In this document: positions 1 to 64,000 of the stretch, piece by piece
Position numbering within the stretch: position 1 is the stretch's first letter
Layout of the letters: each line of letters starts with the position of its first letter
Assembly: GCA_019241645.1 (NCBI GenBank)
Contig: JAFAWQ010000043.1
Span: 1-64,000, forward strand
DNA: 64,000 nucleotides
Direction of reading: 5' to 3'
DNA from: Alphaproteobacteria bacterium
GTDB lineage: Bacteria > Pseudomonadota > Alphaproteobacteria > Micropepsales > Micropepsaceae
The notes under the pieces: model-generated
The model's input: only the letters and a program-made list of their open reading frames with translations
What the model was told of the DNA's origin: nothing
Databases searched by the model: none
Translations under genes and position numbers: made by a program

Positions 1-65
1 CGAGGGCGCGGCCAGACCTTGCCCTTTTTGGGTTTGCTGTTTTTCGGCAGAGTGAGCTGAACCAT
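1..65 (-). CDS. sdhB: Succinate dehydrogenase iron-sulfur subunit, N-terminal fragment (cut by window edge)
   Basis: Only the first 21 codons are inside the window; the gene continues beyond base 1. The reading begins MVQLTLPKNSKPKKGKVW, which I recognise as the usual start of alphaproteobacterial SdhB, the Fe-S subunit of complex II that passes electrons from the flavoprotein to ubiquinone. An AAGGA ribosome binding site sits 6 bases before the ATG (complement of 72-76). No Fe-S cysteines are visible because the fragment is too short, so the call rests on N-terminal resemblance alone. Confidence 0.75.
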   Translation of the reverse strand, partial: MVQLTLPKNSKPKKGKVWPRP

Positions 66-149
66 CTGGAATCCTTAGGACACAACGTGAATAGCAGGAC
101 GTGGCGCGGACGCCAACCTTGGGCGCCCAGCATCCTCAGCTTTAGAAGT

Positions 150-575
150 CTAATGCCCGGTTGCAGTTCTCACGGCGAAGCGCACCGTTGCGGCTGAGCC
201 GTCTGAAAACTTCAAGGTTACCGGCACCGAGTTGCCGGGCTTCACGGTCGGCCCCGGCTCCATGCACATGAGGTGATAGCTTCCCGGAGCAAACTTCACG
301 GTCTGGCCTGCCGGAATCTCCACGCTTGAGACGTCGGTCATCGTGTCCATGCCGCTTTTCTGTTCGCTCTTGTGCATCATGAGCATGCCGCAAGCCGGGG
401 AATCGACCGCTGTCAGATTCGCGGTCCACTGTCCCGTGTTGCGCAATTCAAAGTAGCCGCCCGCCGGCAGGTGAGACGGCAGCGCGCGAAACCAGGGATT
501 TGCGATGCCGACATAGTGGGTCATGGGCGGCGGGGTGGCTCCCGCAACGGCCGCCAGAACCATCAGACTAAGCAT
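150..575 (-). CDS. Periplasmic copper chaperone, PCu(A)C family
   Basis: A 141-residue exported protein with a short hydrophobic signal (residues 1-13). The copper site fits the family pattern H(M)X10MX21HXM exactly: M67/H68, M79, H101 and M103. PCu(A)C proteins carry Cu(I) in the periplasm to the CuA or CuB centres of cytochrome c oxidase, often together with Sco. The start overlaps the end of the upstream CtaG-like gene by 8 bases, so the two are probably co-transcribed, and a Sco gene lies just beyond on the other strand. That context supports oxidase metallation rather than copper resistance. Confidence 0.9.
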   Translation of the reverse strand: MLSLMVLAAVAGATPPPMTHYVGIANPWFRALPSHLPAGGYFELRNTGQWTANLTAVDSPACGMLMMHKSEQKSGMDTMTDVSSVEIPAGQTVKFAPGSYHLMCMEPGPTVKPGNSVPVTLKFSDGSAATVRFAVRTATGH

Positions 576-1494
576 GGGCCTGGGAACCTCTCTCCTCGTT
601 CCGGCGCATGTTGATCAACACCAGGATAATCGCAAGCAGGCTGAGCAATGTTCCGGGCAACCAGATGATGAGCCCACCATAGTGCTGGTCGCTGAGCGCC
701 GGGATGTCGAACATGCGGCCGCAGATTTGGTACACGGGATAGTAGTCGGTGCTCGATAGCGACAGTATAGCGCCAAGCACCATCTGCGGCGGCTCGACGG
801 CGATGATGAGAAGTGCCCGGATGCCGCTGCCGACGCGGGCCGGCGGCTTCGGACGCGGGTCCAGAACCAGCCACCAAAAGGCGATGCCGTCCAGCGCCAT
901 CGACCAGTTCATGAGATCGTAGAGCCGTGTGTCGAGCATGACGCGCGTATGGATCGCCGGTATCAGCCAGACGTAGATCATTCCGACGAAGATGAGCGGC
1001 GCGACGATCGGATTCATGATGACATTCATGAATGTCCGTATCGGTTTCGATGCCAACACCGGCTTCACGAAATCTGGCATCCCAGCCCACAACACGCCGC
1101 CTGACGCTCCCAACGCGATCAGAAATGCGCCGACATGGTGCAGCACGAAATGCTGCGCGCGATGAATGAAGAACATGTGCTGCGCGTAGTAGTCGATGTG
1201 CGTCTGAACCATCGCGTAAAGCGACAGCACGCCGATGACGAAACAGGCGTTGCGCCAGAGCGGCGGATGCTGCGCGGCCGGAAGCCGCCTCAGTCCGATG
1301 TAAAACCAGGCGAGGCTGAGGCTGGTGGCGAGAAACACCATCCATGAAAATTCCCATGGGAAAAAGACCGGCAATTCAGCCGGATATTCACGGCAAACGA
1401 ACCACAGCACTGCGCCGAGAAGAAGGAGCGCTGCGAATGCAATCCATCCGCGTGAACCGGTTTCGAATCTGCCGGTAAGAGCCGCGACCGTCAT
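568..1494 (-). CDS. CtaG-like cytochrome c oxidase assembly membrane protein (caa3_CtaG family)
   Basis: A 308-residue polytopic membrane protein with about seven hydrophobic segments. It matches the caa3_CtaG family (Bacillus CtaG type), which is unrelated to the Cox11 proteins also called CtaG. Conserved-looking histidines and acidic residues occur in and between the helices (HRAQHF and HHVGAF near residues 131-142). The family is implicated in copper delivery to haem-copper oxidases. It precedes the PCu(A)C gene with an 8-base overlap and is divergent from sco at 1571, so a shared 70-base promoter region probably drives both directions. Confidence 0.85.
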   Translation of the reverse strand: MTVAALTGRFETGSRGWIAFAALLLLGAVLWFVCREYPAELPVFFPWEFSWMVFLATSLSLAWFYIGLRRLPAAQHPPLWRNACFVIGVLSLYAMVQTHIDYYAQHMFFIHRAQHFVLHHVGAFLIALGASGGVLWAGMPDFVKPVLASKPIRTFMNVIMNPIVAPLIFVGMIYVWLIPAIHTRVMLDTRLYDLMNWSMALDGIAFWWLVLDPRPKPPARVGSGIRALLIIAVEPPQMVLGAILSLSSTDYYPVYQICGRMFDIPALSDQHYGGLIIWLPGTLLSLLAIILVLINMRRNEERGSQAHA

Positions 1495-1570
1495 AGGACG
1501 GTTATAGCGAAGCTCTGCGCAAACCCGCGAGGCGTTTGGCCGCAGAATGGGCCGTGCTAATCACGCCTGG

Positions 1571-2149
1571 ATGAAACGACTGGCAATTCTGGCCTGTATT
1601 TTCGCGCTTGCCGCCTGCAGTCGCGGTGAGGTTCGGCGGGGCACGAGCGATATCAGCGGCGTCATGCCGGACCTCGCCTTCACCATGACGCGTGCCAACG
1701 ACGGCGCGACCGTTACGGCGGACAATTACCGCGGCAAAGCCATTATTCTCTATTTTGGCTACACGCATTGTCCCGACGAATGCCCCACCACGCTCGCCAA
1801 TCTCGCCAGAGCTCTTGGCGATCTTGGCCCGCGCGCAAATCAGATGCGCGTGCTTTTCGTGAGCATTGATCCCAAACGCGATACCCTGCCGCTTCTCAAG
1901 GCCTATGTTTCCACCTTCGCGCCACAGATCGATGGGCTACGCGGCACAGACAATCAAATCGCGCGTCTCGCCCGCCGCTATCGCGTGCTCTACCGCGTGA
2001 CACGCGCGGCAGCTGAAAAGGGGCCTGAGGTGATGCACTCCAACTCTACGTTCTTCTTCGATTCGTCCGGGCATGCCCGGTTCGTCACCACACGAACTGC
2101 GGACACAAAGACGATCGTTTCCGATTTGAGGCGCCTGGTCGCCAGTTAG
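1571..2149 (+). CDS. Sco1/SenC family copper chaperone lipoprotein
   Basis: A thioredoxin-fold copper protein for CuA assembly of cytochrome oxidase. I start at ATG 1571, not the in-frame ATG at 1547, because 1571 begins directly with a lipoprotein signal: MKRLAILACIFALAAC, lipobox LAAC with C16 as the lipidated residue. The metal/redox site is complete, with CPDEC at 67-71 and the distal histidine H156 in VMHSNST. It is divergent from the CtaG-like gene, and its stop overlaps that of lpdA by 4 bases (convergent). Together with the PCu(A)C and CtaG-like genes it forms a compact oxidase-assembly group. Confidence 0.93.
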   Translation: MKRLAILACIFALAACSRGEVRRGTSDISGVMPDLAFTMTRANDGATVTADNYRGKAIILYFGYTHCPDECPTTLANLARALGDLGPRANQMRVLFVSIDPKRDTLPLLKAYVSTFAPQIDGLRGTDNQIARLARRYRVLYRVTRAAAEKGPEVMHSNSTFFFDSSGHARFVTTRTADTKTIVSDLRRLVAS

Positions 2150-3540
2150 ATATGCAGCGCGCGGCCGTCGGCAGCCAGTACCGCTTCATGCATCATTTCG
2201 CTCAACGTCGGGTGCGGGAAAATGGTGGACCCCAGTTCGGCATCGGTGAGTTCGCCGGTCTTCGCGACAACGTAGCCCTGGATCAGTTCCGTCACTTCGG
2301 CGCCAACCATGTGCGCGCCGAGTACCTCACCGGTTTCTGCGTCAAACACTGTCTTGACCAAACCTTCCGGCTCACCCAGCGCGATCGCCTTGCCGTTGCC
2401 GACGAATGGAAAGCGGCCAACCCTGATCTTGCGGCCGGCCTGTTTCGCGGCTGCCTCGGTCAGGCCCACGCTTGCCACTTGCGGCCAGCAATAGGTGCAA
2501 CCGGGAACGTTCGCCGTGTTCAGCGGATGCACGCCTTTCACGCCGGCGATGCGCTCCGCCACAATGACGCCTTCGTGCATGCCCTTGTGCGCCAGCCAGG
2601 GCGGCCCGACGAGATCGCCGATCGCCCAGATGCCCTGAACACCCGTGGCGCCCCACTTGTCGGCAACCACGTGCGTCTTCTCGACCTTGATACCGGCCCG
2701 TTCGAAGCCGTTGTTCTCAGTATTACCGACAATGCCGATGGCTAAAATCACGCGGTCCACTGTCGGCGCTTCCGTTTTTCCATCTTTCGTTTTCAGGATA
2801 GCGGTCACGTTGTCCGCACCCTTCTCCAGTCTCTCGACCGTGGTGCCGACCCTTATTTTCATTCCCTGCTTCACGAAGGCTTTGTGCGCGAATTGCGAAA
2901 TTTCCTCGTCTTCAACCGGCAGCACGCGGTCGAGCACTTCCACAACGGTCACATCGCTGCCGAGTGTGCGATAGAAACTGGCGAACTCGATGCCGATGGC
3001 GCCGGAGCCCACCACCAGCAACGATTTCGGAAATGTCGGCGGCACCATGGCTTCGCGGTAGGTCCAGATCAGTTTGCCGTCCGGTTCAAGCCCCGGCAGC
3101 GTTCGGGCCCGCGCGCCAGTGGCAAGCACGATATTCTTCGCGCCGTATTCTGTGGTCTTGTCATCTTTCGCCACCGCGATCTTGCCGTTGCCGGCCATTT
3201 TCGCTTCGCCACTGATCACCGCGATCTTGTGCTTCTTCATCAGGAAGGCGACGCCATTGGAGAGTTGTTTCGAGACCTTTCGCGATCGCTCGACGATCTT
3301 GGCGAGATCGAATTTGAAATTATCCGCGGAAAAGCCGAATTCGCCGAGCCGATGCATCAGGTGCCAGATTTCGCTCGAGCGCAGCAGCGCTTTAGTCGGA
3401 ATGCAGCCCCAGTTGAGACAAATGCCGCCCAGCTGATCGCGCTCCACGATGGCTGTCTTAAGGCCGAGTTGCGCGGCGCGGATGGCGCACACGTAACCCG
3501 CCGGGCCGGAACCAATCACGATGACGTCGTAGGAATCCAT
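2146..3540 (-). CDS. lpdA: Dihydrolipoyl dehydrogenase (E3)
   Basis: A 464-residue FAD/NAD flavoprotein that reoxidises dihydrolipoamide in the pyruvate dehydrogenase complex. It has an N-terminal GSGPAG dinucleotide motif, the redox disulfide C41-x4-C46 (GGICLNWGCIPTK), a second Rossmann motif (VVGSGAIGIEFAS) and the C-terminal catalytic HPTLSE stretch. It is the last gene of the pdh run, starting 7 bases after the DUF3667 gene ends. A second E3 for 2-oxoglutarate dehydrogenase usually exists elsewhere in such genomes; this one probably belongs to the pyruvate complex by position. Confidence 0.96.
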   Translation of the reverse strand: MDSYDVIVIGSGPAGYVCAIRAAQLGLKTAIVERDQLGGICLNWGCIPTKALLRSSEIWHLMHRLGEFGFSADNFKFDLAKIVERSRKVSKQLSNGVAFLMKKHKIAVISGEAKMAGNGKIAVAKDDKTTEYGAKNIVLATGARARTLPGLEPDGKLIWTYREAMVPPTFPKSLLVVGSGAIGIEFASFYRTLGSDVTVVEVLDRVLPVEDEEISQFAHKAFVKQGMKIRVGTTVERLEKGADNVTAILKTKDGKTEAPTVDRVILAIGIVGNTENNGFERAGIKVEKTHVVADKWGATGVQGIWAIGDLVGPPWLAHKGMHEGVIVAERIAGVKGVHPLNTANVPGCTYCWPQVASVGLTEAAAKQAGRKIRVGRFPFVGNGKAIALGEPEGLVKTVFDAETGEVLGAHMVGAEVTELIQGYVVAKTGELTDAELGSTIFPHPTLSEMMHEAVLAADGRALHI

Positions 3541-3547
3541 GGTGGTC

Positions 3548-4708
3548 TCACGAATAGAAGAAGCTGTACGCGATCACTCCGGCAAGCGCCGGCAGCAGGA
3601 AGAAGATCGTGTAGATACCGGATATGCAGAGGAATTTGACCGCCGTCCAGAACCAGTTTTGCTCATAGAATCGCTTGAGCGACAGGAAGACATAGAAGCC
3701 AATCGAGCCCAGCAGAAACAGGAAAACAAGGCCGCCTGACACTGTCTGTGCCAGCCCCACCGCTACAATCAGCGCCAGGAAGGTGAAGGTGTGCACGCTC
3801 AGCGAAAAGATCAGGTGGTCCACCAGATAGAATTTCTTGCGCTGCCGCCAATAGAACAAGGCGAGAAGCAGGGCGTAGAGCGGCAGCAGAAGAAAGAGGA
3901 CACGCGGTATCCAAGTGGTCAGTGGTTCGTTCAACGCCGCAGGATCGGCGGCCAGCCGCTGGAGTCCACTATAGAAATGACGGTCCATCCAGCTGCCGAT
4001 CTTCTTCGCTTCCGCGGAGTTTTTCGGATCCTTGTTGGCGGCCGCAATCTCGCGCTCGACGCGGTGACGATTTCGTTCGATGCGGGCACGCATCGCAGGC
4101 GTCAGGCTGGAACGATAGATGCCGATCGGCTGGAAAAAATACGGCTGCGTCGTGAAGTTGAACATGCCCTCCCGCTCCTTTGCCTTTTCCTTCGAGATCG
4201 GGATCAGCTTGGGGAGTCGCCTGGCACTTGGATCGGTGCGGTCATAGGCGGGATTGCGGATGAACGCGTTGCCGCGCGCGTCATAAGTAAGCTTTATCGG
4301 AGTCGCCACCACCTGCAGCTGCATGATAGCGATGTTGAAACCCCCCAGTATCAAAAAGAATATAAGCGACACGAAGAAATACAGCCGCAGCGCCGGCACA
4401 TAACGGCGCGTGCGCCCCATCCGAAAAGCGCGCGGAAGTTCTCCCGGCTGAAGAAGAAACGCCTTCGCGGTGTGCAGCAGCCTGCTGTCGAAACTCGCAA
4501 TATCCGTAACGAGATCGTGGAACAGGCCTTTGACCGAACGGCGATGCGTGTCCCGCTCTTGGCCACACATTGCGCAATAAGGCCCGATGAGCGGCGCGCC
4601 GCAATTGGCGCATTTGCGCGGGCTCGCGCCCTGCTCGGCCATTCGCGAGGCGGCATATTCTATGCCGGCCGCGGCACCCGTCTCCAGAATGGCTTCCATG
4701 TCGCCCAT
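3548..4708 (-). CDS. DUF3667-type membrane protein with N-terminal zinc ribbon
   Basis: A 386-residue protein of unknown function. Two cysteine pairs near the N-terminus (CANC at 33-36, CAMC at 45-48, followed by GQ) form a likely zinc ribbon, as in DUF3667 proteins. A hydrophobic segment follows at about residues 105-130, and several membrane helices fill the C-terminal third. A long soluble, charged region (about 140-260) lies between them. It sits between pdhC (13-base gap) and lpdA (7-base gap), so it is transcribed with the pyruvate dehydrogenase genes, but nothing in the sequence shows a metabolic role. The start could also be the ATG at 4699. Confidence 0.8.
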   Translation of the reverse strand: MGDMEAILETGAAAGIEYAASRMAEQGASPRKCANCGAPLIGPYCAMCGQERDTHRRSVKGLFHDLVTDIASFDSRLLHTAKAFLLQPGELPRAFRMGRTRRYVPALRLYFFVSLIFFLILGGFNIAIMQLQVVATPIKLTYDARGNAFIRNPAYDRTDPSARRLPKLIPISKEKAKEREGMFNFTTQPYFFQPIGIYRSSLTPAMRARIERNRHRVEREIAAANKDPKNSAEAKKIGSWMDRHFYSGLQRLAADPAALNEPLTTWIPRVLFLLLPLYALLLALFYWRQRKKFYLVDHLIFSLSVHTFTFLALIVAVGLAQTVSGGLVFLFLLGSIGFYVFLSLKRFYEQNWFWTAVKFLCISGIYTIFFLLPALAGVIAYSFFYS

Positions 4709-4721
4709 AGTCCTGTAGGGA

Positions 4722-6215
4722 CTATAGCAGCATCGAAGCCGGTTCTTCGATGTAGCCCTTGAAGGCCTGCAGGAACCGCGCGCCGGTCGCGCCGTCGACG
4801 ACGCGGTGATCGCACGACATGGTGACAGTCATCACCGTAGCCGTTTCGACCTTGCCGCCGCGCACTACGGCGCGCTGCTCGCCGGCCCCGACGGCCAGAA
4901 TGGCCGAGTGCGGCGGATTGATGACGGCCGTGAACTCGCGGATGCCGAACATTCCGAGATTGGAGATGGCGAAGGTGCCGCCCTCGAATTCCTGCGGTTT
5001 GAGTTTTTTGGCACGGGCCCGCTCGGCGAGCGATTTCACCTCATTGGAGATTTGCGCCAGACCTTTTTCCTCGGCGCGGAACACGATGGGCGTGATGAGG
5101 CCGAATTCCAGCGCCACAGCCACGCCGATGTCGGCATGCCTGTGGCGAAGGATAGCGGTATCACTCCAGCTGGAATTCACATCCGGCACGCGCATGAGTG
5201 CGAGCGCGCAAGCCTTCACGATGAAGTCGTTGACGGAAAGCTTATAGGCGCCTTCGCCCTTCGGGCTTCTCTCGTTCAGGCGCGCACGTGCTTCGAGCAG
5301 GAGACCGATGTTGCAGTCGATCGTAAGATAATAATGCGGGATGAGCGTCTTCGCCGAGGAAAGCCGCTTGGCGATGGATTTCCGCATCGAATCCAGCGGG
5401 ATTTCTTCGTAGTCTTCCGGTTTGAAAAACAGTTTCGCATCCGCCAGGGGAGCAATGCTTGAGATCGCGGCTTCGCCCTTGGTAGGCGGCGCCGCCGCTT
5501 GTGTCGCGGTTTTGGCGGTCGGCTTTGCAGCACCACCCTTCTGCGCCGCCTCGACATCGGATTTGACGATGCGGCCGCGCGGTCCCGTACCCTGAACGGC
5601 TGACAACTCAATTCCGGCACGCTCGGCCATTCGTTTCGCCAGCGGTGAAGCAAATATGCGACCATTCGATTTGATAGATTCGGTCTGCACTGTCGCTGCC
5701 TGACCCTCCCCTTGAGGGTTGAGGCCGCGACTAGCGGCCGAACTCGAAGCGCGAAGCGCTTCGGGGAGGGGTGCAGACGCGCTTCGCGCATTCCCCCCAC
5801 CAAAATCGCTACGCGATTTTGGCTCCCCCTCAAGGGGGGAACGGGAAGATGGCTTAGCAGCTGGCGCTTTCGTTTCGCCCTTCAGTGCTTCTTTGCTGAC
5901 CGCATCCTTGATGGACGCCATAGCTGACGAAATATCGATTGCGGCCGGGCTTGCGGGTGCGCCCGCGTCATCGCCTTCTTCCAGCAGCACCGCGATGGGC
6001 TGGTTGACCTTCACCCCCTCGCTTCCTTCCGGCACGAGAATCTTTCCGATGCGGCCTTCATCCACCGCCTCGAATTCCATGGTCGCTTTGTCGGTCTCGA
6101 TTTCGGCGAGAATGTCGCCGGACTTTACGGCATCGCCTTCCTTCACAAGCCACTTCGAAAGCTTGCCCTCTTCCATGGTGGGGGACAGCGCCGGCATGAG
6201 AATTTGCGTGGACAT
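4722..6215 (-). CDS. pdhC: Pyruvate dehydrogenase E2, dihydrolipoamide acetyltransferase
   Basis: A 497-residue E2 that transfers acetyl groups from E1-bound lipoate to CoA. Domains in order: lipoyl domain (about 1-80, lysine in [10 protein letters not shown]); linker; E1/E3-binding domain (about 185-220, [12 protein letters not shown]); catalytic domain with the CDHRVVDG motif near 467. I start at ATG 6215 ([12 protein letters not shown]), which overlaps the GFA gene stop by one base; the longer frame to 6260 adds no domain. Odd point: residues about 126-171 of the linker are encoded by a palindromic element (5704-5840) and read as low-complexity peptide, so this E2 carries an in-frame insertion. 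Confidence 0.95.
5704..5840. repeat. Palindromic element A with terminal inverted repeats, in frame inside pdhC
   Basis: A run of nested palindromes of about 137 bases. The left end CCCTCCCCTTGAGGG (5704-5718) is an imperfect inverted match to the right end (CCCCCTCAAGGGGGG near 5824-5838). Inside are further hairpins: GGCCG/CGGCC, GAAGCG/CGCTTC and CAAAATCGC/GCGATTTTG. A GGGGAGGGG at 5763-5771 can pair with the left end. The architecture resembles element B in rnr. Because the gene stays open, the element is translated into about 45 residues in the flexible linker between the lipoyl and subunit-binding domains. Confidence 0.8.
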
Positions 6216-6637
6216 CAGTTGGGCTCCAGCTGCGCCAACTCGCCCGCGTGCAGCTCCCACTGTTGGCCGTCAAATTCGGTCGTCATGATGGATTTGAATT
6301 CGCTGGCATTCAGGCAGCGGAAGTTCACGCTGTAGCCGTCCGGATGCGAGCGCGGAACGTAGAACGACTTGATGCCGCACACCTCGCAGAACATGTGCTT
6401 GGCGGCACCCGTGTTGAAGGTGTAGGTGGTGAGCACGTCCTCGCCGCGCAGCAGCTTGAACTGCGATTTCGGCACGATGAGATGGAGATAGCCCGTCTTC
6501 GCGCACATCGAGCAATTGCAATCGACCAGTTCGACTTCGTCCGGCGCCTGCACTTCGAACGCCACGCCGCCGCAATGACAACCGCCCCGGTGCCACTGCA
6601 TCGCCGTCTTCGCTGCTTTCTTGCGTTTGGTGGCCAT
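6215..6637 (-). CDS. GFA/CENP-V family zinc protein
   Basis: A 140-residue protein of the glutathione-dependent formaldehyde-activating (GFA) family, whose members bind zinc in a Mss4-like fold. The cysteine pattern is present: GCHCGG near residue 20, CNCSMC near 40, and FCEVCG near 85 followed by [11 protein letters not shown]. The reaction is not established for most members. I start at ATG 6637 (MATKRKK), because the longer frame to 6805 runs back into pdhB. It sits 1 base after the pdhB stop and overlaps pdhC by one base, so it is translationally linked to the complex genes. No functional link to pyruvate oxidation is shown. Confidence 0.88.
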
Positions 6638-6638
6638 T

Positions 6639-8054
6639 TCAGTTCCGGTAACAGACCGCTTTCGCGGCCGCGATAATGTAATCGATGGTTGGCAGCGCGA
6701 GTTTTTCAAGATTGGCGGCGTAAGGCATCGGCACGTCCTTGCCCGTGACCTTGGTTGGCGGTGCATCGAGATAGTCGAACGCCTTGCCGACGATCTGGGA
6801 GGCAATTTCAGAACCGACAGAGCAGATTGGCCAGCCCTGCTCCACCGTAACGATGCGATTGGTCTTCTTCACGGACTCGATCACGGTGGCCGTGTCGAGG
6901 GGGCGCAAGGTGCGCAGATCGATCAGCTCGGCATCAATGCCTTCGCCCGCCAGCTTCTCCGCGGCCTCCACGATCTGGCCGACGCAAATGGAATGCGCGA
7001 CGATGGTGACGTCTTTCCCCGCCCGAAGCACCTTCGCCTTGCCGATGGGCACAAGGTATTCGTCCATCTTCGGCACCGGAAAGGACCGGCCGTAAACGAT
7101 TTCATTCTCCAGAAAAATGACGGGATTGGGATCGCGGATCGCCGCCTTCAGCAATCCTTTGGCATCGGCGGCAAAGTAGGGCGCGATCACCTTCAGGCCC
7201 GGCACATTCGCGTACCAGCTCGAATAGTCCTGGCTGTGCTGCGCCGCGACGCGCGCGGCCGCGCCATTGGGACCACGGAAGACGATGGGACAACCCATCT
7301 GCCCGCCGGACATATAGCGAGTTTTTGCTGCCGAATTGATGATCTGATCGATCGCCTGCATGGCGAAATTCCAGGTCATGAATTCCACGATGGGCTTTAA
7401 CCCGCCGAACGCCGCACCCACACCCAGTCCCGCGAAGCCATGCTCCGTGATGGGGGTGTCGATCACCCGCTCGGCTCCGAACTCATCGAGCAGGCCCTGG
7501 CTGATTTTATAGGCGCCCTGATACTGCGCGACCTCCTCGCCCATCAGGAACACGGATGCATCGCGGCGCATTTCTTCGGCCATCGCGTCGCGCAAGGCTT
7601 CACGCACGGTCACGGTCACGAGTTCGGTGCCTTCCGGCACTTCCATGTCGGCAAGAGCGGCTTCGGCACGGCCGGTATCGTCCGCGACGCGCGCCGCGGG
7701 CTTGCCCCGGGCTACTTCCTCGCGAACTTCGGCTTCCGCCTGCTGCTTGGTTTCTTCGCGCGCGCCTTTGACCTGGATCGCCGCGACCGATTCAGGCTCC
7801 TCGGCATCGTCGCCGTCCGCGACCAGGACGGCAATCGGCTGATTGACCTTTACGCCTTCTGTTCCTTCAGCGACCAGAAGCTTTCCGATGCGGCCTTCGT
7901 CCACCGCCTCGAATTCCATCGTGGCCTTGTCGGTCTCGATTTCCGCAAGGATATCGCCGGACCGGACCTCATCGCCTTCCTTGACCAGCCACTTGGCTAG
8001 CTTGCCCTCCTCCATGGTGGGCGAAAGCGCCGGCATGAGAATCTGTGTGCTCAT
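6639..8054 (-). CDS. pdhB: Pyruvate dehydrogenase E1 beta subunit with fused N-terminal lipoyl domain
   Basis: 471 residues. The N-terminal 80 residues are a lipoyl domain almost identical in its first 28 residues to that of pdhC ([21 protein letters not shown], lysine in [10 protein letters not shown]). An Ala/Glu-rich linker leads to the transketolase-like E1-beta domain from about residue 135 ([15 protein letters not shown]). Extra lipoyl domains on E1 beta are typical of alphaproteobacteria. With PdhA it decarboxylates pyruvate using thiamine diphosphate. The start codon immediately follows the pdhA stop, and the gene precedes GFA and pdhC in the same run. Confidence 0.96.
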
Positions 8055-9050
8055 CTAGGCGTAGATGTCGGTGAAGAGTTCGTCCGTTGAAGGCTCGGGG
8101 CTTTCGGTGGCGAATTCAGCCGCCGTGTTCACGATGCCGCGAATTGCCTTGTCCATCCCCTTAAGCTCATCCTCGCGCAAGGCGCCGCGCTGCAGCAGCC
8201 GCGCGCCATAGTGCTCAATGGGATCGCGCTTCTCGCGCACCTCTTGCACTTCCTCCCGCGTGCGATATTTCGCGGGATCGCTCATCGAGTGTCCCCGGTA
8301 GCGATATGTTTTCAGCTCGAGGATGATGGGGCCCTTCCCAGAGCGCGCATATTCCGTAGCGCGCTGGCCGGCCTCATACACGGCCTCCACATCCATGCCG
8401 TCCACCTTCTCGCCCGGAATGTCGAAGGACGCACCGCGTTTGCAGAGTTCGGGGGTCGCGCTCGAACGCTCGACGCTGGTGCCCATCGCGTACTGGTTGT
8501 TCTCAATGATGTAGACAACGGGAAGCTTCCACAGCGCCGCCATGTTGAAGCTTTCGTAAACTTGCCCCTGGTTGGCCGCCCCATCGCCGAAATAGGTCAG
8601 GCACACCGCACCATTCTTTTTGTACCTGTTCGAGAAGGCCAATCCGGTGCCGATCGGCACTTGCGCCCCCACGATGCCGTGGCCGCCATAGAAGTGCTGC
8701 TCGACGGAGAACATGTGCATCGAGCCGCCCTTGCCCTTCGAATAGCCGGTGGCGCGGCCGGTTAGTTCCGCCATCACGCCCTTGGGATCCATGCCGGTGG
8801 CCAGCATGTGGCCGTGGTCACGATAGGCGGTGATGACCTGATCGCCGGGCTTCAGGGCCGCCTGCATCCCCACGACCACCGCTTCCTGCCCGATATAGAG
8901 GTGACAGAAGCCGCCGATCAGCCCCATGCCGTAGAGCTGACCTGCCTTCTCTTCGAACCGTCGGATGAGCAGCATGTCATAATAGAATTTCTTAGCCAGC
9001 GCGGCATCGAGGCCAGCTTCGGGCTCCTCTTTTCGGGCCGGCTCAGACAT
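8055..9050 (-). CDS. pdhA: Pyruvate dehydrogenase E1 alpha subunit
   Basis: 331 residues, the usual length for alphaproteobacterial E1 alpha. The thiamine diphosphate/Mg site is visible as GDGAANQGQVYESFNMAAL (about 170-188), followed by IENNQYAMGTSVERSSA. The phosphorylation-loop-like YRGHSMSDPAKYR lies near 265. It forms the heterotetrameric E1 with PdhB, whose start codon abuts this stop. A gap of about 100 bases separates it from ftsB upstream, so a promoter for the pdh genes could lie at 9051-9154, although I see no clear consensus there. Confidence 0.97.
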   Translation of the reverse strand: MSEPARKEEPEAGLDAALAKKFYYDMLLIRRFEEKAGQLYGMGLIGGFCHLYIGQEAVVVGMQAALKPGDQVITAYRDHGHMLATGMDPKGVMAELTGRATGYSKGKGGSMHMFSVEQHFYGGHGIVGAQVPIGTGLAFSNRYKKNGAVCLTYFGDGAANQGQVYESFNMAALWKLPVVYIIENNQYAMGTSVERSSATPELCKRGASFDIPGEKVDGMDVEAVYEAGQRATEYARSGKGPIILELKTYRYRGHSMSDPAKYRTREEVQEVREKRDPIEHYGARLLQRGALREDELKGMDKAIRGIVNTAAEFATESPEPSTDELFTDIYA

Positions 9051-9154
9051 TCCAAAACTCCTGCGGGCACGGGAGGCATTGCCCCGTCGGGCGTTTTGGC
9101 AAGGGACCTGTTTTTTGGCAAGCGGCAGGACGCCAGATGAAGCACAGACGTCGG

Positions 9155-9463
9155 CTATCTATCGCGCGGAACCATCACCACGCCATTTTCGCCACCCAGC
9201 ACCCGCTTGCGCCAGACTTCCTGGACCATGTCCGGATCCCCATGGCGGAGCAGCGCGATCCGGTATTCAAGGCGTTCCCGCGTGGTCTTGATGGCGTTGT
9301 ATTGTTGCTGCTCGCCGGAGAGTTGAGCTTGCGTCGCGGCCAAGGCCATCAGCCCTCGTTCGCCCCAGACCGTGAAGTAGCTGAAATACGCGATCGTAGC
9401 GGCACAAATGGCGGGCACAACCAGGGCACCCACCACTCTCGCCACACTTCGACGCACCGCCAT
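9155..9463 (-). CDS. ftsB: FtsB/DivIC-type septum formation initiator
   Basis: A 102-residue single-pass membrane protein: a basic N-terminus, a transmembrane segment at about 12-32 (VVGALVVPAICAATIAYFSY), then a short coiled coil rich in Gln, Glu, Leu and Arg. This is the layout of FtsB/DivIC, which joins FtsL and FtsQ in the divisome. I prefer ATG 9463, since the longer frame needs a TTG at 9499. Its place between eno and pdhA is the standard alphaproteobacterial location and is strong support, because the sequence itself is poorly conserved. Confidence 0.85.
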   Translation of the reverse strand: MAVRRSVARVVGALVVPAICAATIAYFSYFTVWGERGLMALAATQAQLSGEQQQYNAIKTTRERLEYRIALLRHGDPDMVQEVWRKRVLGGENGVVMVPRDR

Positions 9464-9513
9464 GCGCGGCACCGAATCACACTGCGACTCAGGCGGCAAG
9501 TGAAAATGTACGC

Positions 9514-10842
<1,329 letters not shown>

Positions 10843-10901
10843 TTAGGGGGACGGGCTATAGTCCAGCAAGCGTCACATCCGCGGGGTGAGGAGACACAGC
10901 C

Positions 10902-11303
10902 ATGCGTCTTTCCATTGCAGTGCTTTGCGCAGCCCTTCTCGCTCCCGTGGCTACGGCCTATTCAGGCCCGCCTCCTACTAGAGCCGCCCAAGCCCATTTT
11001 CGGGGCGGACTGACGCCTGAAGAGCGCTACCTGTATAGGAAACAGATTCACGGGGCCGACTGGCGCAAGCTCAGCCTCGCCCAGCGCTGCGAGCGCGCGA
11101 AGATGCTGCGCCAGCAGCGCCGCTCAATGAGTGCGGCGGATTTGCGAAATCTGAAGCAGCGCCTCGATGCCCAGTGGAACAGATTGCCGGCAGCCGAAAA
11201 GCGGCGGATCGAGCAGCGCCTCGCCAGGCATCAGGAACACAAAGCGGCAGCCAGGTCACGCAGTCGTGGCCACCGTTGCGCGAACATCGATCCTGCCGAC
11301 TGA
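10902..11303 (+). CDS. Small exported basic protein, function unknown
   Basis: 133 residues. A signal peptide is evident (MRLSIAVLCAALLAPVATAYS). The mature part is highly basic and likely alpha-helical, with many Arg, Gln and Leu residues (LKQRLDAQWNRLPAAEKRRIEQRLARHQEHK), recalling small periplasmic proteins with DUF3106-like helical repeats, though I cannot assign it. A GAGGAG ribosome binding site precedes the ATG. It is divergent from eno and followed by a MAPEG gene in the same direction after 60 bases. Confidence 0.7.
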   Translation: MRLSIAVLCAALLAPVATAYSGPPPTRAAQAHFRGGLTPEERYLYRKQIHGADWRKLSLAQRCERAKMLRQQRRSMSAADLRNLKQRLDAQWNRLPAAEKRRIEQRLARHQEHKAAARSRSRGHRCANIDPAD

Positions 11304-11363
11304 TCTACTCCGAGCGAATTCCGCTAGACTTGCGATTCGTAGGCAGCTGCGAAGGGGAGGACG

Positions 11364-11786
11364 ATGTCGATCACGTACGAGACGCTGTGGAGCGCTATCG
11401 TCACGATTCTGACCATCCTGCTCTACTTCTACATGGGCGGCGTGGTCGGCAGGATGCGCGGCCGACATCGCATTCAGGCGCCCGCCACCAGCGGGCATCC
11501 CAATTTTGAACGCGCCTTTCGCGTCCACTACAACACCATGGAGCAGCTGGTCGTGTTCCTGCCACTGCTATGGCTTGCGACACTGCTCTACCGGGGTATC
11601 GGTTGGCTCCCGGCGCTTTTCGGCGTCATCTTCCTGATCGGGCGCATCGTCTACATGAGGCTCTACATGTCCGAGCCGGGCTCGCGCTCTCCAGGCATTT
11701 TCATCGGCATGCTTGGGATTCTGGGGTTGCTGGTGCTCAGCGTGCTTGGCATCGTGGAGGACTGGATCGCTCTGAGCGCGAGCTAA
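11364..11786 (+). CDS. MAPEG family membrane protein
   Basis: 140 residues with four hydrophobic segments. The block FERAFRVHYNTMEQLVVFLPLLWLAT (about 48-73) is the MAPEG signature region; the family includes microsomal glutathione transferases and bacterial homologues of unclear substrate. An AGGGGAGG-type ribosome binding site precedes ATG 11364. It converges on kdsA with a 4-base overlap of stop regions. Glutathione transferase activity is possible by family but not shown. Confidence 0.88.
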   Translation: MSITYETLWSAIVTILTILLYFYMGGVVGRMRGRHRIQAPATSGHPNFERAFRVHYNTMEQLVVFLPLLWLATLLYRGIGWLPALFGVIFLIGRIVYMRLYMSEPGSRSPGIFIGMLGILGLLVLSVLGIVEDWIALSAS

Positions 11787-12622
11787 CGTCGCGTACCGCG
11801 CTTAGCGACAGCGTCCAGTTCGACCAGTTCGCCGAGGATCGAGGATAGGTCTTTCAGCCGTATCATGTTGGGGCCGTCGGAAGGTGCGTTGTCCGGATCG
11901 TTGTGGGTTTCCATGAACACGGCTGCGACGCCCACGGCCACTGCCGCCCGAGCAATGTAAGGTGCCATGTCACGGTTGCCGCCCGATGACGTGCCCTGTC
12001 CCCCCGGCTTCTGCACGGCATGCGTGGCGTCGATCACCACGGGTGCCCCGAACTTCGCCATTTCCGGCAGGCCGGTCATGTCAACCACCAGGGTGTTATA
12101 ACCGAAGCTTGTGCCCCGCTCTGTGACGAGCACATTGGGATTGCCCGCCGCAGTGATCTTCGCGATCACATTCTTCATGTCCCACGGAGCGAGGAACTGC
12201 CCCTTCTTCACGTTGACGACCTTGCCGGTCTGGGCGGCGGCAATCAGGAGGTCGGTCTGTCGGCAGAGGAAAGCAGGGATTTGGAGAACATCGACGGCCT
12301 CTGCCATTGCGGTGCATTGCTCACGCTCGTGAACATCCGTGAGCACCGGAACGCCAAGGCTCTCGCGAATTTCGGCGAACACTGGCAGAGAGGCTGCGAG
12401 GCCCGCGCCCCGCGTGCCGCCGCCGCTAGTGCGGTTCGCCTTGTCGAAGCTCGTTTTGTAGATCAGCCCCACCCCGGCCTTCTGCGCGATCTCCTTCAGC
12501 GCGGACGCCATTTCCAATGCGTGCGCCCGGCTCTCCAGCTGGCAAGGCCCGGCGATGAGAGCCAGCTTGAGGACGTTGCCGATCTCCACTGGCCCAATTT
12601 TCACAACAGCATTGGGGCTCAT
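11783..12622 (-). CDS. kdsA: 3-deoxy-8-phosphooctulonate synthase (KDO-8-P synthase)
   Basis: 279 residues, full length. It condenses phosphoenolpyruvate with arabinose-5-phosphate to make KDO-8-phosphate for the lipopolysaccharide inner core. Recognisable motifs: LALIAGPCQLES, YKTSFDKANRTS, a TDVHE loop, DVLQIPAFLCRQTDLL, VLVTERGTSFGYNTLVVDM and DATHAVQKPGGQ. Its presence indicates a KDO-containing LPS. It stands alone on the minus strand, and topA diverges from it across a 230-base spacer. Confidence 0.97.
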   Translation of the reverse strand: MSPNAVVKIGPVEIGNVLKLALIAGPCQLESRAHALEMASALKEIAQKAGVGLIYKTSFDKANRTSGGGTRGAGLAASLPVFAEIRESLGVPVLTDVHEREQCTAMAEAVDVLQIPAFLCRQTDLLIAAAQTGKVVNVKKGQFLAPWDMKNVIAKITAAGNPNVLVTERGTSFGYNTLVVDMTGLPEMAKFGAPVVIDATHAVQKPGGQGTSSGGNRDMAPYIARAAVAVGVAAVFMETHNDPDNAPSDGPNMIRLKDLSSILGELVELDAVAKRGTRR

Positions 12623-12852
12623 CGTGCCAAACTCCTGCCGCGGACATGCTCACGTAAAATGACAAGAACAACAGATATCCAATTGATGAACCTTGATATT
12701 CTCATTCGCTACATATCTCGTGACGACGCGGTGCTGGTGCGGCGCGTTGACAGCAATGGACGCCCGCAGCCAGTGTCCGCGCCCCGAACGGGCCGGTCGC
12801 TGCTGAGTCGGCCCCCTTTCAAGATCGCCGAACCTCCATATTTGAAGCGCCC
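12623..12852. promoter_or_regulatory. Intergenic region between divergent kdsA and topA
   Basis: A 230-base spacer that must hold the promoters of kdsA (leftward) and topA (rightward). The part near kdsA is relatively AT-rich (about 12655-12720); the part near topA is GC-rich. I see no convincing gene, hairpin terminator or consensus -35/-10 pair, and no clear Shine-Dalgarno before the topA ATG. Short open frames crossing it are not supported by any recognisable protein. Confidence 0.4.
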
Positions 12853-15465
12853 ATGAACGTACTCATCGTCGAATCCCCGGCCAAGGCCAAGACCATCAAT
12901 AAGTATCTGGGGCCGGGTTATCAGGTGCTGGCAAGCTTTGGCCATGTCCGCGATCTGCCGGCCAAGGATGGCTCCGTCCGCCCGGACGAGAATTTCTCGA
13001 TGTCGTGGGAGGTGGACGCGAAGGCGCAGAAACGCATCAAGGAAATCGCCGACGCGGTGAAGGGGGCGGACAAACTCATCCTGGCAACCGACCCCGATCG
13101 CGAGGGCGAGGCCATCTCGTGGCATGTGCTGGAGCTGCTGAAGCAGCGAAGGGCGCTCGGCAAGGCGGACGTGCAGCGGGTGGTCTTCAACGCCATCACC
13201 AAGAACGCGGTGCTGGAGGCGATGAAGCACCCGCGCGGCATCAATGAAGAACTGGTTGATGCCTACCTCGCCCGCCGCGCCCTCGATTATCTCGTGGGGT
13301 TCACCTTATCTCCCGTGCTCTGGCGCAAGTTGCCGGGCGCACGCTCCGCAGGCCGCGTGCAATCCGTAGCGCTCCGGCTCATCGTTGAGCGTGAAGCCGA
13401 GATCGAAGCGTTTCGCGCGCAGGAATATTGGACGGTCGATGCGGATGTGCGCACCGATGCCGGCGCCTTCGGCGCGCGGCTCACGCATCTCGACGGCAAA
13501 AAACTCGACAAGCTGGGACTCGGCACTGAAGCGGAGGCAAAACGTGCCGTCGATGCCATTCGCGCGCAGGCCTTCCGCATCGGCAGCGTGGAAAGCAAGC
13601 CGGTCAAACGGCACCCTGCCCCGCCCTTCATCACCTCGACCCTGCAGATGGAGGCCTCGCGTAAGCTGGGTTTCAACGCTAAGCATACCATGCGTATCGC
13701 CCAGCAACTCTATGAAGGGGTGGACATCGGCGGCGACACCGTCGGTCTCATCACCTACATGCGTACTGACGGCCTGGACGTGGCGCCCGAAGCTATCTCC
13801 GAGGCGCGACACGTCATCGACGGACAGTATGGCAAACGTTACCTGCCGGGAGCGCCGCGCAAATACACCAGCAAGGTGAAGAACGCGCAGGAAGCGCACG
13901 AGGCCATCCGCCCCACCAGCTTTGCGCGCAGGCCGGAACAGCTTGCGCGGCGTTTGGATGCCGATCAGGCGAAACTCTACGAGCTGATCTGGAAACGCGC
14001 GCTCGCCAGCCAGATGGAGAGCGCCGAGATGGAGCGCACCACTGTCGATGTCGTATCGGCGGATACCAAGATTGCGTTGCGCGCCACCGGTTCCGTCACA
14101 CTGTTCGACGGATTTCTCACGCTGTACCAGGAAGGCAAGGACGACGAGCAGGATGAGGACGGCGCTCGGTTGCCGCGCGTCAAGGAAGGCCAGACGACCG
14201 TCATCGAGCAGGTGAAACCGGAGCAGCACTTCACCGAGCCGCCGCCGCGCTACTCGGAAGCAAGCCTGGTTCGGAAGATGGAAGAATTAGGCATCGGCCG
14301 CCCCTCCACCTATGCCAGTATTCTCTCCACGTTGCGGGACCGCGCTTATGTCCGGATGGACCGCAACCGCTTTATTCCCGACGACAAGGGCCGGATCGTC
14401 ACCACCTTCCTCACCAATTTCTTCCGCCGCTATGTGGAATATGGCTTCACCGCAGACCTGGAAGAGAAGCTGGACGAAGTTTCCGCCGGCGCGCTCGACT
14501 GGAAAGAACTGCTGCGGGATTTCTGGCGTGATTTCTCCGCCGCTGTCGGCGAGACGAAGGAGCTCAAGATCTCCGACGTCATCAACGCATTGGACGAAGT
14601 GCTGGGGCCGCATCTGTTCGTACCCGCGAACGGCGAAGACCCGCGCCTTTGCCCAACCTGCGGCGATGGCCGTCTCTCCCTGAAGCTGGGCCGCTTCGGT
14701 GCCTTTGTGGGCTGCTCGAACTACCCGGAATGCCACTATACGCGGAAACTTGGGCAAAGCGCGGAAGAAGCCAGCAGCGAACAGCCGCGCGAACTTGGCC
14801 GCGATCCGCAGACCGGCGAACCGATTACAATTCGTGTCGGCCGCTTCGGTCCCTACATCCAGCGCGGCGAGGGCGAGAAGCCTGCACGCGCGAGCATCCC
14901 CCAAGGTACCGATGCCAGCACAATCGAACTCGATTACGCTTTGAAACTTCTGTCGTTGCCGCGCGAGATCGGCAAGCATCCGGAGACGGGCGAGCTGATC
15001 GTCGCGAACTTCGGACGTTACGGGCCCTACGTTCAGCATCAGAAGACCTACGCATCGCTGGAATCGCCCGAGGATGTGTTCACCGTCGGCATCAACCGCG
15101 CCGTAACATTGATTGCCGAGAAGAAAGCCAATCCACGCGGCCGCCGCGGGCCAGAGCCGCTGAAAGAACTCGGTCCCGCCGCGAACGGTGAGACGATCAA
15201 GCTGATGAAGGGCCGGTATGGTCCTTACGTCACGGACGGCTCAACGAATGCCACGATCCCAAACGGCACCGATCCCCTTTTGGTCACGCTAGATCAGGCG
15301 CTCGCCCTCATCGCGGACCGCGAAGCCAGGGGCGGTAGCAAGAAAAAGAAGGCCAAACCGAAGGCTGCAAAGCCGAAAACTGCAACGAAACCTGCTAAGA
15401 GCAAGGCTTCGAAACCGCGCAAACGGGCATCCGCGGCGAAAACGCCGGAGCCTGCGGAAACTTAG
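12853..15465 (+). CDS. topA: DNA topoisomerase I
   Basis: 870 residues. A type IA topoisomerase that relaxes negative supercoils. The Toprim domain is at the N-terminus (VESPAKAKTINKYLG; acidic triad ATDPDREGEAISWH near 74-86). The active-site tyrosine lies in GLITYMRTDG near residue 302. One four-cysteine zinc finger follows at about 600-627 (CPTCGDG, then GCSNYPEC), then several RFGPYIQ-type repeats. The C-terminal 50 residues are a Lys/Ala tail, as is common in alphaproteobacteria. The next gene follows after 23 bases. Confidence 0.97.
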   Translation: MNVLIVESPAKAKTINKYLGPGYQVLASFGHVRDLPAKDGSVRPDENFSMSWEVDAKAQKRIKEIADAVKGADKLILATDPDREGEAISWHVLELLKQRRALGKADVQRVVFNAITKNAVLEAMKHPRGINEELVDAYLARRALDYLVGFTLSPVLWRKLPGARSAGRVQSVALRLIVEREAEIEAFRAQEYWTVDADVRTDAGAFGARLTHLDGKKLDKLGLGTEAEAKRAVDAIRAQAFRIGSVESKPVKRHPAPPFITSTLQMEASRKLGFNAKHTMRIAQQLYEGVDIGGDTVGLITYMRTDGLDVAPEAISEARHVIDGQYGKRYLPGAPRKYTSKVKNAQEAHEAIRPTSFARRPEQLARRLDADQAKLYELIWKRALASQMESAEMERTTVDVVSADTKIALRATGSVTLFDGFLTLYQEGKDDEQDEDGARLPRVKEGQTTVIEQVKPEQHFTEPPPRYSEASLVRKMEELGIGRPSTYASILSTLRDRAYVRMDRNRFIPDDKGRIVTTFLTNFFRRYVEYGFTADLEEKLDEVSAGALDWKELLRDFWRDFSAAVGETKELKISDVINALDEVLGPHLFVPANGEDPRLCPTCGDGRLSLKLGRFGAFVGCSNYPECHYTRKLGQSAEEASSEQPRELGRDPQTGEPITIRVGRFGPYIQRGEGEKPARASIPQGTDASTIELDYALKLLSLPREIGKHPETGELIVANFGRYGPYVQHQKTYASLESPEDVFTVGINRAVTLIAEKKANPRGRRGPEPLKELGPAANGETIKLMKGRYGPYVTDGSTNATIPNGTDPLLVTLDQALALIADREARGGSKKKKAKPKAAKPKTATKPAKSKASKPRKRASAAKTPEPAET

Positions 15466-15488
15466 AAGACTGGCCGGGGGACAACGCG

Positions 15489-15986
15489 ATGCACATTTCA
15501 AAGACTGGCATCTCCGCCGCGCTGACGCTGGGTATGTGCGCCAGCGTGGCATCGGCTGACGATGCAAAGGATGCGAAAGCATTCGTGACAGGTCTGTTTG
15601 CGACCTACCAGGATAACAAGAAGCCGCCTGCCGGTTCACATCGCATCTACGATTCCCAGCTGCAGGCACTGATGGACGAGGACGTCCGGCTCGCTAAAGG
15701 CGAAGTCGGAGCTCTCGATTTCGATCCGCTCTGCCAATGCCAGGACTACGAGCATCTGCAGGGAGTCGTGACCGTGCGTTCCTCGTCATCGAATGCTGCC
15801 GTCGTCGCGGTAACGATTCGCGATCTGGGTATGCCGAACGACAAGCCGCGTGAGGCCGTACTCGACCTTGTGAAAGAGCATGGAGCATGGCGCGTTCACG
15901 ATGTGCATGCCGCAGATCCCAAGAGCCTGCGCGCCTATCTCACCGAACAAAACGCTGAACGCGCGCAGCCGCCAAAGCACAAGTAG
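15489..15986 (+). CDS. Exported DUF3828-like protein
   Basis: 165 residues. A signal peptide ends at about ASVASADD (residue 24). The mature domain (AKAFVTGLFATYQ, then VRLAKGEVGALDFDPLCQCQDYE, then VVAVTIRDLG and AWRVHDVHA) looks like the DUF3828/NTF2-like secreted proteins of proteobacteria. Two cysteines (CQC near 79-81) stand out. Function unknown. It lies in a short rightward series topA > this gene > rnr > NUDIX with small gaps. Confidence 0.7.
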   Translation: MHISKTGISAALTLGMCASVASADDAKDAKAFVTGLFATYQDNKKPPAGSHRIYDSQLQALMDEDVRLAKGEVGALDFDPLCQCQDYEHLQGVVTVRSSSSNAAVVAVTIRDLGMPNDKPREAVLDLVKEHGAWRVHDVHAADPKSLRAYLTEQNAERAQPPKHK

Positions 15987-16019
15987 CGGCGACCTCGCCC
16001 CCTCGTGTAGACACAGACA

Positions 16020-18344
16020 ATGGCAAGAAAGGCGAAAACGCCTGCGCTGACGCGCGAGGCAGTGCTGGAGGCGCTGGCAGCCAATCCATCGGGCACCAAG
16101 CGTGATCTCGCCCGCACGCTGCATGTGAGCGGGAACGAGCGCATTATGCTCAAGCGCATCCTGAAGGAACTGGAATCGGAAGGTGCCATCGCGCGCGGCC
16201 GCAAGCGCAGCTACGAACGGCCCGGCGCTTTGCCGGAAGTGACCGTTCTGGAAATTACGGGACAAGACCCGGACGGCGAGTTGCTTGCGCGGCCGCAGCG
16301 CTGGGAACACGATGAGGCGCCACCTCAAATCATTATTGTTCCCGGCCGCGAAGATGAAACGCGAGGACCGGCGCTGGGCATCGGCGAACGCGTTCTCGTG
16401 CGGTTGACGCAAACCCGGGAAGGCTACGAGGCCGGCATCATCAAGCGTCTTGGTGCCTCGGTGCATAAGGTACTGGGCGTATTTCACCAGAGCGATCGTG
16501 GCGGTCGCGTGGCGCCCATCGATCGCAAAAGCAAATACGAATTCGTCGTCGAGCAGCGCGACCGCGCCGGGGCACAGCCGAACGAACTGGTGCTGTGCGA
16601 ACCGCTCTCGGGCCGCGCTACCGGCCTGCCGCGCGCGCGCGTGATCGAGCGGCTGGGATCGATGAACGAGCCCAAGGCCGTCAGCCTCATTGCCATTCAT
16701 GCACACGGCATCCCGATGGATTTTCCACGCGAAGTGATCGAGGAAGCCGAACGTGCGAAGCCCGTGGATGCGCGCGGCCGCACGGACCTACGCAAAATCC
16801 CGCTCGTTACCATCGATCCCGAGGACGCCCGCGATCACGACGATGCGGTGTGGGCGGGTCCCGATGACGATCCGAAGAACAAGGGGGGCCAGGTCGTCAT
16901 CGTCGCGATCGCCGATGTGGCGCACTACGTCACACCGGGCTCGGCGCTCGATCGCGAGGCGTTCAAGCGCGGCAACTCGGCCTACTTTCCGGACCGCGTG
17001 GTGCCGATGCTGCCGGAGAAACTCTCCGCCGATCTCTGCTCACTAATGGAAAACGTGGACCGGCCCTGCCTTGCGGTGCGCATGGTGTTCGACCGCGACG
17101 GCAACAAGGAGCGGCACGAATTCATTCGCGGCATCATGCGCTCCGCCGCCAGCCTCACCTACCAGCAGGCGCAAAAAATCTTCGATACTGTTTCACCTCC
17201 CCTTGAAAAGGGGGGGTCGACGCGCGGCAGCGCGTCGGGTGGGGATTACGATCAGCACCGCGGAAAAATCCCTCCCCGGATCGCTTCGCGATCCGACCCT
17301 CCCTTTTCAAAGGAGGGTAGTTTGAAATCCGTGCTAGCGCCACTCTGGAACGCCTATCAGGTGCTGGCGAAGGCGCGCGACCGGCGCGATCCGCTGTCAC
17401 TCGATCTGCCGGAGCGCCGCATCGTCATCGGCGAGGACGGCAAGGTGAAATCCATCGCTTTCCGCGAGCGGCTGGAATCCATGCGTCTCATCGAAGAGAT
17501 GATGATCATGGCGAATGTCGCGGCCGCCGAAACCTTGGAGAAGGCGCGGCAGCCGTTAATCTACCGCATCCATGAGCAACCCTCGAAGGAAAAGTTGTAC
17601 GCGTTTTCCGACTACCTGCGCACCATCGGCGTGAGTTTCGCCAAGGGTCAGGTGGTAAAGCCTTCCACCTTCAATCGCTTCCTGGCGCAGGCGAAGGGCG
17701 GTCCGAACGAAGAAGTGATGAACGATGTCGTGCTGCGCACGCAGGCGCAGGCCGTGTATGCGCCTGAGAACATCGGCCATTTTGGGCTGAACCTGCAGCG
17801 CTATGCGCACTTCACCTCGCCTATCCGCCGCTATGCCGATCTGGTGGTGCACCGCGCATTGGTCCGCGCGCTGAAGCTGGGCGATGGCGCGTTGAGCGAT
17901 TCGCAATCCGCGAGGCTGGGCGAAGTGTCGGACCACATCTCCATGACGGAACGAAGGGCCATGGCGGCCGAGCGCGACTCCAACGACCGCTATGTGGCGG
18001 CCTACATGGAGGATCGCGTCGGCGCCACGTTCGAAGCGCGCATTACCGGCGTCACGCGCTTTGGCCTGTTTGTGCGCCTGCCGGAGAGCGGCGCGGAAGG
18101 GCTGATCCCGGCGCGCACGCTTGGCTTCGAATATTTTCGCCACGATGAACGCCAACATGCGCTGATTGGCGACCGCAGCGGCACGAAATATTCGATGGGC
18201 GACAGGCTGACCGTGCGGTTGATGGAAGCCGCGCCACTCACCGGCGGGCTTCGCTTTGGATTGGTCGAGGCGAACGCTCCTCCGCGACACGCTACAACGC
18301 GTCCGAAGATCGAAACGCGTTCTCGCACAAAGCGGCGCCGCTGA
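16020..18344 (+). CDS. rnr: Ribonuclease R
   Basis: 774 residues. A processive 3'-5' exoribonuclease that can unwind structured RNA. It has an N-terminal winged-helix region (about 10-65), cold-shock domains, the RNB catalytic core with the metal-binding DPEDARDHDDAVWA near 265-278, and a C-terminal S1 domain (about 660-740, FEARITGVTRFGLFVRL) with a basic tail. Odd feature: residues about 392-433 (SPPLEKGGSTRGSASGG and following) are encoded by palindromic element B and interrupt the RNB domain in frame. The start ATG lacks a strong ribosome binding site. Confidence 0.95.
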   Translation: MARKAKTPALTREAVLEALAANPSGTKRDLARTLHVSGNERIMLKRILKELESEGAIARGRKRSYERPGALPEVTVLEITGQDPDGELLARPQRWEHDEAPPQIIIVPGREDETRGPALGIGERVLVRLTQTREGYEAGIIKRLGASVHKVLGVFHQSDRGGRVAPIDRKSKYEFVVEQRDRAGAQPNELVLCEPLSGRATGLPRARVIERLGSMNEPKAVSLIAIHAHGIPMDFPREVIEEAERAKPVDARGRTDLRKIPLVTIDPEDARDHDDAVWAGPDDDPKNKGGQVVIVAIADVAHYVTPGSALDREAFKRGNSAYFPDRVVPMLPEKLSADLCSLMENVDRPCLAVRMVFDRDGNKERHEFIRGIMRSAASLTYQQAQKIFDTVSPPLEKGGSTRGSASGGDYDQHRGKIPPRIASRSDPPFSKEGSLKSVLAPLWNAYQVLAKARDRRDPLSLDLPERRIVIGEDGKVKSIAFRERLESMRLIEEMMIMANVAAAETLEKARQPLIYRIHEQPSKEKLYAFSDYLRTIGVSFAKGQVVKPSTFNRFLAQAKGGPNEEVMNDVVLRTQAQAVYAPENIGHFGLNLQRYAHFTSPIRRYADLVVHRALVRALKLGDGALSDSQSARLGEVSDHISMTERRAMAAERDSNDRYVAAYMEDRVGATFEARITGVTRFGLFVRLPESGAEGLIPARTLGFEYFRHDERQHALIGDRSGTKYSMGDRLTVRLMEAAPLTGGLRFGLVEANAPPRHATTRPKIETRSRTKRRR
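17195..17318. repeat. Palindromic element B with 25-bp terminal inverted repeats, in frame inside rnr
   Basis: About 124 bases bounded by near-perfect 25-base inverted repeats at 17195-17219 and 17294-17318; I count four mismatches between one arm and the complement of the other. Each arm is itself a hairpin (CCTCCCCTT/AGGGGGGG on the left, CCCTCC/GGAGGG on the right). Internal hairpins are CGACGCGC/GCGCGTCG and GGATCGC/GCGATCC. The design matches element A. It keeps the RNase R frame open and adds roughly 41 residues. No transposase is nearby, so it would have to be a non-autonomous element. Confidence 0.85.
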
Positions 18345-18345
18345 T

Positions 18346-19053
18346 ATGCAAAAGACGCTCGAAGGATTCGAGAAGGACGAAGTCTTCGTCAAGAATCGCC
18401 TGCGGCCGAAAGATGCGGCTACTCTGGTGCTTGTGCGGCGGGATCACGACGCGCCTCGCGTGCTGATGGGCAAGCGTCACGGCAACATGGCCTTCATGGC
18501 GAACAAATACGTGTTTCCCGGCGGACGGATCGACGCTTGCGACATGCGCCTTAAGGCGGGCGGCGAATTGAGGGTGGATGTGCGCAAACGACTGCTACGT
18601 GAAGTGAGCGAAACGCGGGCACGTGCGCTTGCGCTTGCCGCCATCCGCGAAACCTTCGAGGAAACGGGGATCCTGGTCGGCAAACGTACGGACGCTGTAC
18701 CGCGCACGAAGAGCGCCTGGTCGCGCTTCTTTGCGCATGGCGTGGTGCCGCGACTCGACCAGCTCGACTACATCGCACGCGCCATCACGCCGCCAAACCG
18801 CCCGCGCCGTTTCGACGCCCGCTTCTTCATGGCGGATGCGGCTGCCATCGGCCGAACCATCGATGCGCCGCATACGGACGAGCTCATGACACCTTGCTGG
18901 CTGACCTTTGCAGAGGCTCGGGCCGTCGATATTCCGGTCATCACGCGGGCCGTGCTCGCCGAAGCCGAAGCACGCGTAGGACGCGACGATCTTTCCCGCC
19001 CCGTTCCCTTCTTCCATTTCGTACGCGGCAAATCCCGCGTCGACTATCTGTGA
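18346..19053 (+). CDS. NUDIX hydrolase
   Basis: 235 residues. The NUDIX signature is split but recognisable: PGGRIDACD near residue 53, then AIRETFEETGILV near 100, giving the catalytic REx2EExG. The segment between them is longer than in minimal NUDIX boxes, as seen in larger NUDT-type members. The substrate (nucleoside diphosphate derivative, CoA or other) is not predictable. I use ATG 18346, one base after the rnr stop; the longer frame to 18256 lies in rnr. Its stop overlaps the GTG start of the MFS gene. Confidence 0.87.
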   Translation: MQKTLEGFEKDEVFVKNRLRPKDAATLVLVRRDHDAPRVLMGKRHGNMAFMANKYVFPGGRIDACDMRLKAGGELRVDVRKRLLREVSETRARALALAAIRETFEETGILVGKRTDAVPRTKSAWSRFFAHGVVPRLDQLDYIARAITPPNRPRRFDARFFMADAAAIGRTIDAPHTDELMTPCWLTFAEARAVDIPVITRAVLAEAEARVGRDDLSRPVPFFHFVRGKSRVDYL

Positions 19054-20200
19054 CGATCCCCGCGGCCGCGAGCACGCGTCTCTCGCTCTTCGCGATCCTG
19101 ACGGCGTGCGTGGCGTATGGCATCGGAATGGGACTGACCTTGCCCTTGCTTTCCATCGTTCTCGAACGCATGGGGTGTCTGGCAGCATCAACGGACTTAA
19201 CCTCGCCATCGGTGGCCTCGCCGCAGTTGTTGTGACCCCCTTTATGCCGCGGGCGATGGCGAAAATTGGTGCAGCGGAACTTTTGGCGTTGGCGCTTGTA
19301 ATTGCGGCGGCGGCGCTGATCGCAATCTATGCGATTCCGAGCCTGTGGCTGTGGTTTCCGGTACGCTTCGTTCTCTCCAGCGCATTGAATGCCCTGTTCG
19401 TGATTGCCGAATATTGGATCAGCCGGCTGGCGAACGAGAGCAATCGTGGCCGCTACATTGCGCTCTATTCTTTATGCTTTGCCGGCGGGTTCGGCATCGG
19501 ACCGGCACTGCTGCAGGTCACCGGCACCAACGGAATTGCACCGTTCGCGGCAGGCGCCGTATTGCTGCTCGCCGCCATCGCGCCGGTGATGTTCGCTCGC
19601 CGCGCGGCACCCCGCATCGAGCAAGCGTTTACGACGTCCGTGGTCTCGGTCGTGCGTGCGGCACCCGCGGCCTTCGCCGCAGCCTTCGTCTTCGGCGCAG
19701 TGGATGCCGGCATGGCGGGCCTCATTCCGGTCTATGCCATGCGCTCAGGCTACACGGAAGCGCACGCGGCGCTCTGCGTCACCGCGATGGCGCTGGGGAG
19801 CATCATGTTTCAGTATCCCATCGGCGCATTGGCCGACCGGACGAGCCGGCGGCACCTGCTGGCGCTCTGCGCCGCGACGGGAATCGTTGGCGCGGCACTG
19901 ACGCCCCTCGCGGTGCAGACGCCGTATCTGCTCTATCTGCTGCTGTTTGTCTGGGGCGGCTTGATCCTGGGCATCTACACCATCGGGCTGATGTTGCTCG
20001 GCGAGCATTTCTGCGATGCCGATCTGGCCAACGCCAATGCCTCCTTCGTGATCCTCTATTCGCTGGGCTTGCTGCTTGGGCCACTGGGCGAAGGCGTGGC
20101 GCTCGATGCCTGGAACCCGGACGGGCTCATGCTGTCCCTTGGGCTGATTTGCGCCGTTTATATGGGTTTCCTGCTTGCACAACGGCCTGAGGAGGGTTGA
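19050..20200 (+). pseudogene. MFS transporter, frameshifted near 19172-19175
   Basis: A 12-helix-type major facilitator of the YcaD-like group, apparently broken by one missing base. The frame starting at GTG 19050 reads VTIPAAASTRLSLFAILTAC, then a first helix to ...SIVLERMG, and then hits an unrelated tail ending at 19235. From the G run at 19172-19175 the homologous sequence continues one frame over (VSGSINGLNLAIGG to 20200). Adding one G to the run restores a continuous protein of about 383 residues. This is either a true inactivating or phase-variable mutation or a sequencing error. The GTG overlaps the NUDIX stop. Confidence 0.8.
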
Positions 20201-20256
20201 CATTGAGCCTTTGCTGACTAGGTTACGCGCCCTTCAGGACATTTGAGGATTTTCAT

Positions 20257-20424
20257 ATGGCGAAGCCGACCACGGCCAAGATTCGGCTGAACAGCTCCGG
20301 CGATACCGGCTTCTTCTATGTGACGAAGAAGAACACCCGCACCATGACCGAGAAATTCTCCGTCAAGAAGTATGACCCCGTGCTGCGCAAGCATGTGGAG
20401 TTCAAGGAAGGCAAGATCAAATAG
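20257..20424 (+). CDS. rpmG: 50S ribosomal protein L33
   Basis: A 55-residue basic protein, [20 protein letters not shown]... ending [11 protein letters not shown], a full-length L33 of the cysteine-free type (no zinc-binding CxxC pairs). It is part of the large ribosomal subunit near the E site. A GAGGA ribosome binding site is found 8 bases before the ATG. It is followed by a strong intrinsic terminator at 20451-20477. The cysteine-free form means it does not depend on zinc. Confidence 0.97.
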
Positions 20425-20450
20425 CGTCGCTATCCGTGCCAGGTTTCAGA

Positions 20451-20477
20451 AGCCCTGCCCTTCCGGCGGGGCTTTTT
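20451..20477 (+). terminator. Intrinsic terminator after rpmG
   Basis: A nine-base-pair stem (AGCCCTGCC / GGCGGGGCT with one G-T pair), a five-base loop CTTCC, then TTTT. It sits 26 bases after the rpmG stop and directly before the convergent hydrolase stop at 20484. The complement has no upstream T run for the other direction beyond short A/T, so it mainly serves rpmG. Confidence 0.9.
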
Positions 20478-20483
20478 GTTTTG

Positions 20484-21392
20484 CTATGCCGCTGACCGCT
20501 TCCGTTCGACACGGGCGAGAAAATTTCCGATGTGCTCCAGAAGGAGCGGTACCAGCGCTTTCGGGAGATCGTGCCCCATGCCGGGAATGACAACGAGCTC
20601 CGCCCCCGGAACAGACGCCGCCGTATCTTCGCCGCATGCGACTGGCAGAAGGGGATCGTCCGCGCCGTGAATGACCAGCGTCGGCGCGCGGACCGACTTC
20701 AGCATCTCGTTCCGGGGTTCTCCTGCCAGCATGGCGACGAGCTGGCGCGCGGGCGCCTCGGGATCATAGGGCGAATGATCCACTTCGCGCGCGGCAAGCT
20801 CGTCCATTTCTTCCTTGGTCGGACGAAATCCGGGGCTGCCGATCGCCGTCCAGATGGCACGACCCTGCGCCATGCGGTCTTCGCGACTCCCGCTGGCCGG
20901 CGGCATTGTCAGCACGGCGATGGCTTCCGGCTTGCCCTGCGGCAGATCGCGCCGGCTGGTTGTCGACATGATGGACACAAGACTGCGGGTGCGGTTCGGG
21001 TACTTTGCCGCCGCGATTTGCGCGATCATTCCTCCCATCGAAGCGCCGACCAGATGCGCGCTGTCCATGCCGAGCCCATCGAGCAGCCCGATGGAATCGG
21101 CGGCCATGTCGTCAAGACTGTAAGGCGCCCTTAGCTTTTGGCCTGCCATGGCCTTCATCAGCGCTTCCATCACATTGGGCACGCCGAGCTGCGACAGGTG
21201 GGTGGACAGACCTACATCGCGGTTGTCGAAGCGGATGACGCGGAAACCCTGGGCCGCAAGCCCTTCGCATAGCGAAACCGGCCAGAGCGTCATCTGGGCG
21301 GCATAGCCCATGATCAGCAACACGGCCGGATCTGTTTTCCGGCCGAACGTCTCGTATTCGAGATCGACGCCGTTGGCGTGGACCTGCGGCAT
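20484..21392 (-). CDS. Alpha/beta hydrolase
   Basis: 302 residues. The catalytic triad is visible: nucleophile elbow GASMGG (serine near 95), aspartate in HGADDPLLP (near 233) and histidine in GMGHDLP (near 264). The oxyanion segment is LLIMGYAAQ. It is close to the family of small esterases and to proteins annotated as aclacinomycin-methylesterase-like; the substrate is unknown. I start at ATG 21392 (MPQVHANGV), although a GTG at 21419 is in frame. It converges on rpmG. Confidence 0.9.
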   Translation of the reverse strand: MPQVHANGVDLEYETFGRKTDPAVLLIMGYAAQMTLWPVSLCEGLAAQGFRVIRFDNRDVGLSTHLSQLGVPNVMEALMKAMAGQKLRAPYSLDDMAADSIGLLDGLGMDSAHLVGASMGGMIAQIAAAKYPNRTRSLVSIMSTTSRRDLPQGKPEAIAVLTMPPASGSREDRMAQGRAIWTAIGSPGFRPTKEEMDELAAREVDHSPYDPEAPARQLVAMLAGEPRNEMLKSVRAPTLVIHGADDPLLPVACGEDTAASVPGAELVVIPGMGHDLPKALVPLLLEHIGNFLARVERKRSAA

Positions 21393-21553
21393 AGGGCACA
21401 GCCTGCTCGGAAATTTCACGCCACTGTAACATCGGCGGATGCGGTCCTGACAACAGCCGGGACGGACAATTTCCAGTCAAAACCTGCCCGACTCTGCTGC
21501 GGCACTTGCCGCGGTCCACAAATTGCGAGGGTGCGGATGTGCCGTTTGCCGAA

Positions 21554-23221
21554 ATGGGACACATGGGTATCGAGCGCCACAAACTTCGCTGGAACGGTTG
21601 GGGTTGGGCCGAGCATCGAGACCCCTTTTCCGACCAGGACGAGGTATGGAAGTGGTTCGCAACCGAGCTGGGCATGCCAAGCCTGCTTGCCACGCCGGCA
21701 CGGCCACTTGACGATATCGGGCTCCCGCCGTCCAGTCTGTCCGCCATCGATCGCCATCTGCTGACTGTCCTGTTGGGCAACAAGGCGGTGCGCGATGACC
21801 GGTTCGAGCGTGCTTTTCACGCATGCGGCCGGAGCTATGCGGACCTTCTGCGGCTACGGACCGGTGACCTTTCGGATGCTCCAGATGCGGTTGTGTATCC
21901 GGGCACAAGCCAGGACGTGCTTAAGGTGTTGGCCTTCGCTTCGGAGCGCTCCATAGCTGTCGTGCCGTTTGGTGGTGGCACGACCATGACTGGCGGGATC
22001 ACGCCACGCCGCAATGGCCACAATGCCGTGCTCTCGCTCGATCTCTCCGCGATGGAGGCTGTCGAGATCGATCGCGATTCACGCACCGCGTCGATCGAAG
22101 CCGGCATTTACGGCCCGGCGCTGGAAGCGGCCTTGGCCGCCGAAGGCATGACGCTCGGTCATTGTCCGCAATCGTTCGAGTTTTCCGCTTTGGGCGGCTG
22201 GATCGCCACGGCCGGCACCGGTCAGCAGCGCTTGCGCTACGGCGACGCCGAGGACTGGCTGCTCGGCGCAAACGTCGCGACGCCGCGCGGCATGCTGCAT
22301 GTGTCTTCAGGTTCCGCGGCTGCCAATCCTCAACTTCGCCAGTTAATTGCCGGCTCGGAAGGCACGCTCGGTGTTATCACCCGCGCGACGGTTCGCGTGC
22401 ATCCGCTGCCGCATGTGTCAACGGGGCGGGCCTACGCATTTCGCGATTTCGAGAGCGGTGCTGCTGCTCTTCGCGACGCCGCGCGGTCCGGCGTGGGAGC
22501 GGCCATGCTCCGGCTTTCCGATTCGGACGAGACGCGCCTTTGTCGCGAACTCAGCGAGTTCGAAGAACCCGCCTCGTTGCTCGAGCAGGGCCTCTCACAT
22601 CTACTTCGTCTGTGGCACTATGACGAGCCGTGCCTGCTCGTTGCCGAATTCGAAGGGAGCCGGCGTTCTGTTGCTGCCGCGCGACGAGCGCTTTTTGGAA
22701 TCGCGCGAAATCACGGCGCGCTACCGCTCGGCCCGGCCCCTGCCAGGAGATGGCAACGAAACCGATTCCGCGCACCATATCTGCGCGACGCGATGCTGGA
22801 CCGTGGCCTCGGCGTGGATACAATGGAGGCGAGCACAAGCTGGGCGAACTTGCCCAACCTATACGCTACACTCAAAAGCGCGCTCACAGAGGCGGTGGCC
22901 GGAACCGTACCGCGACCCTTGGCGCACGGCATCATTCTCTGTCATCTGACTCCGGCCGCTGACAGCGCGCGAGTCGCTTTCACCTACATCTTTCCCCGCA
23001 TGCTGGCTGACGAAATCGGACAGTCGCAGGCAATCCGGCGTGCGGGCCTTGAAGCCATTGCGCAAAATGGAGGCGCCCCTGTCCGTCGTGATCTGGACGG
23101 TCATGAGCGGCTTCGCCTCTCGCGCGTTGAAGACGGTATTGCCATGGAGATACTGCGTGCAGCCAAGAACACGCTTGATCCCAAAGGCATCCTTAATCCC
23201 GGAAAGCTCTTTCCGCTGTAG
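21554..23221 (+). CDS. FAD-linked oxidase, alkyldihydroxyacetonephosphate-synthase-like
   Basis: About 555 residues from ATG 21554; a TTG at 21506 or ATG 21563 are alternatives, and no ribosome binding site decides between them. It has an N-terminal PCMH-type FAD-binding domain (VVPFGGGTTMTGG near 135-147, PQSFEFSALGGWIATAGTGQQ near 201, LIAGSEGTLGVITRATVRVHPLP near 265) and a C-terminal FAD-oxidase domain. In eukaryotes the closest family member makes ether lipids; bacterial relatives act on varied hydroxyacids. It stands alone on the plus strand, divergent from the hydrolase. Confidence 0.88.
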   Translation: MGHMGIERHKLRWNGWGWAEHRDPFSDQDEVWKWFATELGMPSLLATPARPLDDIGLPPSSLSAIDRHLLTVLLGNKAVRDDRFERAFHACGRSYADLLRLRTGDLSDAPDAVVYPGTSQDVLKVLAFASERSIAVVPFGGGTTMTGGITPRRNGHNAVLSLDLSAMEAVEIDRDSRTASIEAGIYGPALEAALAAEGMTLGHCPQSFEFSALGGWIATAGTGQQRLRYGDAEDWLLGANVATPRGMLHVSSGSAAANPQLRQLIAGSEGTLGVITRATVRVHPLPHVSTGRAYAFRDFESGAAALRDAARSGVGAAMLRLSDSDETRLCRELSEFEEPASLLEQGLSHLLRLWHYDEPCLLVAEFEGSRRSVAAARRALFGIARNHGALPLGPAPARRWQRNRFRAPYLRDAMLDRGLGVDTMEASTSWANLPNLYATLKSALTEAVAGTVPRPLAHGIILCHLTPAADSARVAFTYIFPRMLADEIGQSQAIRRAGLEAIAQNGGAPVRRDLDGHERLRLSRVEDGIAMEILRAAKNTLDPKGILNPGKLFPL

Positions 23222-23246
23222 ATTTCGAGGGCAAATCCCACGCCAT

Positions 23247-23453
23247 TCAGTGAATGACGATTGGCGCCCCGGGATCGAGCCGCTGCGCGAAGATGTCATC
23301 CAGCAGCACCGAAAGCGATTGCCAGACAATGGCCCGCTCTGTTTCGCCCGCGAGTTCGAACGAGGCGGTTGCCTGACGCGCGATCAGAATAGCGCCCGTC
23401 CCATGTTCCGTGGCCAGATCGGCCGCCAGGAGGCAGAGATCTCCGGTCCTCAT
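23247..23453 (-). CDS. Small protein, function unknown
   Basis: 68 residues, leftward, between the FAD oxidase and coaBC. The composition is helix-forming (DLCLLAADLATEHGTGAILIARQATASFELAGETERAIVWQ...), a pattern seen in small alphaproteobacterial proteins of unknown role in which a helix ending ...A..HG..A is followed by a helix with a Trp. No signal peptide or metal motif is visible. The ribosome binding site is weak. Real-gene status is likely but not certain. Confidence 0.5.
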   Translation of the reverse strand: MRTGDLCLLAADLATEHGTGAILIARQATASFELAGETERAIVWQSLSVLLDDIFAQRLDPGAPIVIH

Positions 23454-23575
23454 AGGTCCAACAGACCAGATTATGGTAACAAACGTGTTAAAGCGGCGAC
23501 TTTGAGGCTGAGGCCCGCCCTACTCCCGCCGCGGCACATAGCCTATATTGGAGGGGTTCCGATGGACGGACGCGC

Positions 23576-24784
23576 GTGCAGGGCAAAACGGTTCTTCTTA
23601 TCATCGGCGGCGGCATCGCAGCGTACAAATCGCTGGAGCTTATCCGCCGCCTGAAGGAACGCGGCGGTGGCGCTCGCGCGATCCTGACCGGTGCCGGCGG
23701 ACAATTCGTGACGCCTTTGTCGGTGTCCGCCTTGACCGGCGAGAGAGTGTTTCAGGAGCTCTTCAGCCTTACCGATGAATCGGAAATGGGCCACATTAAG
23801 CTGTCCCGCTCGGCCGATATTGTCGTCGTAGCCCCTGCCACTGCCGATCTGATCGCGAAGCTGGCCCACGGGCACGCCAACGATCTTGCCTCTACGGCGC
23901 TGCTCGCCACGAACAAGCGTGTGCTGATGGCGCCCGCCATGAATGTCCGGATGTGGGATCATCCTTCCACGCAACGCAATGTGGAAACCCTGAAGCGCGA
24001 CGGCGTGCTGTTCGTCGGACCGAACGACGGCGAGATGGCCTGCGGCGAATTCGGACCGGGCCGCATGGCAGAACCGGACGAAATTATCGGCGCGATTGAA
24101 TTCGCGTTGGGGCAGGCCTCTGCCGGTGTGCTGTCCGGCGTGAAAGCATTGGTGACGGCTGGCCCAACACAGGAGCCGCTGGATCCCGTGCGCTTCCTCG
24201 CCAATCGCTCGTCGGGCAAGCAGGGCTATGCGATCGCCAACGCTTTATCTTCCGCAGGCGCGCAAACCACGCTTGTCTCCGGGCCCGTGGAAATCGCTCC
24301 TCCTCCGTCGGTGAAGCTCGTCAAGGTTCAAACCGCGTGCGAAATGCTGGCCGCATGCGAAGCGGCGTTGCCGATGGATGTCGCCGTATTCACGGCGGCG
24401 GTCGCGGACTGGCGTCCGGAGCCGGTCTTCAACAGCAAGCTGAAGAAGCGCGCCGGCGGCGGCGCCCCTGACATCGGCCTTGCCGCCAATCCCGACATTC
24501 TCTCCACTATCGCCCACGGCCCGAAGCGTCCTCGCCTCGTGATCGGCTTTGCGGCAGAGACGGAGGATGTTGTCACCCACGGGCGTGAAAAGCGCGAGAG
24601 AAAGGGCTGCGACTGGATTGTCGCGAATGATGTCTCACCGATAACGGGATTTATGGGCGGGGATAGCAACACCGTGCATCTAATCACGTCCCAGGAAGTC
24701 GAGGACTGGCCGGAAATGTCCAAGCAGGATGTGGGTCGCCGGCTGGCAGCGCGGATCGCCACGGCATTGGGCAAAGCGGCGTGA
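23576..24784 (+). CDS. coaBC: Bifunctional phosphopantothenoylcysteine decarboxylase / phosphopantothenate-cysteine ligase
   Basis: 402 residues carrying two steps of coenzyme A synthesis. The N-terminal CoaC half is an FMN decarboxylase: [16 protein letters not shown], substrate-recognition [17 protein letters not shown] (near 120) and the catalytic cysteine in [13 protein letters not shown]. The C-terminal CoaB ligase begins near 188 ([25 protein letters not shown]). The start is GTG 23576; no in-frame ATG lies upstream, and the purine-rich GGAGGGG at 23550 is rather distant. It overlaps dut by 4 bases, a common alphaproteobacterial pair. Confidence 0.95.
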
Positions 24785-25221
24785 AGGTCGAAATCTTGCG
24801 CTTGCCGCACGCGCGCGACTTGCCCCTGCCCGCCTATGCCACGGCCGGTTCCGCCGGGATCGATCTGCTCGCCGCAATCCAAGGAGACCTCGAACTCCAG
24901 CACGGGAAACGGGTAGCGGTTGCAACAGGCATCGCCATTGCAATGCCTGCGGGCTATGAGGCGCAGGTGCGGCCCCGCTCAGGGCTGGCGCTGCATCAGG
25001 GTATCACCTTGCTGAACAGCCCCGGAACCATCGACAGCGACTACCGGGGTGAGATCAAGGTCATACTGGTCAATCTGGGCGAAGCGCCGTTCCGCATCAC
25101 GCGCGGAATGAAGATCGCGCAGATGGTCATCGCCCGGCACGAGCATGTAGAATTCATCGAGGCACAGAACCTGAGAGCCACTACCCGCTCCGCCGGCGGC
25201 TTCGGCTCAACCGGCACCTGA
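24781..25221 (+). CDS. dut: dUTP diphosphatase
   Basis: 146 residues, trimeric dUTPase length. It hydrolyses dUTP to dUMP and keeps uracil out of DNA. Motifs in order: AGIDLLAA (motif 1), [12 protein letters not shown] (motif 2), [17 protein letters not shown] (motif 3, catalytic Asp), [10 protein letters not shown] (motif 4) and the C-terminal arm [13 protein letters not shown]-type motif 5 (here [13 protein letters not shown]). The GTG start overlaps the coaBC stop, so the two are translationally coupled. Confidence 0.97.
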
Positions 25222-25238
25222 GCAGAATGGAGAAGAAC

Positions 25239-26204
25239 ATGGCCATCGCGCATCAGCCCGGACGCGGGCGCATTTACGATTGCATCACCGAGACGATCGG
25301 CGATACCCCGCTCGTACGTCTCAAGCGCATGACGAAGGACGCAGGCGTGAAGGCGGACATTCTGCTAAAGCTCGAATTCTTCAACCCAATCTCCAGCGTA
25401 AAGGATCGCATCGGCGTCGCGATGATCGAGGCGATGGAGGCGAAGGGCCTGGTCTCGCCGGGCAAAAGCGTGCTGGTCGAGCCGACAAGCGGCAACACGG
25501 GTATTGCGCTCGCTTTTGTCGCCGCCGCGAAAGGCTACCGGTTGATCGTGACGATGCCGGAATCCGTTTCCATCGAACGCCGCAAGATGCTGGCACTGAT
25601 GGGTGCCGAGCTCGTTCTGACGGAAGCCCCCAAAGGCATGCGCGGCGCCATTGCACGTGCCCACGAAATCCTGGAATCGACGCCGAATGCCGTCATGCCG
25701 CAGCAGTTCGAAAACCCCGCCAATCCCGATATTCACCGCCGCACCACGGCGGAGGAAATCTGGCGCGATACCGGCGGCAATGTGGATGCGGTGATTTCCG
25801 GTGTGGGCACCGGCGGCACCATTACCGGCGTGGGAGAAGTGCTGAAGCAGCGAAAGCCATCGGTGCGCATGATTGCGCTGGAGCCGCAGGACTCGCCGGT
25901 GCTTTCCGGCGGACAACCGGGCCCGCATCCGATCCAGGGCATCGGGGCGGGCTTCGTGCCGGCCATTCTCGACCGAGGCGTGATCGACGAAGTGATCACC
26001 ATTCCCAGCGCCACGGCCTTCGACACCGCGCGCAAGGTAGCCAAGCTGGAGGGCATTCCTGTTGGCATCTCGTCCGGTGCCGCTGTCGCGGGCGCATTGC
26101 AGGTGGGTGCGCGTCCGGAAATGGCAGGCAAAGTCATCGTCACAATCATTCCCTCTTTCGCGGAACGCTACCTTTCCACGGCCCTGTTCGAAGGCATCGC
26201 CTGA
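25239..26204 (+). CDS. cysK: Cysteine synthase A (O-acetylserine sulfhydrylase)
   Basis: 321 residues. A PLP enzyme making cysteine from O-acetylserine and sulfide. The PLP lysine is in [11 protein letters not shown] (near 46), the substrate loop is TSGNTGIA, and the phosphate-binding glycines are in [13 protein letters not shown] prefer ATG 25239 to ATG 25227, because the GGAGAAG inside the longer reading makes a good ribosome binding site 6 bases before 25239. It follows dut by 17 bases and may share its transcript. Confidence 0.95.
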
Positions 26205-26235
26205 TTCCAACACCATTTCGACGGAGTTCACACAA

Positions 26236-26838
26236 ATGAAGCTGTACTACACACCCGGCGCCTGTTCCCTCGCAGCCCACATCGTAGGCGAGGAAGCCGG
26301 CCTTGGCCTTAAGCTCGAAAAGGTCGACCTGAAAACGCACAAAACGGCGGACGGTTCTGATTATTACGCGGTCAACCCGAAAGGCTATGTGCCGGCCCTT
26401 GCGCTGGATGACGGCGGCACACTGACCGAAAACATCGCCATCCTGAATTATCTGGCCGACCGTTCGGGCGAGAAACTGCATACGCCGAGGCACGGCACGC
26501 TTGAGCGATATCGGCTGGAGGAATGGTTAGGCTTCATCACCACAGAGCTGCACAAATCGTTCGGGCCGCTGTTTCAGGGTGGCGGAGACGACGAGCGGAA
26601 CAAGGCGAAGCAAAAGATCCTGCATCGCCTCAAGCATGTCGAAGAGCGGCTGACGGAGCCATTCCTCTTGGGCGAGCGCATGAGCGTTGCGGATGCGTAT
26701 CTGTTCGTCATTCTGACATGGTCCACGAAAATGCATCTCGACCTCAGCCCTTACCCGCGCCTGAATGCCTTCTTCGCGCGCATGAACGAACGCGACAGCG
26801 TGAAGCGCGCGTTGGCGGCCGAGGCAGGCGCGACCTGA
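26236..26838 (+). CDS. Glutathione S-transferase, beta class
   Basis: 200 residues. It begins MKLYYTPGACSLAAHIVGEE with the beta-class cysteine (C10) that forms a mixed disulfide with glutathione, and the thioredoxin-like half holds the NPKGYVPAL cis-proline loop. The C-terminal helical domain contains GERMSVADAYLFVILTW. It resembles E. coli GstA. I start at ATG 26236; the frame extending to 26062 lies inside cysK. It converges closely with the MATE gene (3-base gap). Confidence 0.94.
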   Translation: MKLYYTPGACSLAAHIVGEEAGLGLKLEKVDLKTHKTADGSDYYAVNPKGYVPALALDDGGTLTENIAILNYLADRSGEKLHTPRHGTLERYRLEEWLGFITTELHKSFGPLFQGGGDDERNKAKQKILHRLKHVEERLTEPFLLGERMSVADAYLFVILTWSTKMHLDLSPYPRLNAFFARMNERDSVKRALAAEAGAT

Positions 26839-26841
26839 TCA

Positions 26842-28248
26842 TCAACGCTGGCGCGTCAGGTACCAGAAGCGCGCGCACATGCCGGCCGCCGCCACGGCAA
26901 GGCCCACGGCGAGGCCCATCCAGATGCCGAATCCTTTCAGGTGGAAGGAAAACGCCAGGATGAGACCGGCCGGCGCGCCGACCAGCCAGTAGCTTGCGCC
27001 GGCTATCCACATCGGCGCGCGGGCATCCTTCAGGCCACGCAACGATAACGCCCCAATCACCTGGATGCCGTCCACGATCTGGAACGCCGCCGCCACGTGC
27101 AGGAACACCACCGCGAGCGCGATGACTTCATGCGCCGACGGCGTATCCGCCAGCCACAGCGACGCGATCTCGCGCGGCCACGTCCACAGCACGATGGCCA
27201 TCACGCTCATGAACGCCGCGCCGATCAGAATCGCGCTGTAGCCCGCGCGGCGCACGCCTTCGAAATCGCGAGCGCCGGCGGCCAACCCCACACGCACCGT
27301 CGCTGCCATCGCCACCCCCAGCGGCACCATGAAGGTGAACGACGGGATGAGCAGCGAAATCTGGTGCGCGGCCACGCTCGCGGTTCCAAACGTGCCCATC
27401 ACCAGCGCCGCGCAATTGAACAGCATCGCTTCGAAGATGGTGGTGAGCCCAATCGGCAAACCGAGCCGGAACACTTCCGCGAGCTTCTCCCAATGGGGCC
27501 GATGGATGCGGCGCAGAATGCGATATTTGTTCAACGTCGGGGTGAGCCGGATCACCAGCAGCATCGCACAGAAGCTGAAGAGAAACGAGCATGAACTCGC
27601 GATGCCGGAGCCGGTGAGCCCCAGCCGCGGAAAGCCGAAATGCCCGAAGATCAGCGCGTAGTCCGCCACCGCGTTGAACAGGATGGCGCTGCCCATCACG
27701 ATCAGCGGCGCCGTAGGTCTGCTCAGTGCCGTCGAGTAGTTGCGCAGCACCTGATAGCCGAGCGTGAACGGTACGCCGAACGCCAGTGCGCCGACGAAGT
27801 GCCCTGCCCCTTCCGCCAGTTCCGGTCTCTGCCCCAACGCGAGCAATATCGGCCCCGCGAACTGCAGCAGCACAAACAGCGGCACCGAGACGATCACCAC
27901 CGACCATAAGCCCATGCGCGCCACCGCGCGCACACCAGTGCGATTGTTCGGCGAGGCGCCAAGAATGTGCGCGATCATCGGCGAAACCGCGGATGCCGGC
28001 CCGAAACCCATCAGCCAGGCGAAGAAGAAGATAGTGTTGCCGAGCGCAGCCGAGGCCAGCGCCTGGGTGCTGAAATGCCCCAGCATGTACATGTCGGTGC
28101 CCATGATCGTCATTTGCGCGAGCTGCGTGAGCGCCAGCGGACCCGCAAGCTTCAGCAGCTCGCGCGCTTCCGCGAGCCACGCGTCAAGCCCGTGTCCGCT
28201 GACGCGGCGGCCGGCATGGGCAATGTCGAACTCTGCAATATCGGTCAT
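26842..28248 (-). CDS. MATE family multidrug efflux transporter
   Basis: 468 residues with about twelve membrane helices. Family-typical blocks include LAGPLALTQLAQM with a metal/proton-linked region near the N-terminus, GQRPELAEGAGHFV, and the paired halves of the NorM fold. It exports cationic drugs or metabolites using H+ or Na+; the substrate is not predictable. The start at 28248 (MTDIAEF) has no strong ribosome binding site. A 400-base gene-poor stretch lies upstream. Confidence 0.92.
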   Translation of the reverse strand: MTDIAEFDIAHAGRRVSGHGLDAWLAEARELLKLAGPLALTQLAQMTIMGTDMYMLGHFSTQALASAALGNTIFFFAWLMGFGPASAVSPMIAHILGASPNNRTGVRAVARMGLWSVVIVSVPLFVLLQFAGPILLALGQRPELAEGAGHFVGALAFGVPFTLGYQVLRNYSTALSRPTAPLIVMGSAILFNAVADYALIFGHFGFPRLGLTGSGIASSCSFLFSFCAMLLVIRLTPTLNKYRILRRIHRPHWEKLAEVFRLGLPIGLTTIFEAMLFNCAALVMGTFGTASVAAHQISLLIPSFTFMVPLGVAMAATVRVGLAAGARDFEGVRRAGYSAILIGAAFMSVMAIVLWTWPREIASLWLADTPSAHEVIALAVVFLHVAAAFQIVDGIQVIGALSLRGLKDARAPMWIAGASYWLVGAPAGLILAFSFHLKGFGIWMGLAVGLAVAAAGMCARFWYLTRQR

Positions 28249-28649
28249 GACACGGGCTTTTTCCTGATTCCCGAACCCGGAAAGCCGCAGAGAGGCAGAG
28301 ACAAAAATCCCCTCCGAAGCGCTTTCCAGGCTCGGGAGGGGTGAAACTTTCGAACGAACTAGACGAATCTAATCTGCGTTCACCTCGCGAGCCGGACAGC
28401 CGGCTGGACGCCAATCGGCGTAGCGGCTGACTTGTTGATGCCAAACTGGTTCATCAAAACGACTCGCTGGTGGGTGAACGATGGATGGTAGCTAGGCGCG
28501 CACCCCGCACGAGTCAACACACGCGCCGCGCATGCGGTGCATTCCCCGCCCGCGTGACAGAACCGCCACATGGCTCACCCAGCCAGCTCGCGGATACAAT
28601 GTATCTATATACTGTTTAGAATTCGAATGGTGGAGAACACGTTGAACGC
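28249..28649. other. Gene-poor stretch upstream of the MATE gene with a palindrome fragment
   Basis: About 400 bases with no supported gene. It contains the hairpin at 28309-28341 (CCCCTCC / GGAGGGG), whose sequence resembles one arm of elements A and B. A leftward 24-codon frame (MNQFGINKSAATPIGV..., 28380-28454) could be a leader peptide for the MATE gene, but nothing confirms translation. Near 28600 an AT-rich segment with TATACT (28608-28613) may be the -10 box of the rightward gene that follows. Confidence 0.4.
28309..28341. repeat. Palindromic element fragment D
   Basis: A single hairpin, CCCCTCC at 28309-28315 pairing with GGAGGGG at 28335-28341, with GAAGCGCTTTC in the loop. The GAAGCGCTT...GGGAGGGG arrangement recalls the interior of element A (GAAGCGCTTCGGGGAGGGG). 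It looks like a truncated copy of the same repeat family. It could alternatively act as a transcription terminator, but there is no T run. Confidence 0.45.
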
Positions 28650-29435
28650 GTGGAAGAGACTGGCCTCGACCCTTCCAGCCATACTATCTCACTGACCGCC
28701 ACCGAAGGATGCGGAGGCGCTGGCAGGCCAACAATCCGCGTCGGAATCGGCATGACGGTCGATGAGTTGCGCGCCGGCTCGACCTACAAATTCAAGGACG
28801 AAGCGCCAAGCTTCCAGATGGCACCGGGACAGAGACTCCAATATCCGGCGAACCGGACTTTGCATGATTGGGTTATCACCGAACCTTACAATCTCATCTT
28901 TCTTTACAAGGGACACGAGCTGAAAAAAAATGATCTCGGCGGTAGCAATTACCTCATCGCCATTACCACCGCGCCAACGTCTCAAAAGATCGTGGATCAC
29001 ATCCAGATTACATTCCAGAGCCGTGCTTCGACGCTGGACGAGGCACTGGTCGAATCGAAAATGCTCAATAATTGGTTCGTTAAGGCGGGCTTTCGTCCGC
29101 ATTCTTATAGCGATCCCGAGCCGGGCAGGGTTGTTAGCGCATTTCATATTGAGGCTCAGGAACGCCACGCAGTGCCATACGAACATAAGATCGCCAGCTA
29201 TCAAGATGCGCGCTCGGCGTTCCTTAATACGCGGTCTGCCATCATAGGAATGACGCCGTTCGAACTAGAGACTGACGATGCCTATGTTGGCCTCAAGATC
29301 ACTAATGCACGCCGTCAACGGGAAGATGCCGGTGCTGACAAAGACGAAAGCAGCGCCGCAACAGAGCGCACATACTTCTTGGATCTGAGCATGTCCGCGC
29401 GGCCTATTCAAAGATATTGGAACTCTGTTGAGTAG
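28650..29435 (+). CDS. Uncharacterised protein, possible frameshifted lipoprotein N-terminus
   Basis: Up to 261 residues from GTG 28650; an ATG at 28752 (MTVDELRAGSTYKF) gives 227. No known domain is recognised. It is a soluble, mixed alpha/beta-type sequence ending in a charged, Ala-rich segment (residues 225-245). Just upstream, ATG 28627 opens another frame, MVENTLNAWKRLASTLPAILSH, which looks like a signal sequence and stops at 28695. Adding one base there would join it to LTATEGCGGAG of the main frame. So the true start may lie at 28627 with a frameshift, or the signal-like reading may be chance. Confidence 0.55.
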   Translation: MEETGLDPSSHTISLTATEGCGGAGRPTIRVGIGMTVDELRAGSTYKFKDEAPSFQMAPGQRLQYPANRTLHDWVITEPYNLIFLYKGHELKKNDLGGSNYLIAITTAPTSQKIVDHIQITFQSRASTLDEALVESKMLNNWFVKAGFRPHSYSDPEPGRVVSAFHIEAQERHAVPYEHKIASYQDARSAFLNTRSAIIGMTPFELETDDAYVGLKITNARRQREDAGADKDESSAATERTYFLDLSMSARPIQRYWNSVE

Positions 29436-29475
29436 CGTGAGCCGCAGAACGTTGTGGCGCGGTGGCTTGCGCGAA

Positions 29476-30132
29476 TTACGACGACGCGCGCGCCACGACA
29501 GCGTTGACCGACATCGCGATAAGGATGGTGTTGAAGAAAAAGGAGACGATGGCGTGCAAGGTCGTCACCTTCCGCAGCTTGGTGTTCTGCACATCGACAT
29601 CGGACGTCTGCGCCGTCATCGCGATCACGAACGCATAGTAGAGAAACTCCCAGGTGCCAGGTTCTGCGGTTTTTGGAAATGCCAATGGTGGCGGCTCCTG
29701 CGGCTCGCCGTTTTCGCTTCGCCGGTAGAAGAGGTAGGCGTAGTGGAAGGCAGCCATCATGTGGAACATCGCCCAGCCCAGCGGCGCGCCGATTAGAACG
29801 ACAGCGGTCGTAAGCCCTCGGACAGACTGCTTCTGGTTCAGGACGGTGAATATCTCGGCGCAGTAATAGCCGAGCGCCACAAGCGCCATCAGCGCGACCA
29901 AATAGCCGCCCTCATCATCTGTCTCGGCATGCATGCGCAGCTCGGCAGGGGAACGCGTGGCGGCAACGACGCCCATCATGATGACATACGAGAAGAAGAA
30001 CGCGTCGCCGGCCACCGCAAGCGGCAGCGGCGGCGAAAGCGATCGGCAGGCCAGATAGGCCAGGCCGCCAAGCCCGGCAGCCACATAGAATCGCCCGTGA
30101 TGGTGCCAATGCGCGCTCAGTGGGTTTGGCAT
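29476..30132 (-). CDS. DUF1345 family membrane protein
   Basis: 218 residues with five to six hydrophobic segments. It matches the DUF1345 family: a LACRSL region, FFFSYVIMMGVVA, a soluble RMHAETDDEGG loop, then MFHMMAAFHYAYLFY and a conserved-looking FLYYAFVIAMTAQTSDVDV block near 175-195. The family is widespread in proteobacteria and its function is unknown. I use ATG 30132 (MPNPLSAHW), since the longer frame begins with TTG. It converges with the unknown gene at 28650-29435. Confidence 0.88.
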   Translation of the reverse strand: MPNPLSAHWHHHGRFYVAAGLGGLAYLACRSLSPPLPLAVAGDAFFFSYVIMMGVVAATRSPAELRMHAETDDEGGYLVALMALVALGYYCAEIFTVLNQKQSVRGLTTAVVLIGAPLGWAMFHMMAAFHYAYLFYRRSENGEPQEPPPLAFPKTAEPGTWEFLYYAFVIAMTAQTSDVDVQNTKLRKVTTLHAIVSFFFNTILIAMSVNAVVARASS

Positions 30133-30270
30133 GAAGCGATCCGCGCGACTCAACTGCCCCGCAAACGATCATCCAGGCACGTGATCCAGTCAAATGCAGC
30201 GCATAAGTGGATTAGATGTCATCGGTACACCGTCTTTGTCCGCATGGCGCAATTGCACATGGACGTCCGG

Positions 30271-30909
30271 TCAAGAACGGCCATTCGTGGGCACTCGTTC
30301 GAATAACGGATTTGGGGGTTCGGGTATTTTGATTTCGACGTTCGTTACCCTCGAATTTTGCGTCCTGGCAATAGGAATGTCGCGCTCGCTTTGGTCCGAC
30401 AGTTGAAATTTCGCGCCGGCAGGCACAGGCAAACCAAGCAGGAGAAGGCTTGGGCGCGACATCGGCATCGCACGAAATTCACCAAGATAAATTGTCTGCT
30501 TCGGCTTTATCGTGAACGGGATGGAAAACGGCTCTTTGGAGCTGAATGTTTCCTGCACGAACCCGTTGGTGTAAAAGATTTCCAGATCGTAGATTTCATA
30601 GTCCCCTGGCGTCAGGGAGTATGTGCGAACAGCGCCGGCAATATAGTCGTTGGAATAGTCCGGTCTGGCTCTTGGATTGTAAGTAAGGCGCCCCGTCTTG
30701 GTCTTTTCACGCGTCCGGAAAATTAATTTGTAGACGGAATAGTTGGCTTCCTTATAAGCGCCGAGTGACAGCGCGAGCACGCCGGCATCGGCCCCCTGAT
30801 ATTCGTGCAGGTCATCGCCGCTCGAAAACCATCCGGCATCGGTCCGGCTAGAGCTTCCCAGCAGAACACCCAGAACGCACAACATTACAATCCATCGCGA
30901 TTGCGTCAC
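30271..30909 (-). CDS. Exported protein, function unknown
   Basis: 212 residues. Start GTG 30909 with an AAGGAG ribosome binding site 7 bases away. A signal peptide covers about residues 1-25 (SRWIVMLCVLGVLLGSSSRTDA). The mature part is likely beta-rich (YKLIFRTREKTKTGRLTYNP, SLTPGDYEIYDLEIFY, FSIPFTIKPKQTIYLGEF), resembling secreted DUF2846-type proteins with a carboxypeptidase-regulatory-like fold, but I cannot assign it firmly. It lies downstream of the likely 6S RNA gene on the same strand. Confidence 0.65.
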   Translation of the reverse strand: MTQSRWIVMLCVLGVLLGSSSRTDAGWFSSGDDLHEYQGADAGVLALSLGAYKEANYSVYKLIFRTREKTKTGRLTYNPRARPDYSNDYIAGAVRTYSLTPGDYEIYDLEIFYTNGFVQETFSSKEPFSIPFTIKPKQTIYLGEFRAMPMSRPSLLLLGLPVPAGAKFQLSDQSERDIPIARTQNSRVTNVEIKIPEPPNPLFERVPTNGRS

Positions 30910-31018
30910 TTTTCAACTCCTTCTCATCGTCTTGGCACAACCCGAAGAAAGCAGCGGACGCATATTGAAAAGCGGAAAGCGGACAGAGATCCTGCGGACC
31001 GGTTCCCTTATGGAATCA

Positions 31019-31156
31019 GGACTTAGGCAGTAACCCGGGCTCATGTTTGAGGGGCTGGTTGTCGCATGGACGGACCGGCGCGGCTTGGTCCCGTGAATGC
31101 GCCCCCTGTGCAGCACTCCCCCGACCAGGGCCAAGCCGCCTGCTGTGGATAAGTCC
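31019..31156 (-). ncRNA. ssrS: Probable 6S RNA
   Basis: Read on the minus strand, this stretch has the arrangement of 6S RNA, the regulator that binds sigma70 RNA polymerase. A closing stem GGACTTA / TAAGTCC (31150-31156 with 31019-31025) is extended by GCAG/CTGC. A 12-bp distal stem with one bulge (31128-31139 with 31080-31092) ends the molecule. On the 3' strand GGTCCGTCC (31068-31076), TGCGACAACC, a small CTCA/TGAG bubble hairpin (31040-31051) and GGGTTACTGCC (31026-31036) follow in the same order as in E. coli 6S RNA, as I remember it. The ends are approximate. No annotated protein fits here. Confidence 0.6.
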
Positions 31157-31904
31157 ACATTTGCGGCGGCACCACAAGGGTTCAGCAATGGCAGGCTAAC
31201 ACCACGCGACGGCGAGCGTGGCCATTCACCGGATTAATCCGTAGGCGGATCGAATTTGTTTTCGTATGTCAGCCACTTGAAGAATATTTGCCGCTTCCGC
31301 GTCTACCACCGGAGTTTCCGTGGTATGATACGCGCATGACACGCCTGAGCGCGGGATATGAATCGGAAACTTTGGACTGGAGGTCTTGCTCCGGCGAAAG
31401 CCCGCGCGCGCAGTATGATTCCCAGCCGTGTGACCGCGAAAGAGCGCGATTCTTTGATTTCGACTGCTCGCGGCAAGTGCGAGCCACAACATCTGGTGTC
31501 GTGGTAAACGGAGTCCGGCATCCCCCCTCCTCCTTTTCGGAGGTTCGAATGGGAACTTCTTGGGGAACACGCTATCGCGCGATTCCTTACGAACGCGCTC
31601 TCGCGCGCTTCGCTGGGAGGGAGGGGGGCGCGCTTTTTTCGCCGAACAAAACGAACAATTCCATCCGTGCCGGGTCACGCTCACGTGAATGCGACCGTCC
31701 CAATTGGGCGAAACGGAAACGCCGCGATGGAGGGTTCTTCTGTAAGCCATTGAATGAATTAGAAGACAAAAACTTCTGGCTGGCTCCAGAACCCATCGTT
31801 TCGAAGGGACCGGGCGGCGTTGTCGGCCGCGCCTCGGTCGGCCCCTTGGGAAAATTCCAAAAGGCGAGTAATCTGGAGTGCTTTAGGGTCGTCGGGAGGC
31901 GCCC
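31157..31904. other. Gene-poor repeat-like region
   Basis: About 750 bases between the 6S RNA and the exported-protein gene at 31905. Long open frames on both strands (31288-31938 plus, 31226-31750 minus) overlap each other, are rich in Arg, Ser and Pro, and match no family I know, so I treat them as non-coding. The segment 31330-31450 contains pieces like the dispersed repeat containing GGCGAAAGCCCGCGC. Element C lies at 31522-31628. Promoters for ssrS (leftward) and the 31905 gene (rightward) should also be here. Confidence 0.5.
31522..31628. repeat. Palindromic element C (intergenic)
   Basis: About 107 bases bounded by CCCCCCTCCTCC (31522-31533) and GGGAGGGAGGGGGG (31615-31628), which are inverted repeats with small differences. 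The left arm folds as CCTCC-ttttc-GGAGG (31529-31543). Internal short palindromes (ATCGCGCGAT; GCGC-rich) follow. Size, G/C-run ends and nested hairpins match elements A and B, so I place it in the same family. Confidence 0.6.
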
Positions 31905-32375
31905 ATGCAGAAGGTTTATATCGGGGCCATCTTGGTGACAGCGATGGCTTTTGCGGTGCCGGCCGCCGCTCAAGCGCCGGCTCCCGTTGCCGTGGCGACG
32001 GCCGTGTCGGGCTTCGGCAACGACCGTGAGATCGTTCCCAGCGTCACGCCGGGCGACGAGATCATCGTCGCCTGCGCGCCGATCGAGCAACGCGACGCGA
32101 ATGCGGATGTTCGCGTGGTGCTCACGATCGCGGCCGTACCGAGCGAAGTATCCCCCGGCTTCAAAAAGGTGCTTGCGACGGACGAGCAGTTGAGCAAGTA
32201 CGGCGTGCGCGTACGGGTGCCAGACGTGCCCGAGCTTCCGGAGCACACGGTGAATCTCAACGTCTATGTCGTGGGCGAGAATACGCGCGGCTGCGACGGC
32301 GGGCATTTGAAGGTGGTGGCGAAGCACGTCCCCGACTTCCGCCATGAGGTGAAGTCCTCCTCGCCGATTTCCTGA
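31905..32375 (+). CDS. Exported protein, function unknown
   Basis: 156 residues. A clear signal peptide, MQKVYIGAILVTAMAFAVPAAAQA, then a mature part with alternating hydrophobic strands (DEIIVACAPIEQ, DVRVVLTIAAVPS, HTVNLNVYVVGEN) and two cysteines (C near 57 and C in RGCDGG near 128) that could form a disulfide. A GGGAGG ribosome binding site precedes the ATG by 5 bases. It resembles small periplasmic or outer-membrane-associated proteins of unknown role. It converges with ubiB. Confidence 0.7.
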   Translation: MQKVYIGAILVTAMAFAVPAAAQAPAPVAVATAVSGFGNDREIVPSVTPGDEIIVACAPIEQRDANADVRVVLTIAAVPSEVSPGFKKVLATDEQLSKYGVRVRVPDVPELPEHTVNLNVYVVGENTRGCDGGHLKVVAKHVPDFRHEVKSSSPIS

Positions 32376-32390
32376 CAAGTCGCGAAGCGT

Positions 32391-33962
32391 TCAGGCCCGG
32401 AACAAAAGAACGCCCGCAAGCAAGATCGCTGCGGCGGCAGCAAGCCACAACGCGGCGCGGATATATCTCGCGCGCCTGATTTGCACATCCGCGAAGCGGC
32501 GCATCGTGTCGGGATGAAGCCGCAGGCCTCCCTCGGCCAGCATCTGGGAAATCGATTCGGCGTCGCGCACCAGCCGCGGCAGATGCTGGGCGGCTCGGGA
32601 AAGCGCCTCAAGGCCCTCGGCAGCGTCTCGCAGCCTGGCTTCCGGGCCTACGCTCTGCACCATCCACTGCTCGACGACGGGCCGCGATGCAGCCCATATG
32701 TCGAATTCTGGATCCAAGCTTCGTGCGACACCTTCCGCCACCATCATGGTTTTCTGCAGCAGCAGCAATTGCGGCTGGGCGGCCATTTCGAATTTGCGCG
32801 TGGTATCGAAGAGCTGCTGCAAAAGACGTCCCATCGACATGTCGCGCGCCGTACGGCCGAAGATCGGCTCACCGATGGCACGCAGAGCCTGCGCAAAAGT
32901 GGCGATGGGGTGCGTGAGCGGCACAAAGCCGAAATCGTAATGCACTTGAGCGACGCGCATATAGTCGCGGTTCAAGAAACCATTGAGCGTCTCGGCCAGG
33001 AAGCGGCGCATATCGGGGCTGAGCCGCCCCATGATCCCGAAGTCCACCGCCACCAGGCGTCCCTCCGCATCGACGAACAGGTTTCCCTGATGCATATCCG
33101 CGTGAAAGAAGCCGTCACGTAGAGCCTGAGTCAAAAAAGTACGGATGACCGTTACGGCTAGGCGCTGCGGATCATGCCCGGCGGCTTCCACCGCTGCGGG
33201 ATCGCGCACCGAAATCCCCTCGATCCACTCGACCGTCATCACGCGCTGTCCGGTGCGATCCCAAATCACTTCGGGCACGCGGAAGTCCTGATCGTTCTTT
33301 GTATTTTCGCGCAGCTCCGAGGCGGCTGCGGCTTCCATACGAAGATCCAGTTCGAGCGTCACCGAGGCGGCCAGGCGGTCGATTACTGCAATCATCCGTA
33401 GGCGCCGAGCCTCCGTCGAGAATCGTTCGGCCATTCGGGCGGCGAACGCGAAGGCGGACAGATCTTCGGCAAATTGCCGCTCCACGCCGGGGCGCAAAAC
33501 CTTGACCGCTACCTGGCGGCCGCCGTCATGCGTGCGCGCCTTATGTACTTGCGCGATGGATGCGGCGGCGACCGCATCTCCAAAGCTTGAAAACAACACG
33601 TCGATGGTTTTACCGAGCGTGAGTTCGACCTGGTTCTTGGCGGCATCGGTTGGAACTGCCGGGAGACGATCCTGCAACGCCTCCAAGGCAAGTGCTACGT
33701 CGTCACCGATGAGATCAGGGCGCGTCGCTAGCACCTGTCCCAATTTGATGTACGCAGGCCCAAGGCTTTCAAGCGCGCGGGCCAGCCGCATTCCGGCGGC
33801 GAGCCCTTCTCCCTTGGCATCGCGGGTACCGAAAAAACGGCGCGTGAGCCCGACCCACAAAGGCATGCCGGCCAAGTATTCGCGTGGGACAAGCGCGTCG
33901 TGGCGCGCCAGCACACGCGCGGCATGAAGAAGCCGATTGACGTTGTTGAGGGTCCGAACCAT
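32391..33962 (-). CDS. ubiB: Ubiquinone biosynthesis regulatory kinase-like protein UbiB
   Basis: 523 residues, an ADCK/UbiB atypical kinase needed for ubiquinone synthesis, probably through ATPase activity on lipid-bound intermediates. It has the family KxGQ motif in YIKLGQVLATRPDLIG, the lysine in VAVKVLRPGVERQ, HADMHQGNLFVD (catalytic-loop-like) and VDFGIMGRLS (Mg-binding Asp). Two membrane-anchoring helices end the protein (ARYIRAALWLAAAAAILLAGVLLF). I use ATG 33962, which overlaps the ubiE stop by a few bases at most; the annotated frame could start at 33977. It is co-transcribed with ubiE. Confidence 0.95.
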   Translation of the reverse strand: MVRTLNNVNRLLHAARVLARHDALVPREYLAGMPLWVGLTRRFFGTRDAKGEGLAAGMRLARALESLGPAYIKLGQVLATRPDLIGDDVALALEALQDRLPAVPTDAAKNQVELTLGKTIDVLFSSFGDAVAAASIAQVHKARTHDGGRQVAVKVLRPGVERQFAEDLSAFAFAARMAERFSTEARRLRMIAVIDRLAASVTLELDLRMEAAAASELRENTKNDQDFRVPEVIWDRTGQRVMTVEWIEGISVRDPAAVEAAGHDPQRLAVTVIRTFLTQALRDGFFHADMHQGNLFVDAEGRLVAVDFGIMGRLSPDMRRFLAETLNGFLNRDYMRVAQVHYDFGFVPLTHPIATFAQALRAIGEPIFGRTARDMSMGRLLQQLFDTTRKFEMAAQPQLLLLQKTMMVAEGVARSLDPEFDIWAASRPVVEQWMVQSVGPEARLRDAAEGLEALSRAAQHLPRLVRDAESISQMLAEGGLRLHPDTMRRFADVQIRRARYIRAALWLAAAAAILLAGVLLFRA

Positions 33963-33964
33963 CC

Positions 33965-34717
33965 TCAAAGCCGCCAAGCGGAATGCATCGCGGCGATTCC
34001 ACCCATCATGTTGCGGACCTTTACCCGTGATAGGCCCGCTTTCTCGACCATTTTTGTGAAGGCCGCCTGGGCCGGAAAACGCCGGATGCTCTCTATCAGA
34101 TATTGATAGGCGTCCGCATCGCCCGTCACAGCGTCGCCAAGGCGCGGCAAAACAGAAAACGAGAAACGATCGTAAAGCACATCAAGGCCGGCCGCCTCCA
34201 CCCGCGAAAATTCCAGGCAAAGAAAACGTCCACCCGGCTTTAACACGCGTCGCGCTTCGGCAAGGGCGCGCTCGGTATGCGTCACATTCCGTATGCCGAA
34301 AGCGATTGTGTAGGCATCGATACTCGCCGCCGCCACAGGCAAAGTCTCTGCATCGGCGCAGAGCCAGTTCATGCCGCCCTCGCCTTTCAGATGCGCCCGC
34401 CGCATGCCTTCGCGCAGCATGTCCGGATTGACGTCGCACACCGCGATATCCGCCGCGCCGCCACGCCGCCTTACGGCGCCGGCGATTCGGAACGCGATGT
34501 CCCCTGTGCCGCCCGCGACGTCCAGCACCCGCCACCCTGGCCGCGGATTGAGCCACTCCACCAGGGCGTCTTTCCACAGCCGGTGGACGCCGCCGCTCAT
34601 CAGGTCATTCATCAGATCGTATCGGCTCGCCACCGATGAAAAAACATCCCGCACCAGGCTTTGCTTTTCCGATTCCGGTACTACGCGGTAGCCGAAGGAT
34701 GTTATGGGATCGGGCAT
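33965..34717 (-). CDS. ubiE: Ubiquinone/menaquinone C-methyltransferase UbiE
   Basis: 250 residues. A SAM-dependent C-methyltransferase of ubiquinone synthesis. Motifs: the UbiE signature [21 protein letters not shown] loop [17 protein letters not shown], and [29 protein letters not shown]. It is followed directly by ubiB on the minus strand and is divergent from mutM over about 48 bases. This ubiE-ubiB next to mutM arrangement is common near dnaA in alphaproteobacteria. Confidence 0.97.
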
Positions 34718-34765
34718 CGACGATCAGTATAGGTGCTGCTCCCAATACCTGATACCTGATCCGTC

Positions 34766-35638
34766 ATGCCTGAACTACCCGAAGTAGAAACCGTCCGGAT
34801 GGGCCTGAGGCCCGCACTGGAAAAACGCCGAATCGTCTTTGCCGAAACCCGGCGTGGCGATCTGCGAGTGCCGTTCCCAAGGAACTTCGCCAAACGATTG
34901 ACCGGACGCTGTGTCACGTCCCTTATCCGCCGCGCCAAATATCTGCTCGCCGAACTCGACAGTGGAGAAACCCTCGTCATCCATCTCGGCATGAGCGGGC
35001 GCCTGAGCGTGTTGGCAGAGGGGTGCGCTCGAAAACTCGGTCGCTATGTGTACGACACGGCGCCAGCCGAGGCTGGCACCGGCAAGCATGACCACGTCGT
35101 GATCGAAACCGATGCGCCCGCCCGGATCGTCTTCACGGACCATCGCCGCTTTGGGCTGATGACGCTGATCAATACGAAGACGATAGGCAGCGATCCGTTA
35201 TTCGAAGGTTTGGGTATAGAACCGCTCTCCAATGGATTCGACGCCACCTATCTCGAGCGGGCGCTCGCGGGCAAGAAAACACCCATCAAGTCGGCCATGC
35301 TGGATCAGAGGGTGATTGCCGGCATTGGCAATATCTACGCCTGCGAAGCACTGTTCCGCGCGCGTATCTCCCCAAAGCGGCTTGCGAAGAATGTCGGCCC
35401 CAGTTTGGTCGCGCCATTGGTCAGCGCCATCAAGTCAGTGCTGGAAGACGCAATCAAGGCTGGCGGTTCATCGTTGCGTGATCACAAGCGAGTGAACGGC
35501 GAGCTTGGCAATTTCCAACACCATTTCCAGGTCTACGACCGCCAAGGCAAGCGATGCCCAAACGATTGCGGTGGCCTTATCAAACGGATCGTGCAGTCCG
35601 GACGCTCTACATATTACTGTGCAAAATGCCAGAGGTAG
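34766..35638 (+). CDS. mutM: Formamidopyrimidine-DNA glycosylase
   Basis: 290 residues. A base-excision enzyme that removes 8-oxoguanine and formamidopyrimidines. The catalytic N-terminus is PELPEVET after the initiator Met (Pro2, Glu3). The helix-two-turn-helix region contains IAGIGNIYACEALF, and the C-terminal zinc finger holds RCPNDC and YYCAKC cysteine pairs. The length is normal. It is divergent from ubiE; the next gene in the same direction is arfB after a 600-base interval containing a leftward lectin-like gene. Confidence 0.97.
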   Translation: MPELPEVETVRMGLRPALEKRRIVFAETRRGDLRVPFPRNFAKRLTGRCVTSLIRRAKYLLAELDSGETLVIHLGMSGRLSVLAEGCARKLGRYVYDTAPAEAGTGKHDHVVIETDAPARIVFTDHRRFGLMTLINTKTIGSDPLFEGLGIEPLSNGFDATYLERALAGKKTPIKSAMLDQRVIAGIGNIYACEALFRARISPKRLAKNVGPSLVAPLVSAIKSVLEDAIKAGGSSLRDHKRVNGELGNFQHHFQVYDRQGKRCPNDCGGLIKRIVQSGRSTYYCAKCQR

Positions 35639-35680
35639 ATCGAACGGGATAACGTTCGGTTCGAAAAAGCCAGTCTGGCA

Positions 35681-36064
35681 CTACTTGCCGTTCGTGTCGG
35701 TTGCCCACAAGGGCGAGCGATCGGAGGAATAAAGCACGAGGTTGCCGTCCATTTGAAAGGCCAAAAAAGCTCCCTGGTTGCCCGCGGTTCCAGTGCTCCA
35801 TACCGGAGCGGCATCGCCAGCGGCACAGATTGCCAGATCACCGCTGCTTTCCAAGCGCAGCCGGCTGGCGCCGGCGTCTCGGGTACGGCTCTCCCATACG
35901 AGCTGACCGGCGGGATTGCGGACCTCCAAGTTGCCCTGCCGTGTAAATTGGAACAGATACCCGCTCGCGACGCGCCACTGAGTACCCGTTACAAACTCCA
36001 CATTTCTCTCCCCGGCAGAATATATCTCCAGATTACCGGTAGGCTGTTGACTGGCTTCGGGCAT
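35681..36064 (-). CDS. Bulb-type (GNA) mannose-binding lectin domain protein
   Basis: 127 residues from ATG 36064; a TTG at 36100 would add 12. It is made of B_lectin-type strands: GNLEIYSAGE, RQGNLEVRNPAGQLVWESRT, SSGDLAICAAGDAAPVWSTG and FQMDGNLVLYSSDRSPLWATDT. The last contains the mannose-site pattern QxDxNxVxY in full; the earlier copies are degenerate. There is no signal peptide, so it may be cytosolic or exported by another route. In bacteria such domains occur in bacteriocins (lectin-like putidacins) and adhesins. The gene sits alone between mutM and arfB, where such genes are not usual. Confidence 0.82.
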   Translation of the reverse strand: MPEASQQPTGNLEIYSAGERNVEFVTGTQWRVASGYLFQFTRQGNLEVRNPAGQLVWESRTRDAGASRLRLESSGDLAICAAGDAAPVWSTGTAGNQGAFLAFQMDGNLVLYSSDRSPLWATDTNGK

Positions 36065-36285
36065 AGCAAATTCGATGGCGCTCAACGTGCGGCTACCCAA
36101 ACGTCCGGGGGGGCGAAGTGTTGCTTCTGCAGCAATCGTCTTTAAGTATATTTCGCCATAACTCCAAGTTTAGACGGGTTAAAGGGTGTGGGCCATAGGC
36201 GTTGCGCATAAGAGGCATTTGCATGCACAACCGATAACAGGCGAAGTCCCGAGTCCGTCCGGGCGAACGTTTTTGAGGGACCATA

Positions 36286-36711
36286 TTGTCCGTTTATCGC
36301 ATTACTCCGGAAATCTGGGTTTCTGAATCGGAATTGAAGGAGGCCTTTGTGCGTTCGCCGGGCCCTGGCGGTCAGAACGTCAACAAGGTTGCCAGTGCGG
36401 TCGAACTGCGTTTCGACGTCGCGCATTCGCCCTCGTTGCCTGAAGACGTGAAACAGCGGTTGCGACAACTGGCCGGTCGGCAAATTAACAAGGACGGCGT
36501 TCTGGTTCTGAAAGGCCGTCGCTTCCGCGACCAGCACAGAAATCGTGACGATGTGCGGGCGCGGCTTGTGGACCTGCTCATTCGGGCCGCCCATACGCCA
36601 AAGCTCCGCCTGCGTTCGGCACCTCCCCGTGCGGTAAAGGAACGACGGTTAACGGAAAAAAGAGCACATTCGACACTTAAGCGCCTGCGCTCACGGAATA
36701 TCGAAGCCTAG
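36286..36711 (+). CDS. arfB: Alternative ribosome-rescue factor ArfB (YaeJ/ICT1 type)
   Basis: 141 residues. A codon-independent peptidyl-tRNA hydrolase that frees ribosomes stalled at message ends. The catalytic GGQ is in SPGPGGQNVNK near residue 28, and the basic C-terminal tail (KERRLTEKRAHSTLKRLRSR), which fits the mRNA channel of stalled ribosomes, is present. It lacks the codon-recognition domains of RF1/RF2. The start is TTG 36286, backed by GAGGGA five bases upstream; no ATG lies near. The following enoyl-CoA hydratase is in the same direction. Confidence 0.92.
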   Translation: MSVYRITPEIWVSESELKEAFVRSPGPGGQNVNKVASAVELRFDVAHSPSLPEDVKQRLRQLAGRQINKDGVLVLKGRRFRDQHRNRDDVRARLVDLLIRAAHTPKLRLRSAPPRAVKERRLTEKRAHSTLKRLRSRNIEA

Positions 36712-36848
36712 CACCTATGAGTGCGAAAAGTGCTTCGTGACCGGCAGAATATCCTATTGCGCTCATAATCGTGTACGATCGGTGACCGCAGCAGAACCAG
36801 CACATTAAGGCTGGAGCAATGCCACGAAATAGACCAAGGACCGATAAC

Positions 36849-37625
36849 ATGGAATACAACAATATCATCGCGAAGACAGAAGGCGCGGTCGGCATCATAA
36901 CGCTAAACCGGCCCACGGCGCTGAACGCGCTCAGTCAGGAGCTTCTTGAGGAACTCTGCGACACACTCGAGCGATGGGACGTGGACGATGGCGTCCGCTG
37001 TATCGTTCTCACTGGATCTGAGCGGGCATTCGCGGCCGGTGCTGATATCAAGGAGATGCAGCGCCGCTCGTACATGGATATGTTCAGATCCAACTACTTC
37101 GCGGATGCTGCCGACCGCATCACTGCGATACGTAAACCGATTATTGCGGCAGTGGCCGGGTACGCTCTCGGAGGCGGCTGTGAGCTGGCCATGCTCTGCG
37201 ACTTTATCATCGCGGCCGACACGGCGAAGTTCGGCCAGCCGGAAATTAATCTTGGCGTCATGCCGGGAATCGGCGGCACGCAGCGACTGACCCGCTTTGT
37301 TGGAAAATCCAAAGCCATGGAATTGTGTCTTACAGGACGCAATATGGATGCTGGCGAGGCCGAGCGGAGCGGACTTGTCTCGCGTGTGGTGCCTGCTGCG
37401 GACCTGATGGTGGAAGCGTTGAGAGCCGCCAAGAGCATCGCGGAAAAATCCGTACCTATCGCGATGATGACCAAGGAAGCAATCAACCGCGCATATGAAA
37501 CTACGCTCGCCGAAGGGGTCCGTTTCGAACGCAGGCTCTTTCATTCCATGTTCGCAACCGAAGACCAGAAAGAAGGAATGGCTGCCTTTTCCGAGAAGAG
37601 GAAACCAACCTTCACGAACCGCTAG
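36849..37625 (+). CDS. Enoyl-CoA hydratase
   Basis: 258 residues of the crotonase family. It hydrates 2-enoyl-CoA esters in beta-oxidation. The oxyanion-hole segments [11 protein letters not shown] (near 63) and [15 protein letters not shown] (near 106) and the catalytic glutamate region [18 protein letters not shown] (near 135) are all present. I use ATG 36849 ([10 protein letters not shown]) with AAGGA 8 bases upstream, not the in-frame ATG 36819. An enoyl-CoA hydratase next to rpsT and dnaA is a recurring alphaproteobacterial arrangement. Confidence 0.94.
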
Positions 37626-37695
37626 CAACCGGGTTGCGGCGTCTGTCATAACCCGCTAAAAGCCGCGCCTTCCCCAGGAAACTGAAGAGAACCGT

Positions 37696-37965
37696 ATGCC
37701 AAATATCGCCTCGGCCAAGAAGCGCGTCCGCACTGCGAAAAAGCGCACAGAGATCAATCATGCCCGGAAGGGCCGCGTGCGTACCTTTGCGCGCAAGGTC
37801 GAGGAGGCGATTGCGGCGGGCGACAAAGCCGCTGCCGCTGCAGCCCTGAAGGCCGCCGAGCCCGAAATCATGCGTGGCGTAACCAAAGGGATACTCCACA
37901 AGAACACGGGCGCGCGCAAAGTGTCGCGGTTGGCCCACCGAGTGGCGGCGCTCGCCGGCCGTTAA
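37696..37965 (+). CDS. rpsT: 30S ribosomal protein S20
   Basis: 89 residues, very basic and helical: [39 protein letters not shown] ... ending [20 protein letters not shown]. It is a primary 16S rRNA-binding protein of the small subunit. The order rpsT then dnaA is the standard alphaproteobacterial layout. No obvious intrinsic terminator follows; the downstream 590 bases are AT-rich and belong to the dnaA control region. Confidence 0.97.
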
Positions 37966-38557
37966 CCATTGCGAATTGTTACATAATTTGAAATGCAAGT
38001 TTTTTCTTTGCGAGGGCCTATATTTTTCTTTGTCTGTAGACGGAAAGAGCCTCAGCGTCGCGCAAATGTCATAAAGCTTTGAAATCTTCGCATTTCGTTG
38101 AGCAGACCCTCCGGATACTGACGAACCCCTTGTCCGAACTGCTATTTTGCCTGGAATCGTTCAGCCTCCGTTCACTTGCGGGCCTCTTCTGCACTGATAT
38201 TGTCACGATCATCGAGAGGGAGCACGGAGACTCAGCCAGTCAAGTGGTAAGAAAATTCCGAATAAAACTGCTTATCAGGCAAGGCGTTACGGCTCATAAG
38301 TAAATAAAACTGGAATTTTTATTGTGAAACTGCCGAGAATCTCTCGCGCAGCCGGGGAAGCTTGTCGAAAAACAGCGCTTTACCGGGGATCGCTTTCAGA
38401 AGGGAATGCAGGCCGAAAAAGGCCTGCGAGAAGGAGGTACTGGAGCCAAACCACACACACGAAAGCTAACGCGTAGTGAGCTGACGCGTCGGTGCGAGTT
38501 CTCAAGAAAAACAAAAGGGGCACCCGGGCGAGCCCGGTGAAGGAAAGGCAAAGAACG
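37966..38557. promoter_or_regulatory. dnaA upstream control region
   Basis: About 590 bases between rpsT and dnaA without a supported gene. It is distinctly more AT-rich than the surroundings (runs at 37976-38030 and 38290-38330). It holds two GANTC sites (38154-38158, 38337-38341), the target of CcrM methylation, which controls dnaA in Caulobacter. A perfect hairpin GCAGGCC-gaaaaa-GGCCTGC lies at 38408-38427, in the probable untranslated leader. I find no consensus DnaA box (TTATCCACA) here, so there is no direct sign that this is the replication origin. Confidence 0.55.
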
Positions 38558-39979
38558 ATGGCACAAACAACGAACAATAACGCTCATCAAGACGGCAGCG
38601 TACTATGGACTTCTACCCGGGAGCGGCTGCGGCGCGAACTGGGAGATCCCGTCTTCGACGCCTGGATCGCGTCACTTCAATTGCTCAGTCTGGAAAAGGG
38701 CGAGGCGAGGATTGGAGCTTCAAAGCCATTCGTGCGCAATTGGGTCGCCAATCATTATACAGCCCGTATTGAGCGTGCTCTGCGGGCAGAAGGGGGCAAT
38801 CCGCGGTCGGTTTCCATCGTGCTCGCGCCAGCGGTGATCGGAGGTGGAACCGATCATTCACTAGAGCGCCCTTCGCCGGCCCCCGCACAGCACACTCAAG
38901 ACACGCGGCATGGCCTCCATGAGCAGCACCGCGGCCTTTGGAACAGGGTCCTTCATCCGACCCAATCCTTTGATGGGCTTGTTATCGGTGCGGCGAACGA
39001 ATTCGCCTGCCGCGTAGCAAGACAATTTGCCGAAGGCGATGACAGTGCAGCGGCCCTGCTCTACCTGCATGCCGGCTTTGGCTTCGGCAAAAGTCATATT
39101 CTGAACGCCACAGCGCTTGAGGCGAGGAAGCGCGGGAGGCGGGTACTGTTTCTTGGTGCCGAAGACTTTATGCGTCAGTTCCTTGGCGCAATTCACCGTC
39201 GTGAAACACTCGCCTTTAAGGATGAGATCCGCGCGGCGGAACTCCTGCTAATAGACGATCTTCAGCACATCTGCCGCAGCAGCACCACAATCTCAGAGTT
39301 CCTGCATACTGTGAATGCCTTTTCGGACTTGCGCCGTAAAGTTGTTATCGCGGCGGACCGGGCTCCCGAAGGTTTCGATGCTTTGGGGGCAGATATCCGT
39401 TCGCGGCTCACAGGCGGGCTCGTGATCGCCTTGGGCAGGCCCGACCGGGAAATGCGGCTCGCAATTCTGCGAACTCGTGCAACCGAATTCACGAAACAAC
39501 GACCCCACGTGATTGTTCCGGACGAGGTTCTGGAACGCATTGCAGGTCTCGAAGAGGCAAGTCCGCGGGAGTTGATTGGAATGCTGACCAAGCTTGCGAC
39601 CTACGCCGATCTAACAAAGAAGCCCGTCACTACCGAGTTTGCGGAAGAGACTATTTCGCAGAGAGGGGGGCCACCGAGAAAGACCGGAATTGACGACATC
39701 CAGAAGAAGACCGCCGAATTCTACAAGCTCGATATCCGCGATCTGCATTCCAAGGAACGTACCCGGCGCGTAGCGCGGCCGCGGCAAGTCGCGATGTATC
39801 TGGCGCGGGAACTAACCATGCGGTCCTTGCCAGAGATCGGCCGCCGCTTCGGGGACCGCGACCACACCACCGTCCTTCATGCCTGCCGACGGATCGTAGA
39901 ACTATGTAGCACCGATACCGCCTTGAAGCAGGAGGTCGATTTCCTGAAACAAGTTCTCTCGAAACCAAAGAGCGTCTGA
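38558..39979 (+). CDS. dnaA: Chromosomal replication initiator protein DnaA (divergent)
   Basis: 473 residues from ATG 38558 ([10 protein letters not shown]), preceded by AAGGAAAGG; the ORF could extend to 38492. Domain I is at the N-terminus ([17 protein letters not shown]), a short linker follows, then the AAA+ domain. Walker A is GFGFGKS (about 172-179), Walker [11 protein letters not shown], sensor/box [14 protein letters not shown]. The DNA-binding domain carries the DnaA signature [18 protein letters not shown] (near 435). The AAA+ core differs from typical alphaproteobacterial DnaA (usually GPVGLGKTH and IDDVQFI), but all key residues remain. Confidence 0.95.
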
Positions 39980-39990
39980 CCTCCCCTGTT

Positions 39991-40018
39991 GGAGCCGCGG
40001 GCCCTCGCCCGCGGTTCC
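39991..40018 (+). terminator. Strong hairpin after dnaA
   Basis: A 12-bp stem GGAGCCGCGGGC / GCCCGCGGTTCC with a four-base loop CCTC, 11 bases after the dnaA stop. It lacks a following T run, so it may be an attenuating or 3'-protecting structure instead of a complete intrinsic terminator. It separates dnaA from the promoter of dnaN. Confidence 0.6.
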
Positions 40019-40072
40019 ATTCGCCCGCTGCAACACGCGAAAATCCGCGCCTTTTTGACGTTGCCCATCCTG

Positions 40073-40100
40073 TTCACCGTCCCCTTTTCGTTGATATAAT
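40073..40100 (+). promoter_or_regulatory. Likely sigma70 promoter of dnaN-recF-gyrB
   Basis: A perfect -10 box TATAAT at 40095-40100 with TTCACC (four of six) at 40073-40078 and a 16-base spacer. It lies about 107 bases before the dnaN ATG and after the dnaA hairpin, so the dnaN-recF-gyrB genes can be transcribed apart from dnaA. Confidence 0.6.
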
Positions 40101-40207
40101 GGAACTCTTGAGTCGACTGTCGAAACTCAAGAAAGCAGACATTTTGGCCGGAGTTCGTCGCCTTATTTGGCTGCCGGTTCCGGGCCTACCATTTTGGATC
40201 AGAGACA

Positions 40208-41325
40208 ATGAAAATTTCGGTCGAACGCGGCGCCTTTCTAAAGGCCCTTTCCCATGTCCAAAGCGTGGTGGAACGGCGCAATACGATCCCGATCCTCTCA
40301 AATGTGATGATCGAAGCCGCAAAGGGCCAGTTGAAGCTCACGGCGACCGATCTCGATATCGAGATCGTCGAATCGCTCAGCGCGGATGTGTTGCGAAATG
40401 GAGCCGCGACGGCTCCCGCGCACATACTGTATGACATCGTTCGCAAGCTCCCGGAGGGCGCGCAGGTCCAGGCCGAATTGCTGAGCGCGGAAGGCGGGCG
40501 TCTGGCCATATCGGCCGGCTCAGTGCGATTCGAACTCGCGTGTCTGCCGAAAGAAGACTTTCCACAGATGTCGGCCGGCGCGCTGCCCCACAAATTTCGC
40601 CTCTCTGCCGATGCGCTGAAGCGCTTGATCGACAAGACACGATTCGCGATCTCCACTGAGGAGACTCGATTTTACCTGAACGGCATCTATCTGCATGCCG
40701 CCAAAGACGGCAAGGCGCAGGCGATGCGAGCTGTGGCTACTGACGGGCACAGACTCGCGCGCTTCGAACTCGAGCTACCCGACGGCGCTTCGGACATGCC
40801 GGGCATCATCGTACCGCGCAAAACAGTAATGGAACTTCGGCGCTTGTTGGACGACACGGAAGAAGCGATCGATGTCTCGCTTTCCGACACCAAGATACAG
40901 TTTGTCTCCGGCGGCATTGAATTGACGTCGAAACTGATCGACGGCACGTTCCCCGACTATCAGCGGGTCATTCCGGCCAACAACGACAAATCCCTGGCAC
41001 TGGACGCAAAGGAGTTTTCGCAAAGCGTGGACCGCGTCTCCACCATTTCGGCGGACAAAACCCGCGCTGTGAAACTTAACATCGGCAGAGACCGGGTCAC
41101 GCTATCCGTTATCAATCCAGATTCAGGAACGGCGACCGAAGAACTTGGCGCCACCTATGCCGCCTCGCCGATTGAGATAGGTTTCAATGCGCGCTACCTG
41201 CTGGACATCACCGGGCAGATTGAAGGGAAGCAGGCTCGCTTTCTCCTGCACGATGCGGGCTCGCCAACATTGATCGAAGACACCGAGGACAATCGCACGT
41301 TGTATGTGCTGATGCCGATGCGGGT

Positions 41326-41329
<4 letters not shown>
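40208..41329 (+). CDS. dnaN: DNA polymerase III beta subunit (sliding clamp)
   Basis: 373 residues, three clamp domains of about 120 residues each. Typical segments: MKISVERGAFLKALSHVQSVVERRNTIPILSNV, ATDGHRLA near 178, and the C-terminal LLHDAGSPTLIEDT ... YVLMPMRV. The ring encircles DNA and tethers polymerase III and repair proteins. The stop overlaps the GTG of recF by 4 bases, so dnaN, recF and gyrB are a coupled set. Confidence 0.98.
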
Positions 41330-45792
<4,463 letters not shown>

Positions 45793-45793
<1 letters not shown>

Positions 45794-46917
45794 TAAGTGG
45801 GCATCCTTGCCAGCTCCTGCGAGCGCAGTTCGGCCATGCGTTCGCTGGCGCGCTGCTTGACGCTCTCGCTCTTGAGCTGGCCGCAGGCCGCCATGATGTC
45901 GCGGCCGCGCGGCGTGCGCACCGGCGAGGCATAGCCGGCGCGGTTCACCACATCGGCGAACTTTTCGATCTGTGCCCAGTCGGAGCATTCATACGGCGCG
46001 CCGGGCCACGGATTGAACGGAATGAGGTTGATCTTCGCTGGAATGCCCCTGATGACGCGTACCAGCTCGCGTGCATCGGCAAGCGAGTCGTTTAAATTCT
46101 TCAGCATCACATATTCGAAGGTGATGCGCCGCGCGTTGGAAACGCCGGGATAGTCGCGGCAGGCCTGCAGCAATTCGGCAATCGGGTACTTTTTGTTCAG
46201 CGGTACGATCACGTCGCGCACGTCATCGCGCGCCGCGTGCAAGGAAATCGCGAGAGACGAGCCGATCTCATCACCTGCCCGCTTGATCATCGGTACCACA
46301 CCGGCAGTCGATAGCGTAATGCGCCGCCTGGATAGCGCGAGACCATCCCCATCCGCCACAATGGCGAGTGCCGCCTTGACGTTCTCGAAATTGTAAAGCG
46401 GCTCACCCATTCCCATCATCACGACATTGGTGAGGCGGCGGTTCTCGCCGGTGCTTGGCCAGTCGTTCAGGGCATCGCGCGCGACCATCACCTGCCCGAC
46501 GATTTCCTGAGGCGTGAGGTTGCGAACCAGCCGCTGCGTGCCCGTGTGGCAGAAGCGGCAGTTTAGGGTGCAACCCACCTGCGAGGAGACGCATAGCGTG
46601 CCCCGTCCGGGCTCCGGAATGAACACAGTCTCAAATTCCGAGCCGCCGGCGCCTCGCAACAGCCATTTGCGCGTGCCGTCGCTGGAGATTTGTTCGGTCA
46701 CGATTTCTGGCCGTGCCAGCGAAAACCGGCTGGCCATGCTGCCGCGAAAATCCTTTGCCAGATTGCTCATGCTGGCGAAGTCTTGCGCGCCATGGACATA
46801 AGCCCAGTTCCACAACTGCCGGGCGCGCATGCCAACGGCCCGTTCGGCCACGCCCGCCTCGGCAAGTGCGGCCTTTAGAGCATCGAAGGGAACGCCGATC
46901 AGATTGGTTGGAGCCAT
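45793..46917 (-). CDS. rlmN: 23S rRNA/tRNA adenine C2-methyltransferase RlmN
   Basis: 374 residues. A radical SAM enzyme that methylates A2503 of 23S rRNA and A37 of some tRNAs. The cluster-binding cysteines are in [13 protein letters not shown] (Cx3Cx2C, near 120-127). The rest of the fold is visible ([41 protein letters not shown]). The second, methyl-transfer cysteine is likely the C-terminal one in AACGQLK. It is coupled to the downstream methyltransferase. Confidence 0.97.
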
Positions 46918-46969
46918 GGCGGCAATATAGGAAACCCGGCGGCCTATTGCTCCATTTTTCAGTCAGAAT

Positions 46970-47557
46970 CTACATTCCGCAGGCGTTATGAATGTGGTCC
47001 AGCGCGTCAGCCACCCCCGAGAGCCCATAAACATCCTTCGTCAACGTGCCGCGCCGCGACGTGCCTGTGACAACAGCCGTCAAGCCGCCACGCAGTGCTC
47101 GAAGCAGCCTCGGATCATCAGCAGGATTCAATATCCAGGCACTGCCGGAACTACCCTCGTTCTTGGTAAAGAAATCGAAGGTCTCGCTGCCGATATGCAT
47201 CGTGACCGTGCTTCCATCCTTGTAAGGATAGCCAGGCACGATTTCGGCTTCGGCCTTGGAGCGCCGGCCCGGCCAATCATTGATCAATAGATAGGCCGGA
47301 TCCCGGTTGACGTTGGCGGGTTCCTTGGCCTTGGGTTCGGAAAGCACATAGCAGACCCTGCCGTCACCGCTGCCCCGCATGTAGGCGGACCAGTCCTTGT
47401 AGCGTCCTAGAAAATTTGGCCCCTCAGATGCCGGGGGTGCCGCCGCGGCTGCTTCAGTGCGATGCGTGCGCGCATGCGCGGCACCGGCGATCACCGAAAC
47501 CATCAGTGCCAGTGCTGCTCGGCTACGACGTTTCAAGCCCGATCTGCCTTGAGACAC
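46970..47557 (-). CDS. IalB-like (invasion-associated locus B) exported protein
   Basis: About 195 residues from GTG 47557 with AGGG 7 bases upstream; TTG 47536 and ATG 47503 are alternatives. A signal peptide is clear (LKRRSRAALALMVSVIAGAAHA). The mature domain begins after an Ala-rich spacer with FLGRYKDWSAYMRGSGDGRVCYVLSEPK, then SETFDFFTKNEGSSGSAWI and LTAVVTGTSRRGTLTKDVYGLSG, the pattern of the IalB family. In Bartonella the founder affects host cell entry; in free-living alphaproteobacteria the role is unknown. The frame open to 47935 overlaps the ABC permease and is not credible. Confidence 0.82.
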   Translation of the reverse strand: MSQGRSGLKRRSRAALALMVSVIAGAAHARTHRTEAAAAAPPASEGPNFLGRYKDWSAYMRGSGDGRVCYVLSEPKAKEPANVNRDPAYLLINDWPGRRSKAEAEIVPGYPYKDGSTVTMHIGSETFDFFTKNEGSSGSAWILNPADDPRLLRALRGGLTAVVTGTSRRGTLTKDVYGLSGVADALDHIHNACGM

Positions 47558-47649
47558 AGATTCGCCCTGACGAATCTCCAATGGAAGCGGAAGGCTAGAC
47601 GGATGGCGAATCCCTGTCCAATCGGAAGCAAATTTCGGCCCGCGCTGTT

Positions 47650-48462
47650 CTATTCCCGCAGGCCGTAGCCGATCGAGAACAATTTCCACACGACGGCCAA
47701 CAGCACGACCATCAATCCAAGGGTCAGTCCGGCCGCCAGCAATTCGGGCGTTTCGGTGAAGCCGATCATGGAATGGCGAATCCCGTTTATGAAATAGAAG
47801 AACGGATTGGCCCAGGCGATCCAGTGCAACCACCCCGGCAGCATATGCACCGTGTTGAAGACGCCGCCCACGAAAGAAAGCGGCGTGATGAAGAAGATGT
47901 TCAGCATCGTCAGCTGCTCGAAATTGTTCGCCCACAGGCCAATGATGATACCAAGCAATCCAAAAATGATGGAAACGGCCACGATCCAGAACAGAAATTC
48001 AACAATGCCGGAAACCGATGTGGCGCCAAACGCCGCGCCGATCAGCAAGATGCCCACAGCGGTGATGACCGATCGCACCACCGTCATCGCCAGCAGGCCA
48101 ACGATCATTTCAATGTGAGAGAACGGCGCCACCAGCACTTCCTCAATGTAACGCAGGAAGCGCTGGAAATAGATTTGCGAGGACGACTGGAGGAAAGCGG
48201 CGTTGACGACGTTCAGCATAAGAATGCCCGGCAGGACGAACTCGATGTAGCGGTGTCCGCCGATGGTCGCGATCCGGGTCCCTACCACGTAACCAAACAC
48301 GAAAATGAACATTAGAGCCGATATCCAGGGCGCGACGAATGCCTGTGTCGGCACCCGCATCAGCCGGGACATCTCCCGCCGGATGATCGTCCACAGCCCG
48401 ATCCAGTTGATGCTTATGGGCGACATGGGCGTAAGCTCGGCCGTGTTGTCGATCGTGCTCAT
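47650..48462 (-). CDS. ABC-2 type exporter, permease
   Basis: 270 residues with six membrane helices, an ABC-2 permease (IIRREMSRLMRVPTQAFVAPWISALMFIFVFG at the N-terminus, then LLGIIIGLWANNFEQ and FVGGVFNTVHMLPGWLHWIAWANPFFYFINGIRHSMIG). This is the YadH/NodJ-like type that exports polysaccharides, lipids or drugs. It overlaps the ATPase gene by 4 bases and depends on it. Confidence 0.93.
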   Translation of the reverse strand: MSTIDNTAELTPMSPISINWIGLWTIIRREMSRLMRVPTQAFVAPWISALMFIFVFGYVVGTRIATIGGHRYIEFVLPGILMLNVVNAAFLQSSSQIYFQRFLRYIEEVLVAPFSHIEMIVGLLAMTVVRSVITAVGILLIGAAFGATSVSGIVEFLFWIVAVSIIFGLLGIIIGLWANNFEQLTMLNIFFITPLSFVGGVFNTVHMLPGWLHWIAWANPFFYFINGIRHSMIGFTETPELLAAGLTLGLMVVLLAVVWKLFSIGYGLRE

Positions 48463-49211
48463 GCCGCCGCGCCTTCGATATGATCGGGTTCGGCGCCGGT
48501 CGCCGTCAGATAAGCAGCTTCCAGATCGCCGGTCAGGAGGAACTCCGCCTTCGGGCCTTCGCGCACGATCTTACCGTCGTTAATGATTGAGATGGTGCGG
48601 CAGAGACGTTCGATCTCTTCGAGATAGTGCGACGTGAGCAGAATGGTCTTTCCGTCGCGGTTGAGTTCCTGGAGATAGCGCCACAGATCGCGGCGGAGTT
48701 CGACATCCACGCCGGCCGTCGGCTCATCGAGAATCAAGAGCTTGGGATCGTGCACCAGCGCCCGCGCGAGAATTACGCGCCGTTTCAATCCCCCAGAAAG
48801 TTCGCGAAACTGTTTTTTGGCGTGAGGGCCGAGTTCGAAGCGATCGATCAGCATCTCGACCCGTGCCTTCCGTTCCGCCGCGCGCAGGCCGAAATAGCCG
48901 CCCATCCAGTCGATGATCTGCGTCACCTTGGCAAAAGTATCGACGTTGAACTCCTGCGGCGAGAGCCCGATCAGCCGCCTGGCCTCGCGATAGTCCTTGA
49001 CCGCATCGATGCCGAAGATCTCGATTTTGCCGGAGGTGGGCTTCGCAATGCCCGTCATGCAGTGAATGGTGGTCGACTTCCCGGCGCCGTTCGGCCCCAG
49101 AAAGCCGAAGAAATCGCCAGGCGCGATCTGCATGGAAAGATCGTCCACGGCGACGGTACCGCCGCGATACACCTTGCGCAGGTGGGAAATGGAAACAGCC
49201 GGGGTGGTCAT
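48459..49211 (-). CDS. ABC-2 type exporter, ATP-binding protein
   Basis: 250 residues. Walker A GPNGAGKSTT (near 43), signature LSGGLKRRVILARAL (near 144), Walker B KLLILDEPTAGVDVELRRD, and H-loop TSHYLEE. It is the partner of the permease with a 4-base overlap, close to E. coli YadG. I use ATG 49211 (MTTPAVSISHL); the frame to 49433 runs into the divergent asparaginase. Substrate unknown. Confidence 0.95.
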   Translation of the reverse strand: MTTPAVSISHLRKVYRGGTVAVDDLSMQIAPGDFFGFLGPNGAGKSTTIHCMTGIAKPTSGKIEIFGIDAVKDYREARRLIGLSPQEFNVDTFAKVTQIIDWMGGYFGLRAAERKARVEMLIDRFELGPHAKKQFRELSGGLKRRVILARALVHDPKLLILDEPTAGVDVELRRDLWRYLQELNRDGKTILLTSHYLEEIERLCRTISIINDGKIVREGPKAEFLLTGDLEAAYLTATGAEPDHIEGAAA

Positions 49212-49284
49212 GGGCGGCGGACTATAGCGGCCCAGATTCAAAACAGAAGCCGCAAAATCGCCCAGCCGCTGGTATAAGCCAATC

Positions 49285-50313
49285 ATGGACAATCCGATTC
49301 TCGTGGAAGTGACGCGCGGCGAAATCGTTGAGAGCGTGCACAGGGGCGCTTTCGCCATCGCGCGGGCCGACGGCACGGTAGTTTTGGCGCTTGGCAACAT
49401 GGACGTGCCAGTCTTTCCGCGGTCCACCCTCAAACCGATTCAGGCGCTACCGCTGATCGAATCGGGAGCCGCCGACGCCTTTGGATTAGGCAACGAGGAG
49501 ATCGCGCTGGCCTGTGCGTCCCACTCTGGCGAGCCGATGCACACAAGGCGCGTTGCCGCATGGCTGGACAGGATTGGTTGTGCGGAACAGGATCTCGCCT
49601 GCGGTGCACATCCCGTTCGCTATCAGCCCGTGTGGACCGAGATGGTGCGCGAAGGTCAACAACCAACGCGCCTCCACAACAACTGCTCGGGAAAGCACAC
49701 CGGATTTCTGACAGTGGCGCGACATTGGGGGATCGCGACCGAAGGGTACGAACAGCACGATCATCCCGTGCAGCGGGCCATCGCCAAAGTTCTAGGTGAA
49801 CTTGCCGAAATCGATCTCGAATTGCCCTGGGGAGTCGATGGGTGCGCGGCTCCGAATTTCGCTTTGCCCATAACCGCAATGGCGCAAGCCTTGGCGAAAC
49901 TCGCCAATCCTTCAGGCCTGCCCGACGGTCGGGCTCAAGCCGTGCGACGCATCGTCGGCGCCATGATGGCGCATCCCGAACTTGTCGCAGGAACAGGCCG
50001 CAGCGATACGGTCCTGATGCGGGCTTGCCGCGGACGCGCAGCCACCAAGGCCGGCGCTGAAGGGTATTACGGCGGTATCATCCCGGAGGCCGGGCTGGGG
50101 ATTGCGCTCAAGATCGACGACGGCGCGGGACGCGCGGCCGAGACCGCGATGGCGGCGATCCTCGACAAGCTTGGCCTGTTGGGCGACGACGAGGCGGCAC
50201 ACAAAATTGTCCGCGCATCTGTGTTGAATACGCGCAAGGACATTGTCGGGGAGAGGCGCGCCGCGGCTTGTCTTGCTGGCGCGGACGTCACGAGATTACA
50301 AACGCGGCACTAA
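49285..50313 (+). CDS. Asparaginase, Rhizobium AnsA-type (asparaginase II family)
   Basis: 342 residues of the plant/Rhizobium-like thermolabile asparaginase II family (AnsA of Rhizobium etli), unrelated to E. coli AnsB. Typical sections: VTRGEIVESVHRGAFAIA, VFPRSTLKPIQALPLIESGAA, LACASHSGEPMHT, and LHNNCSGKHTGFLTVARHWG, where a serine-lysine pair is catalytic in this family. It hydrolyses L-asparagine to aspartate and ammonia. The stop converges on the radical SAM gene (4-base overlap). Confidence 0.92.
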   Translation: MDNPILVEVTRGEIVESVHRGAFAIARADGTVVLALGNMDVPVFPRSTLKPIQALPLIESGAADAFGLGNEEIALACASHSGEPMHTRRVAAWLDRIGCAEQDLACGAHPVRYQPVWTEMVREGQQPTRLHNNCSGKHTGFLTVARHWGIATEGYEQHDHPVQRAIAKVLGELAEIDLELPWGVDGCAAPNFALPITAMAQALAKLANPSGLPDGRAQAVRRIVGAMMAHPELVAGTGRSDTVLMRACRGRAATKAGAEGYYGGIIPEAGLGIALKIDDGAGRAAETAMAAILDKLGLLGDDEAAHKIVRASVLNTRKDIVGERRAAACLAGADVTRLQTRH

Positions 50314-51458
50314 GCGGCGCGAGGCGACTGCATCAGCCATTCCCGTGCCCAACCCCCGACCGTTCCAGCGTCAACGCCAGCCGCCGCAAGTTCGCTAATT
50401 ATCGCCGAGATGGTCAAACGCGGGACACCGCAAGCAGTCTTACCTGCCTCGCAGACAACCGACCCGTGCTCGTGCATTGGCGTACTGTCGCAAAAGCGCA
50501 CATGATCGCAGGAGAGGCAATGATGCCGCTTACGCGCGACAATCCAGTCCTGACAGCTATGATAGGGGCCGGCCTGAGTCATTTCCAGGATCGAGGAGGT
50601 AGCGAGGTTGCCGAGGCGGCGTGCAGGATCGTAAGCGAAGGGCCGGAGAAACACGTCCCCGTTTACGTTCACGACATAAATGTTGTCCAGCAGCGTACGC
50701 GCGGGATCGCCAGCACCCGGCTGATCCAGAATGCGCAGCACTGCCGCCCTTAAGTAAGTGTCCAGCGGTTCGACAGGCAGATGCCGTTCGGATTCCGCAC
50801 GCTTGGTCAGCAACTCGATCAGCGTTCGCGCAACCTCGGCGGCGGGCAAACGAAACATGCTCGTTGCCTCCGCCGGGCCGCCTTCGAACATCGGGAGAAT
50901 GCGCCAGCCAACGGCATTCTCGACGATCCAATCGTACGCCTCCGTCAGCCGGCCTCTGTTGTGGTTGCCCAGAACGGAGATCACGCCGAAATCATGCCCC
51001 CGCGCGCGCAACGCTTCCGCCGCTGCGATCACCCGCCCGTTGGACTCCCGGCCGCCGACATTGCGGCGAACGCCGTCCGCGAAATCAATGGAAACGCCGA
51101 GTTCCCAATTGAGAGTGAGCACATAATCAAGACTATCACGTTTCACGCCGTACAAATTGGTTTGCACGCTGTTGCGATAAGGATGGCGATGGATGTTCTG
51201 CTCCTGCGTCGACGCAATATGCCGGTAGAATTCCTTCGGCAGAAGCAGCGGTTCGCCCCCGTGCCAGACAAAGGAAAATTCTGGCGTAATCCCTAGTGTT
51301 GCAAGATGGTCGCCGAATGCGTCCACGCCGGCGAACAACTTTTGCAGCGTGCCGGGATGCATGCGGTCGCGCACATGGAGCTCGCGGTGCTCGTAGCAAT
51401 AGGCGCAGCGTAGGTTGCAGAACTTGGAAAGCTTTACGACGAATACAAGCTCATGCAT
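50310..51458 (-). CDS. Radical SAM/SPASM enzyme, candidate peptide-modifying maturase
   Basis: 382 residues. The radical SAM cluster motif is CNLRCAYC (C14, C18, C21). A C-terminal SPASM-like set of cysteines is C302, C314, C317, C323, C336 and C343, with the canonical CX2CX5C core, indicating auxiliary Fe-S clusters. Other parts match the anSME/RiPP-maturase architecture (FVWHGGEPLLLPKEFY, VQTNLYGV, GVSIDFADGVRR). Such enzymes install thioether, cyclophane or formylglycine-type changes on peptides or proteins. The upstream gene, 4 bases away, encodes a Tat-signal protein that could be the substrate. The exact chemistry is not predictable. Confidence 0.88.
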   Translation of the reverse strand: MHELVFVVKLSKFCNLRCAYCYEHRELHVRDRMHPGTLQKLFAGVDAFGDHLATLGITPEFSFVWHGGEPLLLPKEFYRHIASTQEQNIHRHPYRNSVQTNLYGVKRDSLDYVLTLNWELGVSIDFADGVRRNVGGRESNGRVIAAAEALRARGHDFGVISVLGNHNRGRLTEAYDWIVENAVGWRILPMFEGGPAEATSMFRLPAAEVARTLIELLTKRAESERHLPVEPLDTYLRAAVLRILDQPGAGDPARTLLDNIYVVNVNGDVFLRPFAYDPARRLGNLATSSILEMTQAGPYHSCQDWIVARKRHHCLSCDHVRFCDSTPMHEHGSVVCEAGKTACGVPRLTISAIISELAAAGVDAGTVGGWAREWLMQSPRAA

Positions 51459-51462
51459 TCAG

Positions 51463-51870
51463 CTAGTTATGTTTTGTGACTTTGCGTGCGATACCCACCT
51501 CGGCCCATTTTGTCATGATCAGACCGCTCGGCAGTTCATCATCTTTCACAAAACCGTCGTCTCCAACGTTTATCGTTTTTCCATTGATCGAAAAGGTAAT
51601 TGCTTTTGTTATCGGCTTATCCAAATGGAGGTCGTCAAGATTCAACATACCTTGAACAGAGGGCTTCACATATACCGAGACGTCATAGACCTTTATCCCA
51701 TCCCCTTCGGGAACGAACAGATAACTCGCGGATGGATTACCTTGCGGCCATCGCAGCAGAATCCGTTGATGAACTTTTCGCCCCCCAGCCCTCACTGCTG
51801 ATGAAATGGACGCCGCGCCAATAGCAGAGACAACAGCAGTCTTGAAGAGATTACGTCTTGTTTGAACCAT
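51463..51870 (-). CDS. Tat-exported protein, possible substrate of the radical SAM enzyme
   Basis: 135 residues from ATG 51870, preceded by AGGGGGA. A twin-arginine signal is evident: TRRNLFKTAVVSAIGAASISSAVRA. The mature domain of about 105 residues is beta-rich (ILLRWPQGNPSASYLFVPEGDGIKVYDVSVYVK, then TKAITFSINGKTINVGDDGFV) and ends in GLIMTKWAEVGIARKVTKHN, a basic aromatic tail. No cysteine is present. I recognise no family. Tat export suggests it folds, and may be modified, in the cytoplasm before leaving, which fits a partner enzyme encoded next to it. Confidence 0.75.
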   Translation of the reverse strand: MVQTRRNLFKTAVVSAIGAASISSAVRAGGRKVHQRILLRWPQGNPSASYLFVPEGDGIKVYDVSVYVKPSVQGMLNLDDLHLDKPITKAITFSINGKTINVGDDGFVKDDELPSGLIMTKWAEVGIARKVTKHN

Positions 51871-51936
51871 TGCACTTTCCCCCTTGGCCCAATCAAATCT
51901 AGTCAAATTAGCAAGGCGGGCAAGAGTGCTTTCTGC

Positions 51937-53769
51937 TCAATTTCGAGCTAGCTGTTCGGCCAATCGTTCGTGTGCCTCTTGCCATGCGCGGGCGCCGGGG
52001 CGTGCCAAGAGCGCTTTCCAACCCGCGCTTTGCACCAAATCCGCTGGCGTGCCCGCCGTAAGCGGCACGGAAAAAATATGGGCGTTGCGCTTGTCATATC
52101 CGCGTTCGAACCATGGCAACGCGGCATCAAATTCATTCGCCAACGCATAGAAATAACCGATATCCCCTTCGTCGAATATGAAAGAGGGGAAGTCGCCGGC
52201 GAGCGTTCTGGCGAGACGATGTGCGTGCTGCCTGTCTCCGGAAAGCGAAGCAATCTTCAAGGCGCAAGCCGCCGAGGCATCTTTTTGCAGCGTTGCGAGC
52301 TGCCTTACGACAGCCCGCGCCCTGTCAAGGCGTTTCATGCCTGCGTACGCCAAACACAGGCTGTAGAGCGCCAACGGCCGATTTGGCTTTAGCGACAGCG
52401 CATCTTCCGCCGCCGACGCCGCTTCGACGTACTGGCCACGGTCATTGTAGACCGATGCCAAATTGTTGAGATCGACGAACGATAACGGGTCAAGCCGGGT
52501 TGCTTCGCGCAACACAGCCGCCTCTTGTTCCGGAAAACCGAGGGCATCGTAGAATGAGAAAAGCCCCCGGAGTGTATAGACGTTGTGAGCATTGATCGTT
52601 TGAAGGGATTTCGCATCTTTCGCAGCCGCCCGCCAATCCCATTTCAGTGTCGCCAGGTGTAGATGGGTGGCAAGGGCTTCAAGGTTTCGAGGATCGGACT
52701 TGAGGGCGTGCTGCAAGGCAGTTTCTGCCGACAGCAGCAATTTTGGCTGATCGTTGTGGAACTGCGCCATATGCAAATACGTGCGGCCCAGTGCCGCGAA
52801 AGCTGGCGCGAATCTTGGTTCGCGGGCGGCGACTCTCTTAAATATCTCGACCGATTTCGCGTCGCCTTCATCGGTCTTCAGCGCTGCGAGCGCCTTCGCT
52901 TTCAGGTAATCGCGATACGCAGCGGGATCGATCGGCGTGCGTTCTCCCTGCGTGGCGACAGGAAGTTGGCCACCGCTTAGCGTATGGGTGAGTGCCGCTG
53001 CGATGGAATTCGCGATCTCGTCCTGCAACTGAAGTACGTTGCTGAGGTCCCGGTCATAGACACTCGACCACAGCTGGTAGCCGTCGCTTGCCTTGATCAG
53101 CTGCGCGGCAATGCGAAGATGATGGCCGTCTTCGCGCACGCTGCCCTCAACAACAGCACTTACATTCAGCGCACGGGCAATCTCGCGAATGTCTTTGTTT
53201 TTCCCTTTGAAGGAGAAAGACGAGGTCCGGGCCGCTACGCGTAGTGTTCGTGCGCTTGCAAGATGGTTGAGCAGCTCATCTGCGATACCGTCGCTGAAAT
53301 ACTCCTTGGCAGGGTCGCCACTTAAGTTGAGGAAAGGCAGCACAGCGACCGAGGCGGGCGGCGGACTGGGCACATTGCGGAAGTAGTAATGGTGTTCACG
53401 CGCGGCCGCAGGGGCGGACTTCTTTCCAATCAGACCGAACTGGAAAGCGAACTGGACGCCGACGAACACAAGCACCAACGAAAGGATGACCAGAAGCGCC
53501 ACATCCGTTCGTCGCAGAGCTTCGATTCCCTGCCCCAGGTCTTGCGCGGGAGCCGCGGCATGCCAGGCGATCCAAAGCGCAAGCGGAAAGCCCGTAACCG
53601 CTGCGGCAATCAAAACCTTCAGGACCCAAACGGGCGCGCCGAAGGTTGGGAGCGCGATGGAAGCCGCCTGGACCAAAATCCATGCGGCCACCGCATAGGC
53701 AGCGGCAACCCGGTCAAGCTTGCGTTGCTGAATGGCCCTAAGCAGACTTTGCACAGTGCGACCCCTCAT
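51937..53769 (-). CDS. TolB-N-like / tetratricopeptide-repeat membrane protein
   Basis: 610 residues. Two or three membrane helices lie within residues 20-115 (AAYAVAAWILVQAASIALP, VLKVLIAAAVTGFPLALWIAWH, VALLVILSLVLVFVGVQFAFQFG). Then comes a TolB-N-like/adenylate-cyclase-associated domain (SVAVLPFLNLSGDPAKEYFSDGIADELLNHLA near 140), followed by TPR repeats to the end. Such proteins often carry an N-terminal winged-helix regulator domain; here it is replaced by a short basic segment. It lies 66 bases upstream of the Tat gene on the same strand, so the three may form one transcript. Role unknown. Confidence 0.88.
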   Translation of the reverse strand: MRGRTVQSLLRAIQQRKLDRVAAAYAVAAWILVQAASIALPTFGAPVWVLKVLIAAAVTGFPLALWIAWHAAAPAQDLGQGIEALRRTDVALLVILSLVLVFVGVQFAFQFGLIGKKSAPAAAREHHYYFRNVPSPPPASVAVLPFLNLSGDPAKEYFSDGIADELLNHLASARTLRVAARTSSFSFKGKNKDIREIARALNVSAVVEGSVREDGHHLRIAAQLIKASDGYQLWSSVYDRDLSNVLQLQDEIANSIAAALTHTLSGGQLPVATQGERTPIDPAAYRDYLKAKALAALKTDEGDAKSVEIFKRVAAREPRFAPAFAALGRTYLHMAQFHNDQPKLLLSAETALQHALKSDPRNLEALATHLHLATLKWDWRAAAKDAKSLQTINAHNVYTLRGLFSFYDALGFPEQEAAVLREATRLDPLSFVDLNNLASVYNDRGQYVEAASAAEDALSLKPNRPLALYSLCLAYAGMKRLDRARAVVRQLATLQKDASAACALKIASLSGDRQHAHRLARTLAGDFPSFIFDEGDIGYFYALANEFDAALPWFERGYDKRNAHIFSVPLTAGTPADLVQSAGWKALLARPGARAWQEAHERLAEQLARN

Positions 53770-53873
53770 TGCCGCCGAAGGGACTTTACTGATGCGTTTA
53801 GGCCAACGCTACCAGTGCGCTCGGCGAGAGCTGGCGCTGTCGTCAACGAGCGACAATCCAAAGAGGGAAGCTC

Positions 53874-55151
53874 TCACGTCCCGCCTCGTTCTAGCGTCAA
53901 ATGTCCGATCGCTTCCGACCATAACAGCAGAGCGACCACGATCGCCATGAGCCCCGCGGCCAGCCATCCCAGCACCTTCACCCACGCGGGGAGATTCAGC
54001 TCCTCGTCCCTTCGCGAGACGACCAGCATCATCGCCAGCATGATTGGCACGGCGATGACCCCGTTGATCACGGCTGCCCAGAACAACAGCTTGATCGGAT
54101 CGATGTTCAACACCGTGAGGATCGCGCCCGCGAGCGTGGCGGCGCTTACAATGGCGTAAAATCCGACGGCGCGGCTCGCCGGCAGCTCCAGGCTTCCCTT
54201 CAGGCGAAACGCCTCGGCCACACCGTAGGCTGCCGAACCCGCCAGTACCGGTACGGCCAACAGTCCTGTTCCAATAATGCCGGCGGAAAAGAGCGCGAAG
54301 GCAAATACACCGGCGATAGGTTTCAACGCTTCCGCCGCCTGCGCCGCGGTGTCGATTTTCGTGATGCCATGAGCGTGCAGCGTAGCTGCCGTTGTTACAA
54401 TGATGAAGAAGGCCACGAGATTCGACATCGTCATGCCGGTCAACGTGTCGAGGGCAATATGGCGGAACGCCTGCGGACTGAGCGCCGCGCCTGATGTGTG
54501 CCGATAGCTCAGGCGCGACTCCTCCGCTTCCTGTGCTGCCTGCCAGAAAAAGAGATAGGGACTGATCGTGGTCCCGAACACGGCAACGACCGTCAGCAAG
54601 GCGTCGCGGCCTAGAGACAGATTAGGCAACACCACCGAACGCAGCACTGTCGACCATGGAATGTGAACAGTCAAAGCGGTTGCCACATAGACGAACAGGA
54701 CAAAGGTGAGATATTTCAAATAACCGGCATAACGGTGGTAAGGAATTACGATCTCCGCCACCAGGCAAAGCACGCCGAAGCCGATCGCGTAGGCGACGGC
54801 CGGCCCCCCGGCAACGAGCCTCAACGCCGCTCCCATCGCCGCGAGATCGGCAGTGATGTTGATCGTATTGGCGATCACCAACAGTCCGATCAATGCAAGC
54901 AGCAATGGTCTCGGCAATCGCTTGCCGATGCTACGGGACAAACCCTCGCCTGTGCACCAGCCGATGGACGCGCTGATGATCTGGATTGCGGTCATGAAAG
55001 GAAGGGTGAGAAACATCGTCCAGGTGAGCGAATAACCGAACTGCGCGCCGGCCTGACTGTAGGTGGCGATGCCGCTCGGATCGTCGTCCGCGGCGCCGGT
55101 GATGAGCCCTGGCCCGAGGATACGCCAGAGATCGCGAAGGCCCTTCTTCAC
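53874..55151 (-). CDS. Nramp-family transporter with altered metal-binding motifs
   Basis: 425 residues, eleven or so helices, GTG start. The first helix has DDDPSGIATY (residues 22-31) where typical Nramp Mn/Fe transporters have DPGN, so the conserved Asn is replaced by Gly. The sixth helix reads GTTISPYLFFWQ where MPH is usual, so the metal-coordinating Met is absent. The rest of the fold matches Nramp (ATYSQAGAQFG, NTINITADLAAMGAAL). These differences suggest another substrate, for example Mg2+ or a different ion, as known for Nramp-related magnesium transporters. Specificity must be tested. Confidence 0.88.
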   Translation of the reverse strand: MKKGLRDLWRILGPGLITGAADDDPSGIATYSQAGAQFGYSLTWTMFLTLPFMTAIQIISASIGWCTGEGLSRSIGKRLPRPLLLALIGLLVIANTINITADLAAMGAALRLVAGGPAVAYAIGFGVLCLVAEIVIPYHRYAGYLKYLTFVLFVYVATALTVHIPWSTVLRSVVLPNLSLGRDALLTVVAVFGTTISPYLFFWQAAQEAEESRLSYRHTSGAALSPQAFRHIALDTLTGMTMSNLVAFFIIVTTAATLHAHGITKIDTAAQAAEALKPIAGVFAFALFSAGIIGTGLLAVPVLAGSAAYGVAEAFRLKGSLELPASRAVGFYAIVSAATLAGAILTVLNIDPIKLLFWAAVINGVIAVPIMLAMMLVVSRRDEELNLPAWVKVLGWLAAGLMAIVVALLLWSEAIGHLTLERGGT

Positions 55152-55226
55152 AACGTCACCGAATCGCTTGCCGCACGCTGAATCAGAACCTAGCTTGCGG
55201 CAACACGCAAAATCGGGGTGCAGGCA

Positions 55227-55487
55227 ATGTCAATTCTCGGCTGGATTGTTCTGGGGCTGATCAGTGGATTCATCGCCAGCAAGGCAGTCAGCGGAAGCGG
55301 TTCCGGTTGCCTTGCCGACATTGCGCTGGGCCTGATCGGCGCAGTGGTGGGCGGCTGGCTGTTCTCTTATTTCGGCCATCACGATCCCATGCACTTCAAT
55401 CTCGTCTCCATGGTGATCGCCATTATCGGAGCGGTGATCGTTCTGCTGGTCTGGCACGCCATCACCGGCCGCGGCATCCGGCGGTAG
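55227..55487 (+). CDS. GlsB/YeaQ/YmgE family stress membrane protein
   Basis: 86 residues from ATG 55227; a GTG at 55218 is in frame. It contains three hydrophobic segments with glycine zippers (LGWIVLGLISGFIASKAV, LIGAVVGGWLFSYFG, MVIAIIGAVIVLLVWH) and the family motif LADIALGLIGAVVGG. Members are small stress-linked membrane proteins of unknown mechanism. It converges on the methylmalonyl-CoA mutase gene, whose stop is one base away. Confidence 0.9.
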   Translation: MSILGWIVLGLISGFIASKAVSGSGSGCLADIALGLIGAVVGGWLFSYFGHHDPMHFNLVSMVIAIIGAVIVLLVWHAITGRGIRR

Positions 55488-55488
55488 G

Positions 55489-57630
55489 CTATTCCGCTGC
55501 TTCGTCTCTACTCCGTGTACGGATGAGATGCAGAACCTTGCGTGCCGCTTGGGGGATGTTGGTGCCGGGGCCGAAGATCGCCGCTACACCCGCCCGCTCC
55601 AGAAACTCGTAATCCTGTTGCGGAATGACGCCGCCGACAATCACCAGAATGTCCGACGCATCCTGCTGTTTCAGTGCCTCGATCAGCTCGGGCACCAGGG
55701 TCTTATGACCGGCCGCCTGGCTTGAGATGCCGATGGCGTGCACGTCCGCCTCGATCGCGTCCTTGGCCACTTCCGCCGGCGTCTGAAAGAGCGGGCCGAT
55801 GTCCACATCGAAGCCCAGATCGGCGAACGCTGTGGCGATCACCTTGGCGCCGCGGTCGTGTCCGTCCTGCCCCATCTTGGCAACAAGAATGCGCGGACGC
55901 CGCCCTTCGTCGCGCGCGAAGGTTTCGACTTCGCCCTGCAATGCCGCGTACTCGTTGTCGCCCTCATAGGCGGAGCCGTACACGCCGGAGATGGCGCGAA
56001 TGTCCGCACGGTGACGGCCGAAGGCTTTCTCCATGGCGTCCGAGATCTCCCCGACAGTGGCACGCGCCCGCGCCGCGTCCACCGCAAGCTCCAGCAGATT
56101 GGCGTTGCTCTTTGCGCCTTGCGCCAGCGCATCCAAAGCTGACTGCACTTTTGCCGCGTCACGCTTCGCTTTGACGTCCCGGAGTCGCGCGATCTGCTGC
56201 GCGCGCACCGCGGAGTTGTCGATCTCGCGCACCGGCAAATGGTCTTGTCCTTGCGGTTCGAAGCGATTGACGCCGACGATGATGTCTTCACCCTTGTCCA
56301 CCCTCGCCTGCCGCCGCGCTGCCGCTTCCTCGATGCGCAATTTCGGGATGCCGGCCTCAACGGCCTTCGTCATTCCCCCCACCGCCTCCACATCGTCGAT
56401 AATGGCCTGCGCGTGGGTGGCAAGAGCGTGTGTCAGCGCCTCGACGTAGTAGGAGCCGCCAAGCGGATCGACCACTCGCGTGATTTGAGTCTCGTGCTGA
56501 AGGATGAGCTGCGTGTTACGGGCGATCCGGGCGGAGAACTCGGTCGGCAACGCAATGGCTTCATCGAACGAATTGGTGTGCAGCGATTGCGTGCCGCCCA
56601 ACACGGCCGCCAATGCCTCGTACGCGGTGCGCACGATGTTGTTGTACGGATCCTGCTCGGTGAGCGATACTCCCGACGTCTGGCAATGGGTTCGCAGCAT
56701 CAGGCTTTGGGGATTCTTCGCACCGAAGCCGTACATGATACGCGACCATAGAAGCCGCGCCGCCCGCAGCTTGGCGACCTCGAAGAAGAAATTCATTCCG
56801 ATGCCGAAGAAGAATGACAGCCGCGGGGCGAATTTATCGACGTCCAGCCCGCGCTTCAGCGCCGCGCGGACGTATTCCACGCCGTCGGCCAGCGTATAGG
56901 CGAGCTCCTGCACCGCTGTCGCGCCGGCTTCGTGCATGTGGTAGCCGGAGATCGAGATCGAGTTGAATTTCGGCATGCGCTTCGCGGTGAATTCGATGAT
57001 GTCGGCGACAATGCGCATGGAGGGTTCAGGCGGATAGATGTAGGTGTTCCGCACCATGAACTCCTTCAAAATGTCGTTCTGAATGGTTCCGGAAAGTTTT
57101 TCCGGCGGCACGCCCTGCTCTTCCGCAGCCACGATGTAATTCGCCATCACCGGAATGACGGCGCCGTTCATCGTCATCGACACGCTCATTTTGTCGAGCG
57201 GGATGCCGGCGAAGAGAATCTTCATGTCCTCGACAGAATCGATGGCGACCCCTGCCTTTCCCACATCGCCGGTGACGCGCGGATGATCGCTGTCGTAGCC
57301 GCGGTGGGTCGGCAGATCGAAGGCGATGGAAAGTCCCATCTGCCCCGCTGCCAAATTCTTGCGATAGAAAGCGTTGGACTCTTCCGCCGTGGAAAATCCA
57401 GCGTATTGCCGAATGGTCCATGGCCGGCCGGCATACATGGTCGCGCGCACGCCGCGGGCGAACGGCGCAAAGCCCGGCATCGTATCCGTTTCGATATTCT
57501 CGAGATTGGCGGCCGTGTAGAGCGGCTTCACCTCGAAGCCGTCGGGCGTGTTCCAGTTCAATGAATCCAGCGGCCGGTCGCGCAGTTCCTTCCGCGCCAG
57601 CGCTTCCCACCTATCAGATTTGTCGGTCAT
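55489..57630 (-). CDS. scpA: Methylmalonyl-CoA mutase, adenosylcobalamin-dependent
   Basis: 713 residues, single-chain type with both the catalytic TIM barrel and the C-terminal B12 domain. It converts (R)-methylmalonyl-CoA to succinyl-CoA, linking propionate and odd-chain catabolism to the citric acid cycle. The barrel includes [52 protein letters not shown]; the cobalamin lower-ligand motif DGHDRGAK is near 590. The start ATG lies inside the reading frame of the 72-residue gene upstream, overlapping it by 17 bases. Confidence 0.97.
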
Positions 57631-57832
57631 GAGATCTCCCCGCCGGAGTAACGCGAACGGGCGTCAGCCGATCAAATTCCAGCTCTGTCCTTGCGGCGAC
57701 AAGCGCCACTCTCGCAGAACGAATTGTGCCGCGCACCAGCTTGCGCTGAGCGATCGCCACTCCGCTATAGCGGCCGTGCTTCAAACGGTTCTTATTGCCG
57801 GCAGGCGCGCCACGGCGGCGATGCAGCTCCAC
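57614..57832 (-). CDS. Small basic protein of the GAPxGNKNxLKHGRY type
   Basis: 72 residues, GTG start with GAGGG upstream. It begins [24 protein letters not shown], a motif found in many small alphaproteobacterial and phage-related proteins whose function is unknown; the basic stretch suggests nucleic-acid contact. The last 17 bases overlap the start of the mutase gene, and it follows the 81-residue gene by 34 bases on the same strand. The three are probably one transcript. Confidence 0.7.
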
Positions 57833-57866
57833 TCGTCCCTCGGAAATTTTATTGCTGAATTGAACC

Positions 57867-58112
57867 TCACTTTTCGCGATTTTTCGAATGACCCTGATGG
57901 TCGACCCTAGAGATTGCGCTCGCCAACTGCGCGCTCATCTTCATTAGCCCGAGCATCCGCTTCCAGGGCCATGCGTCGATGGCCTCTGCCGGCGCCAGGC
58001 TGCCGAGGCAAGTCGCCAGCACGGAATTGCACTCTATCAGCTGGCGCTCCAGCATCTCCGAAATCCTTGCCGCGCGGCTAGCCGGTTCCTCGATGTGCAT
58101 CACTGTTTCCAT
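57867..58112 (-). CDS. Small helical protein, function unknown
   Basis: 81 residues from ATG 58112 with an AGGAGG ribosome binding site 6 bases away; a GTG at 58115 is also in frame. Likely two helices (AARISEMLERQLIECNSVLATCLGS and AWPWKRMLGLMKMSAQLASAISRV). No known domain is recognised. It is the first gene of a leftward set leading into the 72-residue gene and scpA, and has a recognisable promoter. Confidence 0.65.
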   Translation of the reverse strand: METVMHIEEPASRAARISEMLERQLIECNSVLATCLGSLAPAEAIDAWPWKRMLGLMKMSAQLASAISRVDHQGHSKNREK

Positions 58113-58135
58113 CACTCACCTCCTGTTCACTTTTT

Positions 58136-58176
58136 GTATTACGAGCTATTAGGATAAATGTCAACACATTATGTGT
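58136..58176 (-). promoter_or_regulatory. Promoter and palindromic operator of the small-gene/scpA set
   Basis: On the minus strand, TTGACA (complement of 58159-58164) is followed by a 17-base spacer and TAATAC (complement of 58136-58141). The perfect palindrome ACACAT-t-ATGTGT (58164-58176) overlaps the -35 end, a common position for repressor binding. The transcript would start about 20 bases before the AGGAGG of the 81-residue gene. Confidence 0.55.
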
Positions 58177-58529
58177 CTAACTTCCTTAGAAAGGTCTATA
58201 ACCATATTAGCGACAACTACCAGCTGTGGCCAACGACATCTCGACTGCCACCCAACAAATAGCGATTTTTGGCATTGACAACCTATATATTGCGCGTGAA
58301 CGAACACGGATATTGATTCGGTTACTGATTCGGACATGCTGTGTTTTTCCTCGGTTCTGTTTTCCAGAAGTTATCCACAATACGGCCGAAATTGGGGAAA
58401 AACTGCTGCAAATTATGGGATTGACGGCGGGATCATCCCGGACCACTAGGAACTTGTTTCCGCACTCCCGAGGCGTTCCTCCTTGCCCCTGACCAGCGAC
58501 GGCCACAGTCGACCGCGCCTGCCGCTTTT

Positions 58530-58592
58530 AGCCCGTCCGGGCTGAGGTGTGCGCCTCAACTCGGGTATGCCGGAAGCGGCCGAATACCCGAG
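58530..58592 (+). promoter_or_regulatory. Three-hairpin leader before the ABC importer
   Basis: Consecutive hairpins: AGCCC/GGGCT (58530-58543), TGAGG/CCTCA (58543-58558) and CTCGGGTAT/ATACCCGAG (58560-58592), the last with an inner GCCG-GAAG-CGGC. The 3' arm of the last stem shares bases with the Shine-Dalgarno GAGGTG (58590-58595), just before ATG 58600. Folding would therefore partly hide the ribosome binding site. It matches no riboswitch class that I can recognise. Confidence 0.5.
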
Positions 58593-58599
58593 GTGATTG

Positions 58600-60321
58600 A
58601 TGCAATTCCTGCCACCCATCTCGATCCGCGCGCGCCGGTTCGTGCCGAGCGGCTGGGATGTGCTGGCTGCGTTGCTGGTTCTTGGCTTCATCATCGCTTT
58701 TGCGGATGCGAGCGCGCTGCTGCGCCAACCGCTCTCCAGCCTTGCCGGACAACATATTTCGCTCTCGCCATCCCATCTGCCGGATTATGCGCTGCGCACT
58801 GCGCTGCGCATGCTGATCGCGCTTGGCTGCTCACTGGTCTTTACCTTCACCTACGCGACACTCGCCGCGAAAAGCGCCCGCGCCGGCGCGTTGCTCATTC
58901 CGCTGTTGGACATTCTGCAATCTGTTCCCATCCTCGGTTTCATCTCGATCACCGTGGTGTTCTTTCTTTCTATCGCGCCGGGCCGAATTCTCGGCGCGGA
59001 GCTTGCAGCCGTGTTCGCCATCTTCACCAGCCAGGCCTGGAACATGGCCTTCAGCTTCTACCAATCCCTGCGCACCGTGCCAGGCGAACTCGAGGAAGCG
59101 GGCAGGCTGTTCGGATTGAACGGCTGGGCACGCTTCTGGCGTATCGAAGTGCCCTTCGGCATGCCGCAACTGGTGTGGAACATGATGATGTCGATGTCCG
59201 GCGGCTGGTTTTTCGTGGTCGCCGCGGAAGCCATCAGCGTCGGGCATACCACCATCGCGCTGCCCGGCATCGGCTCCTATATCGCCACCGCCATCGCCGC
59301 GCGGAATCTCACGGCCATCTGGTGGGCAATCGGCACCATGCTTGTGGTGATCCTGATCTACGATCAGCTGCTGTTCCGGCCGCTGGTGGCATGGTCCGAA
59401 CGCTTTCGCTTCGACGACCGTCAGGAGGAAGAGCCGGCGGAATCCTGGGCGCTCGCCATGTTTCGCCGCTCGCGGCTGATCCATGCGATCACCACGCCTT
59501 TTTCCGCGCTGATGGAGAAAACCTACCGGCTGTCGCCCCCGGGCGCGTTCGACGCGCGGTTGCTGGAGAATGTTTCTCCGCGCACGGCTGATATTGTCTG
59601 GTATGGATTGCTGGCGGTGCTCGGCGCGGTGGCGCTGTGGCGCATCGGCCAGTTTGCCGGCCCTATTCAGCTGAACGAAGTTTTTACCGCCGCCGGCCTC
59701 GGCGCGCTCACCGCACTGCGCGTGCTGGTGCTGATCGCCGTTGCCAGCGCGATCTGGGTGCCCGTCGGCGTCTATGTCGGCCTGCGGCCGCATCTCGCTC
59801 AGATCGTGCAGCCGGTGGCGCAATTCCTAGCCGCTTTTCCGGCGAACCTGCTTTTCCCTCTGGCGGTTTCTGTCATCGTGATCTGGAATCTCAATCCAGA
59901 TATCTGGCTGTCACCGCTGATGGTGCTGGGAACGCAGTGGTACATCCTGTTCAACGTGATCGCAGGTGCCTCGCTGTTGCCTGTGGAACTGCGCGATGTC
60001 AGCACGAGCTTTGGCATCAGCGGCTGGCTGTGGTGGCGCAAGGTGGCGCTGCCCGCGGTGCTGCCCTATTACGTCACCGGTGCTATCACGGCCTCCGGCG
60101 GCTCATGGAATGCCTCTATCGTCGCTGAGGTGGCAAGCTGGGGAAGCCGCACATTGCGCGCGCACGGACTCGGCGCCTACATCGCCGACGCGACGGCGGC
60201 GGGTGACTATCATCGCATCGTGCTCGGCATTGCCGTGATGGCTACGTTCGTAACAATCATCAATCGCCTGTTCTGGCGCAGGCTGTACGAATTCGCCGAA
60301 CGCCGGTTCCGGCTGAACTGA
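58600..60321 (+). CDS. ABC importer permease, fused double permease (nitrate/taurine type)
   Basis: 573 residues made of two BPD_transp_1 permease domains in one chain, each with an EAA loop: EEAGRLFGLNGWARFWRIEVP near 165 and STSFGISGWLWWRKVALP near 475. The type belongs to the nitrate/sulfonate/bicarbonate (NitT/TauT) importers. No substrate-binding protein gene is adjacent, so the substrate cannot be deduced. I use ATG 58600; TTG 58597 is in frame. It is followed by its ATPase gene after 11 bases. Confidence 0.9.
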   Translation: MQFLPPISIRARRFVPSGWDVLAALLVLGFIIAFADASALLRQPLSSLAGQHISLSPSHLPDYALRTALRMLIALGCSLVFTFTYATLAAKSARAGALLIPLLDILQSVPILGFISITVVFFLSIAPGRILGAELAAVFAIFTSQAWNMAFSFYQSLRTVPGELEEAGRLFGLNGWARFWRIEVPFGMPQLVWNMMMSMSGGWFFVVAAEAISVGHTTIALPGIGSYIATAIAARNLTAIWWAIGTMLVVILIYDQLLFRPLVAWSERFRFDDRQEEEPAESWALAMFRRSRLIHAITTPFSALMEKTYRLSPPGAFDARLLENVSPRTADIVWYGLLAVLGAVALWRIGQFAGPIQLNEVFTAAGLGALTALRVLVLIAVASAIWVPVGVYVGLRPHLAQIVQPVAQFLAAFPANLLFPLAVSVIVIWNLNPDIWLSPLMVLGTQWYILFNVIAGASLLPVELRDVSTSFGISGWLWWRKVALPAVLPYYVTGAITASGGSWNASIVAEVASWGSRTLRAHGLGAYIADATAAGDYHRIVLGIAVMATFVTIINRLFWRRLYEFAERRFRLN

Positions 60322-60332
60322 AGGAGCGCGTC

Positions 60333-61625
60333 ATGGAAGCCCCTGCCCTGCTCGATGTGCACGATGTGCGGCGCGCGTTTCCACGTCCGGGTGGCGCGGA
60401 ATTGCTTGTGCTGGAAGGCGTGCAGCTCAGTTTGCGCGAAGGGGAGATCGTCGGGCTGCTCGGCCGCTCCGGTTCCGGCAAGTCCACTCTGCTGCGGATC
60501 ATCTCCGGCCTGTCGCAGCCGACCGCCGGCCACGTAATGTACCTCGGACACGCCGTGCAGGGACCGGCGCGGGGCATCGCCATGGTATTCCAGGGGTTCG
60601 CGCTGTTTCCCTGGCTCACAGTGCTGGAGAATGTGCAACTCGGCCTGCAGGCGCTGGGATTGCCGCCCGAGGAAATCCGCAAGCGCGCGTTGGCCGCCAT
60701 CGACCTCATCGGCCTCGATGGCTACGAATCTGCCTATCCGCGCGAGCTCTCCGGCGGCATGCGCCAACGCGTCGGCTTCGCGCGCGCGCTGGTGGTGCAT
60801 CCCAACATCCTGCTGATGGACGAGCCGTTCTCCGCGCTGGATGTTCTGACGGCGGAAAATCTGCGTACGGATTTCCTCGACCTCTGGAAGGAAGGCCAGC
60901 TGCCGATCAAAGGCGTCATCCTCGTCACCCACAATATCGAGGAAGCGGTGCTGATGTGCGACCGAGTGCTGCTGTTCTCCACCAATCCCGGCCGCATCGT
61001 CACCGAGATCAAGATCGACCTGCCGCAGCCGCGAGACCGGCAGGATCCGGCTTTCATCGCACTGGTCGACCGCATTTACACCGAGATGACGGCACGGCAG
61101 ACGGCGCAGCGCCGCGAGCGGCTCGGCGGCACCGGGATCGGCACGATTCTGCCGCCGGTCTCCACCAACCTGCTCGCCGGTCTCATCGAAGCGGTCGCGG
61201 CGCAGCCGTATAACGGCAAGGCTGACCTTCCCGACCTCACAGCCGACCTGCAGCTGGAAGTCGACGAGCTGTTTCCCGTCGCTGAAACCCTGCAGATGCT
61301 CCGGCTAGCCGAAGTGGAAGGCGGCGACATCCGGCTTACCCACATGGGCAAACGCTTCGCCGAGGAGGACACCAACGTGCGCAAGGAAATCTTCGCGCGG
61401 GCGCTGGTGAGCTACGTGCCGCTCGCCGCCCACATCCGCCGGGTGCTGGACGAGCGCGTCACGCATAACGCACCGTGGAGCCGCTTCGAGGACGAGCTGG
61501 AAGACTACATGACGGAGGAAGCTGCGGAGGCGACCCTCGATGCGGTGACCGCCTGGGCCCGCTTCGCCGAGCTGTTTGCCTATGACGACGAATCCGAAAT
61601 GTTTAGCCTCGAAAACCCGCAATAG
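60333..61625 (+). CDS. ABC importer ATP-binding protein with AAA-associated C-terminal domain
   Basis: 430 residues. The N-terminal ATPase resembles NitT/TauT ATPases: Walker A GRSGSGKST (near 46), signature LSGGMRQRVGFARALVVHP (near 140), Walker B ILLMDEPFSALD and H-loop VTHNIEEA. Residues about 270-430 are an extra domain of the AAA-associated type found with these fused-permease importers. The start is ATG 60333. It probably works with the 573-residue permease, with no binding protein visible in the window. Confidence 0.93.
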   Translation: MEAPALLDVHDVRRAFPRPGGAELLVLEGVQLSLREGEIVGLLGRSGSGKSTLLRIISGLSQPTAGHVMYLGHAVQGPARGIAMVFQGFALFPWLTVLENVQLGLQALGLPPEEIRKRALAAIDLIGLDGYESAYPRELSGGMRQRVGFARALVVHPNILLMDEPFSALDVLTAENLRTDFLDLWKEGQLPIKGVILVTHNIEEAVLMCDRVLLFSTNPGRIVTEIKIDLPQPRDRQDPAFIALVDRIYTEMTARQTAQRRERLGGTGIGTILPPVSTNLLAGLIEAVAAQPYNGKADLPDLTADLQLEVDELFPVAETLQMLRLAEVEGGDIRLTHMGKRFAEEDTNVRKEIFARALVSYVPLAAHIRRVLDERVTHNAPWSRFEDELEDYMTEEAAEATLDAVTAWARFAELFAYDDESEMFSLENPQ

Positions 61626-61736
61626 TCATTGGCGCGACACACCAAGGGAATTTTACTGGGTCGCCATCCGTCTGCTTGATGCCGGCGGGGCAACGCGTCA
61701 ACCGCCGCAGTCGTCGGGGCGATAGTGCGACAAGAT

Positions 61737-63005
61737 ATGATGAAGGCTGCCACCACCTGTGCTGCAACCGTCTGCATGACGTTTGCGTCGATCGGCGCGG
61801 CGCACGCCGCCAAGCTGAAGACCATCGCGTCCTTCTGCGCCGAAGCAGGATGTACCGACGGCGCCATCCCCGACAGAAAGCTTGTCATGGATGCGGCAGG
61901 CCGTCTTTACGGAACGACCGCATTGGGAGGAAACAGCAACCTCGGCACTGTATTTGAAGTCACGCCAAACGCTGACCGCAGCCAGTGGAAGCGGAACACG
62001 ATCTACAAATTCCCCGTCGGTTGCGGCCTGGACGGTTGCGAACCGTTCGGAAACCTCATCATCGACAAGGATGGCAACCTCTACGGCACAGCGTACGAAG
62101 GCGGCGCGTTCGGAGCCGGAACAATCTACAAGCTTTCGCCGAACGCCCAACACAGCAAATGGGCATTCGAAACGCTCTACGATTTCGGATCGGCACTCGC
62201 CGGTGGACCGTCCGCAGGCCTGACATACCGAGGCGCCTCCGCTGGCAATTCGTATGACGGTAAATCTCCCCTCTACGGCACAACGGTTTTCGGCGGCCTA
62301 AACGACGGGGGCGTTGTGTATGCCCTTAACCAGAAGCATGGCACTTGGGCAGAGACCGATCTCTACAGCTTCTGTTCGCAGGCCAATTGCGCGGATGGAA
62401 ATCTTCCGGACGCAGAACTTCTTGTCGCCGCGGATGGCCATCTTTTCGGAACGACATTGCAGGGCGGCGCGAACGGCAGCGGCGTGATTTTCGAACTCGC
62501 CAAAAAGGGCGGCGCCTGGAAGCAGACTGTGCTTCACAGCTTCTGCGAAATCGCGAATTGCGCAGACGGCAGTTTCACGCAGCGCGCCATGATCATGGAT
62601 GCTTCCGGAAACCTCTACGGCACCCTTGGATCGGGGGGCGCGCATGGCGGCGGCGTGGTGTTCAGTCTCGCGCCCAGTGGAACACAGTCCGGATACAAAG
62701 TGCTCTACGATTTCTGCAAGCGGGAGGGCTGCAAAGACGGAAAGCAGCCGGACTCGGAATTGTTCCTCGATCCGCATGGAGATCTTTACGGCACAACGAT
62801 TAACGGCGGGAATGGCAGCGGAACGGCGTTCAGGTTACGCGGTACAGCGCTTCGCACCTTGTACAGTTTCTGCTCGCGTTCAGCCTGCGCCGACGGCGAA
62901 CAACCCCGCGGCGGGCTGGTCAGGAACGAGTCCGGACACCTCTTTGGCAACACGTCCCTCGGCGGCAATAATGGCGAGGGTTCGGTGTTCGAAATTTCGC
63001 CTTAG
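61737..63005 (+). CDS. Secreted GloVer-repeat protein 1
   Basis: 422 residues from ATG 61737 (GTG 61725 and ATG 61740 are also in frame). A signal peptide (KAATTCAATVCMTFASIGAAHA) is followed by repeats of the GloVer type: LYGTTALGG...GTVFEV, LYGTAYEGGAFGAGTIYKL, LYGTTVFGG...GGVVYAL, and so on to GSVFEISP. Most repeats carry a paired-cysteine segment of the form SFCxxxxCxDG, likely disulfide-linked after export. The fold is probably a beta-propeller. Function unknown. A paralogue follows in tandem. Confidence 0.88.
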   Translation: MMKAATTCAATVCMTFASIGAAHAAKLKTIASFCAEAGCTDGAIPDRKLVMDAAGRLYGTTALGGNSNLGTVFEVTPNADRSQWKRNTIYKFPVGCGLDGCEPFGNLIIDKDGNLYGTAYEGGAFGAGTIYKLSPNAQHSKWAFETLYDFGSALAGGPSAGLTYRGASAGNSYDGKSPLYGTTVFGGLNDGGVVYALNQKHGTWAETDLYSFCSQANCADGNLPDAELLVAADGHLFGTTLQGGANGSGVIFELAKKGGAWKQTVLHSFCEIANCADGSFTQRAMIMDASGNLYGTLGSGGAHGGGVVFSLAPSGTQSGYKVLYDFCKREGCKDGKQPDSELFLDPHGDLYGTTINGGNGSGTAFRLRGTALRTLYSFCSRSACADGEQPRGGLVRNESGHLFGNTSLGGNNGEGSVFEISP

Positions 63006-63024
63006 CGGCAACATCGGAGGGGTT

Positions 63025-64000
63025 ATGCTATTGAAACAAACAAGACGCGCTGGGCTCGTGTCCCTTATCATCGCGCTTGCGGCGTTTCCCACAGGCGCCT
63101 ATGCCGCGACGTTTAAGGTCATTCACTCTTTCTGCGCCAAGGCGAATTGCGCGGATGGTTCGACCCCGATGAGCGACGTGTTCATCGACTCCTTGGGAGC
63201 AATTTACGGCTCAGCCCTCACTGGCGGCGCGCACAATGGCGGCGTGATTTATCGGCTGCGCCAGGATGCCGGCGGCAAGTGGAAATATGACACGCTATAC
63301 GACTTCTGCGCCAAGACGGGCTGCGCCGACGGCAGCGCGCCGATGAGCCGGCTGATCGCCGACGCGAAGGGTAATCTCTACGGCACAACGCGCGCCGGCG
63401 CGAATGGCGGCACGGCGTTCAAGTTGATGCCGCAAGGGGCCAATTGGAACCTCAAGACGATCTATCGATTCTGCACAAAGCCCGGTTGCCGCGACGGCTC
63501 CCAGCCAAGCAGCGGCCTCTCCTACCCGGGCGCCGACGAAGGCGCAGTCTATGACGGCATCTCTCCTCTGTATGGGGAAACGCAGTTCGGCGGCTCCGTA
63601 GGCCAAGGCGTTGTGTATTCGCTGACCCCGAACGGAGGAAAGACACTTTGGCGGTCGCGCACGATTCACACGTTCTGCAGCGAAACGGAGGATTGCGGCC
63701 TCACCGATGGCAGCCTGCCGACAGGCGGACTGCTGGTCGACGACAGTGGAAATCTCCTCGGTTCCACCGCGGGCGGCGGCGAGAACTTCTCCGGCGTGAT
63801 TTTCCGCTTTTCTCCCCATCGCGAGGACAAATGGAAGGAGAAGATTTTCTACACGTTCTGCCCCATCGGCTGTGCCGACGGACAATCGCCCACCGGCATC
63901 ATTCGCGACGATCTCGGCAACCTGTTCGGCACGACTGTCGGGATGGGAGGCCATGGCAAGGGCGGCACCCTTTTCAAGTTCGCGACGGACGGCACATTCA
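63025..64000 (+). CDS. Secreted GloVer-repeat protein 2, cut by window edge
   Basis: Open to the right edge, so at least 325 residues. ATG 63025 is preceded by GGAGGGG. The signal peptide is LVSLIIALAAFPTGAYA, then repeats such as GGAHNGGVIYRL, LYGTTRAGANGGTAFKL and LFGTTVGMGGHGKGGTLFKF, each with the FCxxxxCxDG unit (HSFCAKANCADG, DFCAKTGCADG, RFCTKPGCRDG). It begins 20 bases after the first paralogue and is surely the result of a duplication. The C-terminus is not visible. Confidence 0.88.
   Translation, partial: MLLKQTRRAGLVSLIIALAAFPTGAYAATFKVIHSFCAKANCADGSTPMSDVFIDSLGAIYGSALTGGAHNGGVIYRLRQDAGGKWKYDTLYDFCAKTGCADGSAPMSRLIADAKGNLYGTTRAGANGGTAFKLMPQGANWNLKTIYRFCTKPGCRDGSQPSSGLSYPGADEGAVYDGISPLYGETQFGGSVGQGVVYSLTPNGGKTLWRSRTIHTFCSETEDCGLTDGSLPTGGLLVDDSGNLLGSTAGGGENFSGVIFRFSPHREDKWKEKIFYTFCPIGCADGQSPTGIIRDDLGNLFGTTVGMGGHGKGGTLFKFATDGTF

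Follow-up and report, generated by a model that had tools for sequence, protein, structure and literature searches.

A radical SAM enzyme gene paired with a twin-arginine-signal protein gene whose product carries a conserved C-terminal tag

Gene layout of the locus

The window analysed here (the whole stretch of 64,000 nucleotides at the start of contig JAFAWQ010000043.1, from an alphaproteobacterium of the family Micropepsaceae) contains three consecutive minus-strand open reading frames that encode proteins of 610, 135 (counted from the ATG) and 382 amino acids. These are separated by 66 and 4 bases, which confirms both the coordinates and the close leftward spacing given in a preliminary description of the locus. 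The features are as follows.

51937..53769, minus strand: gene for a protein with TPR-type repeats, 610 aa
51463..51870, minus strand: gene for a twin-arginine-signal protein, 135 aa, the proposed substrate; the enzyme gene follows after 4 bases, and a counterpart precedes the enzyme gene in 3/3 carriers
51811..51870, minus strand: twin-arginine signal region MVQTRRNLFKTAVVSAIGAA, the first 20 residues of that protein
51493..51507, minus strand: C-terminal tag W122-A-E-V-G126, the proposed site of both recognition and modification, present as W-[AN]-E-[IV]-G in 5/5 family members from three genomes
50310..51458, minus strand: gene for a radical SAM/SPASM maturase, 382 aa
51396..51419, minus strand: CxxxCxxC sequence motif of the enzyme, C14/C18/C21
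50430..50519, minus strand: auxiliary-cluster cysteine set of the enzyme, C314/C317/C323/C343, kept in all four rows of the enzyme alignment A3

Family and cluster ligands of the enzyme

The 382-residue protein belongs to the radical SAM superfamily, scoring 48.1 bits against PF04055 (cut-off 29.5) and carrying the CxxxCxxC motif at C14, C18 and C21. It scores 14.9 bits against the Pfam SPASM model, below the cut-off of 21.5, and two orthologues lie above that cut-off (23.0 and 24.0 bits); these orthologues are 62% and 56% identical to the window enzyme, with dN well below dS. An AuxII-like CX2CX5C...C set is formed by residues 314, 317, 323 and 343. In an HMM alignment, the cysteines of CGMNGTC and PC in anSMEcpe, which we take to be the AuxI ligands of that enzyme, face no cysteine in the window enzyme. 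Of the AuxI and AuxII ligands that together define a SPASM protein with two auxiliary clusters, the enzyme thus keeps an AuxII-like set and leaves the AuxI positions unmatched, and the earlier statement that all cluster cysteines are present has to be restricted to the CxxxCxxC motif and the AuxII-like set. C302 or a similar residue could conceivably act as an alternative AuxI-type ligand. C302 is also found in both orthologues and is absent from a more distant enzyme on a viral contig (L033); both orthologues additionally have a cysteine just before LGN that is lacking in the window enzyme.

The top NCBIfam matches include DynA, sulfatase maturase, AmcB, DarW, GrrM/OscB and YhhB. The best of these is DynA (NF041298; 122.9 bits over residues 4-325, cut-off 450), followed by anaerobic sulfatase maturase (TIGR03942; 96.1 bits, cut-off 349.45), and neither cut-off is reached. 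The same is true of the models of named cyclophane-forming enzymes, namely AmcB (77.1 bits, cut-off 425), GrrM/OscB (61.5, cut-off 310), YhhB (57, cut-off 445), FxsB (44.1, cut-off 370) and XyeB (19.1, cut-off 450), and of TIGR04133 (30.0 bits, cut-off 425). The closest solved structure, both by sequence and by fold, is anSMEcpe (PDB 4k36-4k39), followed by ChlB at 19-20% identity (PDB 9gm3 and 9gmc, described by their entry titles as the ChlB radical SAM protein with the leader region of a precursor).

Pairing of the enzyme with a short twin-arginine protein

The enzyme occurs in three of the 96 genomes searched in the order (the genome of the window, G000, together with G804 and G811), all of one genus, and in each of these carriers a twin-arginine short-protein gene lies 3-12 bases upstream of the enzyme gene. 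None of the three orthologous enzymes lacks this neighbour. The two short-gap genes co-occur across the 96 genomes, and the same adjacency supports the short Tat-type protein as a likely partner or substrate of the enzyme. As all carriers belong to one genus and, by GyrB, G804 is closest to G000 (91%, the next being 85%), the co-occurrence probably does not represent three independent events. The pair nevertheless belongs together, more than chance would have it, and the arrangement is that of a RiPP-type pair: a candidate precursor gene adjacent to the enzyme gene and kept with it in 3/3 carriers, and a W[AN]E[IV]G core motif in all five short proteins.

It is conceivable that the enzyme targets something else, the twin-arginine protein being a partner or a co-transcribed neighbour. 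With three related carriers only, adjacency can reflect shared ancestry. We consider this unlikely, since the pair is still intact in G804 even though the genes downstream differ, and since a search of the 96 genomes revealed tagged paralogues away from the pair in enzyme carriers alone.

The short-protein family and its predicted export

The 135-residue protein has no match in Pfam or NCBIfam at E ≤ 0.1, consistent with its initial description as a protein of no known family, and no relative in the PDB at E ≤ 1. A profile built from the three adjacent short proteins (A2) recovered, in addition to the proteins it was built from, two significant copies in the 96 order genomes, both of them in carriers: G000:C44 (E 5.3e-11) and G804:C86 (E 3.6e-8). 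A distal copy, far from the enzyme gene and adjoining dnaE, is thus present in two of the three carriers; in G811 (82% complete) neither this profile nor one built from all five short proteins (A4) found one, and the latter gave no sixth strong match in the 96 genomes. The five proteins range from 135 to 163 aa and none matches any NCBIfam model. A single-sequence search with the window protein returned its own adjacent copy alone from 398 phylum genomes (E ≤ 0.001), a search that is insensitive given that it also missed the distal copy of its own genome. The dN/dS of the short proteins is uninterpretable because synonymous sites are saturated, and the AF2 model of the short protein is poor (pLDDT 45.8) and hence too weak for a fold search.

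Tat signals carry an S/T-R-R-x-F-L-K-like motif before a hydrophobic stretch. The window protein begins with MVQTRRNLFK followed by such a stretch, the twin arginine is invariant in the five-row alignment, TRR-x-[LV]-F-[KR] was recognised by eye in four of the five proteins, and two of the five have a lipobox. From this sequence pattern, we predict that the short proteins are exported by Tat rather than Sec. Of three weak profile matches outside the carriers, two are confined to the twin-arginine N-termini of small cysteine-containing proteins that read as HiPIP-like, which also argues against a Sec-type or membrane-anchoring N-terminus. That alternative draws on the L031 short protein, in which no obvious cleavage site is seen by eye, and on the protein encoded beside the viral L033 enzyme, whose N-terminus looks signal-like by eye and has no twin arginine; in view of the invariant arginine pair, we regard it as improbable.

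A five-residue C-terminal tag

All five short proteins carry W-[AN]-E-[IV]-G near the C-terminus, W-x-E included in every case, followed by 2-17 unrelated residues. In the window, the tag of the adjacent copy reads WAEVG instead of beginning with WNE, and the distal copies end with WNEVGRK (G000) and WNEIGHKS (G804). Mean pairwise identity over the ten pairs is 0.80 for the tag, 0.49 for the signal and 0.29 for the middle, compared with approximately 0.23 for shuffled sequences, so that the tag is the most conserved of the three. The preliminary description had singled out an aromatic, basic C-terminus as a plausible target region; the conserved part of it is the five-residue WAEVG, and conservation does not extend to the basic tail IARKVTKHN. 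The distal match in G000 ends short of the tag, at profile position 123, which makes the tag there an independent observation, while that in G804 extends across it. A search of the three carrier genomes with a WNE[IV]G DNA pattern gave four matches, all of them known tails, compared with one for a reversed control pattern. The tag codons differ synonymously while the residues stay, suggesting constraint at the protein level.

Conservation of the tag could also have a structural cause. G58 and D79 in the middle and two signal positions besides the twin arginine are likewise invariant, and the proteins could simply share a homologous fold of which the tag is a conserved end. Alternatively, the tag may be a recognition handle only, with the enzyme modifying another residue, such as an aromatic in the middle; the invariance of the tag is by itself silent on the site of chemistry, and the invariant G58 and D79 lie in that middle. 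This seems to us rather doubtful, as the middles are barely above shuffled identity and hold no invariant aromatic residue in the five-row alignment, and outside the signal invariant positions cluster only in the tag, at its W, E and G.

The TPR gene

The 610-residue protein had been described as a TolB/TPR protein and as a member of the same system. No TolB domain was found in it with Pfam, and TPR-type repeats alone passed a cut-off. A three-gene system in which this membrane protein is a required partner would fit the shared strand, the 66-base gap and the identical gene order in G811, as well as the number of TPR relatives at E ≤ 1e-100, of which there are three per enzyme carrier and one in each of five other genomes. 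However, those relatives occur in 8 of the 96 genomes, five of which lack the enzyme; a 61% orthologue is found only in G811; G804 (99% complete) has the pair, but its best TPR homologue among the 13 of 19 candidates scored is 40% identical and on other contigs; and some TPR paralogues among the matches listed adjoin, by eye, ATP-synthase or unrelated genes. The TPR gene is probably a bystander, and we think it quite unlikely that it is a required component.

Proposed mechanism

Operon adjacency, co-occurrence, the conserved tag, the distal tagged paralogues and the enzyme family form the observed basis of the reading that we favour and consider reasonably probable, in which at least two Tat-exported proteins have their C-terminal tags modified in the cytoplasm by one maturase, in a two-part, partly trans-acting system. 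The radical SAM/SPASM enzyme would recognise small twin-arginine proteins that have little in common apart from the signal and W-[AN]-E-[IV]-G; one of them is encoded beside the enzyme, and a second, distal one lies next to dnaE in two of the three carriers. Its most likely reaction would be to cross-link the ring of the tag Trp to a side-chain carbon within the tag, either that of Glu at i+2, after the manner of the aromatic(i) to C-beta(i+2) link of three-residue cyclophanes, or that of Ile/Val at i+3, at the spacing of the Trp-Asn link of dynobactin; thioether chemistry is unlikely, as the window short protein has no cysteine. The modified proteins, whatever biological role they may have, would then be exported by Tat and be released, anchored or lipidated in the envelope. 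A more specific version, tag-directed and acting in trans, we put forward tentatively: a fast-diverging family of Tat-exported proteins would have its five-residue C-terminal tag macrocyclised by a single radical SAM enzyme. As Tat takes folded proteins, such a route would solve the premature-export problem of signal-peptide RiPPs.

Comparison with known systems

Anaerobic sulfatase maturases modify, in the cytoplasm, proteins destined for export, and their substrates carry the pattern C/S-x-[AP]-x-R. That the enzyme is of this kind and oxidises a Cys or Ser of its neighbour by formylglycine chemistry is very improbable: although this family provides its second-best NCBIfam relative and, with anSMEcpe, its best solved structure, the score is far below the cut-off, the AuxI-type ligands are missing, no sulfatase occurs among the neighbours scanned with NCBIfam and Pfam, and the substrate pattern is absent from four of the five short proteins, with the window protein matching only in the last part of its signal region (residues 23-27). 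TIGR04133 ('rSAM_w_lipo'), presumably a radical SAM/lipoprotein pair of Bacteroidetes, shares with our proposal the idea of a SPASM enzyme that is paired with an exported lipoprotein, with the low score given above.

The triceptide (three-residue cyclophane) enzymes GrrM/OscB, YhhB, AmcB and XyeB are likewise radical SAM/SPASM proteins encoded beside their precursors, in which a Trp lies in a short conserved motif (PMC11002830, in excerpt). In contrast, the proposed substrate here is a Tat-signal protein of 135-163 aa with a second substrate encoded in trans, the model scores are far under the cut-offs, and neither Glu at i+2 nor Ile/Val at i+3 is among the cross-linked residues described in the same excerpts of PMC11002830. 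Among the dynobactin and darobactin maturases (DynA, DarW, DarE), DynA is the best NCBIfam match of the enzyme, below cut-off, and the link from Trp(i) to Asn(i+3) in dynobactin (PMC11002830, in excerpt) has the spacing of W to I/V in the tag; unlike in those systems, no short antibiotic-type precursor is seen beside the enzyme. The MNIO-modified signal-peptide RiPPs (bufferins) are also small proteins with an export signal that are modified by an enzyme, but according to the available sections of PMC12452194 they involve a different enzyme superfamily (MNIO), a Sec signal and mostly Cys chemistry.

We found no description of a system of this enzyme and tagged Tat proteins in the accessible parts of the open-licence literature searched. 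Judging from the sequences, it is probably a variation on the known radical SAM/RiPP strategy, in which a short tail is common to exported proteins that otherwise differ greatly. Radical SAM RiPP enzymes have mostly been studied on short, locally encoded precursors; the present enzyme alone seems to act on two or more exported proteins of folded size that are encoded separately and have a five-residue tail in common. If true, this would provide a transferable C-terminal tag by which whole proteins could be subjected to radical chemistry, and a test case for the cytoplasmic retention of export-signal precursors until they are modified, for which a 2025 study of the MNIO class states, in the sections available, that 'there must be a mechanism' (PMC12452194).

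More distant enzymes

At E ≤ 1e-25, the enzyme profile A1 matched the own genome only among 385 genomes of the class, and at E ≤ 1e-20 profile A3 matched 9 of 398 phylum genomes, the own genome included. W-x-E-[IV]-G was absent from frames of at least 40 codons within approximately 1.5 kb on each side at nine other A3 places in eight genomes, as expected if these are other families; four of the nine (L042, L044, L045 and L046) adjoin sulfatase-like genes by eye. Five genomes contain distant enzymes (best E 4e-13) that we did not count as orthologues. Among plasmids, nothing matched the enzyme at 1e-15, and the short protein gave a single row short of significance (E 0.6). Viral contigs contained two enzyme relatives, L033 and L034, and further viral searches gave no new ones. 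The L033 enzyme is 30% identical to that of the window and has a protein gene 6 bases upstream, the tail of whose product holds W-A-N-V, an arrangement that we take to favour the proposed reading. Phage records queried with the L033 enzyme yielded nine distant matches at 22-24% identity.

Genomic context of the radical SAM enzyme and its neighbours

The trio and its flanking genes are arranged as follows.

49285-50313, plus strand: asparaginase II, the gene after the trio
50310-51458, minus strand: radical SAM gene, with a Pfam match to PF04055 above cut-off
51463-51870, minus strand: twin-arginine protein of 135 residues, 4 bases from the radical SAM gene
51937-53769, minus strand: TPR gene, 66 bases from the short-protein gene
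Upstream of the trio: Nramp transporter (Pfam scan)

The short protein had no match in Pfam, NCBIfam or PDB at the thresholds used. The best NCBIfam relatives of the enzyme were mainly peptide maturases and sulfatase maturases, and it fell below the NCBIfam cut-off in all matches listed (best 25 of 42).

The enzyme and the short protein form a conserved gene pair

The enzyme gene is paired with a short-protein gene in other genomes too. With one genome scanned per species, two clear relatives of the enzyme came up, at loci L018 (genome G811; 62% identity) and L019 (genome G804; 55%), both from alphaproteobacterial metagenome bins. In each locus a short protein with a twin-arginine N-terminus is encoded directly upstream. 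It lies 3 bases before the first in-frame GTG of the enzyme gene in L018; in L019 the distance to the GTG is 12 bases. A Heliobacterium match (28%) in the same scan was a distant enzyme and was left out of the orthologue count. Among 96 genomes of the order, the enzyme was present in three at E<=1e-20, namely the window's own genome (G000), G811 and G804, the last two matched to L018 and L019 by contig, place and score; across 61 genomes, its own included, the other matches, in five genomes, were to distant enzymes only (best E 4e-13). The pairing is known from one genus, with three carriers, and probably had a single origin.

The flanks of L018 match those of the window on either side, save for one additional ORF, of 135 aa, that precedes the TPR gene. 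In L019, where the upstream side lies past the contig end, tRNA-Asp and nuo-like genes (nuo named by eye) come after the pair. This tRNA-Asp (L019 1820-1896) stands just downstream of the G804 enzyme gene and away from the neighbourhood common to G000 and G811, which suggests that the pair moved.

We treat the TPR gene as a neighbour of the pair. Its relatives at E<=1e-100 occupied 14 places in 8 of the 96 genomes, with three places in each enzyme carrier versus one in each of five other genomes. Beyond the window's own, a TPR relative above 45% identity was found only in G811, where it adjoins the enzyme; in G804, none exceeded 40% among the matches listed (13 of 19 candidates scored), and the enzyme contig there starts 174 bases before the short gene, placing TPR adjacency outside its reach. 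No tagged protein was noticed by eye among the listed neighbours of TPR paralogues. These paralogues (window 51937-53769; L048-L061) recur in the order, and several adjoin ATP-synthase-like genes (named by eye).

Short proteins retain a signal and a C-terminal tag

The window's short protein shares 33% identity with its adjacent counterpart in L018 and 24% with that in L019. Searched over the 96 genomes, a profile of the three adjacent proteins recovered its own rows and two further significant copies encoded far from the enzyme gene, G000:C44 (E 5.3e-11; profile positions 1-123, with the tag outside the match) and G804:C86 (E 3.6e-8; positions 1-136), together with three weak rows (E 0.009-0.02). 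Both distal proteins end in the tag W-[AN]-E-[IV]-G (...LAWNEVGRK and ...VSWNEIGHKS). A profile of all five members recovered its own rows, by construction, and no strong match beyond them; of its three weak matches, two fall on the twin-arginine N-termini of small Cys-containing proteins read as HiPIP-like, and the third lies inside an epimerase-like protein.

What these proteins retain is the signal and the tail: over the 10 protein pairs, identity averaged 0.80 for the tag, 0.49 for residues 1-20 and 0.29 for the middle, for which shuffled sequences gave about 0.23. Across the five aligned rows, the tag is invariant at W, E and G, the signal at R5, R6, S15 and G18, and the middle at G58 and D79; within the tag, the codons for Glu, Asn, Ile and Gly vary between copies. 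Given the composition of the middles and ignoring common descent, a tail of 30 residues would contain W-x-E-[IV]-G with a probability of about 8e-5 per protein. A DNA pattern for WNE[IV]G, which does not cover the window's WAEVG, matched four times in the three carrier genomes, each time at a known tail, and a control matched once. Some family members may be lipoproteins, given the lipobox in L018 (LAAC) and in locus L032 (LAGC).

Both distal genes have dnaE on one side and a divergent ArsR/SRPBCC group on the other (genes named by eye), and as this position is the same in both genomes, the distal copy probably predates the split of G000 and G804. At about 7100-8100 in their loci (L100 and L101), the tagged gene is divergent from the ArsR/SRPBCC group and precedes dnaE.

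The pair evolves fast

By GyrB, G804 is the nearest relative of G000 (91%; next 85%), with no match in G811. Between G000 and G804, identity is 89.8% for DnaE and 85% for ArsR, compared with 55.7% for the enzyme and 40% and 30% for the distal and adjacent short proteins; between G000 and G811, it is 94.4% for an ABC ATPase, 74-75% for asparaginase, 61.6% for the enzyme, 60.5% for TPR and 27-34%, depending on the alignment, for the adjacent short protein. On these figures, the pair evolves fast. Enzyme dN (0.31-0.38) is far below dS (1.6-3.0, near saturation), a pattern that reads as for a working gene.

Enzyme clusters and proposed mechanism

The AF2 model of the enzyme (pLDDT 71.5, from a four-row alignment) has anSMEcpe and then ChlB as its nearest structures. 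When the enzyme is aligned to anSMEcpe by HMM, the CGMNGTC and PC cysteines, which we take to be AuxI ligands, stand opposite non-cysteines, CX2CX5C aligns, and C343 is conserved in all four rows; together these point to one clear auxiliary cluster. As C302 is common to the three orthologues (it is absent in the viral L033), the enzyme may have a rearranged second site. A Pfam scan found no RiPP recognition domain.

The two genes are adjacent and co-occur, and the short proteins share the tag and have distal paralogues. We propose that the enzyme would bind the tag of the short protein and, on the model of its closest families, would link the ring of the Trp to a carbon in the side chain of the second or third residue after it. 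Links have been described in which Trp is joined at i+2 to the C-beta of Arg, Asn or Asp and, in dynobactin, at i+3 to Asn (PMC11002830). Glu and Ile/Val as partners would be our own extension of these. Tat carries folded proteins, and the signal pattern is consistent with a short protein that would be modified first and then exported by Tat.

Viral and other related loci

On viral contig L033 (IMGVR_UViG_3300043270_000050), a radical SAM enzyme at 4710-6137 lies 6 bases downstream of a protein of about 90 residues. The enzyme, 30% identical to that of the window, has the same four auxiliary cysteines; the upstream protein has a signal-like N-terminus and several Trp, among them that of W-A-N-V near the C-terminus, which resembles the window's W-A-E-V. 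The pair is possibly a virus- or prophage-borne relative of the window system.

At 113-1557 of the phage-like viral contig L034 (IMGVR_UViG_3300005077_000461), the gene after a radical SAM enzyme is an 88-residue ORF rich in Trp (QWENYFVWDR...DWNQYNPWG), which is a candidate precursor of a cross-linked peptide. Locus L040 (305-2607, in genome G314 of the same class) holds a SPASM-like radical SAM gene and, upstream of it, an ORF that ends in ...ERYWDQKWDENW; an ORF of 289 aa separates the two. The locus looks like an uncharacterised peptide-maturation cluster.
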